The notes under the pieces: model-generated | Databases searched by the model: none | Told to the model about the DNA's origin: nothing | What the model saw: the letters and a program-made list of their open reading frames with translations, nothing else | DNA from: Natrinema longum | GTDB taxonomy: Archaea; Halobacteriota; Halobacteria; Halobacteriales; Natrialbaceae | DNA: 64,000 bases | NCBI RefSeq assembly: GCF_017352095.1 | Contig: NZ_CP071463.1 | Span: 930,001 to 994,000, forward strand | Reading direction: 5' to 3' | Position numbers and translations under genes: made by a program | Shown here: positions 1 through 64,000 of the stretch, one piece after another | Layout of the letters: every line of letters starts with the position of its first letter | Position numbering within the stretch: position 1 is the stretch's first letter

Positions 1-1222
1 GGAAGCCAGGGATCTGCATCCCGGAGTTCTGGATCTGTTTCGCCGTGGATTCGGGACCCATGTCAGTGGTCTCGACCCAGAAGATGGCGAAGATCGCACC
101 GCCGACGACCATGAAGGTAACGTCGATACTGATGCGAATCAGCACTTGCCACCACTCCTGGGCGACGTTCGCCGAGAACCACATCCAGTCGTTGGGTGAG
201 TAGATCGGCGCGACGTAGTAGAAGAACCCGCCGGTGGGTTGGCCCTGCGCCGAGTAGGTGCCGAGCCAGCTGGGCATATTCCCTAACTGACGGTTGAGGA
301 TCTGGCCGAGGAACTGAACGTTCGCCTGCACTGCACGAACGAGGATCATCGGCAGGACGCTCGCGTAGATGAGCTTCACGGGGAAGCGACCGCGCGCACC
401 CTTGACCCGGGCGTGGCTCAACGGGATCTCGATCCGGACGGATTCGGCGTAGACGACGATCCCGAAGATCAGGAGCGTCGTCAGGAGGGCGATGATGTGC
501 CCGTCGCCGATCAATATCGTCTGCAGACCGCCAGTCGAGAGCAGCGACCCGACGTCGACCTGTCCCGTCAGGATGCGATACCAGTCGAAGAAGAACCCAC
601 CCTGAGCGGGCTGGATGAACCCGGTCACCAGTCGCTGGCTCACGCCGGCGATGATGAACAGACCGATCCCGCTGCCGACGCCCCACTTGCTGACGACCTC
701 GTCCATGTAGAGGATGAGGACCCCGCCAACGAAGATCTGGGCGAACATCAGGATCTGGACCTGTGTCTGACCGAAGGATAGTCCTCCGAGCTGTAGCGAC
801 TGTTGGGCTGGCAGGAAGCCGCCGGCGAACACCATCGGGAGCCCGGTCAGAATCACCATCAGGACGACCAGCAGCTTCTGGAGGCCCTGATAGAGGACCT
901 GGTCCCGCGGGTCATCCGTATCCAGTCCGAGCAGGTTCGCACCGCCGAGCAGCTGCAAGACGATGCTCGCGGTGACGATCGGGCCGATACCGACCTGCAA
1001 CACTGACCCCTGAGAGCCGGCGAGGATCGCACGGAACTCCCCGAAGAGGTCGTTTGCCTGTCCGGCCTGCAGGCCAAACAGGGTGACGTTCGTCAGGAAA
1101 AAGTACAACATGAGGATGCCGACCGTCCACATCAGCTTCCGCTTGAAGGGAACGTGCCCCTCCGGACGGCGCACTGCTGGCATCCGCGTCAAGACCGGTT
1201 CAGCGGCTTCCTTCCATCCCAT
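1..1222 (-). CDS. secY: Protein translocase subunit SecY (C-terminus beyond window)
   Basis: SecY/Sec61-alpha is the pore subunit of the Sec translocon in the cytoplasmic membrane and works with SecE (encoded at 56038-56217). Reading from the ATG at 1222, the frame stays open to the window edge, giving about 407 residues; archaeal SecY is usually near 480, so the last segments are missing. The N-terminus starts MGWKEAAEPVLTRMPAVRRP, followed by many hydrophobic segments (for example WTVGILMLYFFLTNVTLFG). The N-terminal half carries VLQVGIGPIVTASIVLQLLG, and a later cytoplasmic stretch reads RIEIPLSHARVKGARGRFPV. The start lies 3 nt after the rpl15 stop, so it is the distal gene of the ribosomal operon, the usual archaeal arrangement. 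No complete ORF is listed for it because it is cut by the window edge. Confidence 0.97.
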   Translation of the reverse strand, partial: MGWKEAAEPVLTRMPAVRRPEGHVPFKRKLMWTVGILMLYFFLTNVTLFGLQAGQANDLFGEFRAILAGSQGSVLQVGIGPIVTASIVLQLLGGANLLGLDTDDPRDQVLYQGLQKLLVVLMVILTGLPMVFAGGFLPAQQSLQLGGLSFGQTQVQILMFAQIFVGGVLILYMDEVVSKWGVGSGIGLFIIAGVSQRLVTGFIQPAQGGFFFDWYRILTGQVDVGSLLSTGGLQTILIGDGHIIALLTTLLIFGIVVYAESVRIEIPLSHARVKGARGRFPVKLIYASVLPMILVRAVQANVQFLGQILNRQLGNMPSWLGTYSAQGQPTGGFFYYVAPIYSPNDWMWFSANVAQEWWQVLIRISIDVTFMVVGGAIFAIFWVETTDMGPESTAKQIQNSGMQIPGF

Positions 1223-1225
1223 ATG

Positions 1226-1714
1226 TTAGTCCTCGTTCTGTTCGGATTCGGCTTCGTCGTCGTCCTCCGCCTGCGCACGCTCCGAGATGACCACCTCACC
1301 GCCGGCAGCCTCGAGTTTCTCCTGGGCTGCATCGGAGAAGGCGTCCGCCGTTACCTCGAGCGTGTTTCGGACCTGACCGGACCCGAGGACCTTCACTTTG
1401 TCGACCTCGTGGCCGTCCTCGACGATATCGCGTGCGTCGAGTCGATAGCCGTCGTCGGTTTCCTCGGCGAGGTCCTCGGCGACGTAGAGGATCGCGTCCT
1501 CGTCTAGCTTCTGGACGTCGATCTCCGCGACCGTCTCGCGGATATCGTGGGGTCGCTTGAAGCCGTGTTTGCCCTTCGGTTCGTAGTTGTGGAACTCGTG
1601 TTTGCTGCGCCCGGCACGGCCGCGGCCACCACGGTGGCCCGCACCGCGTCGGTTCTTGTGGGAACCGCCGCTGTGGGTTCGCGATCCGCGCTGGCGTCGT
1701 TTTTTGCTCGTCAT
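1226..1714 (-). CDS. rpl15: 50S ribosomal protein uL15
   Basis: Large-subunit protein uL15 (162 aa), bound to 23S rRNA near the central protuberance. The N-terminus is the family's basic, glycine-rich rRNA-binding tail (GSRTHSGGSHKNRRGAGHRG), followed by an archaeal-type globular domain with VDKVKVLGSGQVRNTLEVTA. The last 15 residues are strongly acidic (AEDDDEAESEQNED), a halophilic touch. It sits 2 nt after the rpl30 stop and 3 nt before secY, so it is almost certainly co-transcribed with both. Confidence 0.97.
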   Translation of the reverse strand: MTSKKRRQRGSRTHSGGSHKNRRGAGHRGGRGRAGRSKHEFHNYEPKGKHGFKRPHDIRETVAEIDVQKLDEDAILYVAEDLAEETDDGYRLDARDIVEDGHEVDKVKVLGSGQVRNTLEVTADAFSDAAQEKLEAAGGEVVISERAQAEDDDEAESEQNED

Positions 1715-1716
1715 GG

Positions 1717-2184
1717 TTATCGCATCGATTCTAGGAGGTCGTTAATCTCCCCGGTTGTATGCTTTCCGAGTTGGCCGCCCTCGACGGTCGGCTTTTTGAT
1801 ACCATCGTGACCGCCCCGCGGTGGGTGAAGTCGAAGCGTCGGTGACAGGCCCTCGTCACGAAGCGTCGTCTCCTCTGCCAGGAGCGCCTCGGCGAGTGCA
1901 CCGAAGTCGTCGTAGTCGGTGTTGTCGGCCAGCCACTCCTCGTCGACGTCCGCCTGCTTGCCTTCGAGGGGTTCGGCTCGCTTCGCGAGTAGGGTCTCGA
2001 GAACGTCGGCGTCGGGCTCGCCGACGGCGACGTAATCGTTGACCTTCGCGATCATCCCCTCGTAGGTGTCGGTCTCGGGGACGAGCGCGCAGTGGTTGAC
2101 GTTGTGGATATTGAGCATCTTCAGGGTATCCTGGACGTCTTCCTGTCGATTGACTTCGCCACGAATCTGAACGATCGCCTTCAT
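1717..2184 (-). CDS. rpl30: 50S ribosomal protein uL30
   Basis: Archaeal/eukaryotic-type uL30 (155 aa), longer than the roughly 60-residue bacterial L30. It opens [20 protein letters not shown] and has the L7/L30 fold region NIHNVNHCALVPETDTYEGM. The C-terminal part SPTLRLHPPRGGHDGIKKP is typical of the archaeal family. The ATG at 2184 overlaps the rps5 stop by 1 nt (TGATG), so I prefer it over the in-frame GTG one codon upstream (2187). This suggests translational coupling. Confidence 0.96.
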   Translation of the reverse strand: MKAIVQIRGEVNRQEDVQDTLKMLNIHNVNHCALVPETDTYEGMIAKVNDYVAVGEPDADVLETLLAKRAEPLEGKQADVDEEWLADNTDYDDFGALAEALLAEETTLRDEGLSPTLRLHPPRGGHDGIKKPTVEGGQLGKHTTGEINDLLESMR

Positions 2185-2840
2185 CACTCGCTCACCTCAG
2201 CTTCCTCGCGGTTGGGTCGTCGCTGTGGGTGGCGCGACTGCGAGGCGTTCTCGAGCGCGTTGTAGGTGGCTTTCGCCAGATTGACCGTCGTTCGAGTGTT
2301 GCCGTGACTCTTGGTCCAGGCGTTCTCGATGCCGGCCAGCTCGAGGACGTGGCGGACGGTGTCACTGGCGGCCAGCCCCAACCCTTCGGGGGCGGGGATG
2401 ACCTCGACTTCGACGGAGCCGGCCTTGCCGGTCGTCCGTCGGGTCAGCGAGTGTGGCCGGTCCGAACGGTCCTCCCAGGAGCCCGAGCCGCGGGGCACCT
2501 GAATCATGTTCAGTTTCGCGATACCGATCGCCTTCTGGATGGCGGACCCGACCTGGTCGTCGCGGCCTTCCGCGTAGCCGATGAAGCCATCGCGGTTGCC
2601 GACGGCGACGACACAACGGAACTTCACGCGTCGTCCGGAGTCGGTCATCCGCTGGACCATGTTGATGTCCAGCACTTCGTCTTCCAGTCCAGGCAGGAGC
2701 TGGTCGACGAGTTCGGGTTCCTTCAGCGGGAGGCCCGAGTTGAGGGCGGTCTCCATGTCCTCGATTTCGCCCTCCTGGACCATCCGGCCGAGACGGGTGA
2801 CGGGTTCCCATCCGCTGTCGTTGTAGTTGTTTCCACTCAT
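2184..2840 (-). CDS. rps5: 30S ribosomal protein uS5
   Basis: uS5 (218 aa), a small-subunit protein at the mRNA entry site affecting decoding fidelity. The double-stranded-RNA-binding-like N domain is visible ([20 protein letters not shown]), followed by the C-terminal domain with [20 protein letters not shown] and the glycine-rich stretch [20 protein letters not shown]. The start overlaps the rpl18 end by 4 nt and the stop overlaps rpl30 by 1 nt, consistent with tight operon packing. Confidence 0.97.
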
Positions 2841-3385
2841 TCGAGAATCGCCTCTCGTACCTCGTCGAAGTGTTCGGGGAGGTCAGTTGCGTCGAAATCG
2901 CCGCTGTACAGCGGCTCGTCGAGCTGTTCTGCGTACTCGGCGATGTGCTCGCCGCGCGTGCGCGACCAGTCCGCGAGCACGCTGTCGTTGTGCGGGATCT
3001 CGAGGCCGGCGTCGATCGCGCCCTCCTGTACCGCGAACACCTTGTTGCCGGGCGTGGCCGTGTTGAGACCGATATCGAGGACCGCCTCCTCGAGGCCTGC
3101 TTCGACGGCTCGTGTACCGGCCAGCAGGCCGGTCAGATACGCCGCGGAAATGTTGCTCGTGGGGGCGTCCCAGCCGTACTCCGCCAGATCGCTCGAGTGT
3201 GCGCTTGCAAGCGTCTCGTCTCCCTGAGGTCCGGGAGTGATCAGCTGCGCCGTAGTGTGCTTGTTGCTCTTGCGAGCAACCAGGCGGGGCTTCCCCGATT
3301 TCAGCAGGCGCAACCTCTGGTGGTAGTCCGTCCGGACCTCACGGCGACGCCGCATCGGTACTTTGTATCGTGGTCCTGTCGCCAT
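2837..3385 (-). CDS. rpl18: 50S ribosomal protein uL18
   Basis: uL18 (182 aa) binds 5S rRNA together with uL5. The N-terminal region [20 protein letters not shown] is the family signature, followed by [20 protein letters not shown]. The archaeal form is longer than the bacterial protein (about 115 aa), as here. Its ATG overlaps the eL19 stop by one base (TAATG), implying coupled translation. Confidence 0.97.
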
Positions 3386-3834
3386 TATTGGTCACCGTAG
3401 TTGTCGTCGATGTAGTTCAACAGGTACCGGACGCTACGGAACTCCCCGCCGCCGGCCTTCTTGTAGAGCTGGCGGTACTGCGTGGGCGTCAGCTCGCCCT
3501 TGTCGCGGAGTTCGCGCAGCTTCCGGCGCTGTGCGCGAATCTTGTTCTGCCATTCGTCTTTCTCGTTCTGGCGTGCGCCTTTCTTGCCGCGGCGCTTGCC
3601 CTGGCCGTTCTGGTGGCCGTAGGCGCGCTTCGCGTTCCGTTCGCGAGCGCGGCCCCGGGAGTTGCCCGAGGGGTCGTCGGCCTGAATGCGACCCTCGTCG
3701 ACGAGTTCGCGGATCTCGTCGCGCGTGATCGCTTCGGCGATGTCTCCCTGCGCCTCCGGATCGAACCAGACACGGTTCTTCCCGACGTCCATGACGTCGG
3801 CAGCGAGTCGTTTCTGTGCTGAGAGATCAGTCAT
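3385..3834 (-). CDS. rpl19e: 50S ribosomal protein eL19
   Basis: eL19 (149 aa), an archaeal/eukaryotic-specific large-subunit protein absent from bacteria. The globular N-domain is recognisable ([20 protein letters not shown]), followed by the basic middle part ([20 protein letters not shown]) and a long charged helix ending [14 protein letters not shown]. Start overlaps the eL32 gene end by 8 nt. Confidence 0.97.
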
Positions 3835-4552
3835 TGGATTCCACCTCGACTTCCTCGTAGGTCGGATTCAGGACGCGAACGTCCTGCTCTTCGGCGAGTT
3901 CCTCGATCCGTTCGCGCTTGCGCGCACCGACCGAGGAGGAGATCCGAACTGCCTCGCGAGAGCCGTCGACGCCCTCGAGGTCGTCCGTGTTCTCGACGTA
4001 GACTTCCTCGAAGCCGCTGGGGTGTTTGCCCCGAACGGCTTTGGGCGTGCGGTAGCCGGCCTGGACTTTCGGGCCCTTGCCCTTGACGCCGCGGCGCTGC
4101 TTGGACAGCTGACCGCGGGGTCGACGCCAGGATTCCGGCGTCCGCTTTTTCTTGTGGTAGTCCTGTCGGTTGAACTGCGGTTTCCCCTCGCTCTTCCGAC
4201 GGTTGAGGAGCCGTTCCTCGGTGTCGGAGAGTTCGGGCGTCTTCTCGGTCAGCCCGCGGGGTTGCAGTTCCGTCTCGACGTCTTCGTCGGGTTCGGCTTC
4301 CTCCTCGACGCCTTCGTCTTCGATCTCGGCCTCGGTCTCCTCGGTGACCTCGAGGTCACCGACGTCGGCCTTGATACGGGCGGCGAGTGCGTTCCCGACG
4401 CCGTCGGCCTCGGCGAGGTCGTCCTGATCTGCTTCCTTGACGTCCTGGATGGACTCGAAGCCGGCGTCACGAAGCGCGTCTGCCTTGCTCGCGCCGACGC
4501 CGCTGATGTCCTCGAGCTCCTGTGGTTCGTCGTTGGATTGGTCGTCTGCCAT
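3827..4552 (-). CDS. rpl32e: 50S ribosomal protein eL32 with N-terminal helix-hairpin-helix extension
   Basis: eL32 (241 aa). The conserved ribosomal domain is the C-terminal ~130 residues ([20 protein letters not shown], then [20 protein letters not shown]). The first ~65 residues form helix-hairpin-helix-like repeats ([20 protein letters not shown] and [18 protein letters not shown]), followed by a ~35-residue acidic linker. This extension is known in haloarchaeal L32e and is not part of the minimal ribosomal fold; its role is not established. The gene lies 3 nt after rpl6. Confidence 0.96.
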
Positions 4553-4555
4553 CTA

Positions 4556-5089
4556 TCAGGCACCTCCTTTGGCTGGTTTGTTGGTGATGTAGACCCCGTC
4601 CTGGAAGATTCGGGTGTCCTTGCCGCGGACCTTCGTCAGCTGCTCGATGTCGGCAGCCGTCTGTCCGACGTCTTCCTTGTTGGGGCCCGAAAGGACGAGT
4701 TGCTCCTCGTCGACGGTAACCTCAGTCTCACCGTGGATAGTCGTTCGTCGCGGTGCCTTTTCGCCGAGGAAGTTCTCGATGACGACCTCGTCGCCGTCCA
4801 CGCGGACCTGCATCGGGAAGTGAGAGTAGAAGACTTCCATCTCGTACTCCCAGCCCTCGGTCACGCCGTGGAAGGCGTTGGTGATGTGGCTCTCGAAGGT
4901 GCCGACGGTCGAATTCGTTTTCGCGTCCTCGGCACTGCTCTCGATGACCACCTGGTCGTCGTCGGTCTCGACGATCACGTCGGGGTACCAGAGGCGCCGG
5001 GTGACGGTGCCTTCCGGACCCTCGACGGTGACGTCGAAACGGTCGACCTCGACGGATACGTTCTCGGGGATTTCCAGTTCGACTCGCAT
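4556..5089 (-). CDS. rpl6: 50S ribosomal protein uL6
   Basis: uL6 (177 aa), near the factor-binding site of the large subunit. The protein begins MRVELEIPENVSVEVDRFDV and shows the duplicated L6 fold, with the second-domain motif FPMQVRVDGDEVVIENFLGE and the C-terminal RGKDTRIFQDGVYITNKP. An upstream in-frame extension to 5272 exists but runs back through rps8, so the ATG at 5089, 2 nt after the rps8 stop, is the right start. Confidence 0.97.
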   Translation of the reverse strand: MRVELEIPENVSVEVDRFDVTVEGPEGTVTRRLWYPDVIVETDDDQVVIESSAEDAKTNSTVGTFESHITNAFHGVTEGWEYEMEVFYSHFPMQVRVDGDEVVIENFLGEKAPRRTTIHGETEVTVDEEQLVLSGPNKEDVGQTAADIEQLTKVRGKDTRIFQDGVYITNKPAKGGA

Positions 5090-5091
5090 GA

Positions 5092-5484
5092 TTAGTAGAC
5101 GTATGCGATCACCTGGCCCCCAATACCCTGCTCGCGAGCCTCGTAGTGGCTCATAATGCCGCTGCTCGTCGTGACGACGAGCGCACCGAAGTCTCGAGCG
5201 GGGAGATAGCGCTTCTCCCACTTCTCGAAGTCCTCGGAGCCGACGGCGTAGCGGGGCTTGATGGGGCCGCACTCGTTGATCGCTCCTTTCAATTCGACCT
5301 CGAACTGACCGGCTTTACCGTCGTCGACGTACTCGAAGCCGTCGATGTACCCGCGGTCGTAGAAGACCTCGAGCACGCTGCCGATTTCGTTCGAGGCGGG
5401 CGTTACCTCGTGGGTGAGATGACCCACACTCTCGGCGTTATCGAGTCCCGAGAGCGCGTTGCTGAGTGGATCGTTTCCGGTCAT
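5092..5484 (-). CDS. rps8: 30S ribosomal protein uS8
   Basis: uS8 (130 aa), a primary 16S rRNA-binding protein. It starts [20 protein letters not shown] and ends with the family signature [20 protein letters not shown] followed by GGQVIAYVY. The open frame extends upstream over rps14, but the ATG at 5484, 1 nt after the rps14 stop, gives the normal archaeal length of about 130 aa. Confidence 0.97.
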
Positions 5485-5485
5485 A

Positions 5486-5671
5486 TTATCTGTACTTCTT
5501 GAATCCCATGTCGCGGGCGATCTCGCGGAAGCACTGCCGACAGAGATTGATGTCGTACTTCCCGACGAGTCCCTGCTCGCGGCCACAGCGCTGACAGGAC
5601 TCGACCTGTCCCGTCCGCTTTGCCGCGTGCTCGCCCGTGCGGTCGTTTTCTTCCGTTTCGCTTTCACTCAT
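5486..5671 (-). CDS. rps14: 30S ribosomal protein uS14 (zinc-binding)
   Basis: uS14 (61 aa). The zinc ribbon is visible as CQRCGREQG and NLCRQC, i.e. two CxxC pairs, with the conserved C-terminus [14 protein letters not shown]. The N-terminal ~22 residues ([16 protein letters not shown]) are an acidic extension relative to the ~53-residue archaeal core. The start overlaps rpl5 by 8 nt. Confidence 0.96.
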
Positions 5672-6200
5672 CGTCTGCCTCCACGCTCACGTCGAAGTTG
5701 GCCTCGAGGAACCCGATGGCGTCCTCGGGAGTCAATCGGTGCTTCGACGGGATCGATCGGGTGGCCTTATCGCGCTTGGCGATGCGGTAGCCCGGACGCA
5801 CCAGGTTGACGGTGACGTCCAGCCCGAAGATCCCGATACTCGGGTCGTACTCCTGACTCGGGAAGTCGGTGTGCTCCTCGACACCGAAACTGAAGTTCCC
5901 CGTGTCGTCGAACTGCGCCGGGGACACGTCCGCAAGCGGCAGCGACTTCTCGAGGAACGCGTGAGCGTCGTCGCCACGAAGGGTGACCTTCGTACCGATC
6001 GGGTCGCCCTGGCGAATGCCGAAGTCAGGTTCGGTCTTTTTCGCCTGGGTCCGAACGCTCTCCTGACCCGTTACCTCCTCGATGATGTCCTCGGCTTTGC
6101 CGAGTTCGCGACCACCCTGGCCGACGCCCATGTGGACGACGACTTTCTCGATGCGTGGTTCGCGCATCTCGTGGAACTCTCCGGATTCGGCTTCACTCAT
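5664..6200 (-). CDS. rpl5: 50S ribosomal protein uL5
   Basis: uL5 (178 aa), the 5S rRNA-binding protein of the central protuberance. Visible family features are [20 protein letters not shown] near the N-terminus, the central [20 protein letters not shown], and [20 protein letters not shown] toward the C-terminus. The ATG at 6200 overlaps the rps4e end by 8 nt; the longer open frame upstream is a shadow of rps4e. Confidence 0.97.
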
Positions 6201-6894
6201 CGGCATCACCAGTGAAGTTCTCGTCGATGACGACGACGTACTCTTCGACGGTTTCGAAGCCACCATCGTCGGTCGAGACGCCGACACTGTTCGAGCCACT
6301 GCTCGGCGTGACGTCGATCGCGTCGATCTCGCCGACCTTGCCGCCGTGGTTGCCACGGACGGCCGTCACGAGTGCGCCTTCCTCGTAGGGGAAGTGCGCG
6401 ACGACGGACTTGTCCTCGTTGTCGACGACGATCGAGTCTTTCGGCGTGTACTCCTCGTTGTCGACGATGACGTTCGTCCCATCGTGTAGCGTCAGCTGGG
6501 TGTCGCCGCCCGACACCTGCTGTTTGTTCACGATCTTGCCGAGGCGGCTCTGTGCCGATTCCTCGTCGATCTCGGTCAGCGCGAGCCGACCGCCCTCGTC
6601 GGGGAAGACGCGATAGTACTCGTCTCGTCCGGGGAACGCAACGATGTCGAACATGCCGATCGGGCGCTGTTCGTCGTTGATCGCGTCCCCGTTGATGAGG
6701 ATCGCGTCCTCAGAGAGCGCGTATCGTGCTTCCTTGCGCGAGTCCACGTAGCCGAGCACGTCCCGCAGGAGGACGACGAGGGGCACGCCGTCTTCGCCGT
6801 GGGGACCAGCGTCGGCCTTGACCGTGAAGGTCTCGGTCTTTCGCTCGACCGGCCAGGACTTCGGTACTGAGAGTCGTTTCTGGTGTTTCGTCAT
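6193..6894 (-). CDS. rps4e: 30S ribosomal protein eS4
   Basis: eS4 (233 aa), an archaeal/eukaryotic small-subunit protein. The N-terminus [20 protein letters not shown] is diagnostic. It has an S4-like RNA-binding region ([20 protein letters not shown]), the central domain with [20 protein letters not shown], and a KOW-type segment near [19 protein letters not shown]. The stop overlaps rpl5 and the start overlaps the rpl24 end by 4 nt. Confidence 0.97.
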
Positions 6895-7247
6895 TCGCTA
6901 TCACCTTCGAGACGCGCCTCGCGACGCTCGTCCTCGAGATCGAGCTCCGTGATCCGGACGTTCGAGGGGTCGAGCGGCCGTGGCACTTCTTCGCCGTCGG
7001 CCGTCTCGACGGTCACGTCCTCGACGTGGATGGTCCCATCCTCGAGGATCGCGCGCATGACCTCGCCTTCGTCGCCGGCGTGGTCGCCGCGCATGACCTC
7101 GACCGTGTCGCCCGCGTTGACGCGGGTTCGACGGGTGTCGTACTCCTCGCGGAGCTCGTCGGACAGCGTCGCGTGGAGCTGCTTCTGTCGCTCGTGCAGC
7201 GGCGCGTTTCTCGTCTGCGTTCGCTGTTTGTGTGGTTGTTCAGTCAT
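6891..7247 (-). CDS. rpl24: 50S ribosomal protein uL24
   Basis: uL24 (118 aa), an early large-subunit assembly protein. The KOW motif is clear: [20 protein letters not shown], preceded by the archaeal N-terminal region [20 protein letters not shown]. The C-terminal ~20 residues are charged ([14 protein letters not shown]). It begins 2 nt after the rpl14 stop. Confidence 0.97.
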
Positions 7248-7249
7248 AT

Positions 7250-7648
7250 CTATACGATCATCGTCGCCGTACTGGCGATTGCTCCGAAGCGCTCTGCGAC
7301 TTCGCGGGCGATCGGCCCCTTGATCTCCGTGCCGCGGGGCTCTTCGTTCTCGTCGATGATGACCGCCGCGTTGTCCTCGAACTTGAGCCGCGTGCCGTCG
7401 GGCCGGCGGATCGACTTCCGCTGGCGGACGACGACGGCCTCGAGGACCTGTCGGCGCATCTCCGGGGTACCCTTGGTGACCGAGACGGTCACCTTGTCAC
7501 CGATCCCCGCCTTCGGCTGGCGGTTCTTGGTGCCGTGGTAGCCCGCGACGCTGATGACCTTCAGCTCACGCGCGCCGGTGTTGTCGGCACACGTGATCAG
7601 GGAGCCCTTCTTCAGGCCCTGCGTGACGTCGGCTTTCATCGCCTCCAT
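7250..7648 (-). CDS. rpl14: 50S ribosomal protein uL14
   Basis: uL14 (132 aa), at the subunit interface. Signature motifs include [20 protein letters not shown] and the C-terminal [21 protein letters not shown] place the start at ATG 7648, which overlaps the rps17 stop (TGATG), rather than at the GTG one codon upstream. Confidence 0.97.
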
Positions 7649-8085
7649 CACTGATCACCCTCGTCTGCGGCCGCGGCGAGGTCCTCGTCGGAAAGCTCCG
7701 GCTCAGGCTCGGCCTGGCTCGTGAGTTCGGCGACGTCCTCCGCGGTTGCTTCTTGGGTTACTTCGACGACCACGTGCGATTTCGTCTTCGACAGTGGTCG
7801 GGTCTCTGCGATCTTGACCGTGTCACCGACCGAGAGCGGCTCGAGCACGCCCGGTACGTGTGCCGGGATGCGCGAGCGTCGTTTCATGTGTCGGTCGTAC
7901 TTCGGGACCGCCACATCGTACTCTCGCTCGACGACTACGGTCTTGTCCATGTCCGTCGAGACGACCGTCCCTTCGAGGATCTGCCCTCGAACGGAGAGTT
8001 CGCCGTAGAACGGACATTTCTCGTAGTCGTATTCCTCCGGGTTTTCGGGTTCCGGAGGGGTTTCAACGTCTAGTCCTATTGCCAT
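7648..8085 (-). CDS. rps17: 30S ribosomal protein uS17
   Basis: uS17 (145 aa), a primary 16S rRNA-binding OB-fold protein. The archaeal N-terminal extension includes [20 protein letters not shown]; the OB core shows [20 protein letters not shown] and the C-terminal core motif [20 protein letters not shown]. An acidic tail of ~35 residues ([20 protein letters not shown]) follows. Its 5' end overlaps rnp1 by 10 nt. Confidence 0.96.
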
Positions 8086-8639
8086 GGTGAGTCACCATTC
8101 GTTTCCGTGCGTCGGGCGGGCCGTGAGAGCAGCCGCGATCCATCGACCGTAACGTAGGCTACGTCCTCGCCAGCAACGCGACGGCGGTCCCGGGAGGGAG
8201 CGTCGTCGCGACAGCCGGCGGCGTCGCCGCCGGCTCGGTCCGCAACGGTCGAGGCTCGTTCCTCGGTCGCAGCGGGTTCAGTGTCGGCCAGTTTGGACGC
8301 AGTCCCCGACCCCTTCTCGGGTTCCCGGACCTCGTCCGGGAAGACGTCGAGGGTTCCTCGACGGTCGTCGGCGGCGTCATCTGTGATCGCGAACTCGAAC
8401 GTCGAGCCCGACTTCGGCACCATCAGGACCCGAGACTCGCCGTCGCGACGCTCGGCGGTTGCACCGCCTCGCCACCGTTCCGCCTCTGGCGGAACGCAAA
8501 CCTCTATCGAGAGGGTCTTGGTCGTCTCGATGACGACGCGCCCCTTGAGGCCGACCCGCGAGGAGTCGTCGCTCTCGACGACTCGCACGGGGAGCCCGTT
8601 GAGTTCGTGTCGCGGCAGTGTCTCGGGTGTCAGTGCCAT
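8076..8639 (-). CDS. rnp1: Ribonuclease P protein component 1 (Rpp29/Pop4 family) with a large insertion
   Basis: Rnp1 is one of the protein subunits of archaeal RNase P, which removes tRNA 5' leaders; the gene sits in the ribosomal operon between rpl29 and rps17, the normal archaeal place. Family motifs: ELNGLPVRVVESDDSSRVGL (residues 12-31), GRVVIETTKTLSIEV, VPKSGSTFEFAI (74-85) and, much later, VTVDGSRLLSRPARRTE (163-179). The length is 187 aa against roughly 95-105 for typical archaeal Rpp29. The excess is a low-complexity, Asp/Glu/Ala/Arg-rich insert at about 87-158 within the Sm-like barrel, plus a shorter loop at about 50-69. The start is ATG 8639; the longer frame upstream is a shadow. 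Confidence 0.93.
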   Translation of the reverse strand: MALTPETLPRHELNGLPVRVVESDDSSRVGLKGRVVIETTKTLSIEVCVPPEAERWRGGATAERRDGESRVLMVPKSGSTFEFAITDDAADDRRGTLDVFPDEVREPEKGSGTASKLADTEPAATEERASTVADRAGGDAAGCRDDAPSRDRRRVAGEDVAYVTVDGSRLLSRPARRTETNGDSPWQ

Positions 8640-8646
8640 TGTCGTG

Positions 8647-8862
8647 TTATTCGTCGTCTTCGAGGTCGCCTTCTTCGCGCTGGATCGTCTTGATCCGCGC
8701 GACGGTACGACCCAGTTCGCCGATGCGGCCCGGGTTCTCCGGAGCCCCACCGGCTGCGAGGACGGACTTCTGGTTCAGCAGTTCGGTCTCGAGTTCCTCG
8801 AGTTCCTCCGCCCGCTCGGCGGGCGTCATGTCGCGGATCTCTTCGACGTGGAGGATCGCCAT
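8647..8862 (-). CDS. rpl29: 50S ribosomal protein uL29
   Basis: uL29 (71 aa), a two-helix protein near the peptide exit tunnel. It shows [20 protein letters not shown] for the first helix and [20 protein letters not shown] for the second. The start overlaps the rps3 stop (TGATG). It precedes rnp1 by 7 nt. Confidence 0.96.
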
Positions 8863-9827
8863 CAGGCGTCACCTCCCTCGTCCGCGTCGTCCGCGTCGGC
8901 TTCCTCTTCGGCTTCCATCTCTTCGACGAGGTCTTCGGCTTCGGCCTCGACGTCTTCCTCGAGCTCTTCGAGCTCTTCCTCGACGTCTTCGTCGCCGCCG
9001 GGGACCTCGACGTCCTCGAACTCCTCGTCGGCGTCGGCCTCGACCTCCTCCTCGATGACCTCCTCGACGACGTCTTCGTCGAGGTCGGCCTCGGCGTCGG
9101 GCTCGTCGGCGTCCGCAGCGTCAGCCTCGGCCTCGGCGGCCTCGGCGTCCTCGGGTTCGCCCTCGAGGAGTTCCTCGACGCCGCCTTCCGCGTTGACTTC
9201 GACGGCGTCCGGAACGACTTCTTCCGGATCCATGTCCTCGTTGACCTCGAAGTCGTCGGGCAGTTCCGCACCCGGCGGGATGATCTTGACGTCGACACCG
9301 ATGGTGCCGAGTTTCATGACCGCGACGCCCTGGCCGTGGTCGACGACCTCCTCGGCGGGTTCGCCGTTGTGCTTGATGTAACCGCGGTTGAACTTCTCGA
9401 CGCGCGATCGTGCGCCGGTGACCTTCCCCGAGAGGACGATCTCCGCGCCCAGCGCGCCGGCTTCCATGATCCGGTCGATCGTCGTGTGACCGGCCTTCCG
9501 GAAGTACCAGCCACGCTCGAGTGCGTTGGCCAGTCGGTCCGCGACGATCCGTGCGTTGAGGTCGGGTTCGTCGACCTCCTGGACGTCGATCTGCGGGTCC
9601 TCGAGGTTGAATCGCTCCTCGAGGGCCGTCGTGACCTTCCGGATGTTCTCGCCGCCTTTGCCGATGACCATCCCGGGCTTTTCGGCCTTGAGGACGATCT
9701 GCGTTCCCATCGGCGTCTTGGCGACGTCCATACCACCGTAGCCTGCACGACCGAGCTCTTCCTGGAAGAACTCGTCGATCTGGGACCGCTGCAGGCCGTT
9801 CTCGATGAATTGATGTTCGTCAGCCAT
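8862..9827 (-). CDS. rps3: 30S ribosomal protein uS3 with long acidic C-terminal tail
   Basis: uS3 (321 aa), at the mRNA entry channel. The N-terminal KH domain contains [20 protein letters not shown] (GKGG loop), and the C-terminal ribosomal domain includes [20 protein letters not shown] and [20 protein letters not shown] (to ~residue 190). After that come more than 100 residues made almost wholly of Asp, Glu, Ala and Val. Acidic tails on S3 are known in haloarchaea, but they vary in length, and this one is long. The tail is encoded by repetitive gag/gac codons at about 8865-9230. Confidence 0.96.
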
Positions 9828-10303
9828 TAGTTATCGTCCTCCTCGGTTTCGGGCTCTTCGACGACGATCTCGACGTCGACCTGCGGTGTGTTCCAGGCCG
9901 ACGCTCGCCCCATCGCGCGGGGCTTGCGACCCACGGACTCGCCGACCTTGTGGGCGGCGACGTGGACGATCTCCATGGATTCGCCGTCGAATCCCTGATG
10001 ATCCGCGTTGGCTTCGACGTTCTCGAGCAGGTCGAGGAACTCCTTGGAGACTTTCTCGGGGTACTTGCCGGCGTCCCAGCCGTCGATGTCGGAGCGGTGT
10101 CCGGCACCGGCGTTGTGGGACTTGAACGGCACCGATTGGGTCTCGTCGATTACGTCCTGAAGGTACGCCTGGGCCTCGCCGACGGTTTTGCCCTTGATCT
10201 CGCGTGCGACCTCCTTGCTGTGCTTGTTGCTCATGTGACGCTCCCGAAGCATCGCTTTCGCGGTGGCGTCGGGATCGGCGTCGACTGAGTAGTTGATTCC
10301 CAT
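9827..10303 (-). CDS. rpl22: 50S ribosomal protein uL22
   Basis: uL22 (158 aa), lining the peptide exit tunnel. It begins [20 protein letters not shown] and has [20 protein letters not shown] and the C-terminal hairpin region [20 protein letters not shown], which reaches into the tunnel in the archaeal ribosome. The stop overlaps the rps3 ATG by 1 nt. Confidence 0.97.
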
Positions 10304-10310
10304 ACGATGA

Positions 10311-10733
10311 TCACTTCAGTGGGACGAACTTCGACGATCGGGTCGCGCCGATGCCGGCCTGTCCGTGCTCGACGGAGGTCCGCGTCAGCTGGAACTCGCC
10401 GAGATAGTGGCCGATCATTTCGGGTTCGACGCGAACGCGCTCGAACGCCTGTCCGTTGTAGACCTCGAAGGTAATACCAACGAACTCCGGCAGGATCGGC
10501 ATATCCCGCAGGTGCGTTCGAATCGGGTCGTTCGCCGTCTCTTCTTCGCCCTTCTCGCGGGCCTCCTCGAGAAGCTTTTGCTTCTCGACGGAGAGACCGC
10601 GCTGGATACTTCGCCGCTGTCGTGCGGGGAGCAGTTCCACAACCTCGTCGAGCTCCATCTCCTGCAGCTCCTCGAGCGTGTAGCCGCGGTAGGTGAACTC
10701 ACCTTCACGGCCGGTTCGGTACTCCTGACTCAT
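10311..10733 (-). CDS. rps19: 30S ribosomal protein uS19
   Basis: uS19 (140 aa) in the small-subunit head. Features: the archaeal N-terminal region [20 protein letters not shown] and the conserved core [20 protein letters not shown], then [20 protein letters not shown]. It overlaps the rpl2 end by 4 nt; a 7-nt gap separates it from rpl22. Confidence 0.97.
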
Positions 10734-11452
10734 TTGTCGCCACCTCGACCGGTGCGTCGGGACGAGATGTCACCGACCTTCCGTCCCGGCGGGGCGTCCC
10801 GCGAGACGGACTTGGGTTTGCCGGGGTGCTGTCGGCCGCCGCCACCGAACGGGTGGTCGACGGCGTTCATCGCGACACCGCGGACGCGAGGCCACTTCGT
10901 GCCCCGGGACTTCATCTTGTGATACTTGTTCCCTGCCTTGACCATCGGCTTCTCGGTTCGGCCGCCACCGGCGACGACGCCGATGGTGGCACGACACTGC
11001 GGATCGAGGCGCTTGACCTCGCCGCTGGGAAGCTGGATGACCGCCGCGTTGCGGTCGTGGGTGATCAAGTCAGCGTTGGTCCCCGAGGCGCGGGCGAACC
11101 GACCGCCGTCGCCCTGGTTCGCCTCGACGTTACAGACCGGCACACCCTCCGGAATTTCCGCGAGCGGGAGCGTGTTGCCCGGCTTGATCTCCGCGGAGAC
11201 GCCGACCTGTAGCTCCTCGCCGACGGTGATTCCTTCGGGCGCGAGGATGAGGCGCTGATCGCCGTCTTCGAACTCGACTGCCGCGATCGGTGCGGATCGT
11301 GCCGGGTCGTGTTCGATGTCGACGACCGTCCCTCGGATGGTGTCGTCGTCTTCCTCCTTTTTGTGCTCGAGCTTCGCCTTGTATCGGTGCGACGGGGCAC
11401 GGAACGTGGAACTCCCGCGACCGCGTCGTTGTCCTTGAATGCGTCGTCCCAT
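10730..11452 (-). CDS. rpl2: 50S ribosomal protein uL2
   Basis: uL2 (240 aa), required for peptidyl-transferase centre assembly. N-terminal [20 protein letters not shown] and the C-terminal signature [20 protein letters not shown] are diagnostic; the latter contains the conserved histidine of GVAMNxVDHP. It starts 2 nt after the rpl23 stop. Confidence 0.98.
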
Positions 11453-11454
11453 TC

Positions 11455-11709
11455 TCAGAACACCCCGATTCGCGAAGCGACTTCCTGTGCGTCGTCGTCC
11501 TCGCTCAGGCGGACGATCGCTTTCTTTTTGCCCTTCATCGTCATTTGCGTGTTGATGTTCTCGACCGAGATCTCGAACCGCTCTTCGACCTCGTCCCGAA
11601 TTTCGGGTTTGGTCGCGTCCGGGTTGACGACGAACTGGAGCTTGTTCTCGAAGTCCATGTCGTTCATCGCCTTCTCCGTGACGAGCGGGTGTTCGATGGC
11701 CGAACTCAT
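11455..11709 (-). CDS. rpl23: 50S ribosomal protein uL23
   Basis: uL23 (84 aa), at the exit of the peptide tunnel, where SRP and Sec dock. Sequence features: IEHPLVTEKAMNDMDFENKL and NINTQMTMKGKKKAIVRLSE. The archaeal short form is expected to be ~82-85 aa, as here. Its ATG overlaps the rpl4 end by 4 nt. Confidence 0.97.
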   Translation of the reverse strand: MSSAIEHPLVTEKAMNDMDFENKLQFVVNPDATKPEIRDEVEERFEISVENINTQMTMKGKKKAIVRLSEDDDAQEVASRIGVF

Positions 11710-12458
11710 CGGTCAGCCACCTCCTCGAGTGCGCTTTCGGTCCAGACCGTCAGCCGTCCTGGCTGTGCGCCGGGCGCGAGATCCTCCGCGTTGACCTCCG
11801 CGGCCGTCGTCACGTCGGCACCGGCGAGGTTCCGGGCCGCACGGGAGGGACCGGTCTCGCTGGATGTGACGAAGAGGATCGACGTCGGCGTCTTGTACTT
11901 GCGGCCACGGGCTTTCCCCTGACCGGAACGGACGCTGCGACCCTCGTCGGCGCGTTCGATGTCGTCCGCGAGGCCTGCTGCTTCGAGGAAGTCGACGACC
12001 TCCTTCGTCTTGTGGAGGTCCTCGAACTCGTCGTCGACGACGACGGGAATCTCGACGTCTTCGTCGAACTCGTGGCCGCGCTCGGCGACGAGTTCGGCGT
12101 CGGTCGTCGCAGCGATCGCGCTGCGAACGGCCAGTTTCTTTGCTTTCGTGTTGATCGATTCGGACTGGTCTTTCTCGGCTTTCGGCGGGTGGGCCTTGCG
12201 TCCCTTGACGGCCTGGGGTACGCGGCGAGCGCGACCCTCCTGTCGTGGAACGTGGGCCATCCCGCGGCCACTACCGAACGATTCGGCCGGCGTTCGAAGG
12301 CCGGCGAACTCGTCGGCACCGTAGTCCTGTTTTCGGTTTGCCTGCGCGGCGCGCACGGCGCGGCCGATCAAGTCCGGGCGGTAGGTAGTCTCGAAGACCG
12401 CCGGGAGCTCGACCGTGCCCGCGTCCGAGCCGTCCAGGTTTCGTACTGTTGCGTCCAT
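11706..12458 (-). CDS. rpl4: 50S ribosomal protein uL4
   Basis: uL4 (250 aa), with a globular domain and an extended loop into the peptide tunnel. It starts MDATVRNLDGSDAGTVELPA. The loop region reads SFGSGRGMAHVPRQEGRARR, and the archaeal C-terminal domain includes RRYKTPTSILFVTSSETG-like sequence and LVTWTES-like end (LTVWTESALEEVADR). A 3-nt gap separates it from rpl3. Confidence 0.97.
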   Translation of the reverse strand: MDATVRNLDGSDAGTVELPAVFETTYRPDLIGRAVRAAQANRKQDYGADEFAGLRTPAESFGSGRGMAHVPRQEGRARRVPQAVKGRKAHPPKAEKDQSESINTKAKKLAVRSAIAATTDAELVAERGHEFDEDVEIPVVVDDEFEDLHKTKEVVDFLEAAGLADDIERADEGRSVRSGQGKARGRKYKTPTSILFVTSSETGPSRAARNLAGADVTTAAEVNAEDLAPGAQPGRLTVWTESALEEVADR

Positions 12459-12461
12459 GTG

Positions 12462-13481
12462 TTATCCCTGGTTGGATGCGGTGGAGACGTAGCGCACCTC
12501 GGGATCGAGGCGCGGCTGGTCTCCGGGTCGGATCGCCGGGCGGAAGCGTACGAGACGCTGCTGTGGCCCGGGGAGCGAGCCCTTGATCAACGCGTGTGGT
12601 CCGTCGACTTCGCCGTAGTTGACGAAGCCGCCGTCGACCGTCGCGTCCGCGCCGTCGCCGATGTCGACGAGGCGCTTGTTCAGTTCCGTCCGCTGATGGT
12701 AGCCCATCTGGCCCTGCTGCGGGACCGTCGAGCGGACGCGGGACGGGTTCCAGGGGCCGAGGTTGCCGATACGGCGACGCCAGCCCTGCCGGGCGTGTTT
12801 GCCCTTGCGTTTCTGGACGCCCCATCGCTTGACGGGGCCCTGCGTCCCTTTCCCTTTCGTGACGCCGCTCGCGTCGACGTACTCGCCGGCGCGGAACACG
12901 TCGTTCATGACGTGTTCGCCGCCGTCCTCGATGGTCTCGAGGGCGAAGTCGACGCGGTCGTCGACGGAGCCGCCGCCGACGCGCGTTTCCATCACGTCCG
13001 GTTTCTTCTTGGGTACCGAGGGAACGTCCCCCGGAACCGTGTGGGTGATGACGCGGACGTCGTCGACGCGGCCCTCCTCGTGGAGGCCACGGAGCTCGTC
13101 CGTGGCGGCGTCGGTGTCGTAGTCGTCACCGGGAAGGTCCAGCACGCGATCGAGTTCGGGAACGAACTCGTCGGTCCAGACCTCGGTTATCGGCTTCATA
13201 CCATACGGCGTGTCTTCGTACGCTCGCAGCGCGACGGCGCGCATCGGCGGCGTCTCCACGATCGTCACGGGGACGGTCTCTTCCATCCCTTCGGTCGGCG
13301 AGTTCGCTTTATCGTCGACCATGACGACGTGGGTCATGCCGGCCTTGTAGCCCGCGAAGCCCTGTAGCGTCGGCTGTCCGTCAGTGTCCGGCCACGAGTT
13401 GAAGCGTGGGACCTCGCTGGTCGCACGCTTTCGTGGGCCGAACCCGAGTGAGCCTTTGCGTGGTGTATTTGCTTGTGGCAT
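12462..13481 (-). CDS. rpl3: 50S ribosomal protein uL3
   Basis: uL3 (339 aa), archaeal type, near the peptidyl-transferase centre. Features include RKGSLGFGPRKRATSEVPRF at the N-terminus, AGYKAGMTHVVMVDDKANSP, and the W-finger/loop region GTQGPVKRWGVQKRKGKHAR. It is the first ribosomal protein gene of the operon, 4 nt after the SPOUT methyltransferase gene, whose promoter it presumably shares. Confidence 0.98.
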   Translation of the reverse strand: MPQANTPRKGSLGFGPRKRATSEVPRFNSWPDTDGQPTLQGFAGYKAGMTHVVMVDDKANSPTEGMEETVPVTIVETPPMRAVALRAYEDTPYGMKPITEVWTDEFVPELDRVLDLPGDDYDTDAATDELRGLHEEGRVDDVRVITHTVPGDVPSVPKKKPDVMETRVGGGSVDDRVDFALETIEDGGEHVMNDVFRAGEYVDASGVTKGKGTQGPVKRWGVQKRKGKHARQGWRRRIGNLGPWNPSRVRSTVPQQGQMGYHQRTELNKRLVDIGDGADATVDGGFVNYGEVDGPHALIKGSLPGPQQRLVRFRPAIRPGDQPRLDPEVRYVSTASNQG

Positions 13482-13485
13482 TCTA

Positions 13486-14391
13486 TCACTCTCTCAGTGA
13501 GAGGGGAGCGAGGGTCGCGAACAGAGCCTCCTCCGTTCGCACGACCTCGCTTCCCTGATCCGGAACCGTGTTTAGCCAGAGGTCGAACCCCGGATCGGCG
13601 GTGGGTTCGACTCCGTTATCGGCTGCATCGTCCCGGTTGGACGACGGTTCGACTGCGCCGTCTTGTCCGGACGACGCGTCGATGGCCGATTCCTCGATTC
13701 CGAGGATAGCCGGCAGCCCTCTCTCGGGCGCGCCGAAGGCGACGGTCATCCCGTCGCGCTGGACGCGTCCGGCCAGCGTCTCGAGCCGCCCGACGGTGAG
13801 ATGCTCACCGAATCGGGAGGCCGCGATACGAACGCCGGCGTCCTCACGGCCGAGTGCTGCCCGCAGGTCCGTCTGCTCGATCGAGAGCCCCGGAAGGGGA
13901 ACGTCTTCGAGCTTCGCCCGGACCGGTCGTCGCGAAGAGATCCTGACGGTCACGCGCTCCCCCTCCTCGACCGCCATGTTCGGCGGTACGTTGAGGGAGA
14001 TCGGGTGTTGCAGTCCGCAATTGACCCGGACGCGCCCTTCAGGTCCGACCTCGGTCACGATTCCTTGTCTTGACGACCCCGAACCGGTAGATTCGGAGCC
14101 GGTCTGTGACATGGCGCGGAGCGGCGGCAAGACGCCTGCGTACTCGAGTTCGTCCCGCATCCCCCAGGCCTCGTTGCGGAGGTATGGGGGCGTTGCGGCG
14201 TACCGCAACACGGTGGTGACGAACCCGCCGTCGAATCGCCCTGTTTCGCCGTCCCGATCGGGATAGACGATCAGGCGATCCGCCCGGAAGATCGTCGCCG
14301 CGCGGGCGACGTATCCGAGTTTGCGAGTGGCCTCGCGTTTGTCCTCGGCTTCCCGGCTGAGCGACGACGGCACGAGTACGCTGACAGTCAT
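13486..14391 (-). CDS. SPOUT-family putative RNA methyltransferase (COG2106 / SPOUT1-like)
   Basis: 301 aa. The N-terminal half has MTVSVLVPSSLSREAEDKRE and an insertion with OB-fold character (GIVTEVGPEGRVRVNCGLQH), as in the COG2106 family. The C-terminal trefoil-knot region includes MTVAFGAPERGLPAILGIEE and LWLNTVPDQGSEVVRTEEAL, where SPOUT enzymes bind S-adenosylmethionine. By family it is an RNA methyltransferase; the target base in archaea is not something I can infer. Its position at the head of the ribosomal operon suggests a ribosome biogenesis role. A ~45-residue Asp/Ser-rich insertion (SSGQDGAVEPSSNRDDAADN) splits the SAM domain. Confidence 0.85.
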   Translation of the reverse strand: MTVSVLVPSSLSREAEDKREATRKLGYVARAATIFRADRLIVYPDRDGETGRFDGGFVTTVLRYAATPPYLRNEAWGMRDELEYAGVLPPLRAMSQTGSESTGSGSSRQGIVTEVGPEGRVRVNCGLQHPISLNVPPNMAVEEGERVTVRISSRRPVRAKLEDVPLPGLSIEQTDLRAALGREDAGVRIAASRFGEHLTVGRLETLAGRVQRDGMTVAFGAPERGLPAILGIEESAIDASSGQDGAVEPSSNRDDAADNGVEPTADPGFDLWLNTVPDQGSEVVRTEEALFATLAPLSLRE

Positions 14392-14447
14392 GCCGTGACG
14401 CTTCGGCGCCGCGTCACTAGACTGTAGCGATGTATTGCGGAGAGGGT

Positions 14448-14455
14448 CTTAAAAG
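14448..14455 (-). promoter_or_regulatory. TATA box of the ribosomal protein operon
   Basis: The minus-strand octamer CTTTTAAG lies 57 nt before the start codon at 14391. With the usual archaeal spacing, transcription would begin near 14424 and leave a leader of about 30 nt. It is the only clear TATA-like box upstream of the SPOUT gene. The rest of 14392-14694 holds no gene I can support. Confidence 0.6.
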
Positions 14456-14655
14456 AATAGCGGATTCGATTCCGGCTGTCAACCGCTCACACCCCCGAAT
14501 TCGTGCCGAACGGACACACACTCGCATGTGACGACTAGTCACGATCGCGTGAGATAGTATCCGGACTATGTTGCTGGTTTTTCCCGGAAACTGTCGCCCT
14601 GGTTACTCGAGAATCGGCATGCTGCAGCATGGCGATGCCGGTCCGATTCGCAACC

Positions 14656-14662
14656 CTTATAC
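14656..14662 (+). promoter_or_regulatory. TATA box of tRNA-Gly
   Basis: The AT-rich heptamer cttatac, in an otherwise GC-rich stretch, lies about 35 bp before the mature 5' end of tRNA-Gly. That fits a short leader removed by RNase P. Confidence 0.5.
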
Positions 14663-14694
14663 ATCCGTCCGGCAGTAGGTATGAGTGCAGCAGG

Positions 14695-14765
14695 GCGCTG
14701 GTAGTGTAGTGGTATCACGTGACCTTGCCATGGTCACAACCTGGGTTCAAATCCCAGCCAGCGCA
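14695..14765 (+). tRNA. tRNA-Gly (anticodon GCC)
   Basis: A 71-nt cloverleaf. The acceptor stem GCGCTGG pairs with CCAGCGC (14758-14764) and is followed by discriminator A. The anticodon stem TGACC/GGTCA encloses the loop TTGCCAT, giving anticodon GCC. The T arm is CTGGG-TTCAAAT-CCCAG. No CCA is encoded. No intron is seen. Confidence 0.96.
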
Positions 14766-15061
14766 CTTCTACGGCGAACAATTCCGGCGAGTACCGCGTA
14801 GCGCGTACTCGCCATCCGTGAGCCGTGAAGTCGGTCTGGATTTGAACGAGAGAAGACGCAGCCAGAGAGCGAACGAAGTGAGCAAGCGGGACCCTCTTCG
14901 CGTTGTTCAAATCCCAGCCAGCGTATTTTCGCTGAACGACAACAACGACGAGCGAAGCGAGTCGTCTGTTCAGCGAAAATCGTTCTGGATTCGAATCAGA
15001 CCGGGGTTCTGCGACCGAAGGGAGCAGGTTCTCTGGCGTGGTTCAAATCCCAGCCAGCGCA
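14744..15061 (+). repeat. Partial direct repeats of the tRNA-Gly 3' end
   Basis: The last 21-22 bases of tRNA-Gly recur downstream: 19 bp at 14905-14923 and a 22-bp match at 15040-15061. Both downstream copies are followed by the same short extension (attttcgctga), which does not follow the native tRNA. The intervals hold hairpins, for example arms at 14798-14823 and a 12-bp perfect pairing of ttttcgctgaac with gttcagcgaaaa (about 14926 to 14978). There is no coding sequence. The copies look like remnants of attachment-site duplication; see findings. Confidence 0.8.
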
Positions 15062-15160
15062 TTTTCGCTGAAGACAAAATCGTTTCAGCGGGGACTATAG
15101 CTCGGGGATACGGTACGGCGTTCGTACTGCCGACCCAGTCGGCTCGAGCGAACCGACGGC

Positions 15161-15607
15161 TCAGTCGATCGTTACGGTTTCGGGTCCGCGTTCCGACTCG
15201 CCGCTCCCGTCGGCGAGGTCTTCGAGCGCCAGTCGCAGGTTCCACTTGTTCGCCTTCCAGACGGCGTCGAAGAGAACGCCCAGAAGGGGAACGGAGCCGA
15301 CGACGGCGTCGACGCCGATGTTCGCCAGCATGCGGACCAGCGTCGACCGGGAAACGCCCATGCGGGCGGACTCGACGACGATGTACAGCGAGACGGCCGC
15401 CGCAGCGGCATCGCCGGCCCCCGGCAGGATCCCGACGAGGGGATCGAGTCCGATCTTGAACTCCGTTCCCGGGACGCGAACCCCCTCGTCGAGCGCGCGA
15501 GCGACGACGTGCATCCGCTTGATAGCCGCCTCGTCGACGCCGGCGGGGAGGTCGCCCTCGAGGGACTCGAGTTCCGAACGAACGGGAGCGGCTGAGTCGG
15601 TAGTCAT
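15161..15607 (-). CDS. DUF4112 family membrane-associated protein
   Basis: 148 aa, function unknown. The DUF4112 core is evident: FKIGLDPLVGILPGAGDAAA, then a hydrophobic segment AAVSLYIVVESARMGVSRST, MLANIGVDAVVGSVPLLGVL and FDAVWKANKWNLRLALEDL. The two hydrophobic stretches suggest two membrane helices. It is a single gene; the convergent repeat region of tRNA-Gly lies downstream of it. The start at ATG 15607 is close to a TATA-like CTTATT at 15633-15638, so the transcript may be leaderless. Confidence 0.85.
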   Translation of the reverse strand: MTTDSAAPVRSELESLEGDLPAGVDEAAIKRMHVVARALDEGVRVPGTEFKIGLDPLVGILPGAGDAAAAAVSLYIVVESARMGVSRSTLVRMLANIGVDAVVGSVPLLGVLFDAVWKANKWNLRLALEDLADGSGESERGPETVTID

Positions 15608-15638
15608 ACGTACCGATTGGCGGCGGACGTGAATAAGC

Positions 15639-15662
15639 CCCTTGGCAGCCCTGGCAAGGGGT
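15639..15662. promoter_or_regulatory. Inverted repeat directly upstream of the DUF4112 TATA box
   Basis: Perfect 7-bp arms ccccttg and caagggg enclose a 10-nt spacer, abutting the TATA-like hexamer at 15633-15638 on the minus strand. It occupies the BRE position, as expected for a regulator site. The rest of the 15663-15960 gap shows no gene I can support. Confidence 0.4.
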
Positions 15663-15972
15663 CGACGGACCTTCGATCCGGATCGCCGGCCGGACCCCCT
15701 CGAGAAGCCGATTCCCGGTCACGGGAACCGAGAAGCCGATCCTCACTGCTGGGCAGGCCTCCCCGTTATCGTCTCGAATTCGACGAGTGAATCACTCATT
15801 GAGCGAACGAAAGACCGTTGTTGTCGTCGGCCCCCTCACGCGCGCCACTTCGCGAGCAGCGGGATGAGAGCAACGCGATGACCGTGACCGATCGATGGCC
15901 ACAGTATGTATTAATCCACACTCATACCGAGTTTTACTTCACATACGATTACCATTGTCGCTTACGAGTGGC

Positions 15973-15979
15973 TTTTATA
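15973..15979 (+). promoter_or_regulatory. TATA box of the HalOD1 gene
   Basis: The heptamer ttttata in an AT-rich stretch lies about 50 bp before the ATG at 16028. The predicted leader is about 25 nt. Confidence 0.5.
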
Positions 15980-16027
15980 CCCTGGATAACTACAGTCTAA
16001 TACACGATTGAACGATCAGATATAGCA

Positions 16028-16381
16028 ATGCAGACGGAAACTACACCCGCAGACGGCACGGACGACCTCCGGTACGACCAGCCAAACGACCGCTACGTCT
16101 TCCACCACGACAGTGACGGTACTGCGACGATCACCACCACGATCGTCCACGCGCTCGCCTCGATCGCGGAGACCGACGTTTCACAGGGGGAGTTTTCCCT
16201 GTACGATAGCGTCGATCCCGACGCGCTCGATCGCGTCTTCAGCCCGAAGGCGGACGGGACCGACCGTACGGGGGGCCACATCGCGTTTACCGCCCTGGAG
16301 CACGAGGTGTACGTCTACGCGAACGGTGACGTTATCATCTACCCGCCCGCGGAGACGCCTCGGACACCCACTACCAACTGA
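16028..16381 (+). CDS. HalOD1 output-domain protein
   Basis: 117 aa, matching the haloarchaeal HalOD1 domain as a stand-alone protein. Seen: a core with TTTIVHALASIAETDVSQGE, followed by LYDSVDPDALDRVFSPKADG and ITFTALEHEVYV-like strands (HIAFTALEHEVYVYANGDVI). HalOD1 is a predicted output module of haloarchaeal signalling proteins; here there is no sensor or receiver domain. Molecular function is unknown. The gene stands alone with its own TATA box. Confidence 0.8.
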   Translation: MQTETTPADGTDDLRYDQPNDRYVFHHDSDGTATITTTIVHALASIAETDVSQGEFSLYDSVDPDALDRVFSPKADGTDRTGGHIAFTALEHEVYVYANGDVIIYPPAETPRTPTTN

Positions 16382-16536
16382 AGGGTCCGGTCGCCGGCGT
16401 CGAGTCAGCACTGATCGTTTTTGCCACGACCGTCACCGCCCACCGCGAGCGCCGTCCAGTTGTCCCCGCTCGAGGGGGTGATCGGGACGAGTCGTATGGA
16501 ACGGATTTAGGATCCCGCCGAGCGTTATCGAACGGT

Positions 16537-16851
16537 ATGACGGTAGTCGCGCTACTGAGCGTCGCACCGGTGATCGAGGACAGCATGGCCGGCGAGGTCG
16601 CGAAAGCGGTCGACGCCCTCGAGGGCTACGACGTCGGCTACGAGACGAACCCGATGGGGACGGTGATCGAAGCCGAGACGACGGACGAACTCTTCGCGGC
16701 CGCACAGGCGGCCCACGACGCCGTCGACGCCGACCGCGTGAGTACGGTCCTGAAGATCGACGACAAACGAACGCGGGACGTCGACGCAGCACGAAAGGTC
16801 GACGTCGTCGAAGAACACCTCGGTCGGCCGGCCCGAAGTCGCGAGGAGTGA
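16537..16851 (+). CDS. MTH1187-family thiamine-binding protein
   Basis: 104 aa of the MTH1187/YkoF-like family, small ferredoxin-fold proteins thought to bind thiamine or related molecules. Characteristic stretches: VVALLSVAPVIEDSMAGEVA, YDVGYETNPMGTVIEAETTD and DRVSTVLKIDDKRTRDVDAA. The glycine/threonine of NPMGTVIE is the usual conserved motif. No transport or thiamine biosynthesis gene lies next to it, so the physiological role stays open. Confidence 0.85.
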   Translation: MTVVALLSVAPVIEDSMAGEVAKAVDALEGYDVGYETNPMGTVIEAETTDELFAAAQAAHDAVDADRVSTVLKIDDKRTRDVDAARKVDVVEEHLGRPARSREE

Positions 16852-17014
16852 CGAGTATCCGATCTGCTGTAAGTCGTTGACGGTGTACCCGCAAGCCGGC
16901 GCACGGGTCACCGGGAAAGCGGTACTGGAGACGGGATGCGGCGATGGCTCCCGTCAGACAGCGGTCAGACACGAACGGACAAACGGTTTTACGACGGGGG
17001 GTGAATCACGGCCC

Positions 17015-17947
17015 ATGGAAAGTCTCAATCGGATGGCGATCGAGCTGGTCGACGAGGCCCTCGATTACGCCGAGGAACTGAACATCGGCGGCTACGACCT
17101 CGAAAACGACGCGACGGTACTGGATTTCGGCCTCGAGTTCGACGGCGGTATCGAGGCCGGACTCCTGTTGACCGAGATCCAGACGGCTGGGATGGCGACG
17201 CCGAGCTACGAGCTCGGCGAGTTGGGCGATGCGTCCCTCCCGTACGTCGAACTCTCGACCGACCAGCCCGCGCTCTCGCTGCTGTGTTCCCAGAAGGCGG
17301 GCTGGGAGCTGACGACCGCAGACTTCGAGGGCCTGGGAAGCGGTCCCGCTCGAGCGCTGGTGGCCAAAGAAGAGGAGTTCCGGCGCGTCGGCTACACCGA
17401 CGCTTTCGATCTGACCGCGTTGGCCGTCGAGACGGACGAGGAACCGACCGAATCCGCGGCCGAGCAGGTCGCCGAACTGGCGGAGGTCGAGACGAGCAGC
17501 GTCTTCCTGCTCGCCTACCGGACCGCGAGCCTCGCCGGTAGTATCACGAACGCCGCTCGAACCGCCGAGCTCGCGACGTTCCGGCTCGCCGAGTTGGGGT
17601 ACGATCCTCTCGACATCGTCTCGGCGACCGGTCGCGCACCGGTCGCACCCGTTGCGGGCGACGAGCGGACGGCCATCGCGCGGACGAACGACGCGATCGC
17701 CTACGGCGGGCGCGCACACCTCACCGTCCGGGAGGACGCCGATCTCTTCGACTCGGTGCCGTCGACCGCCGCCGAGGATCACGGCCGGCCGTTCGGTGCG
17801 GTCTTCGACGATCTCGACTGGGATTTCGGGGAAGTTCCCTCGGACCTCTTCGCGCCCGCAGCGGTGACGATCGACGTGATCGGCGGTCCGACCTACGTCC
17901 ACGGCGAGACTGACGAGGAGTTGCTCGTCGACTCCTTCGACCTGTAG
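17015..17947 (+). CDS. mch: Methenyltetrahydromethanopterin cyclohydrolase
   Basis: Mch (310 aa) hydrolyses methenyl-tetrahydropterin to the formyl form in one-carbon metabolism. In halophilic archaea it is a remnant of the C1 pathway and probably acts on a folate-type carrier. Seen: ESLNRMAIELVDEALDYAEE, GGIEAGLLLTEIQTAGMATP, LLCSQKAGWELTTADFEGLG, GSGPARALVAKEEEFRRVGY and GGPTYVHGETDEELLVDSFD, all collinear with the family. ATG 17015 gives the normal length; the upstream open frame to 16877 has no family similarity. Confidence 0.93.
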   Translation: MESLNRMAIELVDEALDYAEELNIGGYDLENDATVLDFGLEFDGGIEAGLLLTEIQTAGMATPSYELGELGDASLPYVELSTDQPALSLLCSQKAGWELTTADFEGLGSGPARALVAKEEEFRRVGYTDAFDLTALAVETDEEPTESAAEQVAELAEVETSSVFLLAYRTASLAGSITNAARTAELATFRLAELGYDPLDIVSATGRAPVAPVAGDERTAIARTNDAIAYGGRAHLTVREDADLFDSVPSTAAEDHGRPFGAVFDDLDWDFGEVPSDLFAPAAVTIDVIGGPTYVHGETDEELLVDSFDL

Positions 17948-17961
17948 GCGTGCAGTTCAAG

Positions 17962-17977
17962 CCGGTTCCGGAACCGG
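17962..17977. terminator. 16-bp perfect palindrome after mch
   Basis: A self-complementary 16-mer (ccggttcc followed by ggaaccgg) begins 15 bp after the mch stop. No T-tract follows. It could be a transcript-end hairpin or a protein site; the placement favours the former, at low certainty. Confidence 0.35.
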
Positions 17978-18172
17978 ATCTACGGAGCCGAGGCAGCGCT
18001 TCGCGTTCTCGAGAGCGACACCGGCACGCTGACTGTCGGGGCGCTCCGGGACGACCGGTCGAACGGTGGGCCGTGCTGCTGGGGCTCGTCGAGCGAGTGG
18101 GCGACGGCTACCGGAGTTGCACTCACGCGCGGGTAGAAAAACCGCTCGCTGTACAGCGTGGCTCTCGAGGCG

Positions 18173-19510
18173 CTACTGGTCCGAGAGCCGGCCGGGCGAC
18201 CACTCGGCGTCGAACGCCTCGTGAGTGAACGGTTTGGCGTCCTCGCCGGCGTAGGTGGCGACGAGCTGGCCGTCACCCTCCAGGTGGTACTTGTAGGTGG
18301 TCAGCCCCTCGAGGCCCACGGGGCCGCGGGCGTGGATCTTGCCCGTACTGATCCCGACCTCGGCACCGAGGCCGAATCGGTAGCCGTCGGCAAAGCGGGT
18401 CGAGGCGTTGTGGAAGACGCTCGCCGAGTCGAGGCTGCGCATGAACGTGCTCGCGCGGTCGGCGTCCTCGGTGACGATCGACTCCGTGTGTTTCGAGCCG
18501 TGGGTCGTGACGTGATCGATCGCGGTCTCGAGCGAGTCGACGACCCGGATCGAGACGATCAGATCGCCGTACTCGGTGTCCCAGTCCGCGTCGGTCGCGG
18601 TCTCGACGTCGGCGATCTCGCGAGTGGCCTCGTCACCGCGGATTTCGACGTCGGCGCTCTCGTAGCGGTCGGCGATCGCGGGCAGGAACTCCTCGGCGAC
18701 GCCCTCGTGGACCAGCAGCGTCTCGACGGCGTTACAGACCGCGGGATACTGCACCTTGGCGTCGAAGGCGATGTCTTCGGCCATCGAGAGGTCGGCCTCG
18801 GCGTCGACGTAGACGTGACAGATCCCCTCCGTGTGGCCCAGAACGGGGATGCTCGTATTGTCCTGAATATAGCTGACGAACTCGGAGCTGCCCCGTGGCA
18901 TGAGGAGGTCGATAGCGTCGTCCATCTCGAGCAGGGCGTCGACGTCCTCGCGGGCCTCGATGTGTTGGGCCCAGCCGTCGGGGATCCCGGCGTCGGCCGC
19001 GGCCTCCTCGATGATCTCGAAGAGGATTCGGTTCGAATGCAGCGCCTCGCTGCCGCCCTTGAGGATGACCGCGTTCCCCGACTTCAGGCCGAGTGCGGCG
19101 ATCTGGACGAGCGCGTCGGGCCGGGACTCGAAGACCGTTCCGACGACGCCGATCGGGACGGCGACCTTGTACAGTTCGAGGTCCTCGTCGAGCTCTCTGG
19201 CCGAGAGCGTCTTTCCGAGCGGGTCCGTCTGCTCGGCGACGCTGCGGACCATCTCCGCGATGCTCTCGATCTTCGACTCGGAGAGCTTCAGCCGGTCGAC
19301 CAGCGCCTGCGTGTACTCGCCGTCCTCGAGCAGTCGTTCGCCCTCGGCGACATCCGTCTCGTTTTCGGCGAGGATCTCGTCGGTGCGGGCTTCGATCGCG
19401 TCGGCGATCTCGTGAAGCGCCTCGCTCCGCTCCTCGTCGGAGCGTTTCGCGAGCTCGAGGGCCGCGGTCTGTGCCTCGTCGACGTCGCGTTCGATGTCGG
19501 TCTCAGTCAT
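18173..19510 (-). CDS. proA: Glutamate-5-semialdehyde dehydrogenase (gamma-glutamyl phosphate reductase)
   Basis: ProA (445 aa) reduces gamma-glutamyl phosphate to glutamate-5-semialdehyde, the second step of proline synthesis. Aldehyde-dehydrogenase-fold motifs: [40 protein letters not shown] and the catalytic-cysteine region [20 protein letters not shown]. It overlaps proB by 8 nt, so proC-proB-proA form one minus-strand operon. Confidence 0.95.
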
Positions 19511-20336
19511 CGCTCACACCGTTGATGGGGACGAATATGGTCCCCACGGGTTTGGCAGTAGCGATCTTCGCGAGCACGTCGGGCTCGGTCGACTTCGCGA
19601 TGACGGCCGGAACCCCGTGTTCGCTGACGTCGCGTGCCCCCTCGACTTTCGTCTGGATACCACCGAACCCGTCGGTCGTACTCTCGGAGATGATGTCCTG
19701 AACCGTATCGTAGTTGCGGCCGACGGCCTCGATGCGCTCGGCGTCGGGATCCTCCTTCGGGTTCCCGGTGTAGACGCCGCCGACGTCGGTCAGCGTGACC
19801 AGCAGGTCCGCGTCGACGCCCATCGTCGCCGCCGCCGAGAGCATGTCGTTGTCACCGATCCTGAGCTCCTCGGTCGCGACGGCGTCGTTCTCGTTGATGA
19901 TCGGGACGACGCCCCAGTCCAACAACGTCTCGACGGTGTTTCGGAAGTTCGTGAATCGCTCGGGGTTCTCGAGGTCGTGCTGGGTCAGGAGGAGCTGGGC
20001 CACTTTCCGATCGTATCGCGCGAAACTCTCGGTATAGCGGTGCATGAGGGTACTCTGACCGACCGTCGAGAGGGCCTGGGTCTCCTCGAGGGTCTCGCTA
20101 CCCTGTGCGATCCGCCCCAGCCCGGCTCCGACTGCGCCCGACGAAACGAGGATCACCTGCTTGCCCCGCGAGAGGAGGTCCTCGATGTCGTCGACGAGTT
20201 TGTCGAGTTTCTCGTCGTCCAGGTTGGAGTCCGCGTCGGTGAGGGAGTTCGTCCCCGCCTTGACGATCACGCGATCGGCGTCGGCCGCCAGCCGTCGTGC
20301 CTCTGCGACGGCCGCCTCCTCGAGCCCCTTACTCAT
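19503..20336 (-). CDS. proB: Glutamate 5-kinase
   Basis: ProB (277 aa) phosphorylates glutamate in the first proline step. Amino-acid-kinase motifs: [59 protein letters not shown] and [20 protein letters not shown]. It lacks the C-terminal PUA domain of many bacterial ProB proteins (their length is ~370 aa), so it is the short form. It overlaps both neighbours by 8 nt. Confidence 0.95.
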
Positions 20337-21105
20337 CGTTGAATTCGGCCGCGATCTCCGCGGAGCGTTCTTCGGCCGCCGTTACCGCCTCGACGACGTC
20401 CGCCTTGGCCTCGCTGTCCCAGAGGACTTCCATCCCTTCGATGGTCGTCCCGTTGGGGGAACAGACGGCGTCGATCAGGTCGTCGACGCTCCGCTCCGAG
20501 CGGAGGACGGTCTCGGCCGCCCCTTTGAACGTCTGTGCGGCCAGCGTCTCGGCGTCGTCGGCCTCGAGACCGCCATCGACGCCCGCTTCGGCCATCGCCT
20601 GGATGAGATAGAAGACGAAGGCGGGGCCGCTCCCGTTGACCGCGGTCGCGATGTCCATCTGATTCTCGTCGATCTCTGCGAACTCGCCGACATCGTCGAG
20701 CAGTTCGAGTACTTCGTCGGGAACGTCGTCACCGGCCACCGCCGCCGCCATATCGCCCGTCTCGGCCGCGAGGTTCGGCATGATTCGGACGACGTTCGCG
20801 TCGGTCCGCGCTTCGACGTAGTCCGTCGAGACGCCCGCAGCGATGGTCAGCAGTGTCTGCTCGGGCGAGAGATCGAGATCGTCCAACACCGCGCCGACGA
20901 TGTCCGGTTTCACCGCGACGACCACCACGTCGGCGTCGGCCGCCTCCGAGACGTCCGCCGTCGTCCGGTCGACGTAGTCAGCGACCGACTCGAGTGCGTC
21001 GGGATCGAGATCACACGCGATCACCGTGTGGTTCCCGGCCCGCCAGAGGCCCTTGATCAGGGCGCTCCCCATGTTGCCACAACCGATAACGCTCGTCTGT
21101 ACCAT
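20329..21105 (-). CDS. proC: Pyrroline-5-carboxylate reductase
   Basis: ProC (258 aa) reduces pyrroline-5-carboxylate to proline. The N-terminal Rossmann motif is [19 protein letters not shown], followed by [20 protein letters not shown] and the C-terminal [23 protein letters not shown] 21105 places the Rossmann motif right at the N-terminus; an alternative upstream start would add only 12 unmatched residues. It is first in the proC-proB-proA operon. Confidence 0.95.
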
Positions 21106-21168
21106 CTTGTCTAGGGTGAGGAACCGAGGGAGACATACCAACTTTGGTTTCGATCCCCGCAGTCACAC

Positions 21169-21879
21169 TTAGCGGAGTCCGAGAAGCACCGAGGAGATCG
21201 CCTCGATGATCGTCTCCCAGACCGAGATCCCCGTCAGGATCTGCAACACGGTATCGAGCCCGAAAAAGAGGAAGAGCCCCGCGCCGGCGAGGTGGGCCAG
21301 TCTGGCGTCGAAGCGGTGGGAAAACCGATCGAAGAAGTAGGCATTGGCCGCGCTCACGGGCACGATCGCGAGCATCTCGCCGGCCCAGATCGCGGGGTGA
21401 GCCCCGTACTGCACCGCGAGCCCGATCGTGACGAGCTGTGTCTTGTCACCGAACTCCCCGACAGCCATCAGGGCGAAGATCGGGACGAACCCGCGGAGGT
21501 ACGGCGGCACGTCGTAACCGAAGATCGAAATATCGATCGCGTCGGCCGTCGCCGCGCCGCCGTTTGCCACCGCCGGTTGCGCGCTCGTCTCGGGGGCCGA
21601 CCTGACGAGCAACGCCGCAAAGAGCAAGAACAACCCCGCCGTGACCGCGTCGAGGTAGACGGGCGGTAACACGCCCTGGATCGCCGCCCCGAAGAGGATC
21701 TCGAGGACCGTCCAGCCGGCGAAGGCACTCGCCGCGGCGGCGACCACGATCCGAGGATCGTATCGTGTCGCCAGCGCCGCGATGATGAACTGCACCTTCT
21801 CGCCGGGGAGCACCGACAGCTGCAGGACGAACGCGGCGACGAGGATCTCGAGCCAGCCGGTCATGCGAGTCGCAACCAC
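21169..21879 (-). CDS. TMEM165/GDT1 family cation transporter
   Basis: 236 aa, about six membrane helices in two repeats, as in the UPF0016/GDT1 family of Ca2+/Mn2+:H+ exchangers. The second repeat keeps the signature GEFGDKTQL. The matching motif of the first repeat is altered to LPGEKVQF, lacking the usual E-x-G-D-K-T order. ATG at 21864 (MTGWLEILVAAFVLQLSVLP) is an alternative start. It is transcribed away from the GTPBP gene with a 162-bp gap. Confidence 0.85.
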   Translation of the reverse strand: MVATRMTGWLEILVAAFVLQLSVLPGEKVQFIIAALATRYDPRIVVAAAASAFAGWTVLEILFGAAIQGVLPPVYLDAVTAGLFLLFAALLVRSAPETSAQPAVANGGAATADAIDISIFGYDVPPYLRGFVPIFALMAVGEFGDKTQLVTIGLAVQYGAHPAIWAGEMLAIVPVSAANAYFFDRFSHRFDARLAHLAGAGLFLFFGLDTVLQILTGISVWETIIEAISSVLLGLR

Positions 21880-22041
21880 TGCGGGCGCTCGACGACGACA
21901 CCAGTCACGTCGTGGTTTAGCTCCGTCTAATTAATATGTTTTGCGGACGAAAGGGCTTGAAACCTGCTCGATCCGAACGCTGACCGAGTAAACCCCGGTC
22001 ATTCGGCCGCTCGAGGCGATGAATGGAACCCGAACGCCCGG

Positions 22042-23643
22042 TCACTCCATCGGCGAGACGTCGGTCACCGTCCCGACGCCCTTGCTGCGACCCTCTCGGA
22101 AAACGAACTTCTGACCCTCCTCGACGAGATACGGTCGGAACTTGAACTCGACGGTGGTCTTGCCAGTATCGCCCGGCAGCAGGCGGCCGTTCTCGGGATA
22201 GAAGGCGGCGGCCTCGCCGATCGTCTCGAGGTGGACGACGGGTTCGTACCCCTCACCGATTCGGGTGGGATGGTTGAGCACCATGACTTCGGCCTCGAAC
22301 TCCCGGACCGGATCGGGGTCGGCGTCTCGAGGCAGCAAGACCATGCCGCGCTCGATCGCGCTCTCTTTGATGCCTTTGAGTGCGATGCCGACGATCCGGC
22401 CCGCCTGGGCCTGGTCGACCCGGTGGTAGTGCATCTCGATCGACCGGACCTCGACCTCCTGGAAGCGGCCGTCGGCCATCGGCCCGATCAGGAGTTCGTC
22501 CCCGGCCTCGACCTCGCCGGCCATCACCGTTCCCGAGGCGACCGCGCCGACGCCCGTGACCGAGTAGCTGCGGTCGACGTACATTCGGAACTCGCCGGTA
22601 TCCTGGGAGGTCTTGGGGAGCCGGTCGAACAGTTCGTCGAGCGTCTCGAGGCCGTCCATGGTGATCGCGCTGGTTTCGACGATCGGGACGACCCGCTCGC
22701 TGACCTCCTCGACGGCGGCATCGATGCCGTGGCGAGCGACCCGCAGCGGCGACTTGTCGACCTCACGGAGGAGCCCTTCGACCTCGCGTTCGACTTCCTC
22801 GATGCGCTCCTCGTCGACCGTGTCCGTCTTCGTGATCGCGACGATCGTCGGGAGGTCGGTCGCGAGCAACACGCCGAGGTGCTCTCGAGTCGTTCGCGTC
22901 GGCCCGTCGTCGGCGGCGACGACCAGCAGGCCGTAGTCGAGTTTCTGCCCGACGAGCCCGCGAATCGTCGTTCGGAGCCACGGCTCGTGGCCCACGGTGT
23001 CGACGAACGAAACGAGCCGATCGGCTTCCTGTACGACTTCCGCGCGGTCGGCCTTACGATTCGGGTTCCGGACCCGGACCGGCCCCTCGTCGTCGAAGCC
23101 GTAGACGGCGTAGGACAGATCGGCGGAGAGGCCCCGTTCGACCTCGTGGGGCTGGACATCGAGGAACGCGCGGGTCGCGCCGTCCCCGTCGTCGGGCTTG
23201 CCCGTGACGAGCGATCCCACGAGGGTACTCTTCCCGTGGTCGACGTGGCCCGCGGTTCCGACGACGACGTGTTCGTCGTCCGTCTCGAGGACACCTCCCT
23301 CCCGGACCTGTGCGACGCCGACCAGCCCGTCGTTGATGCCCCAGGTCTGGACGTCTTCGATGTGGGCGTCGGCCTCCTCCGCGAGGAGCGAAAGGACGTC
23401 CATCGTCTCGGAGAACGTGTCGGGATCGACCCCGGCCAGGCCGCCGTCGTCGGTGACGCCGACGACGTAGGTCGCCTCGCCGTCGCCCGAAAGGAGGCGG
23501 TGTCGCAGTTGCGCGGCCAGGCTCTCCCGTCGCCCACCCTCGAGGTGGACGTCTCGTGACAGTCGTTCCTTGAACTCGATGTTACCACCGTCCTGTTCGC
23601 CACGGTCCAGGGCCCGCTCGAGGAGGGCCCGGTCACGGCTCAT
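22042..23643 (-). CDS. GTPBP1/2-like translational GTPase
   Basis: 533 aa, an EF-Tu/EF-1-alpha-related GTPase of the GTPBP1 family (COG5258). Domain order: an N-terminal ~115-residue region (SRDRALLERALDRGEQDGGN), the G domain with P-loop VGTAGHVDHGKSTLVGSL, switch-II SFVDTVGHEPW and NKxD-like VAITKTDTVD, and beta-barrel domains with YSVTGVGAVASGTVMAGEVE and TVEFKFRPYLVEEGQKFVFR. The family links to mRNA surveillance in eukaryotes; the archaeal role is unknown. ATG 23643 is preferred over the longer frame to 23670. Confidence 0.88.
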   Translation of the reverse strand: MSRDRALLERALDRGEQDGGNIEFKERLSRDVHLEGGRRESLAAQLRHRLLSGDGEATYVVGVTDDGGLAGVDPDTFSETMDVLSLLAEEADAHIEDVQTWGINDGLVGVAQVREGGVLETDDEHVVVGTAGHVDHGKSTLVGSLVTGKPDDGDGATRAFLDVQPHEVERGLSADLSYAVYGFDDEGPVRVRNPNRKADRAEVVQEADRLVSFVDTVGHEPWLRTTIRGLVGQKLDYGLLVVAADDGPTRTTREHLGVLLATDLPTIVAITKTDTVDEERIEEVEREVEGLLREVDKSPLRVARHGIDAAVEEVSERVVPIVETSAITMDGLETLDELFDRLPKTSQDTGEFRMYVDRSYSVTGVGAVASGTVMAGEVEAGDELLIGPMADGRFQEVEVRSIEMHYHRVDQAQAGRIVGIALKGIKESAIERGMVLLPRDADPDPVREFEAEVMVLNHPTRIGEGYEPVVHLETIGEAAAFYPENGRLLPGDTGKTTVEFKFRPYLVEEGQKFVFREGRSKGVGTVTDVSPME

Positions 23644-23838
23644 ATCCCCTGGTAGTCGGGCACACGGCAAAAGGCTTCTCGTGGATTGCCACTGTTTGCC
23701 ACACTACGGCTATCGAATCGGACGGCGACGCCGTCAGCCGCGCCAGCCAGACGTCCCTGATGTCGCTGCTTCGACGGCGACAAACGGTTCGAGCGTGCCA
23801 GGCTCGCTTTCAAGCCCCTCGAGTTCGTACCGTCCCCT

Positions 23839-24018
23839 ATGAGCGTCAGCGGTCTCTGTCAGATCTGCGAGTCCCGTCCCGCAGCGAACCGATGTCCCAA
23901 CTGCGGCACGCTCGCGTGCGAGGTCCACTTCGACGAGAGCCTGCGCCTCTGTGCCGACTGTGCCTCGCAAGCCCAGCCGGGACCCGGAAACGACGACGTC
24001 GAGATCAACCGGTTCTGA
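23839..24018 (+). CDS. HIT-type zinc-finger micro-protein
   Basis: A 59-residue ORF starting MSVSGLCQICESRPAANRCP. Cysteine and histidine spacing is C-x2-C ... C-x2-C-x4-C-x3-H-x7-C-x2-C, which matches the HIT zinc finger that binds two zinc ions. The remaining residues are a short acidic tail. Function is unknown. Upstream there is no clear TATA box. The next gene starts 27 nt downstream on the same strand and could be co-transcribed. Being shorter than 60 aa, it is easily missed. Confidence 0.82.
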   Translation: MSVSGLCQICESRPAANRCPNCGTLACEVHFDESLRLCADCASQAQPGPGNDDVEINRF

Positions 24019-24045
24019 TCCGGCACGACGAACCGAGTCCGCTAC

Positions 24046-24312
24046 ATGACCTCGATACGTGACCGGTTCCGGGAAGCGCTCGGCGTCGGGGAGACGTATC
24101 GCCTCCGACTCGAGGAGCGCGACGGACGGCTCGTCGCCGCCCATCCGAACGACTCGAGTCCGCTGGATATCGCCGTCGTCGAGGGGCTCGAGCGGCTCGA
24201 GGAGCGGCCACCGACGGAGCCGGTGACGGTCGAGATCGTCGGTCGAGTGGTCGACGGTCGGGTGGTCGGGCGAGTGGTCAGTGCGGAACGTGAGCACGGG
24301 TCGCCCTCGTAA
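24046..24312 (+). CDS. Conserved haloarchaeal hypothetical protein
   Basis: 88 aa, product not recognised. It starts MTSIRDRFREALGVGETYRL and has alternating charged/hydrophobic beta-like strands (RLRLEERDGRLVAAHPND, EPVTVEIVGRVVDGRVVGRV), suggesting a small beta-barrel resembling TRAM/OB-type folds; that is only an impression. The base composition and amino-acid use are typical of the window. It follows the HIT finger gene at 27 nt. Confidence 0.6.
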   Translation: MTSIRDRFREALGVGETYRLRLEERDGRLVAAHPNDSSPLDIAVVEGLERLEERPPTEPVTVEIVGRVVDGRVVGRVVSAEREHGSPS

Positions 24313-24451
24313 CCGAGACCGCGCCTATCGCGGCTCTGACTCGTAGACGGGCGGACGAACGGACGCGTAATGTCCTGTTCTACTCGGCGAATTCGTGCCG
24401 AAACGGCGATTACGGACAGACAGTCAACTTTTTGTTCTGTATTCTTCAGTG

Positions 24452-24862
24452 ATGACTATGCCCTTCAGCCGTCGTCGATTCGCTCTTGCCAGCGCCGTCT
24501 CTTTGCTCGGAACCGCCGGCTGTAGCGGTTCCGTGGATGCCGATTCGCTCCAGGAAGTACATCTGGTGTTGTCGAATCGGACAGACGAGTCGCAAACGTT
24601 TCACTTCGCGCTGGAAGCGGACGACGGTCTCGGCCAGTGGCACGATTTCGAGCTCGCTGCCGCTGGGTACCGCGAAGTCGTTATCGAACCGGAATCAGAG
24701 CGTGAGTGGACGGGATTTCACGCCGTCGCAGGCGACAACCAGGTATCCGGAACGCTACTGGGACAGGGAGACGAGCAGACCTGCCTCCAACTCAACTACC
24801 GGATCACGGAAGACGAGATCCACGCAACGATGTCGACGAACCAGTCGCTCTGTGAATCGTGA
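24452..24862 (+). CDS. Secreted lipoprotein of unknown function
   Basis: 136 aa. The N-terminus MTMPFSRRRFALASAVSLLG is a twin-arginine signal (SRRRFALA), followed by the lipobox TAGC, so the mature protein should be a Tat-exported lipoprotein anchored outside the membrane. The mature domain, about 110 residues, has HLVLSNRTDESQTFHFALEA and ends with a conserved-looking pair of cysteines (QTCLQLNYR, SLCES) that may form a disulfide. No family is recognised. An upstream AT-rich stretch (24425-24440) may hold the promoter. Confidence 0.72.
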   Translation: MTMPFSRRRFALASAVSLLGTAGCSGSVDADSLQEVHLVLSNRTDESQTFHFALEADDGLGQWHDFELAAAGYREVVIEPESEREWTGFHAVAGDNQVSGTLLGQGDEQTCLQLNYRITEDEIHATMSTNQSLCES

Positions 24863-24929
24863 TCGGTGCACTTTCGAGTACCGAGAGCGTTCTCGTCGAA
24901 CCCGGCAACTCGAGGTGCCGTCGAAGCCG

Positions 24930-25724
24930 CTACCGATACTGATTCAGCCGCTCTTTGAGCCGCTTTGCGGCCTGGCCGCTAGCGCTGGCGAACTCCTCGC
25001 TATCTTCGCCCGCGAAGATGATTCCTCGCGAGGAGTTGACCAGTCCGACGCCGTCGGCCAGGCCGTACTCGACGGCCGCCTCGGCGTCGCCCCCCTGCGC
25101 GCCGATGCCGGGAACGAGGAAGGGGAGGTCCGGCACCTGCTCGCGCACTTCCGCGAGCTCTTCGGGCTGGGTCGCGCCGACGACGAGCCCGACGTTGTCG
25201 TTCTCGTTCCAGAGATCCGCCAGCGCCGCGACGCGCTCGTAGACGGGTTCGCCCGTCTCGAGTTCGAGGTCCTGGATGTCGGCCCCGCCCGGGTTCGAGG
25301 TCCGGCAGAGAACGAAGACGCCCGACTCTTCGTCGGCCAGAAACGGCTGCAGGGAGTCCCGTCCCATGTAGGGATTGACGGTGATCGCGTCGACCGTCTC
25401 GAGCAGCTGTGCGTACTGTCTGGTCGTGTTGCCGATGTCGGCGCGTTTGGCGTCCAGCAGGACGGGGACGTCTTTGCCGTGGGCGTAGGCGACGGTTTCC
25501 TCGAGGGCGGCCCAGCCGTCGGGATCCTCGTAGAAGGCCGCGTTCGGCTTGAAGACGGCGGCGTGTTCGTGGGTCGCGTCGATGATGCGGCGGTTGAACG
25601 CCCACCGGGGAAGGTCGCGTGATTGCAGGTGGTCGGGAATCCGCGACGGATCTGGATCGAGGCCAACCGAGACGACGCTGTCGACCGTTCGGATGCGGTC
25701 GTGCAAGCGATCGAAGAAGTTCAT
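24930..25724 (-). CDS. pyrF: Orotidine 5'-phosphate decarboxylase (group 2)
   Basis: PyrF (264 aa) makes UMP from OMP in de novo pyrimidine synthesis. The catalytic Asp-x-Lys-x-x-Asp motif is seen as LLDAKRADIGNTTRQYA. Other conserved blocks are VSVGLDPDPSRIP, FKPNAAFYEDPDGWAALEE, VNPYMGRDSLQPF and VPGIGAQGGDAEA. The block pattern and length match the group-2 enzyme rather than the shorter archaeal-type ODCase. No other pyr gene is nearby. Confidence 0.94.
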   Translation of the reverse strand: MNFFDRLHDRIRTVDSVVSVGLDPDPSRIPDHLQSRDLPRWAFNRRIIDATHEHAAVFKPNAAFYEDPDGWAALEETVAYAHGKDVPVLLDAKRADIGNTTRQYAQLLETVDAITVNPYMGRDSLQPFLADEESGVFVLCRTSNPGGADIQDLELETGEPVYERVAALADLWNENDNVGLVVGATQPEELAEVREQVPDLPFLVPGIGAQGGDAEAAVEYGLADGVGLVNSSRGIIFAGEDSEEFASASGQAAKRLKERLNQYR

Positions 25725-25892
25725 GCCGGAAGTGACCTCCCGACGGTCGAAAAGGTTGCTATACCGCCTGACGAGACGGCTCGACGATGGAGCGACCGTC
25801 TCACCGATCAGCGCTCGTGAGTGTTGTGAACAGTGGCCGTTCCAAATCCTTTAGACAGCAGCTACTTCCTTCGTATCGTGATCGACTACCGT

Positions 25893-26153
25893 ATGGGAAT
25901 TCGACAGAACGCGGTGTCGCTCTCACGCCGACTCCGTGAACTGGTCCGGTCGACGCACCGCGGCCCCGGAAACGAACGGAGAAACGGAACGGACTCCGAC
26001 GACGAGACGGAAACCACGGTCGAGTCGCAGGGCAATCTGTTTCACTGCGCTCGGTGCAGTGCCGTCTATATCGCCACCGAAAAGCACGTCTGCCCCCAGT
26101 GTGAGATGGAAGTCGACCAGGTTCGGTCCACCCTGGCCTGTAACGATCGATAA
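25893..26153 (+). CDS. Small zinc-ribbon protein
   Basis: About 86 aa. The start is uncertain: ATG 25893 (MGIRQNAVSLSRRLRELVRS) or GTG 25878. A basic N-terminal helix is followed by an acidic linker and a C-terminal zinc ribbon FHCARCSAVYIATEKHVCPQCEME with two CxxC pairs. Small single-domain zinc proteins are common in haloarchaea; function here is unknown. Confidence 0.65.
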   Translation: MGIRQNAVSLSRRLRELVRSTHRGPGNERRNGTDSDDETETTVESQGNLFHCARCSAVYIATEKHVCPQCEMEVDQVRSTLACNDR

Positions 26154-26198
26154 CCACCTACTCTCGACCGTCGATACCGCCGTCTTCGAAACCGCCGT

Positions 26199-26624
26199 CT
26201 ACTGGGACGGCTCGAGGACTTCGATCAGGTTCCCTTCGGGATCGCGCAGGAACATGATCGTCGTCCCGCTTTCCGTCGTCCGGGGGCCGCTGATCGTCGG
26301 AACGTCTGCGGGGAGGGCATCGGCGAACGCCTCGAGATCGTCGACCGAGAGGCCGACGTGCGTTGCGCCCGGTTGATTGAGCCCCGCCGCCGGGGAGCCC
26401 CGCGCCTCGGGCTCGTATTCGACGAGTTCGATCCGGGTTCCGTCAGCCTCGAGATGGGCGAAGTCGGCGCTTGCACCCTCGACACCGACGGCGTCGGAAA
26501 ACGCCTCGCCGCCGACGCCGAACCGATCGGCGACCGGGAGTCCGAGGACGTCCCGGTAGAACGCGAGCGTCTCCTCGAGGTCCGAGACGGTGATACCGAC
26601 GTGATGGGCACTGAGATCTGCCAT
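26199..26624 (-). CDS. VOC-family (glyoxalase/dioxygenase-fold) protein
   Basis: 141 aa, a single vicinal-oxygen-chelate module. It begins SAHHVGITVSDLEETLAFYR, with the first metal His in HHVG; the second half has ATHVGLSVDDLEAFADALPA and the terminal metal-binding Glu in MFLRDPEGNLIEVLEPSQ. These are the expected metal ligands, so it is probably active, but glyoxalase, epimerase and resistance proteins share the fold and the substrate cannot be told. It sits beside the larger VOC protein, same strand, 79 nt apart. Confidence 0.85.
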   Translation of the reverse strand: MADLSAHHVGITVSDLEETLAFYRDVLGLPVADRFGVGGEAFSDAVGVEGASADFAHLEADGTRIELVEYEPEARGSPAAGLNQPGATHVGLSVDDLEAFADALPADVPTISGPRTTESGTTIMFLRDPEGNLIEVLEPSQ

Positions 26625-26703
26625 TGTCGGGTGGTACGAGCGCGCGTGAAAAACGCTTCCGTCTGCCGGTCGGTCGTCCGAACAGGTCGATGTCGGGGTC
26701 ATC

Positions 26704-27648
26704 TCACTCGTCGTCGGCGAGTTCCGCCGCCGACAGCTCCGGCAGTCCCGCTTCGATCTCGTCGCGTCGGGCTTCCAGCCACTCGGGGAGGACGAGTCGC
26801 TCGCCGAGGGCCTCGCGGTCCTCGTCGACCGTATACCCCGGCTCCGCGGTGGCGAATTCGAAGAGAACGCCGCCGTGTTCGCGGACGTAGACGGATTCGA
26901 ACCACTTCCGGTCGATGATTTCGGTCGGCCGGAGCCCCTGTCCGGACAGGACGTCACGCCACTCGGGCTGGTCCTCCGCAGTCGTCCGGAACGCCACGTG
27001 ATGGACGGTCCCGGCACCGGGCTGGCCCCGGGGTGCCTGGGGCTCTTCGAGGATATCGACGACGTATCCGAGATCACCGCTGCTCTCGTATCGGCGGCGG
27101 CTGCCGTCCGCGCCGGTTTCGCTGTACCCCATCGTCTGCAGGACTTCCTGGGTCGGCCCGGCCGTCGCCAGCGACAGCGTCACGCCGAAGAAGCCCCGAA
27201 TCGCGTGCTCGTCGGGAACCGGCCCCTTGGGCGGATCACCGGCAGGTGCGTCGGCTCGAGCGACGAGTTCGAGCGGGAGGCCATCCGGATCCTCGACGGA
27301 AACGACGGTGTCGCCGAACCGGTCGTATGCTTCGGCGTCGATGCCGGCTGCTGCCAGCCGCTCCGTCCAGAACTCGACTGCCCGCTCGGGAATCAGGAAG
27401 GCGACCGCACTGGCCTGACCGGTGCCGACTCGCCCCTGTCGGGCGTCGGGATAGGGAAAGAACGTCATGCTCGTTCCGGGGCTCCCACCGTGGTCGCCGT
27501 AGAACAGGTGGTAGACCGAGACGTCGTCCTGATTCACGCTTCGTTTCACCAGCCGGAGTCCGAGCGTCTCGGTGTAGAACTCGAGGTTGCGGCGGGGATC
27601 GCTGCCGATGGCAGTTACGTGGTGAATGCCGGGAATGTCCGCGGGCAT
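26704..27648 (-). CDS. Ring-cleaving dioxygenase-like VOC protein (MhqO type)
   Basis: 314 aa with two fused VOC domains. Domain 1 opens IPGIHHVTAIGSDPRRNLEF and includes SVYHLFYGDHGGSPGTSMTF; domain 2 has GTVHHVAFRTTAEDQPEWRD and GVLFEFATAEPGYTVDEDRE, with candidate metal ligands H (IHHV), H (VHHV) and E (LFEFAT). This is the MhqA/MhqO family of ring-cleaving dioxygenases linked to quinone/hydroquinone detoxification in bacteria. The gene follows a decayed hydrolase and, with the winged-helix gene further upstream, looks like an Mhq-type locus. Confidence 0.85.
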   Translation of the reverse strand: MPADIPGIHHVTAIGSDPRRNLEFYTETLGLRLVKRSVNQDDVSVYHLFYGDHGGSPGTSMTFFPYPDARQGRVGTGQASAVAFLIPERAVEFWTERLAAAGIDAEAYDRFGDTVVSVEDPDGLPLELVARADAPAGDPPKGPVPDEHAIRGFFGVTLSLATAGPTQEVLQTMGYSETGADGSRRRYESSGDLGYVVDILEEPQAPRGQPGAGTVHHVAFRTTAEDQPEWRDVLSGQGLRPTEIIDRKWFESVYVREHGGVLFEFATAEPGYTVDEDREALGERLVLPEWLEARRDEIEAGLPELSAAELADDE

Positions 27649-27682
27649 ACGAGACTGTACGCGGTTCGAGTGGAATAATCCC

Positions 27683-28206
27683 GTGGCTGGCCGGGGTATC
27701 CCGGAAGAGCCCCTCGAACAACTCCTGTAAGTCGTCGGAGCTCATCCCCTCGATCGTCGAGGGGAGGCCGAGGTCGACGATCGTCTGGATCGGCCACGAG
27801 TCGTAACAGACCGCGTTCGAGAGGACGAGATCGTCGACCGCGTCGGGGTTGTGAGCGGCGTACCGCAGCCCCACGCCACCGCCGAGATCGTGTCCCACGA
27901 ACGTGATCGTCTCGAGACCCAGTTCCTCGAGCAGACCGTCGATCGTGGCCTCCTGTGCCCGGATCGAACGGTCGAAGCCTCGTGCATCGCCGCGTTCCCG
28001 TAGCCGATCATGTCCGGCGCGATGACTCTGTACTCGTCCGACAGCGGCGGTGCGACCTCGTGCCAGAGGAACGACGACGTCGGAATGCCGTGGCAGAACA
28101 CCACCGGCTCGCCGTCGCCGTCGTGGTTGTAGGCCGCCTCGAGGTCGTGGTCGTCGACGGTAACGATCGTCGTCTCCTGAACTTCGGATCAGGGGTCGTA
28201 CTCCAT
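27683..28206 (-). pseudogene. Degenerate alpha/beta hydrolase (haloalkane dehalogenase-like)
   Basis: The translated remains read VVFCHGIPTSSFLWHEVAPP and IAPDMIGYGNAAMHEA in one frame, then FDRSIRAQEATIDGLLEELG and FVGHDLGGGVGLRYAAHNPD in another. The second frame holds the nucleophile elbow GHDLGGG. A frameshift lies near 27985. At the 5' end a TGA is the sixth codon after the only plausible ATG (28206). At the 3' end similarity stops near 27683, leaving about 170 of the usual 280-300 residues, so the lid and catalytic His regions are gone. It is inactive as read unless the sequence has errors. Confidence 0.8.
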
Positions 28207-28383
28207 GCCGTGTCGCGCTGCCACGCCGGTGGCATTAGTGATCGGCGTCCGTCGGAATGCGGGCGGGTTCGTGTCGCCGAGTGCCGTTGCTCGAGGGACC
28301 CACAACGTCGTTGGGAGAGGTCGGATCGCCGAAAGCGGTTCGGGGCCGTCGTCCACGGGGCGGGAGCGGGTCGCTCGAGTCGA

Positions 28384-28671
28384 TCACGACTGCAGTTCCT
28401 GTCTCGCGTCCGCGAAGCGATCGGTGTTGAGGGAGTAGACGTGTTGTCTGGCGTCCGAAAAGGAGATCTGCGAGTCCACGAGGTCGTGGTCCTCGAGTTT
28501 GTTCATCGCGTAGCGAACCGTTCGAGTCGGGAGCAACGTTTCCTCGGCGAGTTGGGATTGCGTCAGCGATCCCTCGTGTGCGAGGACGGTCAACACGAGT
28601 TTGGCGCTCGGCGGAACGTCATCGACGGCAGCCGGCGCGGTTGTCGACGTGAGGACGACCTGTTCAGTCAT
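28384..28671 (-). CDS. Winged-helix MarR-like transcriptional regulator
   Basis: 95 aa, a single winged helix-turn-helix. Core residues: PPSAKLVLTVLAHEGSLTQS, QLAEETLLPTRTVRYAMNKL (recognition helix) and EDHDLVDSQISFSDARQHVY (wing). It lacks an obvious ligand-binding extension. It is encoded on the same strand as the hydrolase relic and ring-cleaving dioxygenase and could regulate that locus; that is inference from position. Confidence 0.82.
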   Translation of the reverse strand: MTEQVVLTSTTAPAAVDDVPPSAKLVLTVLAHEGSLTQSQLAEETLLPTRTVRYAMNKLEDHDLVDSQISFSDARQHVYSLNTDRFADARQELQS

Positions 28672-28775
28672 GTACCGGCCGTTCGCCGCGGACCGTCTTC
28701 AATGGACCTCGGCAGTGCATCGGGTTTGCACAGCCGTTGCCCGAGCGGCCGGGGGATCGAGCAGGGTAGCGGGGT

Positions 28776-29459
28776 TCACACCCCGAGCGCGTCGGCCAAC
28801 TCGTGGAACGATTCGACGGCCAGATCCGGCCGACCGGCGACCGATTCCCACGGTCGTCCCTTTCGATCGGCCCACACACCCTGCATACCGGCGTGTGTGG
28901 CACCCATGACGTCGTACCAGATGGCGGTGACGTGGACCATCTCGTCGATCGGCGTTCCGGTCCTCGCGGCCGCGTGACGATAGAGTTCGGCGGCGGGTTT
29001 GAACGTCGCTATCTCGTCAGCGCTGATCGTGTCCGCGAGGAGATCGTCGATGTCGGCGTGGTCGATCATCGACGACAGCATGTCTGGGTCGCCGTTCGAG
29101 ACGACATAACAGTCGTAGCCACCGTCCCGAAGCCGCTCGATTCCGTCTCGCACGTCGTCGAAGACCTCGAGTTCGTGGTAGACAGCCAGAATCTCGTCGC
29201 GTTCGTCTTCGGTGATGTCGACGCCGAACACGTCCAGCGCGTACTGGAGCGCGTCGCGGTTCATCTCGTAGAACGGCTGGTAGGCGTCGAGATAGTTCGC
29301 GACGAGCGTGTACTCGAGCGACCGGTAACGCCAGAGAGTCGATACCGGCTCGGGGTCGTCGACGCGATCGGCCAATGCCTGCGTGGCCGCATCGACGTCG
29401 ACGATGGTGCTGTAAGAGTCGAACGTGATCGTCGTGACGCGGTCAGGATCGAACGACAT
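28776..29459 (-). CDS. Haloacid dehalogenase type II-like HAD hydrolase
   Basis: 227 aa. The HAD motif I nucleophile is TITFDSYSTIVDVDAATQ, where D-S-Y-S-T replaces the usual DxDxT and matches the 2-haloacid dehalogenase subfamily. Motif II is CYVVSNGDPDML, motif III region ATFKPAAELYRHAA, motif IV WYDVMGATHAGMQGVWADR. L-2-haloacid dehalogenases hydrolyse C-halogen bonds; substrate here is not proven. ATG 29459 is preferred over the longer frame to 29561. Confidence 0.86.
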   Translation of the reverse strand: MSFDPDRVTTITFDSYSTIVDVDAATQALADRVDDPEPVSTLWRYRSLEYTLVANYLDAYQPFYEMNRDALQYALDVFGVDITEDERDEILAVYHELEVFDDVRDGIERLRDGGYDCYVVSNGDPDMLSSMIDHADIDDLLADTISADEIATFKPAAELYRHAAARTGTPIDEMVHVTAIWYDVMGATHAGMQGVWADRKGRPWESVAGRPDLAVESFHELADALGV

Positions 29460-29633
29460 TCGACCGAACCGTCGGTGCGAGCGCGGATAGCTCTCGGGTG
29501 ATCGTCTCGACTCGTGCCGTGTTAATACAAACGTCACCCGCCTTCCGTCGCCGGTTCGCACAGCGAAGCGGTCCGTGTGCTATCGATCGCCTCCACGAAC
29601 ACGGTTTTGTATCGTGCCACCGTGGGCCACGAC

Positions 29634-30335
29634 ATGACAGGGACGGCCGTCATCGCCGGCGTGGGTCCGGGACTCGGAGCATCGATCGCCAGGAAATTCG
29701 TCGCCGAAGGCTGTCGCGTGGGACTGTTCGCCCGCTCGGCGGACTTCCTCGAGGAGTTGGCGGCCGACCTCGGCGACGACGCACTGGCCGTTCCGACGGA
29801 CATCACGGATCCCGACGCGGTCGAGGCGGGGTTTCGAGCGGTTCGGGACGCCTTCGGCCCCGTCGATATCCTCGTCAATCACGCGAGCGGCGGGTCCTGG
29901 AAGGGGATCCGGGACATTTCGCCGGCGGAGTTCGAACGGGCGTGGCGCGTCTCGGCACGGGGCGGTCTGTTGTGTTCACAGCGGGCCGTCGACGACATGC
30001 TCGCCGAGGGCGGTGGCACGATCGTGTTCACCGGAGCGACCTCCGCGGTTCGGGGTCGCGGCGGCGCGGTCGGATTCAGTGCCGCCAAGTTCGCCGTCCG
30101 TGGACTGGCCGAGTCGATGGCTCGAGAACTCGGCCCCGAGGGGATCCACGTCGCCCACGTGGTGATCGACGGGCAGATCGAACCGCCACGGGTTCGTAAC
30201 TCACAGCCCGACCGCGACGAGGAGGAGTCTCTCGATCCGGACGCGATCGCCGACTCCTACTGGCACCTCGTCACGCAGGATCGATCGGCCTGGACGCTCG
30301 AACTCGACGTCAGGCCACACGTCGAGGAGTTCTGA
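29634..30335 (+). CDS. SDR-family oxidoreductase lacking the catalytic tyrosine
   Basis: 233 aa short-chain dehydrogenase fold. The cofactor motif is VIAGVGPGLGASIARKFVAE; the NAG-like motif is ILVNHASGGSWKGIRDISPA. The active-site block VGFSAAKFAVRGLAESMARE has Phe where Tyr of YxxxK is expected, while Lys is present; the serine region is TGATSAVRGRGGAVGF. The C-terminal block GPEGIHVAHVVIDGQIEPPR matches a known Tyr-lacking SDR group. So it may bind NAD(P)H without typical catalysis. The gene is preceded by no clear operon partner. Confidence 0.83.
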   Translation: MTGTAVIAGVGPGLGASIARKFVAEGCRVGLFARSADFLEELAADLGDDALAVPTDITDPDAVEAGFRAVRDAFGPVDILVNHASGGSWKGIRDISPAEFERAWRVSARGGLLCSQRAVDDMLAEGGGTIVFTGATSAVRGRGGAVGFSAAKFAVRGLAESMARELGPEGIHVAHVVIDGQIEPPRVRNSQPDRDEEESLDPDAIADSYWHLVTQDRSAWTLELDVRPHVEEF

Positions 30336-30405
30336 TCGGTCCGAACCGTCTCGCCGGAGCCGACGCGGACGCTCGAGCGAGCGCGATCGTTCCCCCGGAC
30401 GAGCG

Positions 30406-30411
30406 TTTATT
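30406..30411 (+). promoter_or_regulatory. TATA box of mgsA
   Basis: tttatt, about 26-29 bp before the ATG at 30435, so the mgsA transcript is expected to be leaderless. Confidence 0.55.
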
Positions 30412-30434
30412 TTCTGCGAGAGTAAAAGATCAGT

Positions 30435-30803
30435 ATGACGCGTGTCGCGTTGATCGCCCACGACGAAAAGAAACCGGATCTCCTCGAGTTCGCACGGGCC
30501 CACGAAGCGCAACTCCGAGCGTACGACCTGATCGCGACCGGAACCACGGGGAAACGGCTCATGGAGGGGACCGATCTCGAGGTCGAACGCAAGGAGTCCG
30601 GCCCCCTCGGTGGCGACCTGATGATCGGGTCGGAGATCGCGGAGGGAAAACTCGACGGGGTCGTCTTCCTCCGGGATCCGCTCCGGGCCCAGCCCCACGA
30701 GCCCGATATCTCGGCGCTGCTGCGGATCTGTGACGTCCACGACACGGCGCTGGCGACGAACCTCGCCTCCGCGGAGTTCCTCATCGAGGGACTGGCAGAG
30801 TAG
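30435..30803 (+). CDS. mgsA: Methylglyoxal synthase
   Basis: MgsA (122 aa) converts dihydroxyacetone phosphate to methylglyoxal, a bypass of lower glycolysis. Family blocks: MTRVALIAHDEKKPDLLEFA, YDLIATGTTGKRLMEG (phosphate binding), ESGPLGGDLMIGSEIAEGKL (the GGD aspartate is the catalytic acid/base in the characterised enzymes) and VVFLRDPLRAQPHEPDI. Length is normal for the family. It lies about 100 bp upstream of the KhtT/KhtU-like pair on the same strand. Confidence 0.93.
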   Translation: MTRVALIAHDEKKPDLLEFARAHEAQLRAYDLIATGTTGKRLMEGTDLEVERKESGPLGGDLMIGSEIAEGKLDGVVFLRDPLRAQPHEPDISALLRICDVHDTALATNLASAEFLIEGLAE

Positions 30804-30871
30804 CCATCAGCCGGTAGCGAGACGCGAGCGATCCGGATCAGCTACTGATTTCGTCTCCGCGACGGGAACGC

Positions 30872-30878
30872 TATTTAA
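30872..30878 (+). promoter_or_regulatory. TATA box of the khtT-like gene
   Basis: tatttaa, 25-31 bp before the ATG at 30903, so this gene also looks leaderless and has its own promoter separate from mgsA. Confidence 0.55.
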
Positions 30879-30902
30879 TGCGTCGGCTTCGAAGGGACTG
30901 GT

Positions 30903-31397
30903 ATGACAGTATACGAGAGCGACCTCCCCGGCGTCGGGAAGAAATTCGAGGTCGAACTCGAGGACGGCGAGCGGCTCGTCATCGTGACCCACAATACGGG
31001 GAAACGAGAGGTGTACCTGAAACCGGACGCGGACGCAGACAGCGAGAAGATCTTCGAGGCGTCGGACCGCCTCGCCCGCAAGATCGGCACGATCCTGGAG
31101 GGAGCGTACTTCCAACCGGTACAAGCCGAACAGGTGGAGACGATGCTCTCGGACGACACTTACCTCGAGTGGTACGGCGTCGCCGAGAGCGCCGAAATAG
31201 CAGGTCAGAGCCTCTCCGAGGCGAACATCCGCGGTCGGACGGGCGTCTCTATCGTCGCGATCCAGCGCGGTGAGGAGTTGATCTCGCCGCCGACGCCGGA
31301 AACCGTCCTCGAGGTCGGCGACACCTTGGTCGTCATCGGGGACCGCGAGGACTGCGCCCAGTTCGAGAACCTGCTCGGTGCCGGTCTCGAAGAGTGA
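30903..31397 (+). CDS. KhtT-like regulatory subunit of a cation/proton antiporter (TrkA-C domain)
   Basis: 164 aa. The N-terminal half (MTVYESDLPGVGKKFEVELE) matches KhtT/YhaT-type regulators; the C-terminal half is a TrkA-C (RCK_C) domain with EANIRGRTGVSIVAIQRGEE and TVLEVGDTLVVIGDREDCAQ. In Bacillus, KhtT regulates the K+/H+ antiporter KhtU in response to pH, nucleotides and electrophile stress. The antiporter gene follows at 34 nt. Confidence 0.88.
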   Translation: MTVYESDLPGVGKKFEVELEDGERLVIVTHNTGKREVYLKPDADADSEKIFEASDRLARKIGTILEGAYFQPVQAEQVETMLSDDTYLEWYGVAESAEIAGQSLSEANIRGRTGVSIVAIQRGEELISPPTPETVLEVGDTLVVIGDREDCAQFENLLGAGLEE

Positions 31398-31431
31398 TCG
31401 AGACAGATACCCTCGCTCGAGGTGAGCGCTA

Positions 31432-32763
31432 GTGGCGACCGAAACGGCGCTCGTCGACGTCGGGATTCTCTTTACCGCGGTCGCACTCGCCGGCGTCCTC
31501 TCGAGTCGGATCGACCAGTCGGTGATCCCGTTTTACATCGTCACCGGCGTCCTGCTGGGATCGAACGTGCTCGGCGAACTTCCGACCCTCGCGGGCAGCG
31601 AGATCGGAATCGGCGGTTTCGCGGTCACCGTTCCCGAGATCGCCGTCGGCGGCGTCGACCTCCTCGCAGCGCTCGGCGGGCTCGCACTCGGCGAAACCGA
31701 CTTCATCGTCGTCGGTGCGGAAATCGGGATCGTCCTCCTGTTGTTCTTCCTCGGGCTCGAGTTCAACCTGAATCGACTGATCGCGAGCAAGGACCGGATC
31801 GGCAAGGCCGGCTCCATCGATCTGGCCATCAACTTCGGTATCGGGCTGATCTTCGGGTACTTCGTCTTCGGGAGCTTCCTCGCGGCCTTTCTCACTGCGG
31901 GGATCGTCTATATCTCCTCGAGTGCCATCATCACGAAGTCGCTGATCGATCTGGGTTGGATCGCAAACGACGAGTCCGAGCCGATGCTCGGGACGCTCGT
32001 CTACGAGGACCTGTTCATCGCCGTCTATCTGGCGATCGTGTCCGCGCTCGTCCTCGGAGGCGGTGATATCGGCGACGCGACGGGACAGATCGCGGTCGCG
32101 ATCGGCGTCATCCTCGCGTTGCTCGCGCTCGTCACCTACGGAACCGGCACCTTTCAGCGCTTTCTCGACGCCGAGACGAACGAGTTCGTGGTCGTCCGGG
32201 CACTCGGCGTCACGATCCTGGTCGCCGGAATCGCGCTCGCGCTGGGCGTCAGCGAAGCCGTCGCCGCGTTCTTCGTCGGTATGGCCTTCTCCGCGACCGA
32301 TCACGTCCACGACCTGGAACGGTTACTCGAACCGCTTCGCGATGCCTTCGCGGCGATCTTCTTCTTCTGGATCGGACTCGTCACCGATCCGGGACTGTTC
32401 ACGCTCCCGATTCTCGGAATAATCGTCGCCGGCGTGATCGTGACGACGCCGACGAAGATCGTCAGCGGCTATCTCGGCGGGCGAATCTACGACCTCGACG
32501 ACCGCCGATCGCTCCGAGTCGGCTTCGGCATGGCCACCCGCGGCGAGTTCTCCCTGATTATCGCGAGCCTCGTCCTGTCGGGTGCAGGTACGGGTATCGC
32601 GGCCGGCACGGCCACCGACCTCTACGCCTTTGCCGTCGGCTACGTCCTCGTCATGAGCATCCTCGGTACGTCGCTCATGCAGTACTCGAGCCGGATCGAA
32701 CCCGTCGCCGTCTCGCTGCTCGAGCGGCGACGTGCGGGGGCGACTCGACCGCCGAACGACTGA
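31432..32763 (+). CDS. KefB/KhtU-type potassium (cation):proton antiporter
   Basis: 443 aa, CPA2 family, about 12 membrane helices. Seen: AGVLSSRIDQSVIPFYIVTG, IVLLLFFLGLEFNLNRLIAS, LGVSEAVAAFFVGMAFSATD and RVGFGMATRGEFSLIIASLV. It ends after the membrane domain, with no fused TrkA-N/RCK, so the KhtT-like protein upstream supplies regulation. The start is GTG at 31432. In Bacillus the KhtTU system releases K+ to acidify the cell and survive methylglyoxal; the upstream mgsA here fits. Confidence 0.88.
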   Translation: MATETALVDVGILFTAVALAGVLSSRIDQSVIPFYIVTGVLLGSNVLGELPTLAGSEIGIGGFAVTVPEIAVGGVDLLAALGGLALGETDFIVVGAEIGIVLLLFFLGLEFNLNRLIASKDRIGKAGSIDLAINFGIGLIFGYFVFGSFLAAFLTAGIVYISSSAIITKSLIDLGWIANDESEPMLGTLVYEDLFIAVYLAIVSALVLGGGDIGDATGQIAVAIGVILALLALVTYGTGTFQRFLDAETNEFVVVRALGVTILVAGIALALGVSEAVAAFFVGMAFSATDHVHDLERLLEPLRDAFAAIFFFWIGLVTDPGLFTLPILGIIVAGVIVTTPTKIVSGYLGGRIYDLDDRRSLRVGFGMATRGEFSLIIASLVLSGAGTGIAAGTATDLYAFAVGYVLVMSILGTSLMQYSSRIEPVAVSLLERRRAGATRPPND

Positions 32764-32861
32764 GCGCTTGGAACCGTCGTCCCCAGTCACACAGGGCGTG
32801 ACAGCCACCGGTTCCGATCGGAAGGGATAGCTTCAACTCGCTCGAGCCCCCTCTCACGCCT

Positions 32862-33521
32862 ATGCCACAGGCGGTCGTCTTCGACCTCGATTACACGCTC
32901 GCCGTTCCCGAACGGGATCGAGCGACCATCCTCGAGGAGGCCACGACCGCGGCGGGTGCGCCCTCGCTCACGCGCGAGTCATATCTCGAGGCCCACCGCC
33001 GGAACCTCACCACCGAGACGCGCGAACCCATCTTTGCCGACCTGCTCGCAGACACCGACAGCGATGCCGATCCGGCCGCCGTCGCGACGGCCTATCGCGA
33101 GACGATCGCCGACGACCTCGAAGCGCTGCCGGGCGTCGAATCCATGCTTGCAGCCCTCCGCGAGGAGTATCGCGTCGGCTTGCTCACGAACGGCCCCGTC
33201 CGCGCCCAACGAGACAAACTCGAGACCCTGGGCTGGGACGACGCGTTCGACGCCGCGCTGGTCACCGGCGAACTCGAGGCCGGCAAACCGGATCCGCGGG
33301 CGTTCGAGGCGATCGCAGCCGAACTGGGCGTCGACCCCGCCGACGCGGTCTACGTCGGCGACGAGGTCGAGGCCGACGTTCGCGGTGCGACCGACGCCGG
33401 AATGACCGCAATTCAGGTCTTGCTCGATGGCGGCCCCGACCCCGATCCGGGCGCAGCCGCTTCCGTCCACCAGGACGAGGTCGCGACTGCGGTGCCAGCG
33501 GTCCTCGCAACCCTCGAGTGA
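32862..33521 (+). CDS. HAD-family hydrolase
   Basis: 219 aa, HAD subfamily IA. Motif I VVFDLDYTLAVPERDRA (DxDxT), motif II GLLTNGPVRAQRDKLE, motif III KPDPRAFEAIAAELG, motif IV YVGDEVEADVRGATDAGM. It resembles phosphoglycolate-phosphatase-like members, but substrate is open. A helical cap lies at residues ~18-80. Confidence 0.87.
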   Translation: MPQAVVFDLDYTLAVPERDRATILEEATTAAGAPSLTRESYLEAHRRNLTTETREPIFADLLADTDSDADPAAVATAYRETIADDLEALPGVESMLAALREEYRVGLLTNGPVRAQRDKLETLGWDDAFDAALVTGELEAGKPDPRAFEAIAAELGVDPADAVYVGDEVEADVRGATDAGMTAIQVLLDGGPDPDPGAAASVHQDEVATAVPAVLATLE

Positions 33522-33636
33522 GACGGCCCCGCTGTACTCCGGAACGGCGACAGCCGGTCGACGAGACGACCGAGCGGTGAGCGACCGCTGACCGCTCGAG
33601 TCCGACGGCACTGGGGCGGTAATGGCTGTGAAAAGC

Positions 33637-33774
33637 ATGCCCGGGGAGGGCTCCGAACCACGGAAAGACTCACTCCGTTCGTCTTTCCTGCCTTCACCTC
33701 GCTTCGCTCGGTGAAGACCACCGGGTTCTCCGCCTCCCCGGGTATTTTCGCGGCGTCGTCACTCACTACGTTCG
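33637..33774 (+). repeat. Partial tRNA-Met copies and hairpins downstream of tRNA-Met
   Basis: A 23-bp exact copy of the tRNA-Met 3' end (33637-33659; native match 33789-33811) lies 152 bp away in the same orientation. A second, inverted 18-bp copy (33733-33750 against 33784-33801, one mismatch) sits between. Three 13-bp motifs ctcRctNcgYtcg occur at 33669-33681, 33698-33710 and 33762-33774. The first two are flanked by arms forming hairpins (gaaagac/gtctttc, cttcacc/ggtgaag). No coding sequence is evident in 33522-33789. Confidence 0.78.
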
Positions 33775-33789
33775 TGGCTCCTTCGAAAA

Positions 33790-33940
33790 TGCCCGGGGAG
33801 GGCTCCGAACCCTCGATCTCCGCATGTCCCAGGTTCGAGGCTCGGCAGTCCTCGCGGGACACGGAGGCTTCCAAGGCGAAACCGCACCGAATCTCTGAAC
33901 CCTATGAGTGCGGCGCTATGTCCAGCTAAGCCACCCGGGC
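33790..33940 (-). tRNA. tRNA-Met (elongator, anticodon CAT) with intron
   Basis: Acceptor stem GCCCGGG (5' at 33940) pairs with CCCGGGC next to discriminator A (33790). The D arm, the T arm GAGGG-TTCGGAG-CCCTC and the variable region AGATC are standard. The anticodon stem is CCGCA/TGCGG and the loop CTCATAA is interrupted one base after the anticodon by a 77-nt insert at 33826-33902. An intron at this place is known for haloarchaeal elongator tRNA-Met. No CCA is encoded. Confidence 0.93.
33826..33902 (-). other. tRNA-Met intron (about 77 nt)
   Basis: Inserted between position 37 and 38 of the anticodon loop. The ends should form a bulge-helix-bulge with exon bases, cut by the archaeal splicing endonuclease. 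The boundary could shift by a base or two since the flanks share bases. It contains no recognisable ORF or C/D-box guide. Confidence 0.75.
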
Positions 33941-34042
33941 TCGGTTACGGGTAGTGCGGTGTGTTTCTTTAACCTTTGTATTCGAAGTCGCCGTGCAACG
34001 TGGACCCACGGATTTATCACACGGTATTACGAACTGCGGGGC

Positions 34043-35206
34043 ATGAGCGTTCCCGGTATCGTCACCTCTACTCTCGATGGCGAGGAGATCGCGGCGCGGG
34101 TCTCTCTTGGCAGCGACGACGAGCTCTTCATCACCCCCACGAGAACGATCGTCTACCGCGCCGACGGACTCCTGAGCGACGAATCGGCCGACGAATACCC
34201 ACACGACGCCGACCGATTGACCATCTCGGAGGGCCGACGCAAAACCAAGTTCACCCTCGAGTATCCCCTCGACGGCGAGCGGACGATCACCGTTCCCGGA
34301 AGCAAAACCGACGACGTCCTCCATCCCGTCCTCGCCGGCGTGTTGAACGGCAACGGGATCACCGACCCCGGCGAAACCGTCGTCAAGACCTACCGCTTTA
34401 GCGAACTGACGCTGATCATCACGAGCGATCGGCTCGTCAAACACATCGGCAACGCGGTCTGGGACAGCGACTTCGAAGAGTATCACTTCGACGATATCAC
34501 CAGCCTCTCCTTCGAGGACGGCAGCGTCGCGACGCAGATCGTCCTCATCGCCAACGGCCGCCCCCAGCGGATCAAGGCCCCCAACGAGGAGGCGAACGAT
34601 CTCCGGGAACGGCTTCAGCGGGCGCTGTTCGACTATCACGACGTCAGCTCGCTCGAGGAACTCAACGAACGGATCGGCGAGAGCGACGAAGAAGACGCCG
34701 ACAGTAGCGGCTCGGTCGACTTCGGCGGCGGCGTGGATCCGCTCAATGCTGATCCCCCCGAACCCGACGATCACGACATCACCAGCGAGGCGGTACGCGA
34801 TGCAGGGAGCGATGACTCGACCGATCCAGTTGCCGGTGGCGGAAGCGATACCGCGTCCACGACGGAAGCGGCGACGACGGGAGCCGACGGCCAGTCATCG
34901 CAGTCGTCGACTCGAGGGACGCCGGCGACCGACGAGCAGGCGACCGATCGAACGAGCCCGACCGAGGCCACGGAGGTCGAGACCGGATCGGTCTTCGAAG
35001 AAGCGACCGAAACGGATCAGTCGGCCGCTGCCAACGCCGTCGCCGACGCCGTCGACGCCGCTCCTGCCACCACGACCCAACCCGATCCCGAACTCCTCGA
35101 GCGACTCGAGGCCCTCGAGACGGCAGTCGAACGGCAAAGCGAGGTCATCGAGCGACAACAACAGACGATCGAGCAGTTGATCGTGGAACTCCGACAGGGT
35201 CGGTAG
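34043..35206 (+). CDS. Haloarchaeal protein with N-terminal PH-like half and C-terminal coiled coil
   Basis: 387 aa, not assigned to a characterised family. Residues 1-~215 look like two repeats of a PH-like or bPH-type fold (FITPTRTIVYRADGLLSDES and TLIITSDRLVKHIGNAVWDS), each with the turn LIITSDR/FITPTRT. Residues ~215-345 are low-complexity acidic/Ser/Thr (disordered). The end is a coiled coil (LERLEALETAVERQSEVIER followed by QQQTIEQLIVELRQ). ATG 34043 follows a TATA-like ggatttat near 34009; the upstream open frame crosses the tRNA. Confidence 0.75.
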   Translation: MSVPGIVTSTLDGEEIAARVSLGSDDELFITPTRTIVYRADGLLSDESADEYPHDADRLTISEGRRKTKFTLEYPLDGERTITVPGSKTDDVLHPVLAGVLNGNGITDPGETVVKTYRFSELTLIITSDRLVKHIGNAVWDSDFEEYHFDDITSLSFEDGSVATQIVLIANGRPQRIKAPNEEANDLRERLQRALFDYHDVSSLEELNERIGESDEEDADSSGSVDFGGGVDPLNADPPEPDDHDITSEAVRDAGSDDSTDPVAGGGSDTASTTEAATTGADGQSSQSSTRGTPATDEQATDRTSPTEATEVETGSVFEEATETDQSAAANAVADAVDAAPATTTQPDPELLERLEALETAVERQSEVIERQQQTIEQLIVELRQGR

Positions 35207-35242
35207 TGACGTGAACGACGCGTCGTCGTTCCAGTATCGACG

Positions 35243-35653
35243 TTAGTCGTCTCGGCCGGTTACCTTTCGGATACACGAGGAGCCGAAGGGGCCGAGTTCT
35301 CCCGCCTCGAACCTGATGAAGTGTCCCGTCGAGAGCGAAGAGCCACAGCGACGACAGGTGAACTCCCCGTCTTTCGTGACGACGTCTTGCTCGAAGCGGA
35401 CGTACTGGCGGCTCGTCGGGCGGACGATCCCGTCGTCGCGCTCGATGATTCCGCGGAGTGCTGCCTGATCGAGTATCGTCCGCGTCACCGTCGGATCGGT
35501 CGTCACCGTCTCGATCCGGTCGACGGCGTCGGCGAGCGGGAGCGATTCGTGCTCGAGGTGAGCGAGGAGCGACAGACCGAGTTCGACGCGGTCGTCGTCC
35601 GCCTCGACAGTCATCTCGTCGCCGCGCTCGGTTCGGTCCCCATCGCCATCCAT
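35243..35653 (-). CDS. DUF5830-like protein with winged helix and zinc motif
   Basis: 136 aa. The N-terminal ~95 residues look like a winged helix (LGLSLLAHLEHESLPLADAV, TRTILDQAALRGIIERDDGI). The C-terminus has FTCRRCGSSLSTGHFIRF and GPFGSSCIRKVTGRDD, giving CxxC plus a further Cys and His for metal binding. It resembles the haloarchaeal DUF5830 group. The start could also be internal (MTVEADDD). Confidence 0.7.
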   Translation of the reverse strand: MDGDGDRTERGDEMTVEADDDRVELGLSLLAHLEHESLPLADAVDRIETVTTDPTVTRTILDQAALRGIIERDDGIVRPTSRQYVRFEQDVVTKDGEFTCRRCGSSLSTGHFIRFEAGELGPFGSSCIRKVTGRDD

Positions 35654-35846
35654 CTGTCTGTGCTGTCGTCCGCGCGCGAATAAACGTTACCCCTCTCGAC
35701 CCCAGCGAGCGGACAACCGGACAACGGACATCGATACCCGTTCCCACGCACTGGGAATCCGCCGGTCGTTGATACTATCCGTTCCCTCCATTCCAAGAGA
35801 AGACAACACACACGACCGGAGCAGGGACTCCGGCGATCACGGATCA

Positions 35847-36815
35847 ATGACTCAGACGATCGTCGATACGACTGCCGACGAACTGGCCCGGAACGGAGAG
35901 CGCGACACGGACCGCGAGCGACGGGCGTCGGAGTGTCCGGAGTGTGCGGGTACGATCGATCACGACGAAGAACACGGCGAGCGAACGTGTACGGAGTGTG
36001 GACTCGTACTCGACGCGGATGCGATCGATTACGGCCCCGAGTGGCGCACCCTCGACGACGAAGACGGACGACGGGTCGGGCCACCGGTATCGACGCTCCG
36101 ACACGACAAGGGGCTCAGTACGACGATCGGCTGGCAAAACGAGGACGCCTACGGGAATCAACTCTCCGGGCGAAAGCGCGAGCAACTCCAGCGGTTACGG
36201 ACGTGGAACGAGCGATTTACGTCGAAAAACGCCGCGGAACGGAACCTGAAACAGGCCTTCGGCGAGATCGAACGCATGGCGTCGGCGCTGGGACTGCCGG
36301 AGCCCTGTCGCGAGACGGCCGGCGTCCTCTATCGCCGTGCCGTCGACGACGGGCTGTTACCGGGTCGCTCGATCGAGGCCGTTTCGACTGCCTGTCTGTA
36401 CGCGGCCGCCAGACAGCACGGCACCCCACGGACGCTGGTCGCGTTCGAGTCAGTGAGTCGCGTCGAAAAACTCCCCGTTCAACGGGCGTACCGCTATCTC
36501 TCGACGGAGCTCGGCCTCCAGATCGAGCCCGCCGATCCCGTCCACTACCTCCCACAGTACGCCTCCGAACTCGAGATCAGCGACGACGCAGAGCGGGTCG
36601 CACGAGAGATCCTCGAGGCGGCCAAGCGCCGGGGCCTCCACAGCGGGCGGAGTCCGGCCGGGCTCGCAGCGTCGGCGATCTACGGCGCTGCGCGGCTCAC
36701 GAACGACCGACTGACACAGGAACGGATCGGCGAAGAAACCGGCGTGAGTTCGGTGACCGTCCGGAACCGATACCGGGAGTTACTGAACGCCTACGGGGAG
36801 GCTCGTGATCGATAG
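35847..36815 (+). CDS. tfb: Transcription initiation factor IIB
   Basis: TFB (322 aa) recruits RNA polymerase to TBP-bound promoters. The N-terminal zinc ribbon is CPECAGTID ... CTECG, then the B-reader/linker region with GPEWRTLDDEDGRRVGPPVS and TLRHDKGLSTTIGW. Two cyclin folds follow: residues ~115-210 (RNLKQAFGEIERMASALGLP) and 215-320 (ILEAAKRRGLHSGRSPAGLA), with the HTH SSVTVRNRYRELLNAYGE. Haloarchaea carry several TFBs; this is a full-length one. Start ATG 35847. Confidence 0.95.
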   Translation: MTQTIVDTTADELARNGERDTDRERRASECPECAGTIDHDEEHGERTCTECGLVLDADAIDYGPEWRTLDDEDGRRVGPPVSTLRHDKGLSTTIGWQNEDAYGNQLSGRKREQLQRLRTWNERFTSKNAAERNLKQAFGEIERMASALGLPEPCRETAGVLYRRAVDDGLLPGRSIEAVSTACLYAAARQHGTPRTLVAFESVSRVEKLPVQRAYRYLSTELGLQIEPADPVHYLPQYASELEISDDAERVAREILEAAKRRGLHSGRSPAGLAASAIYGAARLTNDRLTQERIGEETGVSSVTVRNRYRELLNAYGEARDR

Positions 36816-37073
36816 ATGTCCCGGAGACAACTCGAGCGGACCGTCCTCGAGGCGCTGGCCGATGGGGAGCCCCGCTACGCCGTCGATCTCGCCGCGCGGA
36901 TAGACGAACATCCGGTCACGGTCGAGGGGGCCTGTGATCGCCTCCACGAGAATGGCGGCATCCGTTCGGTCGGCTGTCGCCGCTACGAGATCACCGCGAC
37001 CGGGCACCGACGACTCGCGGACGTGCAACCAGCAACGAGCGGTTCGGACGTGCGGACCGAAGGACGGCCCTGA
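36816..37073 (+). CDS. Winged-helix protein abutting tfb
   Basis: 85 aa. A winged helix-turn-helix: RRQLERTVLEALADGEPRYA, VDLAARIDEHPVTVEGACDR (recognition helix) and GIRSVGCRRYEITATGHRRL (wing). The ATG starts on the very next base after the tfb stop (TAGATG), so it is co-transcribed and perhaps translationally coupled. It resembles PhiH1-type repressors of haloarchaea. Confidence 0.75.
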   Translation: MSRRQLERTVLEALADGEPRYAVDLAARIDEHPVTVEGACDRLHENGGIRSVGCRRYEITATGHRRLADVQPATSGSDVRTEGRP

Positions 37074-37135
37074 GATCCGCGCCGCGCGAACGGCCCGGCG
37101 ATTCGAGACGGCCGGGGACGCTCTTGCTCGCGGTT

Positions 37136-38293
37136 TTAGGATCCGTAGCCCGCGTACTCCATGAGGTCGGCGAAGACCTCGGTATCCATCGCGTCCCGGT
37201 AGACGATGCCGTTGACCATGCCGCCGGGATAGGAGTCCCCGTTCATCGCGTGGTTGACCTTGTGGCAGTGCATGAGGTAGATGCCGGGGTCGGCGTCGGC
37301 CTCGAACTCGACGGTGTGGCGTTCTGCGGGCGCGATATTGGTGACGTCCTGTTCGTACTGGGCGGCCTCGGGAACCTGACCGCCGTCTTTCTCGACGAGC
37401 CGGAACCGGTGATTGTGCGTGTGCATCGGGTGGGACATGTAGCCAGCGTTGACCATGTGGAGGCGAACGGTGTCGCCGTGGTCGACGATGATCGGGGACC
37501 CCTCCTCGGGATGGAGCGTCCGCGGGAGGCTCTTGCCGTTGATCGTGAACACGTCGGGGTTGCGATTGCGGGGGCTGTAGTCGACGTCCTCGCCGGCTAT
37601 CTGTCGGTTGACCCGTGAGTCCCAGTCCTTCAGCGTGAAGAAGTACTCCTTGTCCGCGGGCTCGTACCCCTTCGGATCGACGCGGAAGATACCGTACATC
37701 CCCATGTCGATGTGACGATGAGTCTGGTAGTGGCAGTGATAGAGATGCGTCCCTGGGACGTTCGCCGGGATCGTGTAGGTGTGTTTCTCGCCGGGGTTGA
37801 CCGTGATCCCCGTCGTCGTCGGCACGCCGTCGTTCTCCCAGGTCTTCTGTGCGCCGTGGAAGTGCAGCGTGTGCGGGTGGTCGTTCCCGGTGTTGTCGAG
37901 GGTCACTTCGATGTCGTTGCCCTCGGTCGTCCGGAGGATCGGTCCGGGAACGCTCGGCTGGCCGTCGTCGGCCGTGAACGCCCAGACTCGCGGGAGTTCC
38001 ACTGGACCTCCCATCGAGTCCATCGGATGGACGGCGTGTTGAGCTGTCACCGACTGCAGCGTCACGCTGCCGCCCTGCTCGTCGACCTGTACGACCTCCG
38101 GGGCGCTCGTCCACGGGAGGTCCGGGCCCGAGGGCTCAGTCCCCCCCTCGGACGGCTCCGTGGGTTCGGCGCTCGGCTGGGCACCCCGACTCGTACAGCC
38201 GGCCATGCCAGTCAGTGCCGCCACGCCGCCGGTCGCAGCGACGAATTCGCGTCGCGATAGCCCCAGTCCGGGTGCACCGATACGATCGCTCAT
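37136..38293 (-). CDS. Tat-exported two-domain multicopper oxidase lipoprotein
   Basis: 385 aa. The N-terminus has a Tat signal (LSRREFVAATGGVAALTG) and a lipobox (MAGC), so it should be a lipid-anchored extracellular enzyme. Domain 1 has HPHTLHFHGAQKTW and YHCHYQTHRHIDMGMYG, giving a type-1 site C-x4-H-x4-M. Domain 2 has SHPMHTHNHRF and LMHCHKVNHAMNGD, giving C-x4-H with Asp, not Met, at the usual axial position. The HxH pairs fit a type-2/3 trinuclear site between domains. It is laccase-like or an electron-transfer oxidase; NirK is less likely. Start ATG 38293. Confidence 0.82.
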   Translation of the reverse strand: MSDRIGAPGLGLSRREFVAATGGVAALTGMAGCTSRGAQPSAEPTEPSEGGTEPSGPDLPWTSAPEVVQVDEQGGSVTLQSVTAQHAVHPMDSMGGPVELPRVWAFTADDGQPSVPGPILRTTEGNDIEVTLDNTGNDHPHTLHFHGAQKTWENDGVPTTTGITVNPGEKHTYTIPANVPGTHLYHCHYQTHRHIDMGMYGIFRVDPKGYEPADKEYFFTLKDWDSRVNRQIAGEDVDYSPRNRNPDVFTINGKSLPRTLHPEEGSPIIVDHGDTVRLHMVNAGYMSHPMHTHNHRFRLVEKDGGQVPEAAQYEQDVTNIAPAERHTVEFEADADPGIYLMHCHKVNHAMNGDSYPGGMVNGIVYRDAMDTEVFADLMEYAGYGS

Positions 38294-38452
38294 AACAACT
38301 GGAGCTAAAAACGACCGACGTATAACGGGGCAATCCCGTTCTCGGGAACCGGGATTCCCCGAGAACATGTTCTCGGCAGGTGTTTAAATGATCCCGGGCG
38401 AGGATCGAGGAGCCGCCCCGTGGCCGATGGTCTCGACTGTGACGGAATCGCC

Positions 38453-39532
38453 TCACCCGAACAGCCCGCGTCGCGCGGGTCGAGAGCCCAACTCGAGCGA
38501 GACGGTCCGTTCGGATCCCTCACGGGTGACCCGCAGATCGACGGTATCGCCCGGCCGGGTCTCGAGTGCGAGGTAGCTACCCAGCTCCTCCTGGGTCGTC
38601 AGTTCCTGCCCGTCGATGGCGAGGATCACGTCTCCGCCGATCGGGATCCGTCCTGCAGTCGTATAGCGAACGTCGTCGCTGGGCTTGATCCAGCCGTCTG
38701 CCGGCCCGCCGGTGACGACGTCGGCGACGAGCAGTCCCTCCGATTCCTTGAGGTCGTTGGCCGCCGCGACGTCGGGCGTCACCTCGGTAAAGGAGATGCC
38801 GATGTAGGCGTGTTCGTAGCGCCCCGTCTCGATGAGCGCCGGGACGACCCGTTCGGTCAGCGCCGCGGAGATGCCGAAGGCGATGTTGTCCCCGCCCCCG
38901 GAGTTGATGACTGCCGCGACGCGGCCCTCGAGTGTCATCAGCGGGCCGCCGCTGTTGCCCGGATTGACCGCGGCGTCGGTCTGGACCGCGTCCGGGATGG
39001 TGTAGCCGGTCGGTGCCGGGATCGACCGATCGGTCCCGCTGATGATCCCGGTCGTGACCGTTCCTTCGAGGTCGAAGGGGTTTCCGATCGCGACCACTTC
39101 CCGTCCGATTCTGGGTTGGTCGTCGACGAACGGGAGCGGGCTCGCGGCCGACGGGACATCGTCGACCGAGATCGCGGCCAGGTCGCTGTGTGGGTCTCGC
39201 CCGGCGACGGTTCCCGATCGCCAACTGCCGTCGTTGAATCGGACGTCGGCCGCGGACGAGCGACCGACGACGTGGGCGTTCGTGACGACGTGCGTGTCGT
39301 CGAAGACGAATCCGGTTCCCCGGCCGTTCTCCAGTCGAACCATCACGACCGAGTCGATCGTCTCGGAATAGACGGTCGTGTACGCGCTATCGGCCGTCCC
39401 GGACGCCGAACGGGGGCCCTCGTCGGTCTCGGAGTCCCCATCCGACGACTTCGTGAGACACCCGGCAACCCCTGTGAGCAACGCAACACCGCCGTGGGTA
39501 AGCAGTCGTCGACGGGTGGGTCTCGGAGTCAT
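38453..39532 (-). CDS. HtrA/DegP-like serine protease lipoprotein with PDZ domain
   Basis: 359 aa. Signal: RRRLLTHGGVALLTGVAGC, a Tat motif ending in lipobox VAGC. Trypsin-like domain (residues ~50-240) with catalytic His in THVVTNAHVVG, Asp in DPHSDLAAISV and Ser in VNPGNSGGPLMTL. A C-terminal PDZ domain spans ~250-345 (GGDVILAIDGQELTTQEELG). It is similar along its length to the protein at 56412-57569, the likely paralogue. Expected role: envelope protein quality control outside the cell. Confidence 0.92.
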   Translation of the reverse strand: MTPRPTRRRLLTHGGVALLTGVAGCLTKSSDGDSETDEGPRSASGTADSAYTTVYSETIDSVVMVRLENGRGTGFVFDDTHVVTNAHVVGRSSAADVRFNDGSWRSGTVAGRDPHSDLAAISVDDVPSAASPLPFVDDQPRIGREVVAIGNPFDLEGTVTTGIISGTDRSIPAPTGYTIPDAVQTDAAVNPGNSGGPLMTLEGRVAAVINSGGGDNIAFGISAALTERVVPALIETGRYEHAYIGISFTEVTPDVAAANDLKESEGLLVADVVTGGPADGWIKPSDDVRYTTAGRIPIGGDVILAIDGQELTTQEELGSYLALETRPGDTVDLRVTREGSERTVSLELGSRPARRGLFG

Positions 39533-39727
39533 CAGGCTGTCATGACCTTTCAGTTCCAGACACCTATACGTTAATGATGGTGAGAGTCACGACCGCTAGC
39601 GGAAATCAGTTCTCACCCTCTCGGTCCCGTGACCCGGTCCGGTTTTCGCTCGCTCCGAGCCGTCTCCGGGGAGGGGCCGAACGTCTTCGTCCCCAGCTAC
39701 AACTCCGCGGCCCGTCTCGAGTCGACC

Positions 39728-40036
39728 ATGCCCGAACGCACGTCGCTCGAGGACCTCGAGAAAGCCCCCCACGCCGAGGTATTCGAGGAACGAACGCCAC
39801 GAACCGTTCGATTGCAACTCACAGCGGACGAACGGGTCCCGAAGCATCGCCATCCGGAGTCCAACGTCGTCCTGCACGTTTTAAGCGGTGCCGTCGAGGT
39901 GACCCTCGGTGACGACGTCTACGACCTCGAGCCGGGGGACGTCGTTCGGTTCGACGGCGATCAGGACGTCTCACCGTACGCGGTCGAGGACAGTACGGCG
40001 CTGGTCGTCTTCGCACCGAAAGAGACGGGGGACTGA
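39728..40036 (+). CDS. Cupin-domain protein
   Basis: 102 aa, single small cupin. Motif 1 is KHRHPESNVVLHVLSGAVEV (two His and Glu/Asn-like ligands), motif 2 LEPGDVVRFDGDQDVSPYAV. Metal binding is plausible; the substrate is unknown. Divergently placed to the HtrA gene, convergent with the glycosylase-like gene. Start ATG 39728 gives the usual cupin length. Confidence 0.8.
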   Translation: MPERTSLEDLEKAPHAEVFEERTPRTVRLQLTADERVPKHRHPESNVVLHVLSGAVEVTLGDDVYDLEPGDVVRFDGDQDVSPYAVEDSTALVVFAPKETGD

Positions 40037-40042
40037 TCGCCC

Positions 40043-40675
40043 TCAGCCGACCGTCGTCGCGACGCCTTTCGTCTGTCGGTAATCGCTCGCGAGCAGCGCC
40101 TCGAGCCGGGAGACGATCGCCTCGCGGTCGCCCTCGACCCACTCGACGGGCGCGTTGATCGGAACGACCAGGAAGCCACGGCCGCGAACGTCGCGGGCGT
40201 GCAGCGACGCCATATCGAGGTCGATTCGGTGGCGCTGGGTCGTATACTCCCGGAGGACGTGGTCGGTTGCACGCGCCCCGACAGGCAGGAGAACGTGGGC
40301 GTTGATCGCGCGTAGCTCGGCGTCGAAAAACCGCTCGAGGTCGGCGTACTCCTCGTCCGTCGGTGCCCGCCCGTCCGGGAGCGTACACATGTGGATGTAA
40401 CTCCAGAAGCAGTTCTCGAGGCTGGGGGCGTCCCACGGCCCGCTCGCGAAACCCACCTCTCGAAGGACGTCCTGGACCGCGAGTCCGTCCTCGAGTTCGG
40501 TAAACGGAACGCCGGTCGATGCGCCCCCGTGAACACCGGGGTGGTCGCCGATGACGTGGAAGTCGGCGTTGGCGTCACCGTAGCCGAACACGGCCGTCCG
40601 ATCGTCGGGATCGGAACGGTCGAACGGCGGTCGGAGTCCGAACGGGTTACTCGTCCTGTCGGTGACGGTTTGCAC
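40043..40675 (-). CDS. Uracil-DNA glycosylase superfamily protein
   Basis: About 210 aa. Seen: FHVIGDHPGVHGGASTGVPF (the glycosylase loop, here with GDHPG rather than GEAPG), NCFWSYIHMCTLPDGRAPTD and NAHVLLPVGARATDHVLREY, the latter matching the family's alpha/beta core. GTG at 40675 (VQTVTDRTSNPF) is preferred; a TTG lies at 40702. Function is probably uracil or related base excision; the active-site substitutions leave room for another role. It abuts the convergent cupin gene. Confidence 0.72.
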   Translation of the reverse strand: MQTVTDRTSNPFGLRPPFDRSDPDDRTAVFGYGDANADFHVIGDHPGVHGGASTGVPFTELEDGLAVQDVLREVGFASGPWDAPSLENCFWSYIHMCTLPDGRAPTDEEYADLERFFDAELRAINAHVLLPVGARATDHVLREYTTQRHRIDLDMASLHARDVRGRGFLVVPINAPVEWVEGDREAIVSRLEALLASDYRQTKGVATTVG

Positions 40676-40772
40676 GGCCGGGATGAGGTGACCGGCGATC
40701 AAAACCTCACCGGTCCCGGCGTCCGGCTCGAAGGGCGGACGGACCCTCCGTCGCGAGTTCGATGGCGGAGTG

Positions 40773-40779
40773 TTTATAT
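40773..40779 (+). promoter_or_regulatory. TATA box setting the start of the membrane hydrolase gene
   Basis: tttatat, 25-31 bp before GTG 40804. This spacing points to a leaderless transcript starting at that GTG. Confidence 0.6.
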
Positions 40780-40803
40780 GTCATCTGTCCTACCTTGTTA
40801 CGT

Positions 40804-41295
40804 GTGTATCAGGTTGGGCACTACGGTGGTGCGCTCCTGGCGTACGCGCCGCTTGGCACCATCGCCTCGCTGTGGGGACACGGGGAAGTCGCGATCGTCG
40901 GCGGCCTCGTCTGTGTCGCCCTCTCGACGAGTCCCGACTACGATCTCCGGGTGCCACTGATCGATCACCGCGGTCCGACTCATACGATCCTGTTTGCGTT
41001 GCTCGTCGGTGTCGGAATCGCCGGCCTGACTGCCGTTCTGGTCGACGCATCCTCGGCGTTTGCGGATGCCGGCTTCGTCGCGTTCGCCTTCCTCGTCGGG
41101 GTCGTTTCGATCGGCTCCCACCTCCTCGTCGATGCGCTGACGCCGATGGGGGTCCGCCCGTTCTGGCCGCTTTCCCGTCGTCGCTACTCCGCCGACGTGA
41201 CGACGGCAGCGAATCCCATCGCCAACTACGGGCTGTTGGGGGCCGGCATCGGGGCCGTACTCGTCGGGGCCGCGGTCGTCGTGGCCGTCGGCTGA
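40804..41295 (+). CDS. Membrane-bound metal-dependent hydrolase (YdjM family)
   Basis: 163 aa, about four membrane segments. Candidate metal ligands match the DUF457/YdjM family: VYQVGHYGGALLAYAPLG, TSPDYDLRVPLIDHRGPTHT and SIGSHLLVDALTPMGVRPFW. The start GTG 40804 rests on the upstream TATA box at 40773-40779; the longer frame to 40762 would include the promoter. Function in archaea unknown. Confidence 0.82.
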   Translation: MYQVGHYGGALLAYAPLGTIASLWGHGEVAIVGGLVCVALSTSPDYDLRVPLIDHRGPTHTILFALLVGVGIAGLTAVLVDASSAFADAGFVAFAFLVGVVSIGSHLLVDALTPMGVRPFWPLSRRRYSADVTTAANPIANYGLLGAGIGAVLVGAAVVVAVG

Positions 41296-41345
41296 GGCCG
41301 ATTCAGGAGCTCGAACGGAGAATCCCGCGGGCAAACGAGGACGGA

Positions 41346-42224
41346 TTACGGCGAGAGCGGAGTCTCCGTGTCACGCGTGGCATCGGCACCGCGAGCGAGG
41401 ACGATGCCGGCGACGAACGTGACGAGGAGCGCGGCCGCAGCGACGAGATACGGCGTCTCGAGTGCGGGATTGATCGCCTGCCGGCCGAAAAAGAGGACGC
41501 CGACCACGAGCGGTGGTGCCGCGAGCAGCGGGACGAGGACACGGCCGGTAAACCGACGCCGGCCGATCATCGCGGCGACGATAGCTGCACCCAACAGGAC
41601 GAGCGTCACGCCGTACTGGGTCATCTGCATCGTCGGCGAATAACTCGAGAGTTCGGAACCGATGACCGGACTCAACACGACGTGTGCAGGCAGTGCCACG
41701 ATTCCGAGCGCGAGCGCCCCGATGACGTGTGTTCCAGTCAGCCGCGGTGCCCAGACCAGTACGGTGGCGACGAGGAACAGCGTAAAGATGAGCACGGCCG
41801 TCCAGAAGTGCAACGAGAGGATATCGATCGTGTACTGCTGGACGGTTTCGCGGCCGAGAGCGACCTGCACCGGCGTCAGGACCATCCCGAGGACGAGCAG
41901 TCCGGCCACCCGCCGGTCGACGTCGGGGAGCCGCCAGGCTGCGAGCGCGGAGCCGATGATGGCGAAGCCGGCGAACATCGCGACGAACCGGTGGAACCAC
42001 TCGTAGAAACTCGGAAGGCTTCCCGGCAACAGGTTGTACGGACCGGCGTCACACTGGGGCCAGTTGGCCTCACAGGCCAGCCCGGACCCCGTCGCCTTCG
42101 CCGCGATACCCAGCAGGATCGTCGCGGCGACCAGGGCGAGCGTTGCGGTCAGCAGGTGTGGAAAGCCGACCCGATCGATCACCGACCGAAGCCTCGAGGT
42201 TGGTGTGTGATTATCGTACGACAC
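41346..42224 (-). CDS. ctaA: Heme A synthase (COX15/CtaA family)
   Basis: 292 aa, about eight membrane helices in two similar halves. Heme-binding His candidates: FYEWFHRFVAMFAGFAIIGS and DILSLHFWTAVLIFTLFLVA. Also TATLALVAATILLGIAAKAT and GLACEANWPQCDAGPYN, with the paired-Cys loop seen in CtaA. It oxidises heme O to heme A for aa3-type oxidases. Start is GTG 42224. No cox genes are adjacent. Confidence 0.92.
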   Translation of the reverse strand: MSYDNHTPTSRLRSVIDRVGFPHLLTATLALVAATILLGIAAKATGSGLACEANWPQCDAGPYNLLPGSLPSFYEWFHRFVAMFAGFAIIGSALAAWRLPDVDRRVAGLLVLGMVLTPVQVALGRETVQQYTIDILSLHFWTAVLIFTLFLVATVLVWAPRLTGTHVIGALALGIVALPAHVVLSPVIGSELSSYSPTMQMTQYGVTLVLLGAAIVAAMIGRRRFTGRVLVPLLAAPPLVVGVLFFGRQAINPALETPYLVAAAALLVTFVAGIVLARGADATRDTETPLSP

Positions 42225-42488
42225 GGGCGTTCTGTCGAGGGTTAGGACGGCCGGTACTTATGTTGACCGAGTTCTCCAGTCCCCTGGGAACCATCGATCC
42301 GTCGATGAGTCGGCGATCCCCGTACGGGCGAGTTGCTCGACGAACTCGCGGATGCGGCCGTCTTTCACCATCGATGGACAACGATCCCTGTCAGCTCGAC
42401 TTTCTGTTCCGTCGTCTCGCCCTCGTTATCGGGACGACTGGGGCCCGACCGATCCGTCCGCACTCCCATCATTCGCAAGCCGGACCAC

Positions 42489-42507
42489 TATGCAAACACT
42501 TGGCATA
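42489..42507. promoter_or_regulatory. Near-perfect 19-bp palindrome upstream of the Fe-S protein
   Basis: Outer arms tatgc/gcata and inner aa/tt with one mismatched pair surround a 3-nt centre. It lies 66 bp before the ATG at 42573 in the 42225-42572 gap, where I see no gene. The position suits a regulator site. The gap may also hold the ctaA promoter near 42255-42262. Confidence 0.4.
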
Positions 42508-42572
42508 GCGTTGGAGACACGAGTCACCATGATCGCCACTCGAGAAACAGCACGCGGGAATCGGTGGGGGCG

Positions 42573-44201
42573 ATGAATTCGGACGACGAGCCGCCGGCAG
42601 ACGAGGAGCCGTTTCACCCGCTCGGTGGGGCGTGGCAGGACGATCTCGAGGAGTTGCTCGACGAGACGGAGTACGATACGGAACTCGGGATGGAGATGGG
42701 GAAAGACGCCATGCGGGTCACGAAAGGGGAACTCTCGGAGGAGGAGTTCCACGAGAAGTATCACGACGACGTGCTGGCGGAGTTCGGCGAGGACGAACGC
42801 CCGATCGCCAGCCCGGACGACGCCGAAAGCGAGGCGGAGGGGATCGGATCGACGCTCCTGGGACTCGCCCGCGGCGAGGAGTCCCGCCGCGAAATGCTCA
42901 AAAAGGCGGGAGCCGGTGTGGGATTCGCGAGTCTCGGCTGGGGTGCGGTCGATCAGCAGGAGCCAGAGCCTGCCGTCGAGGACGCGGGCGAGGTCGAGGA
43001 CGCGGACGAAGGGACCCAGTGGGGGATGACGATCGACCTCGAGCACTGCGACGGCTGTCTCTCCTGTGTGACTGCCTGCAATCAGGAACACAACTGGGAC
43101 GAGGGAGCGAACTGGATGTACGTTCTGGCCTTCGAGGACGGCAACGTCGAGTCACCCGAGCCCGACGATTTCGGGAGCGTTCACGACTTCAATTACCTCG
43201 TCCGGCCGTGCCAGCACTGTACCGACGCACCGTGTGAAAAAGTGTGTCCGACGACGGCCCGCCACACTCGGGACGAGGGCGGCCTCGTGTTGACCGACTA
43301 CGAGGTCTGTATCGGCTGTCGGTACTGCCAGGTGGCCTGTCCCTACGGAGTCAACTACTTTCAGTGGGACGAACCCGACGTCGACCGGGAGGAACTGGAC
43401 TCGGAGGGAATCTACGACGAGCGCGGACGGCCGGTCAGTCGCCGCGCTCCCCGGGGCGTCATGTCGAAGTGCGTCTTCGATCCGGCCCGTCAGGACGGCA
43501 ACATGGGCGAGGGACTGATCGGCACGAGCGCCTGTGAACAGGCCTGCCCGCCGAACGTGATCCAGTTCGGCGACAAGAACAATCCCGCGAGTGACCCCCA
43601 GCGATACGAGACCAATCCGGCCAGGGCACGAACGGTGATCAATCTGTTTACGGAACTTCCGTCGCCGAATTCGGTCGAATCGTCACTCGAGGGCGTCGAC
43701 GCGAATCTGGACGCAGTCATCGATGCCGTCGACGGTCTCACGGAAACCTTGATCGCCCTCGCGACGGCCGTCAAAATCACGCAGACGGACTACGAACGGG
43801 ACGCGCCACCAGGAGATAGCCTCCCGGACAAGGAGGAGACGGTGCTCTCGGTCGTGAGCGCGATCGAAGGGAGCGGCGTCGACCTCGAGAGCGAAGATGT
43901 CCTCTCCCGGCTCGGGCTGACGGTCGAGGGGTTCGAAGGACCGAGCCAGGACGTCGACGTCTCCGATCGGGAAGACGTCGCCCAGGAACGACTCGAGGAT
44001 TACGTCGACGCGCCCGAAGAGGAGTTCGAACTCCTCGCGGACATCGGCACGAATCCCAACGTTACCTACCTCGGAAACGCGCCGGGTCCCGAAGCCCACC
44101 AGGTTCCCGGACCGACGTCCTACGAAGACGTCGGGATGGTCGATCGGCGACAGAACGTTCTCGACGACGAAACCGTCGGTCTCGGACTCCGGGACGAGTA
44201 G
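42573..44201 (+). CDS. Orphan four-cluster [4Fe-4S] electron-transfer subunit (DmsB/PsrB-like)
   Basis: 542 aa. Four cysteine groups as in DmsB/PsrB/TtrB: CDGCLSCVTACNQEHN, CQHCTDAPCEKVCP, CIGCRYCQVACPYG and GTSACEQACPPN. Before them a Tat-like motif SRREMLKKAGAGVGFASLG sits at about residues 104-122, preceded by ~100 acidic residues (a haloarchaeal ferredoxin N-terminal domain). About 190 residues after the last cluster are helical/acidic. DmsA-like molybdoenzyme and NrfD membrane partners are absent here. Start ATG 42573; the upstream 80 residues are not supported. Confidence 0.82.
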   Translation: MNSDDEPPADEEPFHPLGGAWQDDLEELLDETEYDTELGMEMGKDAMRVTKGELSEEEFHEKYHDDVLAEFGEDERPIASPDDAESEAEGIGSTLLGLARGEESRREMLKKAGAGVGFASLGWGAVDQQEPEPAVEDAGEVEDADEGTQWGMTIDLEHCDGCLSCVTACNQEHNWDEGANWMYVLAFEDGNVESPEPDDFGSVHDFNYLVRPCQHCTDAPCEKVCPTTARHTRDEGGLVLTDYEVCIGCRYCQVACPYGVNYFQWDEPDVDREELDSEGIYDERGRPVSRRAPRGVMSKCVFDPARQDGNMGEGLIGTSACEQACPPNVIQFGDKNNPASDPQRYETNPARARTVINLFTELPSPNSVESSLEGVDANLDAVIDAVDGLTETLIALATAVKITQTDYERDAPPGDSLPDKEETVLSVVSAIEGSGVDLESEDVLSRLGLTVEGFEGPSQDVDVSDREDVAQERLEDYVDAPEEEFELLADIGTNPNVTYLGNAPGPEAHQVPGPTSYEDVGMVDRRQNVLDDETVGLGLRDE

Positions 44202-44313
44202 TCCCACCGACCTGTATACGCCGTCTCACCGTCGGACGGGGTACCAATCACACCGACGGTGGCTCGCAGTCGACTATCGACGGTTTTCATATCTCTCGAG
44301 TCGAACGATCGGT

Positions 44314-44514
44314 ATGGAGCTCCGTCAGCGACTGATCGCGGGGAGTATCTGGATCGGCGTCGCCGCGGTAATAGCGACGACGCTCGAGCCGGGTATTCCG
44401 GCGTCGATCGGCGCGGCAATGCGGCTGTTCGTCGTCGTCATGTCCTTGTTCCTCGCGGCCGTCTACGTGTTCGATCCGTGGAAGGTCGTGACCGACCCCT
44501 TCCGACAGGGCTAG
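44314..44514 (+). CDS. Small membrane protein
   Basis: 66 aa, two likely membrane helices (LIAGSIWIGVAAVIATTLEP and AAMRLFVVVMSLFLAAVYVF), ending DPWKVVTDPFRQG. No family recognised. It follows the Fe-S protein by 112 bp and could be in the same unit, but it is not similar to known DMSO-reductase membrane subunits. Confidence 0.55.
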   Translation: MELRQRLIAGSIWIGVAAVIATTLEPGIPASIGAAMRLFVVVMSLFLAAVYVFDPWKVVTDPFRQG

Positions 44515-44745
44515 TGGCGGTCCACGCCTGAATTGTGGGGTCGAATCCGGCGGTTTGATGCCCGCCGACCCGCAGTCGACGGGTGGAACGGGACGATAGT
44601 CGCAACTGAACGTCATCGCACACCTGACCGCACGACAGCGTTTCGATCCGTGTGTCGATCGTTGCAGTACCGACTATCGTACGGCGGGGTCCGACCGACG
44701 CCAGGACGGCGGTCGTGGAAAAACCGAGCCGGGAGACCGACGACC

Positions 44746-46326
44746 TCAGTCGTCGGCCGGCGCGAGCGGTTGCTGGTCGGCCGCGAGCAGTCGATCGAGC
44801 GCGTCGACCATCGCCGTGACGCTCGCGCGAGTGATGTCGGCCTCGCTGCGGGCGACCGTCACCGAGCGGTCGTTGCGACCCATCGTCACCTCGACGGTGA
44901 CGACGGCGTCGGTGCCGCCCGTGACCGCGTCGACGTGGTAGGACTCGAGTTCGGCGTCGGCCATCGACCCCAGCGCCTCGCGGACGGCGGAGACGGCGGC
45001 GTCGACGGGGCCCGAGCCGGTCCCGCTGGCGACGCGTTCCTCGCCGTCGACGGCCAGCCGGATGCTCGCAGTGGGGACGGCACCCCCGCTGGTCGCGGTG
45101 AGATCGAGCAGGTCGACGACGCGGTCGCGGTCCTCGCCGGTGACGTCCTCGGCGATGGCCAGCAGATCGGCGTCCGTCACTCTGCGGCCACGGTCGCCGA
45201 GTTCGGTCACCCGGTCGGCGATCGCCGCGATCTCGTCGTCGTCGGCCTCGACGCCGTGTTCCTCGAGCGTTGCTTTGACGCCCGCACGACCGGTGTGTTT
45301 GCCCAGTGCGAGTCGACGTTCGCGGCCGACGGTTTCGGGCGCGTAGGGCTCGTACATCTTGTCGTCTTTGAGCGTCCCGTCGGTGTGGATCCCGCTCTCG
45401 TGGGTGAAGGCGTTCTCGCCGATGACCGCCTTGTTCGGCGGGAGCTGGACGCCCGTCGCTCGAGAGACGGTCTGTGCGAGTTCGTACAGCTCCTCGAGTT
45501 CGAGCGTCTCGACGTCGTAGACGTGCGAGAGGGCGATCGCGACCTCCTCTAAGGCGACGTTGCCGGCGCGTTCGCCGAGCCCGTCGACCGTACAGTGGAC
45601 GAGGTCGGCCCCCGCCGAGACGGCCGCGAGCGCGTTGGTCACGCCCAGCCCGAGATCGTCGTGGGTGTGGGCACTGACCGGCCCGATGTCGGCGAGCCGG
45701 GAGACCGCCTCGTGGGTGTGTTCGGGCCCCGTGTGGCCGACGGTATCGGCGAAACAGAACCGATCCGCGCCCGCCTCGAGGGACGTTTCGGCCAACTCCT
45801 CGAGGTAGTCGAGGTCGGCCCGCGAGCCGTCCTCGCCGATGACCTCGACCCAGAGGTCGTGGTCTTTGGCATAGGCGACGAGTTCGGCGGTTTGCTCGAG
45901 GTTGTCCTCGCGGGAGGTACCGACCTTCCCTTCGATGTGACGGTCGCTGGAGGGTACCACGATGTGGACCCCGTCGACGTCACACTCGAGCGCGAGGTCG
46001 ATGTCGCCTTTCATCCCGCGACAGAAGCTCGTGACGCGGGCGTCGAGATCGAGGTCGGTCACCCGCGAGATCGCCTGTCGCTCACCCGCGCCCGTACAGG
46101 CGCTGCCGGCCTCGATGACGGAGACGCCGGCACGCTCGAGCGACCGAGCGATCTCGACCTTTTCGTCGGGTGAAAGCGAGACACCCGGCGCTTGTTCGCC
46201 GTCACGAAGCGTCGTGTCGAGAAGGCGCACTGTCCGATCCGATGCGATCGTCTGTTCGGGGGAGTGAGTTACAGGCAAGAGTGGTGAGTTACGGTTACTG
46301 CGGTTACGTTCGTCGGAGAATTTCAC
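44746..46326 (-). CDS. 2-isopropylmalate/(R)-citramalate synthase family enzyme
   Basis: About 526 aa if GTG 46326 is the start; GTG 46230 (VRLLDTTLRDGEQAPG) is an alternative. The TIM barrel begins LLDTTLRDGEQAPGVSLSPD, with the metal motif SAHTHDDLGLGVTNALAAVS and GLGERAGNVALEEVAIALSH. The C-terminal ~120 residues form the LeuA dimerisation/regulatory domain (TSGGAVPTASIRLAVDGEER). Which of acetyl-CoA + pyruvate or 2-oxoisovalerate it uses is not decidable here. A palindrome sits between its TATA box and start. Confidence 0.88.
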   Translation of the reverse strand: MKFSDERNRSNRNSPLLPVTHSPEQTIASDRTVRLLDTTLRDGEQAPGVSLSPDEKVEIARSLERAGVSVIEAGSACTGAGERQAISRVTDLDLDARVTSFCRGMKGDIDLALECDVDGVHIVVPSSDRHIEGKVGTSREDNLEQTAELVAYAKDHDLWVEVIGEDGSRADLDYLEELAETSLEAGADRFCFADTVGHTGPEHTHEAVSRLADIGPVSAHTHDDLGLGVTNALAAVSAGADLVHCTVDGLGERAGNVALEEVAIALSHVYDVETLELEELYELAQTVSRATGVQLPPNKAVIGENAFTHESGIHTDGTLKDDKMYEPYAPETVGRERRLALGKHTGRAGVKATLEEHGVEADDDEIAAIADRVTELGDRGRRVTDADLLAIAEDVTGEDRDRVVDLLDLTATSGGAVPTASIRLAVDGEERVASGTGSGPVDAAVSAVREALGSMADAELESYHVDAVTGGTDAVVTVEVTMGRNDRSVTVARSEADITRASVTAMVDALDRLLAADQQPLAPADD

Positions 46327-46381
46327 GCCCAGCCGGGTCGCCCCGACTTCCTCTATCCTCGTCAGATGGCGTCTGGCGTGC

Positions 46382-46401
46382 CATTGTATCTCGGTACAAT
46401 G
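46382..46401. promoter_or_regulatory. Perfect inverted repeat at the transcription start of the citramalate/isopropylmalate synthase
   Basis: cattgta, six spacer bases, then tacaatg. On the minus strand it lies about 12 bp after the TATA box, just where transcription should start (~46388). A repressor bound here would block initiation. It is AT-rich amid GC-rich DNA. Confidence 0.5.
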
Positions 46402-46412
46402 TATCACGCTCT

Positions 46413-46419
46413 CTTAAAA
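46413..46419 (-). promoter_or_regulatory. TATA box of the citramalate/isopropylmalate synthase
   Basis: The minus strand reads ttttaag, placing transcription start about 27 bp downstream near 46388. This leaves a leader of ~60 nt to GTG 46326 or ~160 nt to GTG 46230. Confidence 0.5.
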
Positions 46420-46481
46420 CCGCCGGTTCGGATCACGTTCGCCGGGATCGGAACGCGACTCGAGTCGGGTCGTCGACGGTA

Positions 46482-46856
46482 TCAGCCGTCCTCGAGACGC
46501 AGTCGATCGCCGGGTTCGACGTCGGCCGCGGTGCCGGCGGGAAGTTCGACGATCAGGTCGGCCTTCTCGCGGGCGAATCCCCGCCACGGACGAAGGGTTT
46601 CGACCCGCTGGACGACGCCGTCGACGACCCAGACCGCGTCGATGGGGACGAACACGAACAGGGTGTGGAGGTCGCGGGTTCTGGTCGATTCGAACCGGAA
46701 AGCCAACGCGTACTCGTCCGGCAGGGAGCGACGAAACATGAGCCCCCGCGTCTGACTCACGATCGAATCCGCGATGTCGACGGTCGATGCCAGCGTCTCG
46801 TGGCTCCGTCGGGCACCTGAATCGCCATCCGTAGCGGGTTCGTGGACGAGTCGCAC
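46482..46856 (-). CDS. DUF192 family protein
   Basis: About 124 aa. The DUF192 core is STVDIADSIVSQTRGLMFRR, EYALAFRFESTRTRDLHTLF, VFVPIDAVWVVDGVVQRVET and LPAGTAADVEPGDRLRLEDG. The family is widespread and unassigned. The start is probably GTG 46856 (MRLVHEPAT) or GTG 46862. The frame continues farther, but without family similarity. Confidence 0.8.
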   Translation of the reverse strand: MRLVHEPATDGDSGARRSHETLASTVDIADSIVSQTRGLMFRRSLPDEYALAFRFESTRTRDLHTLFVFVPIDAVWVVDGVVQRVETLRPWRGFAREKADLIVELPAGTAADVEPGDRLRLEDG

Positions 46857-46951
46857 GCCCACGAGTCCGCCCGGTGGGACCAAAAACGTTCTCGCTCGTG
46901 GCTGGCCCGACTCGTCGACGATGGACCGGCATCGCCGTCTGCGCTCCGCGC

Positions 46952-47647
46952 TCAGAGAAGCGCCAGAGCGACGAGACTGGCCGAGGAGACGGTGTTGATC
47001 AGAACGTGCGTCACCGTACTGCTCGCAGTGCCCCATCGGTGACGGACGACACCGAAGACGAGTCCGAGCGTCAGCAGCGTCGTCAGCCGGATCACCGACA
47101 GATCGACGAGCACGTGTTTGAGGGCGAAGAGGACCGCCGTCACCCCGATCCCAGCGGGAACCCCCCAGTCGTCGACGAGTTCCGTCTGAACGATTCCCCG
47201 CCAGACTTGCTCCTCCGAGATTGGAACGACGATTCCGTTCCCGACGAGAAAGAGGAGCGCGAGCGCAGGTGTGGCTTCGAACGCGTCCGTCAGGCTCTCG
47301 CCGATAGCCCCACTCGCGTCCCCGAGGCCGAACAGTGCCGTATCGAGTTGCCCAGCGCCAACGGACAACCCGTACCCGACGACCGCAGCGAGGAGGCCCA
47401 CTCCGAGGGCCCGCAGGTTCCAGTTCCAGTCCCACGCTTCGCGGGGCTGTCCCTGCCGGAGTGCGTACCAGCTGAGGATCGCCGCGACGAGCGGGAATCC
47501 GATCGCGAGAACCAGATAATCAGCCAGCAGCGGGTCGACTCCGACCGCCCCAGCAGCCGAAACGAGTCCGCGACGCAACGCGACCTCGAGGACGATCCAG
47601 CCGGCGACGACGACCGCAGCGAGTTCGATCGGTTTCGATCCGGTCAT
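46952..47647 (-). CDS. CPBP-family intramembrane metalloprotease
   Basis: 231 aa from ATG 47647, about seven membrane segments. The CAAX/CPBP motifs are SEEQVWRGIVQTEL (EExxxR), VLFALKHVLVDL (FxxxH) and VTHVLINTVSS (HxxxN/B). Members cleave or process membrane-associated peptides. A TATA-like AAATATG at 47669-47675 suits a leaderless start. The preceding TTG at 47653 is less likely. Confidence 0.85.
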   Translation of the reverse strand: MTGSKPIELAAVVVAGWIVLEVALRRGLVSAAGAVGVDPLLADYLVLAIGFPLVAAILSWYALRQGQPREAWDWNWNLRALGVGLLAAVVGYGLSVGAGQLDTALFGLGDASGAIGESLTDAFEATPALALLFLVGNGIVVPISEEQVWRGIVQTELVDDWGVPAGIGVTAVLFALKHVLVDLSVIRLTTLLTLGLVFGVVRHRWGTASSTVTHVLINTVSSASLVALALL

Positions 47648-47775
47648 ACACAACGTTCAGCAAACACACATATTTGTTTTATCACTCGAGTGCCGTGGAC
47701 GGGAGACGGGCCGGCGGTCGCGATGTGCGGCGTGCTCGGAGCATTCAACTCCGTCCGGCTCGAACCAAATCAGGT

Positions 47776-48306
47776 ATGGAGAAAACGCCACAGGGAACCC
47801 CAGTCGGCGTCGACGACCCCTACGAGTTCGCGGGCCTCTGTGACCATCTCACCGGCGAGGGCCAGTGCCGATACGCCTTCGAACACTACCAACAGGACCC
47901 ACAGTTCGCCACCGAGCGCGCGGACGACGACTACGCGTGCCCCGTCGTCGATCCCGAAACCGACTGGTCGTGGGCCGACTGTCCCCACTTCCGCTCGCGC
48001 AACCGCGACCGGGAGTGCGTTCGCTGTGGCCTCGCCGAAAAGCGGATGGCCCACGACGATGAGCGGCCGCTGCTCGAGGAACACCACCTCTCCTACGAAC
48101 GCGACGGCGAGACGCTGTCCCACGAGATCACGATCTACCTCTGTCGATGGTGTCACGCGAAAGTCCACAACTCGTGGGCGCGGATCACCGACGACGCGCC
48201 ACCGGATCCCGACGCGATCGCGGCACTCGAGGAGCGGCGGAGCCAGGAACGATCGGAACTGGGGTTCGAATCCGCGGCCGAGCGATACGACGACCCCGAC
48301 CGGTGA
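47776..48306 (+). CDS. HNH-like zinc-coordinating protein
   Basis: 176 aa. Cys/His placement: FAGLCDHLTGEGQCRYAFEH near the N-terminus, DCPHFRSRNRDRECVRCGLA, LLEEHHLSYERDGE and YLCRWCHAKVHN. CxxC pairs with EEHHLSY and HAKVHN resemble HNH/ββα-metal nucleases, with two zinc clusters. It is a haloarchaeal conserved protein, nuclease function unproven. Start ATG 47776. Confidence 0.7.
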   Translation: MEKTPQGTPVGVDDPYEFAGLCDHLTGEGQCRYAFEHYQQDPQFATERADDDYACPVVDPETDWSWADCPHFRSRNRDRECVRCGLAEKRMAHDDERPLLEEHHLSYERDGETLSHEITIYLCRWCHAKVHNSWARITDDAPPDPDAIAALEERRSQERSELGFESAAERYDDPDR

Positions 48307-48331
48307 CCGGTCGAAGAATCGGCACCCAGGG

Positions 48332-49273
48332 TCAGACCAGTTTTCGCAACAGCCCGTAGACCGAATCCCGCAGCCGATCGGGCAGATACCGGGCGTACAG
48401 CCCGTACTGGGCGAACGGACCGACCGGATACCGCGCCGGCGGATCGCGGGCGGTGGCCGACTCGAGGATGGCATCGGCGACGTCGTCCGGTTCGGAGGCG
48501 AAGGGACCGCCGCTCCCGCCGCCGATCAGCTGGGCGTCGTCGTAGAGTTCGTACAGCGACTCGTAGGCGGGCGTTCGTTCCTCGTCGGGAAGCTCCTCGT
48601 CGACGCGCTCGGTGAACCCCGTCTCGACCGGGCCGGGTTCGACGAGGACGACGTCGATACCGAACTCGTCGACTTCCGTCCGCAGCGAGTCGCTCATCGC
48701 CTCGAGAGCGTGTTTCGACCCGGAGTACGCGCCCGATCCGGGAAGGGAGACCCGCCCGGCGACGCTCGAGACGTTGACGATCCGGCCCTCACCCTGTGCG
48801 CGCATATGCGGTAACGCCGCGCGGGTCAGTCGGTGGGGACCGTAGACGTTGACGTCGAACTGTCGGTGGAGATCGACCGTCGCGATGTCCTCGAGCGCAC
48901 CCATCTGGGCGTAGCCGGCGTTGTTGACGACACAGTCGATCGCACCGGCGATATCGACCGTTTCCTCGACCGCCCGTGCGACCTCCTCGGGGTCGGTGAC
49001 GTCGAGCGCGAGCGTCTCACAGCCGGCCTCCTCGAGGGCTTCGATATCGTCGACGTTTCGTGCCGTCGCGAACACTTGCCACTCCTCCTCGAGGAAGGCA
49101 CGGGCGGTTGCACGGCCGATACCCGACGAGCAACCCGTGATGAGCACCGATTGCTTTCGCGTGTAGCGGTCGCTATCGACCGTCGTGGTGGCGTCGCGAT
49201 CGCGTTCGTCTTCGACGACGGTTCCGTCCAGCCCGTCATCGGCTGTCCCTTCGACGTCCTCAGCGGTGGCCAT
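48332..49273 (-). CDS. SDR-family oxidoreductase
   Basis: 313 aa. After a ~38-residue acidic N-terminal extension the cofactor motif is VLITGCSSGIGRATARAFLE, then NNAGYAQMGALEDIA; catalytic Ser in VNVSSVAGRVSLPGSG and YxxxK in AYSGSKHALEAMSD are intact. The family resembles retinol/17-beta-hydroxysteroid-type dehydrogenases. Substrate unknown; the extension could be absent if a downstream start is used. Confidence 0.86.
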   Translation of the reverse strand: MATAEDVEGTADDGLDGTVVEDERDRDATTTVDSDRYTRKQSVLITGCSSGIGRATARAFLEEEWQVFATARNVDDIEALEEAGCETLALDVTDPEEVARAVEETVDIAGAIDCVVNNAGYAQMGALEDIATVDLHRQFDVNVYGPHRLTRAALPHMRAQGEGRIVNVSSVAGRVSLPGSGAYSGSKHALEAMSDSLRTEVDEFGIDVVLVEPGPVETGFTERVDEELPDEERTPAYESLYELYDDAQLIGGGSGGPFASEPDDVADAILESATARDPPARYPVGPFAQYGLYARYLPDRLRDSVYGLLRKLV

Positions 49274-49377
49274 ACGTGATCGGTTCGAGAGACGATACCT
49301 AAGTATCGACGGTTTGTCGCGCCGATCGTACTGTTCGGATTCGAACGAGATCGGCGTCGCGACGACTTCCCCGGTAG

Positions 49378-50169
49378 CTACCCGCCGAGACCGGGTTTGG
49401 CGTCGTCGGCGTACCGATCCGCGAGCCGAACCGGCTCCGGGAGTTTGTACGACGAGGCGAGCGCGAGGACGATATCGGCTGCCGTCTCGGGGCCGACGCG
49501 GTGGCCCGGGCTGACGTAGAGGGGATTGATGTACCGATTGGGAGAGTCGTACTGACGCGTCTGGACGGCGTAGCCAAGCAGGGTTCCGTCGGGTGCATCG
49601 ACTCGCGCGTTCGATTCGATCGCGATTTTCGTTCCCGCCGGCAGCTCGTCGGTGTCTTCGACGGGAGTTCCACAGAGCAGGCTCTTGGCGACGCCGACGC
49701 TGGGGACGTCCCTGACCACGCCGATGTGCGTCGCGATGCCGGCCTGCCGGAAGTGAATCCGACCGCTGCCGTCGAACAGGAGCAGGTCGGGATCGACCGA
49801 CAGCTTCGCGAGCGCCGCGAGGATCGGCGCGCCTTCACGAAAGGAGAGGAAGCCGGGAACGTAGGGGATCTCGAGGGGCGTTATAGCGGAGACGCGCTCG
49901 ATCACCTCGCCGCCGCACGTCGCGACGACGGCGCTCAGGGCGCGGTCTTGCTCGCCCTCGTCGTTCGTGAGAAACGACTGGTCGATACCGACGACGACCG
50001 GCGGTTCGCCCCCGCTCGCGGTCGCCTCGAGCGGATTGGAAAGAGTCGTCGGGTCGAACGAAACGTCGTCCTCGAAGACGGCGGCGTCGGCGATCTCGCG
50101 CTGGAGGGACTCCATCTCCGCGCGCGAGAGATCGGCGTCGGGTGCGAGATCTGGGCGGGGCTGACTCAT
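49378..50169 (-). CDS. nfi: Endonuclease V
   Basis: 263 aa. Nfi nicks DNA near deoxyinosine, repairing deaminated adenine. Motifs: VVVGIDQSFLTNDEGEQD (first Asp; GIDQSF replaces the usual G-x-D-x-S/A), EIPYVPGFLSFREGAPILAA (YVPGFLSFRE), LLFDGSGRIHFRQAGIATHI (second Asp) and KSLLCG. The nuclease metal site appears complete. Start ATG 50169. Confidence 0.92.
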   Translation of the reverse strand: MSQPRPDLAPDADLSRAEMESLQREIADAAVFEDDVSFDPTTLSNPLEATASGGEPPVVVGIDQSFLTNDEGEQDRALSAVVATCGGEVIERVSAITPLEIPYVPGFLSFREGAPILAALAKLSVDPDLLLFDGSGRIHFRQAGIATHIGVVRDVPSVGVAKSLLCGTPVEDTDELPAGTKIAIESNARVDAPDGTLLGYAVQTRQYDSPNRYINPLYVSPGHRVGPETAADIVLALASSYKLPEPVRLADRYADDAKPGLGG

Positions 50170-50230
50170 CGGGTGGGAGGGGATAGACGCCGTGTGAAAA
50201 TCAGTTGCGGGGTTTCGGGAATCGTCGGAT

Positions 50231-51163
50231 TCAGAACCGGCCGCGTCCGGGTCCACCCGGACCGCCGGGGCCGCCGGGCCCGCCGCCGCCGAACTCGAGG
50301 CGGTTCGGCGCGTGGACGTTTTGGTTCTGTTTGACGTACTGTCCGTAGGCGAGGCCGATCACGAGGCCGACCAGGTGGGCCATGTGTGCGACGTTGCCGC
50401 CGCCGCCGGTGCTGACGAAGAAAATACTGTACACTGCGTATCCTCCCGTGAGGACCCAGATCGGAACGGGGAGAATGAAGTAGATGTACACCTTGAGATC
50501 GGGATTGAGGATCGTTAGAACGCCCAGGAGCGCGAGTGCAGCACCGCTCGCTCCGACGACACCCTGTGTGAACGGCGTGATCGTACTGGATTGTAGAATC
50601 TGGATACTGATCTGACCGAGGCCCGCAAGCGCACCGCTCACGAGGAAAAGAACCGCGAAGTTCCGCGACCCGACGTACCGCTCGACGAGCGGGCCGAAGA
50701 AGAATATCACGATGCTGTTGAAGACGATGTGCATGAATCCGCCGTGTGCGAAGATCGAGGTGAACCACGTCCAGACGTACTGCGGATAGTAGGGCCGCAG
50801 GACGAACAGAGTCTGCACCAGCTCGGGTCCGAAGATGGCATCGACGAGGATTTGACTGAAGAACGTGAGCCACATCAACGCGAGGAACGTGTAGGTCGCG
50901 TTCCCACGGAAGTACGCTAACGGCCCACCGGTGCCGGTATTGATCGGCACTTTGTCGGCGAGACTCGAGGCCCGCGACTGGCCCCCGCCGTTGACGCTCT
51001 CGTCGAAGCCGCTGTCGAAGACACCCTGGGGGTCGTTCCAGTTTTGCAACCCCGAACAGTCGTGGTTCTCGGGGAGTCGGTGGTCGCCACAGTAGGTCCC
51101 ACCGCAGTGCCGACAGTTGTACGGCATGTTTTCGTCCTTCCCACACACGTCGCACTTGGCCAT
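50231..51163 (-). CDS. Rhomboid intramembrane serine protease with N-terminal AN1 zinc finger
   Basis: 310 aa. AN1-type zinc finger at residues 1-~40: KCDVCGKDENMPYNCRHCGG followed by TYCGDHRLPENHDC. Linker (~45-75), then six membrane segments with conserved FMHIVFNSIVIFFFGPLVER, catalytic Ser in GVVGASGAALALLGV and His in VAHMAHLVGLVIGL. It ends in a glycine/proline repeat (GGGGPGGPGGPGGPG). The combination is known in haloarchaea (RhoII type); substrates largely unknown. Membrane protease with a cytosolic finger. Confidence 0.93.
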   Translation of the reverse strand: MAKCDVCGKDENMPYNCRHCGGTYCGDHRLPENHDCSGLQNWNDPQGVFDSGFDESVNGGGQSRASSLADKVPINTGTGGPLAYFRGNATYTFLALMWLTFFSQILVDAIFGPELVQTLFVLRPYYPQYVWTWFTSIFAHGGFMHIVFNSIVIFFFGPLVERYVGSRNFAVLFLVSGALAGLGQISIQILQSSTITPFTQGVVGASGAALALLGVLTILNPDLKVYIYFILPVPIWVLTGGYAVYSIFFVSTGGGGNVAHMAHLVGLVIGLAYGQYVKQNQNVHAPNRLEFGGGGPGGPGGPGGPGRGRF

Positions 51164-51318
51164 TGAGCAGGGGTATGTTCGGCGTCGCTAAGGGATTTGG
51201 GATTTTTCCGCCGTCGTTCAGACGACCGCTGTCGGTCAGTGCCGGGAAGCGCCGTTGCTGGCTGGTCGACCCGCGTCCGGACTGTACATTTTTGCCTCCC
51301 CGTCCCCCACACTCGAGT

Positions 51319-51759
51319 GTGCAGGAGTACGAGCGCAAGCAACTGCTCGAGCGCGTCGAGCGCGAGGGCGCGACCGTCGGCGCGGACATCCCGGAGACGA
51401 TCGAGATTCAAGGCGAGGAGATCGACCTCCGGACGTTCGTCTTCGAGATCAAGCGCCGCGAGACGGTGCCCGCCGGCGAACGCGAGCGCGTCGAGCAGGC
51501 CAAGCGGAACCTACGCCGGGAGCGCCTCGAGCGACTCGAGCGGATCGAGGAGGGGACGATCAGTCGCGAGAAAGGCGAGGAACTCGCCGGGAGCATCATC
51601 GGGATCGATCGAGCGCTGAACGCCCTCGAGAACCTGGGGCCGACGGACTTGGAACGCGAGCAACAGGTCCAGCAGGCACAGGATCGCAAACGCTGGATGT
51701 CCTTCCTGAAGAAGGCGCTGGGCCAGGAGGACGACGCCAGCGCACGGAGGGGACGATGA
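51319..51759 (+). CDS. DUF5788 family protein
   Basis: 146 aa, haloarchaeal, unknown function. Seen: QEYERKQLLERVEREGATVG, GEEIDLRTFVFEIKRRETVP and a coiled-coil NLRRERLERLERIEEGTISR; it ends in charged residues. The GTG 51319 start follows the divergent rhomboid gene. Its stop overlaps the polX start (ATGA), so the two are translationally coupled. Confidence 0.78.
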   Translation: MQEYERKQLLERVEREGATVGADIPETIEIQGEEIDLRTFVFEIKRRETVPAGERERVEQAKRNLRRERLERLERIEEGTISREKGEELAGSIIGIDRALNALENLGPTDLEREQQVQQAQDRKRWMSFLKKALGQEDDASARRGR

Positions 51760-53507
51760 CGACCAACGCCGAACTCGCCGCCCGCTTCGAGGAGTTCGCC
51801 GACCTGCTCGAGGCGGACGACGTCGAGTACAAGCCCCGCGCGTACCGTCGCGCGGCCGAGAACATCCGATCGTATCCGTCGCCGATCGCCGACCGGATCG
51901 AGGCCGGTGACCGTGATGCCATCGAGAACATCGACGGCGTGGGCGACGCCATCGCCTCGAAGATCGTCGAGTACGTCGAGACCGGCGGGATCGAGGAACT
52001 CGAGGACCTCCGCGCCGACCTCCCCATCGACATCGCCGACATCACGCGGATCGAGGGCGTCGGCCCCAAGACCGCGGGCAAGCTCTACCGCGAACTCGGC
52101 GTACAGAGCTTAGACGACCTCGAGGACGCGGCCGAGGCCGGCGAGATCCGGGACGTGAAGGGGTTCGGCCCTAAGACCGAGGAAAACATCCGCGACAACC
52201 TCGAGTTCGCCCGCACCGTCGGCCAGCGCCAGTTGCTCGGCGAGGCGCGACCGCTCGCCGACGACGTGCTCGCCTTCCTCGAGTCCCTCGACGACGTCGA
52301 CCGGTGTGAGGTCGCGGGCTCGATCCGGCGGTGGCGCGAGACGATCGGCGACGTGGACGTCCTCGCGGCGACCGAGGACCGCGAGTCGGTCGTCGATCGG
52401 TTCGTCGCGTGGGACTCGGTCGACGACGAGATCGAGTCCGGCCCCGAGAAGGCGAGCGTCCGCGTCGGCGAGAGTCGCGTGGACTTGCGCGTGGTCGTCC
52501 CCGAGGAATTCGGCTCCGCGCTGCAGTACTTCACGGGGAGCAAGGACCACAACGTCGCCTTGCGCAACTACGCGATCGATCGCGGGATGAAACTCAACGA
52601 GTACGGCGCGTTCGACGTGAGCGAAGTCGCGGCTGCGGAGACGGGCCAGCGCGTCGGCGACCGCGTCGCCGGCGAGACCGAGGCGGGAATGTACGAGGCG
52701 CTCGGACTTCCGTGGATTCCCCCGGAGCTTCGGGAAGACCGCGGCGAGATCGACGCCGCCGAAAGCGGCGACTTACCGGATCTCATCACGCGAGAGGACG
52801 TCCGCGGCGACCTCCACACCCACACCGAGTGGTCCGACGGCAACACGACGATCGAGGCGATGGTCGAGGCCGCCGCCGACCGGGGCTACGACTATTTCGG
52901 AATCGCGGACCACGCGGAGGGTCCCGGTATCGTCGGCGACATGGGGCTCACCGACACCGAGATCCTCGAGCAGGTCCAGGAGATCCACGCGGTGGGCGAG
53001 GAAGCCGAGATCGAGGTCTTGGCCGGAATCGAGGCCAACGTCGACGCCGCGGGCGAGATCGACCTCTCCGAGGCGGTGATCGAGGCGCTGGACGTGGTCG
53101 TCGCGTCGACCCACAGCGCGCTCGGACAGGACGCAGAGACCGCGACGGATCGGCTCGTCCACGCGATCGAGAACCCGGCGATCGACGTGCTCGGCCACCC
53201 CAGTGGCCGCCTGCTCAACGAGCGCTCCGGGCTCGAACTCGACGCGACCGCGCTCGGGGCGGCCGCCGCCGAACACGACACCGCCCTCGAGGTCAACAGC
53301 GATCCCCGTCGGCTGGATCTCTGGGGGAGCGCCGTCCAGGCCGCCCGCGAGGCTGGTGCGCCGATCGCGATCAATACCGATGCCCACCAGCCGTCGACGC
53401 TCGAGTACATGCGCTGGGGCGTCCACACGGCGCGGCGCGGCTGGGCCGAACCGGACGACGTGATCAACACCTGGGAGCTCCCGACCCTGCGCGAGTTCCT
53501 GCACTGA
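51756..53507 (+). CDS. polX: DNA polymerase X with PHP domain
   Basis: 583 aa. An HhH-rich N-domain (LAARFEEFADLLEADDVEYK, NIDGVGDAIASKIVEYVETG, GVGPKTAGKLYRELGV), the nucleotidyltransferase palm with GSIRRWRETIGDVDVLAATE (two catalytic Asp) and VDLRVVVPEEFGSALQYFTG (third), then a C-terminal PHP domain with DLHTHTEWSDGNTTIEAMVE, ADHAEGP, EVNSDPRRLDL and INTDAHQPSTLEYM. PHP metal ligands intact. Gap-filling polymerase with nuclease activity for base excision repair. Confidence 0.94.
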   Translation: MTTNAELAARFEEFADLLEADDVEYKPRAYRRAAENIRSYPSPIADRIEAGDRDAIENIDGVGDAIASKIVEYVETGGIEELEDLRADLPIDIADITRIEGVGPKTAGKLYRELGVQSLDDLEDAAEAGEIRDVKGFGPKTEENIRDNLEFARTVGQRQLLGEARPLADDVLAFLESLDDVDRCEVAGSIRRWRETIGDVDVLAATEDRESVVDRFVAWDSVDDEIESGPEKASVRVGESRVDLRVVVPEEFGSALQYFTGSKDHNVALRNYAIDRGMKLNEYGAFDVSEVAAAETGQRVGDRVAGETEAGMYEALGLPWIPPELREDRGEIDAAESGDLPDLITREDVRGDLHTHTEWSDGNTTIEAMVEAAADRGYDYFGIADHAEGPGIVGDMGLTDTEILEQVQEIHAVGEEAEIEVLAGIEANVDAAGEIDLSEAVIEALDVVVASTHSALGQDAETATDRLVHAIENPAIDVLGHPSGRLLNERSGLELDATALGAAAAEHDTALEVNSDPRRLDLWGSAVQAAREAGAPIAINTDAHQPSTLEYMRWGVHTARRGWAEPDDVINTWELPTLREFLH

Positions 53508-53531
53508 CCTCGGTACCCAACCACGATCCCG

Positions 53532-53996
53532 ATGCGCCTCCTCGTCGACGTCATGTGCGGCGGGCTCGTCTCCTATCTGCGAATGTGCAACCACGATACC
53601 GTCTACGCCGGGGACCGCGGGCTCGAGGCCGACGACGACCTGCTCGCCGTCGCCCGGGACGAGGATCGGACGGTCGTCACGCGCGACGTCGAACTCGCCG
53701 GCCGTGCCGAGGATGCGATCCTCCTCGAGTCACGCGAAGTCGAGACGGGGCTCGCGGCGCTCGCCGCCGCGGGAGTCGATCTCTCGCTGGCGGCTGCTCC
53801 CGAGTTCTGTGGGCGGTGCAACGGCCCGCTCGAGGGGGTCGCTTCGACGGCGTCGACGCCGGCGTACGCACCCGACCCGGCGGACCGCGAGGTGTGGCGC
53901 TGTCGGGACTGCGGACAGCACTTCTGGCGTGGCAGCCACTGGGACCGGGTCGCGGACACGCTCTCGAGCGCCCGAGAGTCGCAGACGGAGCGGTAA
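53532..53996 (+). CDS. Mut7-C RNase domain protein
   Basis: 154 aa. PIN-like N-terminal half: RLLVDVMCGGLVSYLRMCNH, DDDLLAVARDEDRTVVTRDV. The C-terminal zinc ribbon has CGRCNGPLEG and CRDCGQHFWRGSHWDR, typical of Mut7-C. It is an expected RNase; targets unknown. Follows polX by 24 bp and could be co-transcribed. Confidence 0.87.
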   Translation: MRLLVDVMCGGLVSYLRMCNHDTVYAGDRGLEADDDLLAVARDEDRTVVTRDVELAGRAEDAILLESREVETGLAALAAAGVDLSLAAAPEFCGRCNGPLEGVASTASTPAYAPDPADREVWRCRDCGQHFWRGSHWDRVADTLSSARESQTER

Positions 53997-54103
53997 CTCG
54001 AAACGGCACCGACAGCAGTCGCTGACGGGCGTTCGTCGAACACGACAGGACGGATCCACACCGCTCGTCGACCGGGCCAGCGGACCTGAACGAACCTCGG
54101 GCG

Positions 54104-54901
54104 TTAGTAAACCGCGACGTCGTCGAACCGGCCGTCGTAGGCGATGTGGTGTGGATGGGTCGGCTCGGTGCCCGAAAGGAAGAGCCGATCGACCTTCTTC
54201 CAGGTATTCTCGTAGGCGAAGTGGCCGAGCTCCATCGCCGTCGTCGTCCAGCGCTCGAGGCCGTTGTCGTAAACGACTCGGCGACCGATCCCGTCCGCGA
54301 GCGCGGTCACGATCTCCGCCTCGTTCTCGAGCGCCACGTCGAACCCGGTATGGGCGACGCCGACGGATCGCGGCATGTGTGCGTACGAGGAGGCAAACGG
54401 GGGGAGAGAGAGGCCAGCAGTGAGCTTACGCGCGCGACAATTGTTCGTGGGCAGGTGTCGCGGGTTGAAAATTTCGACGGCGTCGACGGTATCGGCGTAC
54501 GTCCGCAGGTCCGTCTCGGAGAGGCTCACGTTCGCGAACTCCGGATGGGGGACCACCACTGCCGCGTCCTGGCGGTCGAACTCGGCCATCGCCGCCTCGA
54601 GCGGGATGAAATCCGGGACGGGCTCCTCGAGGCCGATCGCGAGGACGTGCTTGCGATTCCGCCAGGAGCCGGTAAAGACCTCGCGACCGGGAAGCACCAG
54701 CAACTCCTCGTCGGAGTAGGCCGCGGCTCGCTCGCGGATCTCCGGGAGGCGGGTGAAGTGGGGTGCGTAGACGATCGCATCGAGGTTGGCCCGTTTGGCC
54801 CGTTCGACGACGCGATCGTCGAGCACCTTCACGTGACAGTCGATTCTGAACGTCACTCCGTCGGTCACGACCACTACTTCCGAGACGGTCGAGTTATGCA
54901 T
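54104..54901 (-). CDS. PHP-superfamily protein with altered metal motif
   Basis: 265 aa. It shows PHP-type layout: FRIDCHVKVLDDRVVERAKR (where active PHP proteins have DxHxH), DAIVYAPHFTRLPEIRERAA, LLVLPGREVFTGSWRN, VVPHPEFANVSLSETD and AHTGFDVALENEAEIVTALA. Several His ligands are shifted or lost, so metal-dependent phosphoesterase activity is uncertain. Start ATG 54901. Confidence 0.75.
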   Translation of the reverse strand: MHNSTVSEVVVVTDGVTFRIDCHVKVLDDRVVERAKRANLDAIVYAPHFTRLPEIRERAAAYSDEELLVLPGREVFTGSWRNRKHVLAIGLEEPVPDFIPLEAAMAEFDRQDAAVVVPHPEFANVSLSETDLRTYADTVDAVEIFNPRHLPTNNCRARKLTAGLSLPPFASSYAHMPRSVGVAHTGFDVALENEAEIVTALADGIGRRVVYDNGLERWTTTAMELGHFAYENTWKKVDRLFLSGTEPTHPHHIAYDGRFDDVAVY

Positions 54902-55056
54902 TCTGATTTGGCGGCCGCCTGCCAGCAGCCGTCTCGACCGATGACGGCCGTCGGTTCGTCGTCGATTCCCAGCTGGCTGCCGTCCGATCGTATATTCTGG
55001 CCGAAACGCGGGCTGCGAAAAGATCATTAGGACGGCCGTTCGAGTTCCACTATCGA

Positions 55057-55344
55057 ATGGCCTGGGAATGTGGGATCGACGGCTGTGGCGCAGTCTACGA
55101 GGACGTCGAATCGGCCGTGGTCCATCAGGCGACGGAACACCAACGCCGCGAGTGCAAAGTCTGTGGGACCGTCGTTCCCGACGGCTATCTCGCGATTCGG
55201 CACGCCTTTACCGAACACAGCCGCGCCGAATACGTCCGTGCCTACGGTGCGAGCTCCGAGGAAGTCCGGGAACGCGAGGAGCTACTCGAGGAAATCGAGT
55301 CGGAGGCGAATATGCAAGCGATCGCGACGGAACTGAAAGGGTGA
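55057..55344 (+). CDS. Tandem C2H2-like zinc-finger protein
   Basis: 95 aa. Two finger-like units: WECGIDGCGAVYEDVESAVV followed by HQATEH; and ECKVCGTVVPDGYLAIRHAF followed by TEH. Spacing C-x4-C ... H-x4-H and C-x2-C ... H-x4-H resembles C2H2 fingers. C-terminus is an acidic helix. No function assigned; RNA/DNA or protein binding all possible. Confidence 0.7.
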   Translation: MAWECGIDGCGAVYEDVESAVVHQATEHQRRECKVCGTVVPDGYLAIRHAFTEHSRAEYVRAYGASSEEVREREELLEEIESEANMQAIATELKG

Positions 55345-55535
55345 CATCCGCCCCGCGGTAAACGGCGGGATTCTCTCCTCGCAAAAAGATAGCGAACGGC
55401 GGCCAGCTCGGCGCAGTACTGGTTTCGTCGCCGATGGGACCACACCTCGGCAGTGAGTGGCGACGAGTTCGGACATACGGCCGGGTAGCTCGTTACTGTC
55501 CGCGAGACCCACGGCCGCACGCGATTCGCACGGTC

Positions 55536-55612
55536 CGACGAACTATCGTTCGTCGCTATATTCAGCGCGGCTCCGCCGCGCTGACTGCTTGATGAGCGCG
55601 TTAGCGCTCATC
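55536..55612. terminator. Three tandem hairpins downstream of spt5
   Basis: Three perfect stem-loops occur within 77 bp: 55536-55555 (8-bp stem, loop tatc), 55563-55583 (9-bp stem, loop tcc) and 55591-55612 (9-bp stem, loop gtta, overlapping the spt5 stop). They sit between convergent genes and probably shape both transcript ends. The rest of 55345-55535 holds nothing I can support. Confidence 0.5.
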
Positions 55613-56038
55613 ACTGTCGAGCACGCGAATCTGGTCGCCCCGCACCGTGACGGGAATCGGGACCGTCGCCTCGTACAGTTCGACCGTCACCTGATCTTTG
55701 CCTTCGTCGATCCGCTGGACCTGCGCTTTTTCGCCTTTGAACGGCCCGGCGATGAGTTCGATGATGTCGCCTTCGGCGATCCCCTCGACGTCGGGTTTCG
55801 GCGAGAGGAAGTGTTCGACCTCGGAGATGTCCGACTCGCCGGGGACGATGCTCTGGGCGTGTGGGATGTCCTCGAGCACACGGTTGAGAGCGGCATCGCC
55901 GTCGGCCTCGACCATGACGTACGAGGTCAGCGAATCGGGTGCGAGCGCGGCGTGAATCTCGGCTTCCTCGCGGTTGATGATCATATCCGCGACGGTGCGT
56001 TCCTGGCTCGCCGTCGTTTTGACAGCGAAGATTCCCAT
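55601..56038 (-). CDS. spt5: Transcription elongation factor Spt5 (NusG family)
   Basis: 145 aa. NGN domain: [20 protein letters not shown] ... [20 protein letters not shown]; then KOW domain [20 protein letters not shown]. It binds RNA polymerase and closes the DNA channel during elongation. It overlaps secE by 1 nt (TAATG), a standard secE-nusG operon. Confidence 0.96.
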
Positions 56039-56217
56039 TAGATGCCACCACCGCTGGTCAGGAACAGCATGATCGTGCCGATGATGAATCCGATCAATCC
56101 AACCAGGATGATCCCTGCACCGGCGATTTTCGATACCTGGAGGAACTCCTCGCTAGTGGGTGTGGTCGCCATTTTCAGCACCCGAACGTACGAGGTGAGG
56201 TCGTACGGAACGTCCAT
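56038..56217 (-). CDS. secE: Protein translocase subunit SecE
   Basis: A 59-residue membrane protein; residues read [40 protein letters not shown] and [18 protein letters not shown]. The amphipathic helix and single TM match archaeal Sec61-gamma. ATG 56217; the stop overlaps the spt5 start. A TATA-like box lies at 56248-56255. Its short length makes it easy to miss. It pairs with SecY (1-1222). Confidence 0.92.
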
Positions 56218-56411
56218 ATATGTCTATTCACAGCGCGGCGTCTTTTATCTGTCTTTCGTGTCCGTGTGGCAGCCACGTCGACTGCGACGCGACGGAGCAA
56301 CCGAGTACGAAGCGGAACGGGACGCCGAGATCGAGGACGAACTCGAGCGGATCGATCGGGGCCACGGCGTGATCACGGCTCGTCGAAATCGGGAACCGTT
56401 CCGTCCGTCGA

Positions 56412-57569
56412 TCACGGTCCCGTCCCTGGGGGCCGCTCACGCGGCCGACCACCGATCGGCACACGGGGCCGTTCGGGGTCCGGCCGGGCCGCGAGCGTCA
56501 GTTCGACGGATTGGCGGTCGCCGTCCCGAACGATCTCGAGTTCGATCGTCTCGCCGGGTTCGGTCTCGAGTGCGAGATACGACGAGAGCGCCGCCTGGGT
56601 CGGGATTGCCTGGCCGTCGACGGCGATGATCACGTCCCCACTGCCCGGTCGGTCGGTACTGGCCGGCTCGAGGACGCCGTCCGCGGGCGCGTCCGGGACG
56701 ATTTCCATGACCAGGACGCCGGTCGCCTCCTCGAGATCGACCGTCTCGGCGATCTCCGGCCCGACGGGCTGAACCCCGACGCCCATATAGGCGTGTTCGT
56801 ACGCGCCGTCGTCGATGAGCGCGGGGACGACCCGGTTCGCGAGCCGCGCCGAGATGGCGAAGCCGATCGTCTGGGAGGCACCGGCGAAGACGACGCCGAG
56901 GACTTCGCCCTCGAGGTTCACGAGGGGGCCACCGCTGTTGCCGGCGTTGACGGCCGCATCGGTCTGGATGGCGGCCGGAATCGAGAACCCGGTCGGGCTT
57001 GGCAACGACCGGTCGATGCCACTGACGATCCCCTGAGAGATCGAGGCGTTGAACCCAAGCGGGTTGCCGAGTGTCAGTACCTCCTGTCCGATCACCGCCC
57101 CGGACTCGACGAACGAGAGCCCAGCGGCGATCTCCGGCATATCGTCGACCGCCAGGACGGCGAGATCGCTGTAGACGTCCGTGCCGACGATCGACGCGGT
57201 TCGCCACTCCTGATTGCGAAACTGAATTTCGATGCCGTCCTCGGGAGCCGTCTGGACGACGTGGTTGTTCGTCACGATGTGCTGGTCGTCGACGGCGAAC
57301 CCGGATCCGAGTCCACCACCGCCACCGGGACCGGGACCCCCCGTCCCGGCGACGGTGACGAGGACGACCGAGTCGATCGTCTCCTGGTAGACGGTCGAAT
57401 ACTGGCTCTCGAGTTGATCGGGGCCCTGTTCGTCCGGCGTCGTCTCGTTCGAACTGGCGTCGTCGCTCTGTGCACCGCCGGTCGTGACACCGCCGAGACC
57501 GAACGCTGTCGCGGCCCCGGCAGCGGCCAATAGCCGTCTTCGAGAACAGTGGTCGGGATCTGTCGTCAC
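56412..57569 (-). CDS. HtrA/DegP-like serine protease with PDZ domain (Tat-secreted)
   Basis: 385 aa from GTG 57569. Tat signal HCSRRRLLAAAGAATAFGLG without a lipobox, so it is likely released or otherwise retained. Protease domain: HIVTNNHVVQTAPED (His), DVYSDLAVLAV (Asp), AAVNAGNSGGPLVNL wording (Ser in GNSGGPL). A glycine-rich insert precedes the protease (GGPGPGGGGGLGSG). PDZ domain: GSGDVIIAVDGQAIPTQAAL. Paralogue of 38453-39532. Confidence 0.92.
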   Translation of the reverse strand: MTTDPDHCSRRRLLAAAGAATAFGLGGVTTGGAQSDDASSNETTPDEQGPDQLESQYSTVYQETIDSVVLVTVAGTGGPGPGGGGGLGSGFAVDDQHIVTNNHVVQTAPEDGIEIQFRNQEWRTASIVGTDVYSDLAVLAVDDMPEIAAGLSFVESGAVIGQEVLTLGNPLGFNASISQGIVSGIDRSLPSPTGFSIPAAIQTDAAVNAGNSGGPLVNLEGEVLGVVFAGASQTIGFAISARLANRVVPALIDDGAYEHAYMGVGVQPVGPEIAETVDLEEATGVLVMEIVPDAPADGVLEPASTDRPGSGDVIIAVDGQAIPTQAALSSYLALETEPGETIELEIVRDGDRQSVELTLAARPDPERPRVPIGGRPRERPPGTGP

Positions 57570-57687
57570 GCCAGATCCCACTTCGATGAGGGGGATAAAA
57601 CGGCAACCAGCATGGGCAGCGGTCGAACCCGAACCGTCCTCACCCGTTCCCACGGACTGCCGGATCGTGCCGGTCGAGAACGGGACG

Positions 57688-58341
57688 TCAGTTTCCGCGT
57701 GCCGCCTCGACCGCGTCGACGAACGACGCGGCCGTCTCTCGGACCTGCGCCATATCGTCGTCAGTGACGGCCGCATCGTCGACGATCGCACCGCCCGCAC
57801 CGACTGCCGCCGCCCCAGCGTCGAAGAAGTCGGCGACGTTGTCCCGCGAGACGCCACCCGTCGGAACGATATCGACGTCGCCCAGCGGCCCCGCGAGCGC
57901 GCCGATGTGGCTGGGTCCGACCGTCGCCGCGGGAAACAGTTTGAGGAGATCCGCGCCGGCTTCCATCGCCGTCACGGCCTCCGTGGGGGTCATGACCCCA
58001 GGCGCGACGAGGACCCCGTGTCGGTTGCAGGTCCCCACGACGTCGGCGTCGGTGTGTGGCGAGACGACGAACGATGCGCCCGCGTCGATCATGGACTGGG
58101 CGCTCGAGGCGTCGAGGACGGTCCCCGCGCCGACGACGGCGTCGGTGTTGGCGAGTTCCCGGTCGACGGCCGCGATCTGTTCGGCCGCGCGCGTCCCATC
58201 CGCGGTGATCTCGAGCGCGTCGACGCCGGCGTCGTGAATCGCGCGCGCGACCGGCACGATCCGCTCCTCGTCGACACCGCGAAGGACGGCGATAACGCCG
58301 CCCTCGACGATTCGGTCCCGGACAGTTCGTTTCTCGATCAT
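57688..58341 (-). CDS. KDPG/KDPGal aldolase (bacterial Eda type)
   Basis: 217 aa class I aldolase cleaving 2-keto-3-deoxy-6-phosphogluconate (or the galactonate epimer) to pyruvate and glyceraldehyde-3-phosphate. Seen: GGVIAVLRGVDEERIVPVAR (Arg/catalytic region), DALEITADGTRAAEQ (Glu), VVGAGTVLDASSAQSMIDAG and the Schiff-base Lys in AGADLLKLFPAATVGPSH, with VPTGGVSRDNV. It lies near the sugar-acid dehydratase, matching a semi-phosphorylative Entner-Doudoroff scheme. Start ATG 58341. Confidence 0.9.
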   Translation of the reverse strand: MIEKRTVRDRIVEGGVIAVLRGVDEERIVPVARAIHDAGVDALEITADGTRAAEQIAAVDRELANTDAVVGAGTVLDASSAQSMIDAGASFVVSPHTDADVVGTCNRHGVLVAPGVMTPTEAVTAMEAGADLLKLFPAATVGPSHIGALAGPLGDVDIVPTGGVSRDNVADFFDAGAAAVGAGGAIVDDAAVTDDDMAQVRETAASFVDAVEAARGN

Positions 58342-58462
58342 TCGGCTGCCCCGCCCCCAGTAGTCGTTGTTCGACGCCCGTTCGCGAACCGTGCGTGCTT
58401 CGACAGGATGGACATTACAGAGAGGACTGCGCACCGCGAGTTCAAGAAATTTACTTACAATA

Positions 58463-58470
58463 GAAAAAAT
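58463..58470 (-). terminator. T-tract terminator
   Basis: Read on the minus strand, a run of six T occurs shortly after the remnant frame stop at 58485. It likely ends transcription from the dehydratase region before the aldolase promoter. Confidence 0.45.
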
Positions 58471-58484
58471 GTAGGGCCAACGCG

Positions 58485-58630
58485 TCAGTCCTCGAGCGCG
58501 CGAACGGTGACCGACTGGGTCTCGTAGTCCTCGAGGAACGCGCCGGTGCCGCCGACGGTGTAGCGCTCGCCGTCGACATCGAGTTCGAACGCGTTCTCGA
58601 TCGGGAGCGTCGAGGTGACCGGCTGGACGA
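58485..58630 (-). pseudogene. Coding remnant downstream of the dehydratase
   Basis: The frame ending at 58485 reads protein-like text (TSTLPIENAFELDVDGERYT, VGGTGAFLEDYETQSVTVRA) for ~45 residues, without a start codon after the preceding dehydratase end. Upstream the frame degenerates. It looks like the C-terminal end of a lost gene; family not recognised. Confidence 0.4.
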
Positions 58631-58705
58631 GACGCTGTCGAGTGCTTTCGTTTCGGCGTCGGAAACAGGGACTCGATCGTTTGAGTACCGTCTGCCGGGA
58701 TTTGA

Positions 58706-59944
58706 TTACGCCTCGTCGAAGAGTTCCTCGCCTTCGACCATGTGGTCCTCGACGGCGTCCATGTCGAGGGTGACGCCCAGACCGGGGTCCTCCGGGAGCT
58801 CGATGTAGCCGTCCTCGATGACGTCCTCCTCGACGAGGTCCTCCCACCAGCCGAGCTCGTAGGAGTGGTACTCCACCGCAAGCGAGTTCGGGATCGCCGC
58901 ACCGACGTGGGCGCTGGCGACCGTCGCGACCGGCGAGGCGACGTTGTGCATCGCGACCGGGACGTAGTACATATCGGCGAGGTCGGCGATCTTCCGCGTC
59001 TCGCGCATGCCGCCGACCTTGGGCATGTCCGGCGCGATCATGTCGACGGCCTGCTCCTCGAGCAGGCGGCGCTGGCCGTGTTTTCGGTAGACGTTCTCGC
59101 CGACGGTGATCGGCGTCGACGTCGACTGCGTGACCTCCCGCTGGACGTCGTGGTTCTCCGGCGGGACGGGGTCCTCGAGCCACCAGACGTCGTACTCCTC
59201 GAGCCGTTTTGCGAGCCGTTTGGCGCTGCCCCCCGAGAAGGTCCAGTGGCAGTCGAAGGCCACGTCGGCCCGCGAGCCGACGCGTTCGGTAACCGCCTCG
59301 ACGATGCTGGCTTTGTGTTCGATCTCGGGCGCTCGGAGGTGGCGGTTCGCGCGGTCCTTCTCGTGGCCGCTTGGCACGTCGAGATCGAACTTCAGGGCGT
59401 CGTAGCCCAGTTCCTCGACGACGCGCTCGGCCTCGTCGGCGCAGGCGATCGGATCGGCCTCTTCCTCGGTGTGACAGTCGCAGTAGACCCGCATCTCGTC
59501 GCGGTACTTGCCGCCCAGTAGCTGATAGGCCGGCACCTCGAGGATCTTGCCGGCGAGGTCGTGGAGCGCGACCTCGATCCCCGAAATCGCGGTGACGGTG
59601 ACGCCGCCGATCGAGCCCTCGCCGGACATCTTCTGGACGAGGTGTTCGGTCAACCGGTCGATGTCCAGCGGGTTTTCGCCCTGTATGAACGGCGTCATCC
59701 GTTCGATGAGTTCCGGCGCGCCGGCCCCCCAGTAGGCCTCCCCGGTGCCGACGATCCCCGCGTCCGTGTAGATCCGCACGAGCGTCCACGGGAAGTTGCC
59801 GTCGACCATCGTCGTCTGGACGTCCGTGATCTCGATGTCCCGGCCACCGCCGCGCTCGCGAGTGACCCCCATCGTCTCTGCCGAGAGGTCTCGCATCGTG
59901 TACTCGGCGTTCGGATCGTGCAGCTGTGAGTAGTCGACTCCCAT
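58706..59944 (-). CDS. Sugar-acid dehydratase (gluconate/galactonate type, enolase superfamily)
   Basis: 412 aa, mandelate racemase/muconate-lactonising family. Capping N-domain with GRDIEITDVQTTMVDGNFPW; barrel lysine motif LKFDLDVPSGHEKD; metal ligands D in DVAFDCHWTF, E in WWLEDPVPPENHD and E in TVGENVYRKH; H in PVAMHNVAS. It dehydrates D-gluconate or a related acid to the 2-keto-3-deoxy acid. The aldolase at 57688 would act after phosphorylation by a kinase not in this window. Confidence 0.88.
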   Translation of the reverse strand: MGVDYSQLHDPNAEYTMRDLSAETMGVTRERGGGRDIEITDVQTTMVDGNFPWTLVRIYTDAGIVGTGEAYWGAGAPELIERMTPFIQGENPLDIDRLTEHLVQKMSGEGSIGGVTVTAISGIEVALHDLAGKILEVPAYQLLGGKYRDEMRVYCDCHTEEEADPIACADEAERVVEELGYDALKFDLDVPSGHEKDRANRHLRAPEIEHKASIVEAVTERVGSRADVAFDCHWTFSGGSAKRLAKRLEEYDVWWLEDPVPPENHDVQREVTQSTSTPITVGENVYRKHGQRRLLEEQAVDMIAPDMPKVGGMRETRKIADLADMYYVPVAMHNVASPVATVASAHVGAAIPNSLAVEYHSYELGWWEDLVEEDVIEDGYIELPEDPGLGVTLDMDAVEDHMVEGEELFDEA

Positions 59945-60101
59945 GGATGGACATTCACTCCGAAGGTAGTAATAGTTTCCACCTCCCGTGAACGCGGTAC
60001 CGGCGTCGTCGCTGGTCGAGACGACGGACCCGAGAAGAATGAAGCCGTTGCTTGCAACGGTCGCCCGCTCTCCTCGAGCGAAAGCGCGGCGTCACCGACC
60101 G

Positions 60102-60983
60102 TTACCGGCGACTCGCCCCACGCTCGAGTTCGTCGCGGACGTCCTCGAGGTCGACCTCGAGCGATTCCATCGCCGCGAAGGCGGCTCGCTTTTCGGCGGT
60201 GCGTCGGTCGATCGCCGCCGGCCCGACGGCGAACTCGATCCGACGGACGCCCTCGGCAGGGCTCGAGCACCCGACCACCGCGACGGGGCCGACTTCGCGC
60301 GTGTTCCGCACGTGGGTCCCGCCACAGGCCGTGGCATCCCAGGGCTCCCTCGAGGCGGTCGTTCCGGTAACGCCCTCTCGGCTTACTCTGTCGGTTTCGG
60401 CCCCGATCGTGACGATTCGAACCCGCCCCTTCTCGACGGCGGCCGCGTCGATCTTCGGATCGAAGCCAATGTCGTCGCGCTCGCGGGCCGCCGAAATCGA
60501 CACGTCGTCCCACGACACCGGTCGCGACTCCCAGACGACGCGGTTGACGCGCTCGTCGAGTTCGATCAGCGTCTCGTCGTCGAGGGTCGCAGTCGTCTCG
60601 AGGTCGACCCGAACCGTCTCCGATCCGATCTCGAGGCCGGCGTCCGTCGCGTCCTCGAGCAGTCGCCGCGCGGCCCCGACGAGGACGTGGCCGGCGGTAT
60701 GGGCCCGCGTGCAGTACATCCGGAACGACCGGTCGACCGAACAGAGGACGCGCTGGCCCGGCCGAAAGGACGGCTCTGCGGCCAGCACGTGAACGACCTC
60801 GCCGTCGACGAACTGGACGTCCGTCACCGCGATATCGCCGATCGTCCCGCGATCGGCCGGCTGTCCACCGCCTGCGGCGTAGAAGTGGCTGCGCTCGAGC
60901 CAGACCTGCCGGCCGTCGATCGCCGTCACCTCGGTCTCGAATCGCGTGACGTACGGCTCCGCTGCCGCCCGTTGCCCGGTCAT
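60102..60983 (-). CDS. Alanyl-tRNA editing protein (AlaX)
   Basis: 293 aa, free-standing editing domain that deacylates Ser-tRNA(Ala) or Gly-tRNA(Ala). Metal motifs: TRAHTAGHVLVGAARRLLED (HxxxH) and DATACGGTHVRNTREVGP (CxxxH). N-terminal SHFYAAGGGQPADRGTIGDI is the family beta-barrel. It is the longer AlaX form with an N-terminal barrel. Start ATG 60983. Confidence 0.92.
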   Translation of the reverse strand: MTGQRAAAEPYVTRFETEVTAIDGRQVWLERSHFYAAGGGQPADRGTIGDIAVTDVQFVDGEVVHVLAAEPSFRPGQRVLCSVDRSFRMYCTRAHTAGHVLVGAARRLLEDATDAGLEIGSETVRVDLETTATLDDETLIELDERVNRVVWESRPVSWDDVSISAARERDDIGFDPKIDAAAVEKGRVRIVTIGAETDRVSREGVTGTTASREPWDATACGGTHVRNTREVGPVAVVGCSSPAEGVRRIEFAVGPAAIDRRTAEKRAAFAAMESLEVDLEDVRDELERGASRR

Positions 60984-61055
60984 CGGTCACAGTGGGTCGT
61001 CGGCACTTAAAAGTCTGGCCGCCGAGACCGTCTCCGAGTCGAGAATAGCTCCCCG

Positions 61056-61580
61056 TTACTCCGCAAGGGTCACGTCCAGTCGCTCCTCGAGGGCTTCGAT
61101 CAGACCGCCACCGACGCCGGCCTGCGTCGCGCGACCCTGTTCGACCGCGAGGATGTCCGTCTCCGGGGCCCCGAGCTCGTCGGCGAGTTCTTCCCGCTGG
61201 AGGCCGGCCTCCCGCCGTGCCTCGACGAGGGCCTCGCCGTAGTCCGAAATCAGGTACGGCAGCGGATCGTCGTCGTAGTTGGTTCCCTCGCTCTCCCAGT
61301 GTTTGGAGTCGCCGTCCCAGACGGGGTTCGCTTTCGCGACGTTCTGGGCCGCCTTCTGCCGGCGGCTCGGTTCGTCGTCGGAGCCCGCGTCCTGCTCGCT
61401 GCGCGCCCGGTTCCGGTCCTCGCCGTGTGTCTTCGAGTCGTCGTGTGGCGCACAGTCCGGACAGACCTCGAGCTCGGCTCCGGAGACCGATGCGAGCGTG
61501 AGCGAATCGCTCTCGGCACCACAGAGTTCGCAGTTCGTCCCGCCACCGCCACCGGACGAACCGGTCGAGTATTTGGCCAT
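61056..61580 (-). CDS. mbf1: Multiprotein bridging factor 1
   Basis: 174 aa. N-terminal zinc ribbon NCELCGAESDSLTLASVSG with ELEVCPDCAPHD; C-terminal helix-turn-helix: SDYGEALVEARREAGLQREE, LADELGAPETDILAVEQGRA. Archaeal MBF1 fuses the two domains, as seen. It links transcription and ribosome quality control in other organisms. Start ATG 61580. Confidence 0.92.
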   Translation of the reverse strand: MAKYSTGSSGGGGGTNCELCGAESDSLTLASVSGAELEVCPDCAPHDDSKTHGEDRNRARSEQDAGSDDEPSRRQKAAQNVAKANPVWDGDSKHWESEGTNYDDDPLPYLISDYGEALVEARREAGLQREELADELGAPETDILAVEQGRATQAGVGGGLIEALEERLDVTLAE

Positions 61581-61768
61581 GCGAGGCCTTGGCATCTGTC
61601 GCATTTCAACTAATCGGTAGCCCGGACGGCCGACGACGACCGGTCGTCTCACGGGGATCGTCCGAGCGTCGGCTCGAGCGTGCCACGCAACACTCGAGCC
61701 CGTCCACGAGTCGACTCCGGGATCGATGTCGCGACGAACTGGCTCCGTCGGATCGCCGTGGGAGGCCG

Positions 61769-63037
61769 CTAGCGACCGCCGTACTTCAGGACCGTCGCCC
61801 GCAACGGCAGCGCCAGTCCGCCCACCACGGGGAGAAACGCGAACACGGCGAGGTCGACGGGTAACGTGGCGGAGCCGGCCAGCGACACGCCGAACCCAGC
61901 AAGCGGTGCGAGCACCGGAACGACGTAGAGATACGACGGCGTCCAGCCCGCGCCGCGTCTCGTGTGGCGGACGATCACGCCGAACAACAGCGGCATGAGG
62001 ACCGCTCCCGCGAGCAACGGGCCGCCGATCAGCGTCGTCGTGGCCGCCAGCACGAGCGCGACGACGATCGTCTCGTCGATCGTCAGCGGCCCCCACGTGT
62101 TCTCCCGCCGGACCACTCGAACGACGAGCAGGCCCAGGACCGCGAGGGCGACGACAGCCGCTAGCACACCGTACCAGAGCCGCCCCTCGAGTGGCGGGGT
62201 CACGACCGTGACGGCCCGGACGAACCCCACGGCCGTCTCGAGACCGTGGCGGCTCTCCGAGAGCAGCGTCCAGACGGCCGCCGGATCGCCGCCGGTCGCA
62301 CGCAGGGCCGCCCAAAGCGAGTCGAGCGCTGCCCGATTCTCGAGGGCGAACTGACCGAGACCGGCCGCGTAGACGAGCACCGACAGCCAGAGCAACGGCA
62401 ACGAGAGGTTCCGCCGTCGCCACCAGGCCGCGATCGAGGATTCGGCGTCCGATCGAGACGCGGATCGCGAGCGCGTCCCGCGGGACTGACCGGTTCCGTT
62501 CGCAGTCGCGCGGTCCCTGCGCTCGCGTTGACTGCTCGATCCCGATCCGCGACGCCCCGATCCGCCGGTCCCAGTCGACGTCCCACCCGTCGTGCCGGCC
62601 GTCGACGTCGACGCGCTCGAACCGGTCGCTGCCGAGGACGAGGTCCCACCCCCCACACCGGCCGCCGATTTCGCGCCGCTCGCGCCGGCCGCCGAGGACG
62701 CCGACGCGGATGCCGTCTCCGATTCCGAGTAGCTCAGTTCCGTCCCGTCGGAGTCGTCCTCGTCACCGTCGTCGGTCTTCCAGACGTCGGGAGAGGGGAG
62801 CCCGCTGGTCCGTTTCGCGACGTACTCCTCGTGGCCGAGTCGATCGTATGCCTGCCGCTCGACCGGATCGCCGAGAATATCGTACGCCGTCTGAACGGCG
62901 GTGAACTGGGCCTGTGCGCGATCGTCGTCGTTCAGGTCGGGGTGGTAGACGCGAACCTGGTCGCGATAGGCGTCCTTGATCTCGTCCTGAGAGGCATCGG
63001 GCGGGATCTCCAGCAGATCGTAGAAATCGTCTGTCAT
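61769..63037 (-). CDS. Membrane-anchored J-domain protein
   Basis: 422 aa. N-terminal J domain: DFYDLLEIPPDASQDEIKDA ... YHPDLNDDDRAQAQFTAVQ with HPD intact. A ~110-residue Ser/Gly/Ala/Thr-rich linker (GTSSSAATGSSASTSTAGTT) follows. The rest is about 7-8 hydrophobic segments (LPLLWLSVLVYAAGLGQFAL and others). It presumably brings Hsp70 to the membrane. Conserved in haloarchaea. Confidence 0.87.
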   Translation of the reverse strand: MTDDFYDLLEIPPDASQDEIKDAYRDQVRVYHPDLNDDDRAQAQFTAVQTAYDILGDPVERQAYDRLGHEEYVAKRTSGLPSPDVWKTDDGDEDDSDGTELSYSESETASASASSAAGASGAKSAAGVGGGTSSSAATGSSASTSTAGTTGGTSTGTGGSGRRGSGSSSQRERRDRATANGTGQSRGTRSRSASRSDAESSIAAWWRRRNLSLPLLWLSVLVYAAGLGQFALENRAALDSLWAALRATGGDPAAVWTLLSESRHGLETAVGFVRAVTVVTPPLEGRLWYGVLAAVVALAVLGLLVVRVVRRENTWGPLTIDETIVVALVLAATTTLIGGPLLAGAVLMPLLFGVIVRHTRRGAGWTPSYLYVVPVLAPLAGFGVSLAGSATLPVDLAVFAFLPVVGGLALPLRATVLKYGGR

Positions 63038-63250
63038 ATGAGCGGGGGATCGATGTGGTCTGCTACGGAGATTAGCGGGGAGGGGTTATAATTTCGGTGT
63101 TCTTTCCAGTTCGGTTATACGGCCGAGCGGTCGACATCGAAGGTGTTCGACTGCCCGGCCGGCGACGCTCCCCCGGTGCATAGCCAACGGTGTCGGTTCC
63201 ACGCTCCGGAGCCGGGAGTATTGCGACCGCGTCGGCCGAACGCGCCCCGA

Positions 63251-64000
63251 TTAGGAGAAATCCGCGAGCGACGACTGGCCGGCCGACCGATCGTCGTGGA
63301 CCGGTTCCGGACCCGACTCCGGCGTCGATCCCCCGTCCGGATCGGTGTTCTCATCCGCTCGGTCGCCCTCCCAGCTCTCGAGGCTGGCCTGATCGGCGGC
63401 CGCGAACTCGAGGTTCGCCACGCGGACGCCGAGCTTGCGGACGGGCTCGCGATCGAACTCGGCGAACAGGTCGCGAGCGATGCGGTCGACGAGGTCGGGG
63501 TCGTCGACGGGGCCGGGCAGGGACCGCTCGCGGGTGTTGACGTCGTACGGCGGCGTGACGGCTTTGACTCCGATCGTCCGGTATAGCGCTCCCTCCCGCC
63601 GCGCGCGGTCGGCGACGGCGGCCGCAAGCGTCTCGATCAGGTCGTACTTCGGGGCCGGGTCGTCGACGGGTTCGGCGAACGCCGACTCCCGTGAGAAACT
63701 CTTGGGGTCGCCTTTCGGTTCGACCCGCCGGTCGTCCTCGCCGCGCGCACGGGCGTACAGTTCCCGACCGCGCTCGCCGAATCGCTCGACCAGCGGTTCC
63801 GGGTCGGTCTCGGCGACGTCGCCCGCCGTCTCCAGCCCCAGCTCCCGCAGTTCGCGGGCCGTCACGGGACCGACGCCGTGGAGCAAGTCGACCTCGAGCG
63901 GGGCGAGGAACGCCTGCACACCGTCGGGGTCGACGACGGTGAGCCCGTCTGGCTTGTCGAAGTCGCTGGCGATCTTTGCCGTACTCATCGTGGATGCGAC
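63251..64000 (-). CDS. dinB: Y-family DNA polymerase IV (N-terminus beyond window)
   Basis: 249 residues of the C-terminal part. Seen: TAKIASDFDKPDGLTVVDPD, the thumb's HhH VDLLHGVGPVTARELRELG, and the little-finger region KSFSRESAFAEPVDDPAPKY, GVRVANLEF. The C-terminus ends QSSLADF, a PCNA-interaction-like (PIP) motif. The palm with the catalytic acidic residues lies beyond 64000. Translesion polymerase. Confidence 0.92.
   Translation of the reverse strand, partial: VASTMSTAKIASDFDKPDGLTVVDPDGVQAFLAPLEVDLLHGVGPVTARELRELGLETAGDVAETDPEPLVERFGERGRELYARARGEDDRRVEPKGDPKSFSRESAFAEPVDDPAPKYDLIETLAAAVADRARREGALYRTIGVKAVTPPYDVNTRERSLPGPVDDPDLVDRIARDLFAEFDREPVRKLGVRVANLEFAAADQASLESWEGDRADENTDPDGGSTPESGPEPVHDDRSAGQSSLADFS

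Follow-up and report, generated by a model that had tools for sequence, protein, structure and literature searches.

A tRNA-Met gene in a 64-kb stretch of the Natrinema longum genome (the window, analysed over its full 64,000 nucleotides) is followed by what is probably a copy of a family of haloarchaeal non-coding mini-elements, ∼70–185 bp long, which insert behind tRNA base 73 and duplicate ∼22 bp of their target. The units share an architecture and a near-constant duplicated box, are present or absent between relatives with the junction at the tRNA end, occur as related inserts behind different tRNAs, and conserve their structure on one strand. Their short length, lack of coding capacity, presence at many sites, presence/absence between relatives and target-derived direct repeats are among the properties by which MITEs are recognised. 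We infer that the units move in a transposition-like way, as hairpins of single-stranded DNA, and that staggered cutting of the target gives rise to the repeats.

The tRNA-Met and tRNA-Gly loci

The tRNA-Met gene, which ARAGORN did not call when run on the 64-kb window, is separated by a 130-bp insert from a second copy of its own 3′ end (Table 1). A sequence-only reading had described this copy as an exact 23-bp direct repeat with an inverted 18-nt copy in between, and both are there: the direct repeat is exact (33637–33659 and 33789–33811, 152 bp start to start), 22 of its 23 bp belonging to the tRNA and the last base being a chance match, and the inverted pair (33733–33750 and 33784–33801) has one mismatch. 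The inverted copy overlaps the inverted arm of the unit and is part of that unit, a hairpin arm closed by the distal repeat. When the insert and copy are folded as single-stranded DNA, a left hairpin is followed by a large hairpin that encloses two small ones and has an outer stem formed by the inverted arm and the distal copy; the fold has a z-score of −3.8, and none of 200 shuffles was equally stable. The repeats, and the earlier suggestion that a process lies behind them, stand, and what that reading had not noticed is the hairpin closure, the structured and repeated nature of the whole segment, and its gain and loss between relatives.

The tRNA-Gly gene carries two such units in tandem. 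Exact direct repeats of at least 17 bp, lying 70–320 bp apart, are found in the 64-kb window only at tRNA-Met and tRNA-Gly; across 80 other loci (637,900 bp, themselves chosen for their units), 93 of 116 repeat pairs of at least 19 bp include the T-loop. Elsewhere in the window, Rfam models identify an L4-Archaeoglobi ribosomal leader (13943–14042, minus strand; 74.6 bits) and a leuA-Halobacteria RNA (46315–46367, minus strand; 73.2 bits).

Table 1. Positions of the tRNA-Gly and tRNA-Met genes and of the units behind them, in window coordinates
Feature	Position	Strand	Remarks
tRNA-Gly(GCC)	14695–14765	plus	proximal repeat 14744–14765
Unit 1 after tRNA-Gly	14766–14903	plus	left hairpin, inverted T-arm, right hairpin; motif 14871–14881
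Copy 1 of tRNA-Gly 3′ end	14904–14925	plus	19 bp exact
Unit 2 after tRNA-Gly	14926–15039	plus	motif 14950–14960
Copy 2 of tRNA-Gly 3′ end	15040–15061	plus	22 bp exact
tRNA-Met gene, intron-bearing	33790–33940	minus	from the sequence, read by eye; A73 = 33790
Proximal repeat, 22 bp, 3′ end of tRNA-Met	33790–33811	minus	
Left hairpin (hairpin A) of tRNA-Met unit	33745–33789	minus	begins TTTTC directly after tRNA base 73
Motif GA-AC-GTA-GT-GA within hairpin A	33763–33773	minus	
Inverted arm of tRNA-Met unit	33724–33742	minus	complements distal copy and tRNA 3′ end
Two inner hairpins of tRNA-Met unit	33662–33718	minus	GA-RC-GNA-GY-GA motifs 33699–33709 and 33670–33680
Distal exact copy of tRNA-Met bases 52–73, 22 bp	33638–33659	minus	

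Copies of tRNA 3′ ends in Natrinema genomes

The tRNA set of the N. longum genome comprises 46 genes (45 Rfam matches plus tRNA-Met), of which 17 are followed, within 500 bp downstream, by a direct copy of their 3′ end with a score of at least 17; upstream of the same 46 genes, the single match scoring at least 12 is a neighbouring tandem tRNA-Asp. Comparison of the ends of other tRNAs, near-identical ones included, with the same flanks gave a null distribution with a 99th percentile of 14, a 99.9th percentile of 23 and a maximum of 40, and these null scores, together with the absence of comparable repeats from the rest of the window, lead us to reject a chance origin of the copies. Of the 17, two depart from the plain unit: a tRNA-Asp has its best match in the tRNA gene that comes next, and at 442103 a stretch of ∼32 bp is duplicated in near-tandem. 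At a score of at least 14, copies follow 17/46, 12/46 and 17/46 tRNAs in N. longum (G000) and the congeneric genomes G047 and G159, respectively, the counts for G047 and G159 including tandem tRNA neighbours and, in G159, one weak inverted match; stricter extraction leaves 15 (of 46), 11 and 15 unit-bearing tRNAs, the G159 set being without its tRNA-Met. About one-third of the tRNA genes in the three congeners thus precede hairpin units ending in an exact or near-exact copy of their last 22 bases, and 29–35 of 46 per genome are without units. The proposal that two tRNA genes sharing this arrangement point to a process rather than chance, for which a check of other tRNA genes, of relatives and of spacing had been suggested, is borne out by these copies and by the order-wide signature described below, with a fairly regular spacing and a duplicated box that is almost constant at about bases 52–73.

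The edges of the box were measured at 42 loci (33 from the three genomes and nine of tRNA-Met), none of them selected by unit pattern, with copies found by exact match at positions −18 to −7 only. Identity to the tRNA is 100% at −21, 93% at −20, 79–98% at −6 to −1 and 81% at −22; outside the box it is 7–43% to the left of −22, and 45–60% over the first three bases past the end, then mostly 31–36%. The insert has a median length of 102 bp (5–95% range, 72–185 bp) over 173 units, with pattern-chosen loci included and a few units counted twice, such as the one unit each of L234 and L277 that was counted from two tRNA-Gly rows.

Architecture and folding of the units

The typical unit begins with a left hairpin, often headed by a T stretch; next come an arm that is the complement of the T-loop region and either one inner hairpin or two, and the duplicated target closes the unit. 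The inverted structures seen in units are internal hairpins. A motif of the form GA-RC-loop-GY-GA, with GNA or GNNA as the loop, occurs 102 times in the tRNA-sense strand against once in the antisense strand of 153 distinct units (0.25 in shuffles), and 51 times against once in 55 units that were not pattern-chosen. The R·Y position of the motif is A–T in 54 cases, G–C in 48 and another combination in 12; the stems flanking it mostly pair well above shuffled partners, and the sense strand is the better-folding one in 130 of the 153 units with DNA parameters and in 140 with RNA parameters.

Loops of the type C(GNA)G form very stable DNA mini-hairpins, a kind also named in papers on aptamers. 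GNNA loops of the units are rarely GNRA (2/16), and G·T (85) is about as frequent as A·C (83) over all unit stems, disfavouring a reading of the hairpins as RNA only; an RNA role stays conceivable because G·T exceeds A·C (31 versus 18) in hairpins with 5–6-nt loops, which are mostly left-type. Single-stranded DNA is the favoured working form. The inverted arm fits its own tRNA best in 19 of 45 units and uniquely best in only 10, so that a re-matching of the arm after a jump may be entertained as an idea with one good example.

Gain, loss and probable movement between tRNA genes

A direct comparison of occupied and unoccupied sites is provided by the tRNA gene at G000:2267071 (anticodon GCG, Arg, by eye), where G047 and G159 have the tRNA followed immediately by CTCACTCCTT and N. 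longum has the tRNA, a unit, the copy and then CTCACTCCTT, the flank resuming exactly past the copy with 81 of 90 ungapped bases alike with G159 (score 72). The CTCACTCCTT flank itself resembles an antisense-type unit of greater age, the copy of which is only 13 bp long, and in G159 it is followed by another, different unit. Behind tRNA-Gly, G047 carries an extra unit that directly adjoins the tRNA on one side and the homologue of N. longum unit 1 on the other. For tRNA-Lys and tRNA-Met, 30 loci each were taken by BLAST rank from 81 and 61 genomes, respectively, a choice that favours loci resembling those of N. longum because of the ranking. Recognisable units of two types were found by eye at 15 of the 30 tRNA-Met loci, in the orders I, II, I-II, II-I and II-II, the other loci having none or remnants, and the distal copy is truncated or decayed in at least 4 of the 15 unit-bearing loci (by eye). 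The flank past the copy of the unit in L211 is the flank found directly after tRNA-Met in L214, a shared sequence that may belong to an integrated element. Altogether 24 occupied junctions have a unit-less counterpart, of which two are trivial (tandem tRNAs) and most of those at tRNA-Lys and tRNA-Met compare a unit after another unit with one of the same kind directly after the tRNA; clean empty sites are few because downstream flanks diverge fast.

Related inserts are found behind different tRNAs. When pattern-chosen loci are excluded, 61 units give 172 pairs in which the tRNA tails differ and the units align at E ≤ 1e-3. Among the best are one pair within G047 (81% alike over 94 bp) and two between genomes (85% over 85 bp; 96% over 50 bp), and in these three pairs each repeat fits its own tRNA at 20–22 of 22 positions. 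With pattern-chosen loci included such pairs number 1,602, examples being one of 92% over 71 bp and another of 95% over 60 bp; shared structural constraint could explain part of this cross-tRNA similarity. In the 96% pair, the right-hairpin core follows two tRNAs with different T-loops, and the arms, GATGTGAAC versus GACTCGAAC, are each closest to their own T-loop (by eye). Arrays include two identical tandem units at tRNA-Met in L220 and two that are 98% alike in L278, and left and right hairpin variants at tRNA-Lys appear reassorted between genomes (by eye). A tRNA-Gly gene of G159 is itself duplicated in tandem with a similar unit after each copy (G159:C29:40740–41231; L373, L375), and units may accompany the duplication of whole tRNA genes as well.

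Distribution

Of 195 Halobacteriales genomes, 153 contain a strict signature, defined as an inverted T-arm, 18–48 bp and a direct T-arm, whereas a reversed-pattern control gave no match at all; in a sample of the phylum the signature was present in 21 of 24 Halobacteriales genomes versus 4 of 124 others, the four looking like chance matches. These prevalence figures are lower bounds because the strict pattern misses many units: N. longum has 7 matches against 15–17 unit-bearing tRNAs, and the tRNA-Met unit of the window does not fit the pattern. Two congeneric genomes that are 99% complete, G007 and G071, have no strict-pattern match.

A variant pattern searched across 84,980 named species matched at least 120 stretches, 80 of which were used for tRNA context, insert lengths and repeat pairs; going by their titles, 79 of these 80 are haloarchaeal and the other belongs to an unplaced Euryarchaeota MAG. 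The 80 loci hold 87 matches, 83 with a tRNA upstream (82 at 34–392 bp and one at 3,141 bp), and of the tRNA-linked copies 67 agree with their tRNA at a minimum of 20 of 22 positions and 10 at 17–19, with 6 below 17 or cut. The remaining four comprise L244, beside an opposite-strand tRNA-Ser (by eye), and three at locus edges. Units were found in 25 of the 30 similarity-ranked tRNA-Lys loci, spanning many genera. Plasmid records were matched by the tRNA-Met unit (five) and by the tRNA-Gly stretch (two); four of these seven (H2, H3, H4 and H6) were inspected.

Insertion model and alternative explanations

In the proposed sequence of events, the element would insert exactly behind tRNA base 73 through a staggered cut of ∼22 bp at the target, duplicating bases 52/53–73, so that the tRNA would stay intact and its 3′ end reappear past the element; new units would enter beside the tRNA or at the distal copy, whereby arrays would grow and turn over, and the mobilising enzyme would presumably act in trans. 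Insertion by such a staggered cut fits the data because the repeats are target-derived, the box is near-constant and movement is cross-tRNA. No autonomous copy of a unit was recognised in loci reaching up to ∼8 kb beyond the tRNA. Some units may be kept for a function, a possibility raised by their occurrence at tRNA-Lys in many genera. A bolder form of the model is tentative and, taken as a whole, doubtful: the unit would be a single-stranded hairpin parasite (or tool), inserted at the T-loop/3′ end of many tRNAs by a haloarchaeal integrase that makes staggered cuts of a constant 22 bp, building CRISPR-like arrays without Cas and having its left arm re-formed for each tRNA. If the mini-element reading is right, most sampled haloarchaeal genomes carry mobile hairpin DNA behind some of their tRNA genes, which would explain partial tRNA copies that otherwise resemble prophage scars, could offer proviruses landing sites, and would point to an integrase with tRNA 3′-end targeting and a fixed ∼22-bp cut; because the unit signature is easy to score, genetics and the comparison of strains offer ways to look for such an enzyme.

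Among the alternatives, it is unlikely that the units are att mini-elements of tyrosine integrases, tiny circles with the tRNA 3′ end as attP that are moved in trans by resident integrases. The 3′ ends of tRNA genes are a classic integrase target, the integrase profile PF00589 is matched in 12 of 12 genomes (nine matches in N. longum, six over the cut-off), new units are able to enter beside the tRNA, and the locus L270 has a 3.1-kb insert with its own tRNA-Val copy between tRNA-Val and unit. An integrase available in trans is, however, not discriminating, as PF00589 did not separate the genomes with and without strict-pattern matches among these 12, and integrases are also present in all six checked genomes with no such match. 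Since an att site brings its own tRNA tail, a jump by an att circle would give a foreign acceptor strand, but the tail was not found to travel with the element: related inserts at different tRNAs bear the local tail, for which later gene conversion could account. Double-stranded circles of ∼120 bp are, in addition, hard to form.

A further reading, in which the units are functional tRNA trailers (a terminator or processing module) that evolved where they stand as gene end and trailer were duplicated together in tandem, is improbable, although several features are in keeping with it: tRNA-Lys genes often have units, sites without a tRNA also carry related hairpins with T runs behind them, and G·T is in excess in the 5–6-nt-loop hairpins. 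Units also often begin with a T stretch, like the intergenic terminator motif of Haloferax, described as a T stretch ending at C (PMC7237163). T stretches at the trailer start are, however, only moderately commoner behind unit-bearing tRNAs (30/41) than behind others (48/97), the majority of tRNAs in each genome manage without a unit, and the loop types and overall G·T to A·C balance do not favour RNA; the cross-tRNA similarity and the clean presence/absence require copying between loci.

It is very improbable that the units are scars left by proviruses or by other integrated elements, with attL and attR persisting after loss of the body. Integrated elements, also in haloarchaea, normally have a partial tRNA copy at their distal end (PMC3119063), but the insert lengths are fairly uniform, the hairpin architecture is common to the units, and the exact tandem units, the 98%-alike pair and the shuffled tRNA-Met arrays are hard to reconcile with deletions that occurred independently. 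A comparison with 50,697 phage records gave no match to either unit of the window; the strict pattern, to which the tRNA-Met unit does not conform, was absent from 2.9 million viral contigs, and a loose viral scan matched at least 120 stretches, with nothing unit-like among the matches listed (80 loci). Given the tandem and shuffled arrays and the lack of phage-record matches, prophage att scars are rejected as a general cause.

Least probable of all is integration by Cas1, in the manner of casposons or CRISPR, or IS200/605 (REP/PATE-like) transposition, which uses single-stranded DNA hairpins and for which we know of no target duplication, as against the 22-bp duplication of the units. The Cas1 profile (PF01867) is matched in 16 and the Y1 transposase profile (PF01797) in 26 of 59 genomes of the order, with no match to either in the N. 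longum genome; the reverse transcriptase profile (PF00078) gave no match in 12 genomes, N. longum included, and no retro-element is indicated. Resident Cas1, Y1 transposase or reverse transcriptase is rejected as the mover on the strength of these searches in N. longum, even though casposons make target duplications of 1–27 nt (median 15) and some overlap tRNA 3′ ends (PMC4046053).

Comparison with known systems

No description of the units was found in the titles and abstract openings of the papers retrieved on tRNA-linked repeats and elements in haloarchaea and on related points, or in the passages of the papers cited here. Integron gene cassettes form arrays, carry an attC site that acts as a folded single-strand hairpin and enter beside a fixed anchor; they resemble the units in being arrayed, in ending in a single-strand hairpin and in anchor-side entry, and the units differ in having no cassette genes, in targeting tRNAs and in the 22-bp duplication. 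The 178-bp repeats of Escherichia coli tyrT, associated with RtT RNA (presumably RF00391), likewise lie in tandem behind a tRNA gene, each with the last 19 bp of the tRNA, but are confined to a single locus; RtT RNA is absent from the three Rfam gathering matches of the window.

The nearest haloarchaeal precedents found are the PATEs and repeat-mediated deletions of Haloquadratum, and haloarchaeal MITEs and PATEs are, as described in PMC3119063, tied to known transposons. Such elements and the units are alike in being small, non-coding, repeated, palindromic and presumably trans-moved, with direct repeats flanking insertions; unlike those MITEs and PATEs, the units lie behind tRNA genes, of which they duplicate ∼22 bp and with which they pair, and no parent transposon was found in loci reaching up to ∼8 kb. 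Casposons share with the units insertion next to tRNA 3′ ends, duplications of up to 27 nt and an intact target gene, but encode Cas1 and PolB (PMC4046053), whereas the units are ∼100 bp and non-coding, with no Cas1 detected in N. longum. Archaeal integrases use parts of tRNAs as att sites, and SNJ2-like tRNA-targeting elements resemble the units in targeting the 3′ part of the tRNA and in ending with its copy (PMC8371274); the units differ in having no genes, a near-constant 22-bp box and repeats that match the local tRNA where related inserts lie behind another one. The SNJ2 virus uses a hairpin as its replication origin (PMC13107129).

Candidate gene-bearing units and hairpins away from tRNAs

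A search for gene-bearing units added L270 to L203 and gave further copies 446–466 bp out in L231 and L338. In L203 (G202, positions 661–1388), the left hairpin of a tRNA-Met unit is interrupted by ∼950 bp flanked by a TGATAAC repeat and containing two ORFs, one encoding a MarR-like winged helix of 131 aa and one of 111 aa without a Pfam match, and this is possibly a cargo-bearing unit. In L270 (Haloterrigena salina, positions 1–3300), the ∼3.1 kb between tRNA-Val and the unit ends in its own tRNA-Val copy and contains a 486-aa ORC/CDC6-like ORF.

The hairpin motif has 148 matches genome-wide in N. longum against 62 for a reversed control. One locus among the first 100 of the 148, L470 (G000:C1:1302900–1303420, minus strand), has the 3′ end of a 359-aa ORF followed by a hairpin unit with T runs, an exact 30-bp copy of that 3′ end, an identical unit and a diverged third copy; the insertion site is thus not wholly tRNA-specific, with one case behind a protein gene. 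The same hairpin motif is found in a dispersed non-coding repeat family at ∼563, 774, 1758 and 2282 kb of G000:C1 (L471, L472, L474 and L475), with the sequence GGGGGAGGGCAGGC ... GAGTGAGCGAAGCGAACGAGCGGGC ... GGAGTGCTTTTGATCGAAATTTT, subject to variation, and with no Rfam match at gathering thresholds. On three haloarchaeal plasmids, of Natrinema, Halorientalis and Salinigranum (L466, L467 and L468), the non-coding region that holds the motif is similar, and ∼190 bp downstream of the motif lies a conserved gene for a protein of ∼300 aa, the Natrinema version of which, the one of the three that was scanned, has a weak OB-fold match; this region is perhaps a single-strand DNA region, for example an origin or a transfer leading region.
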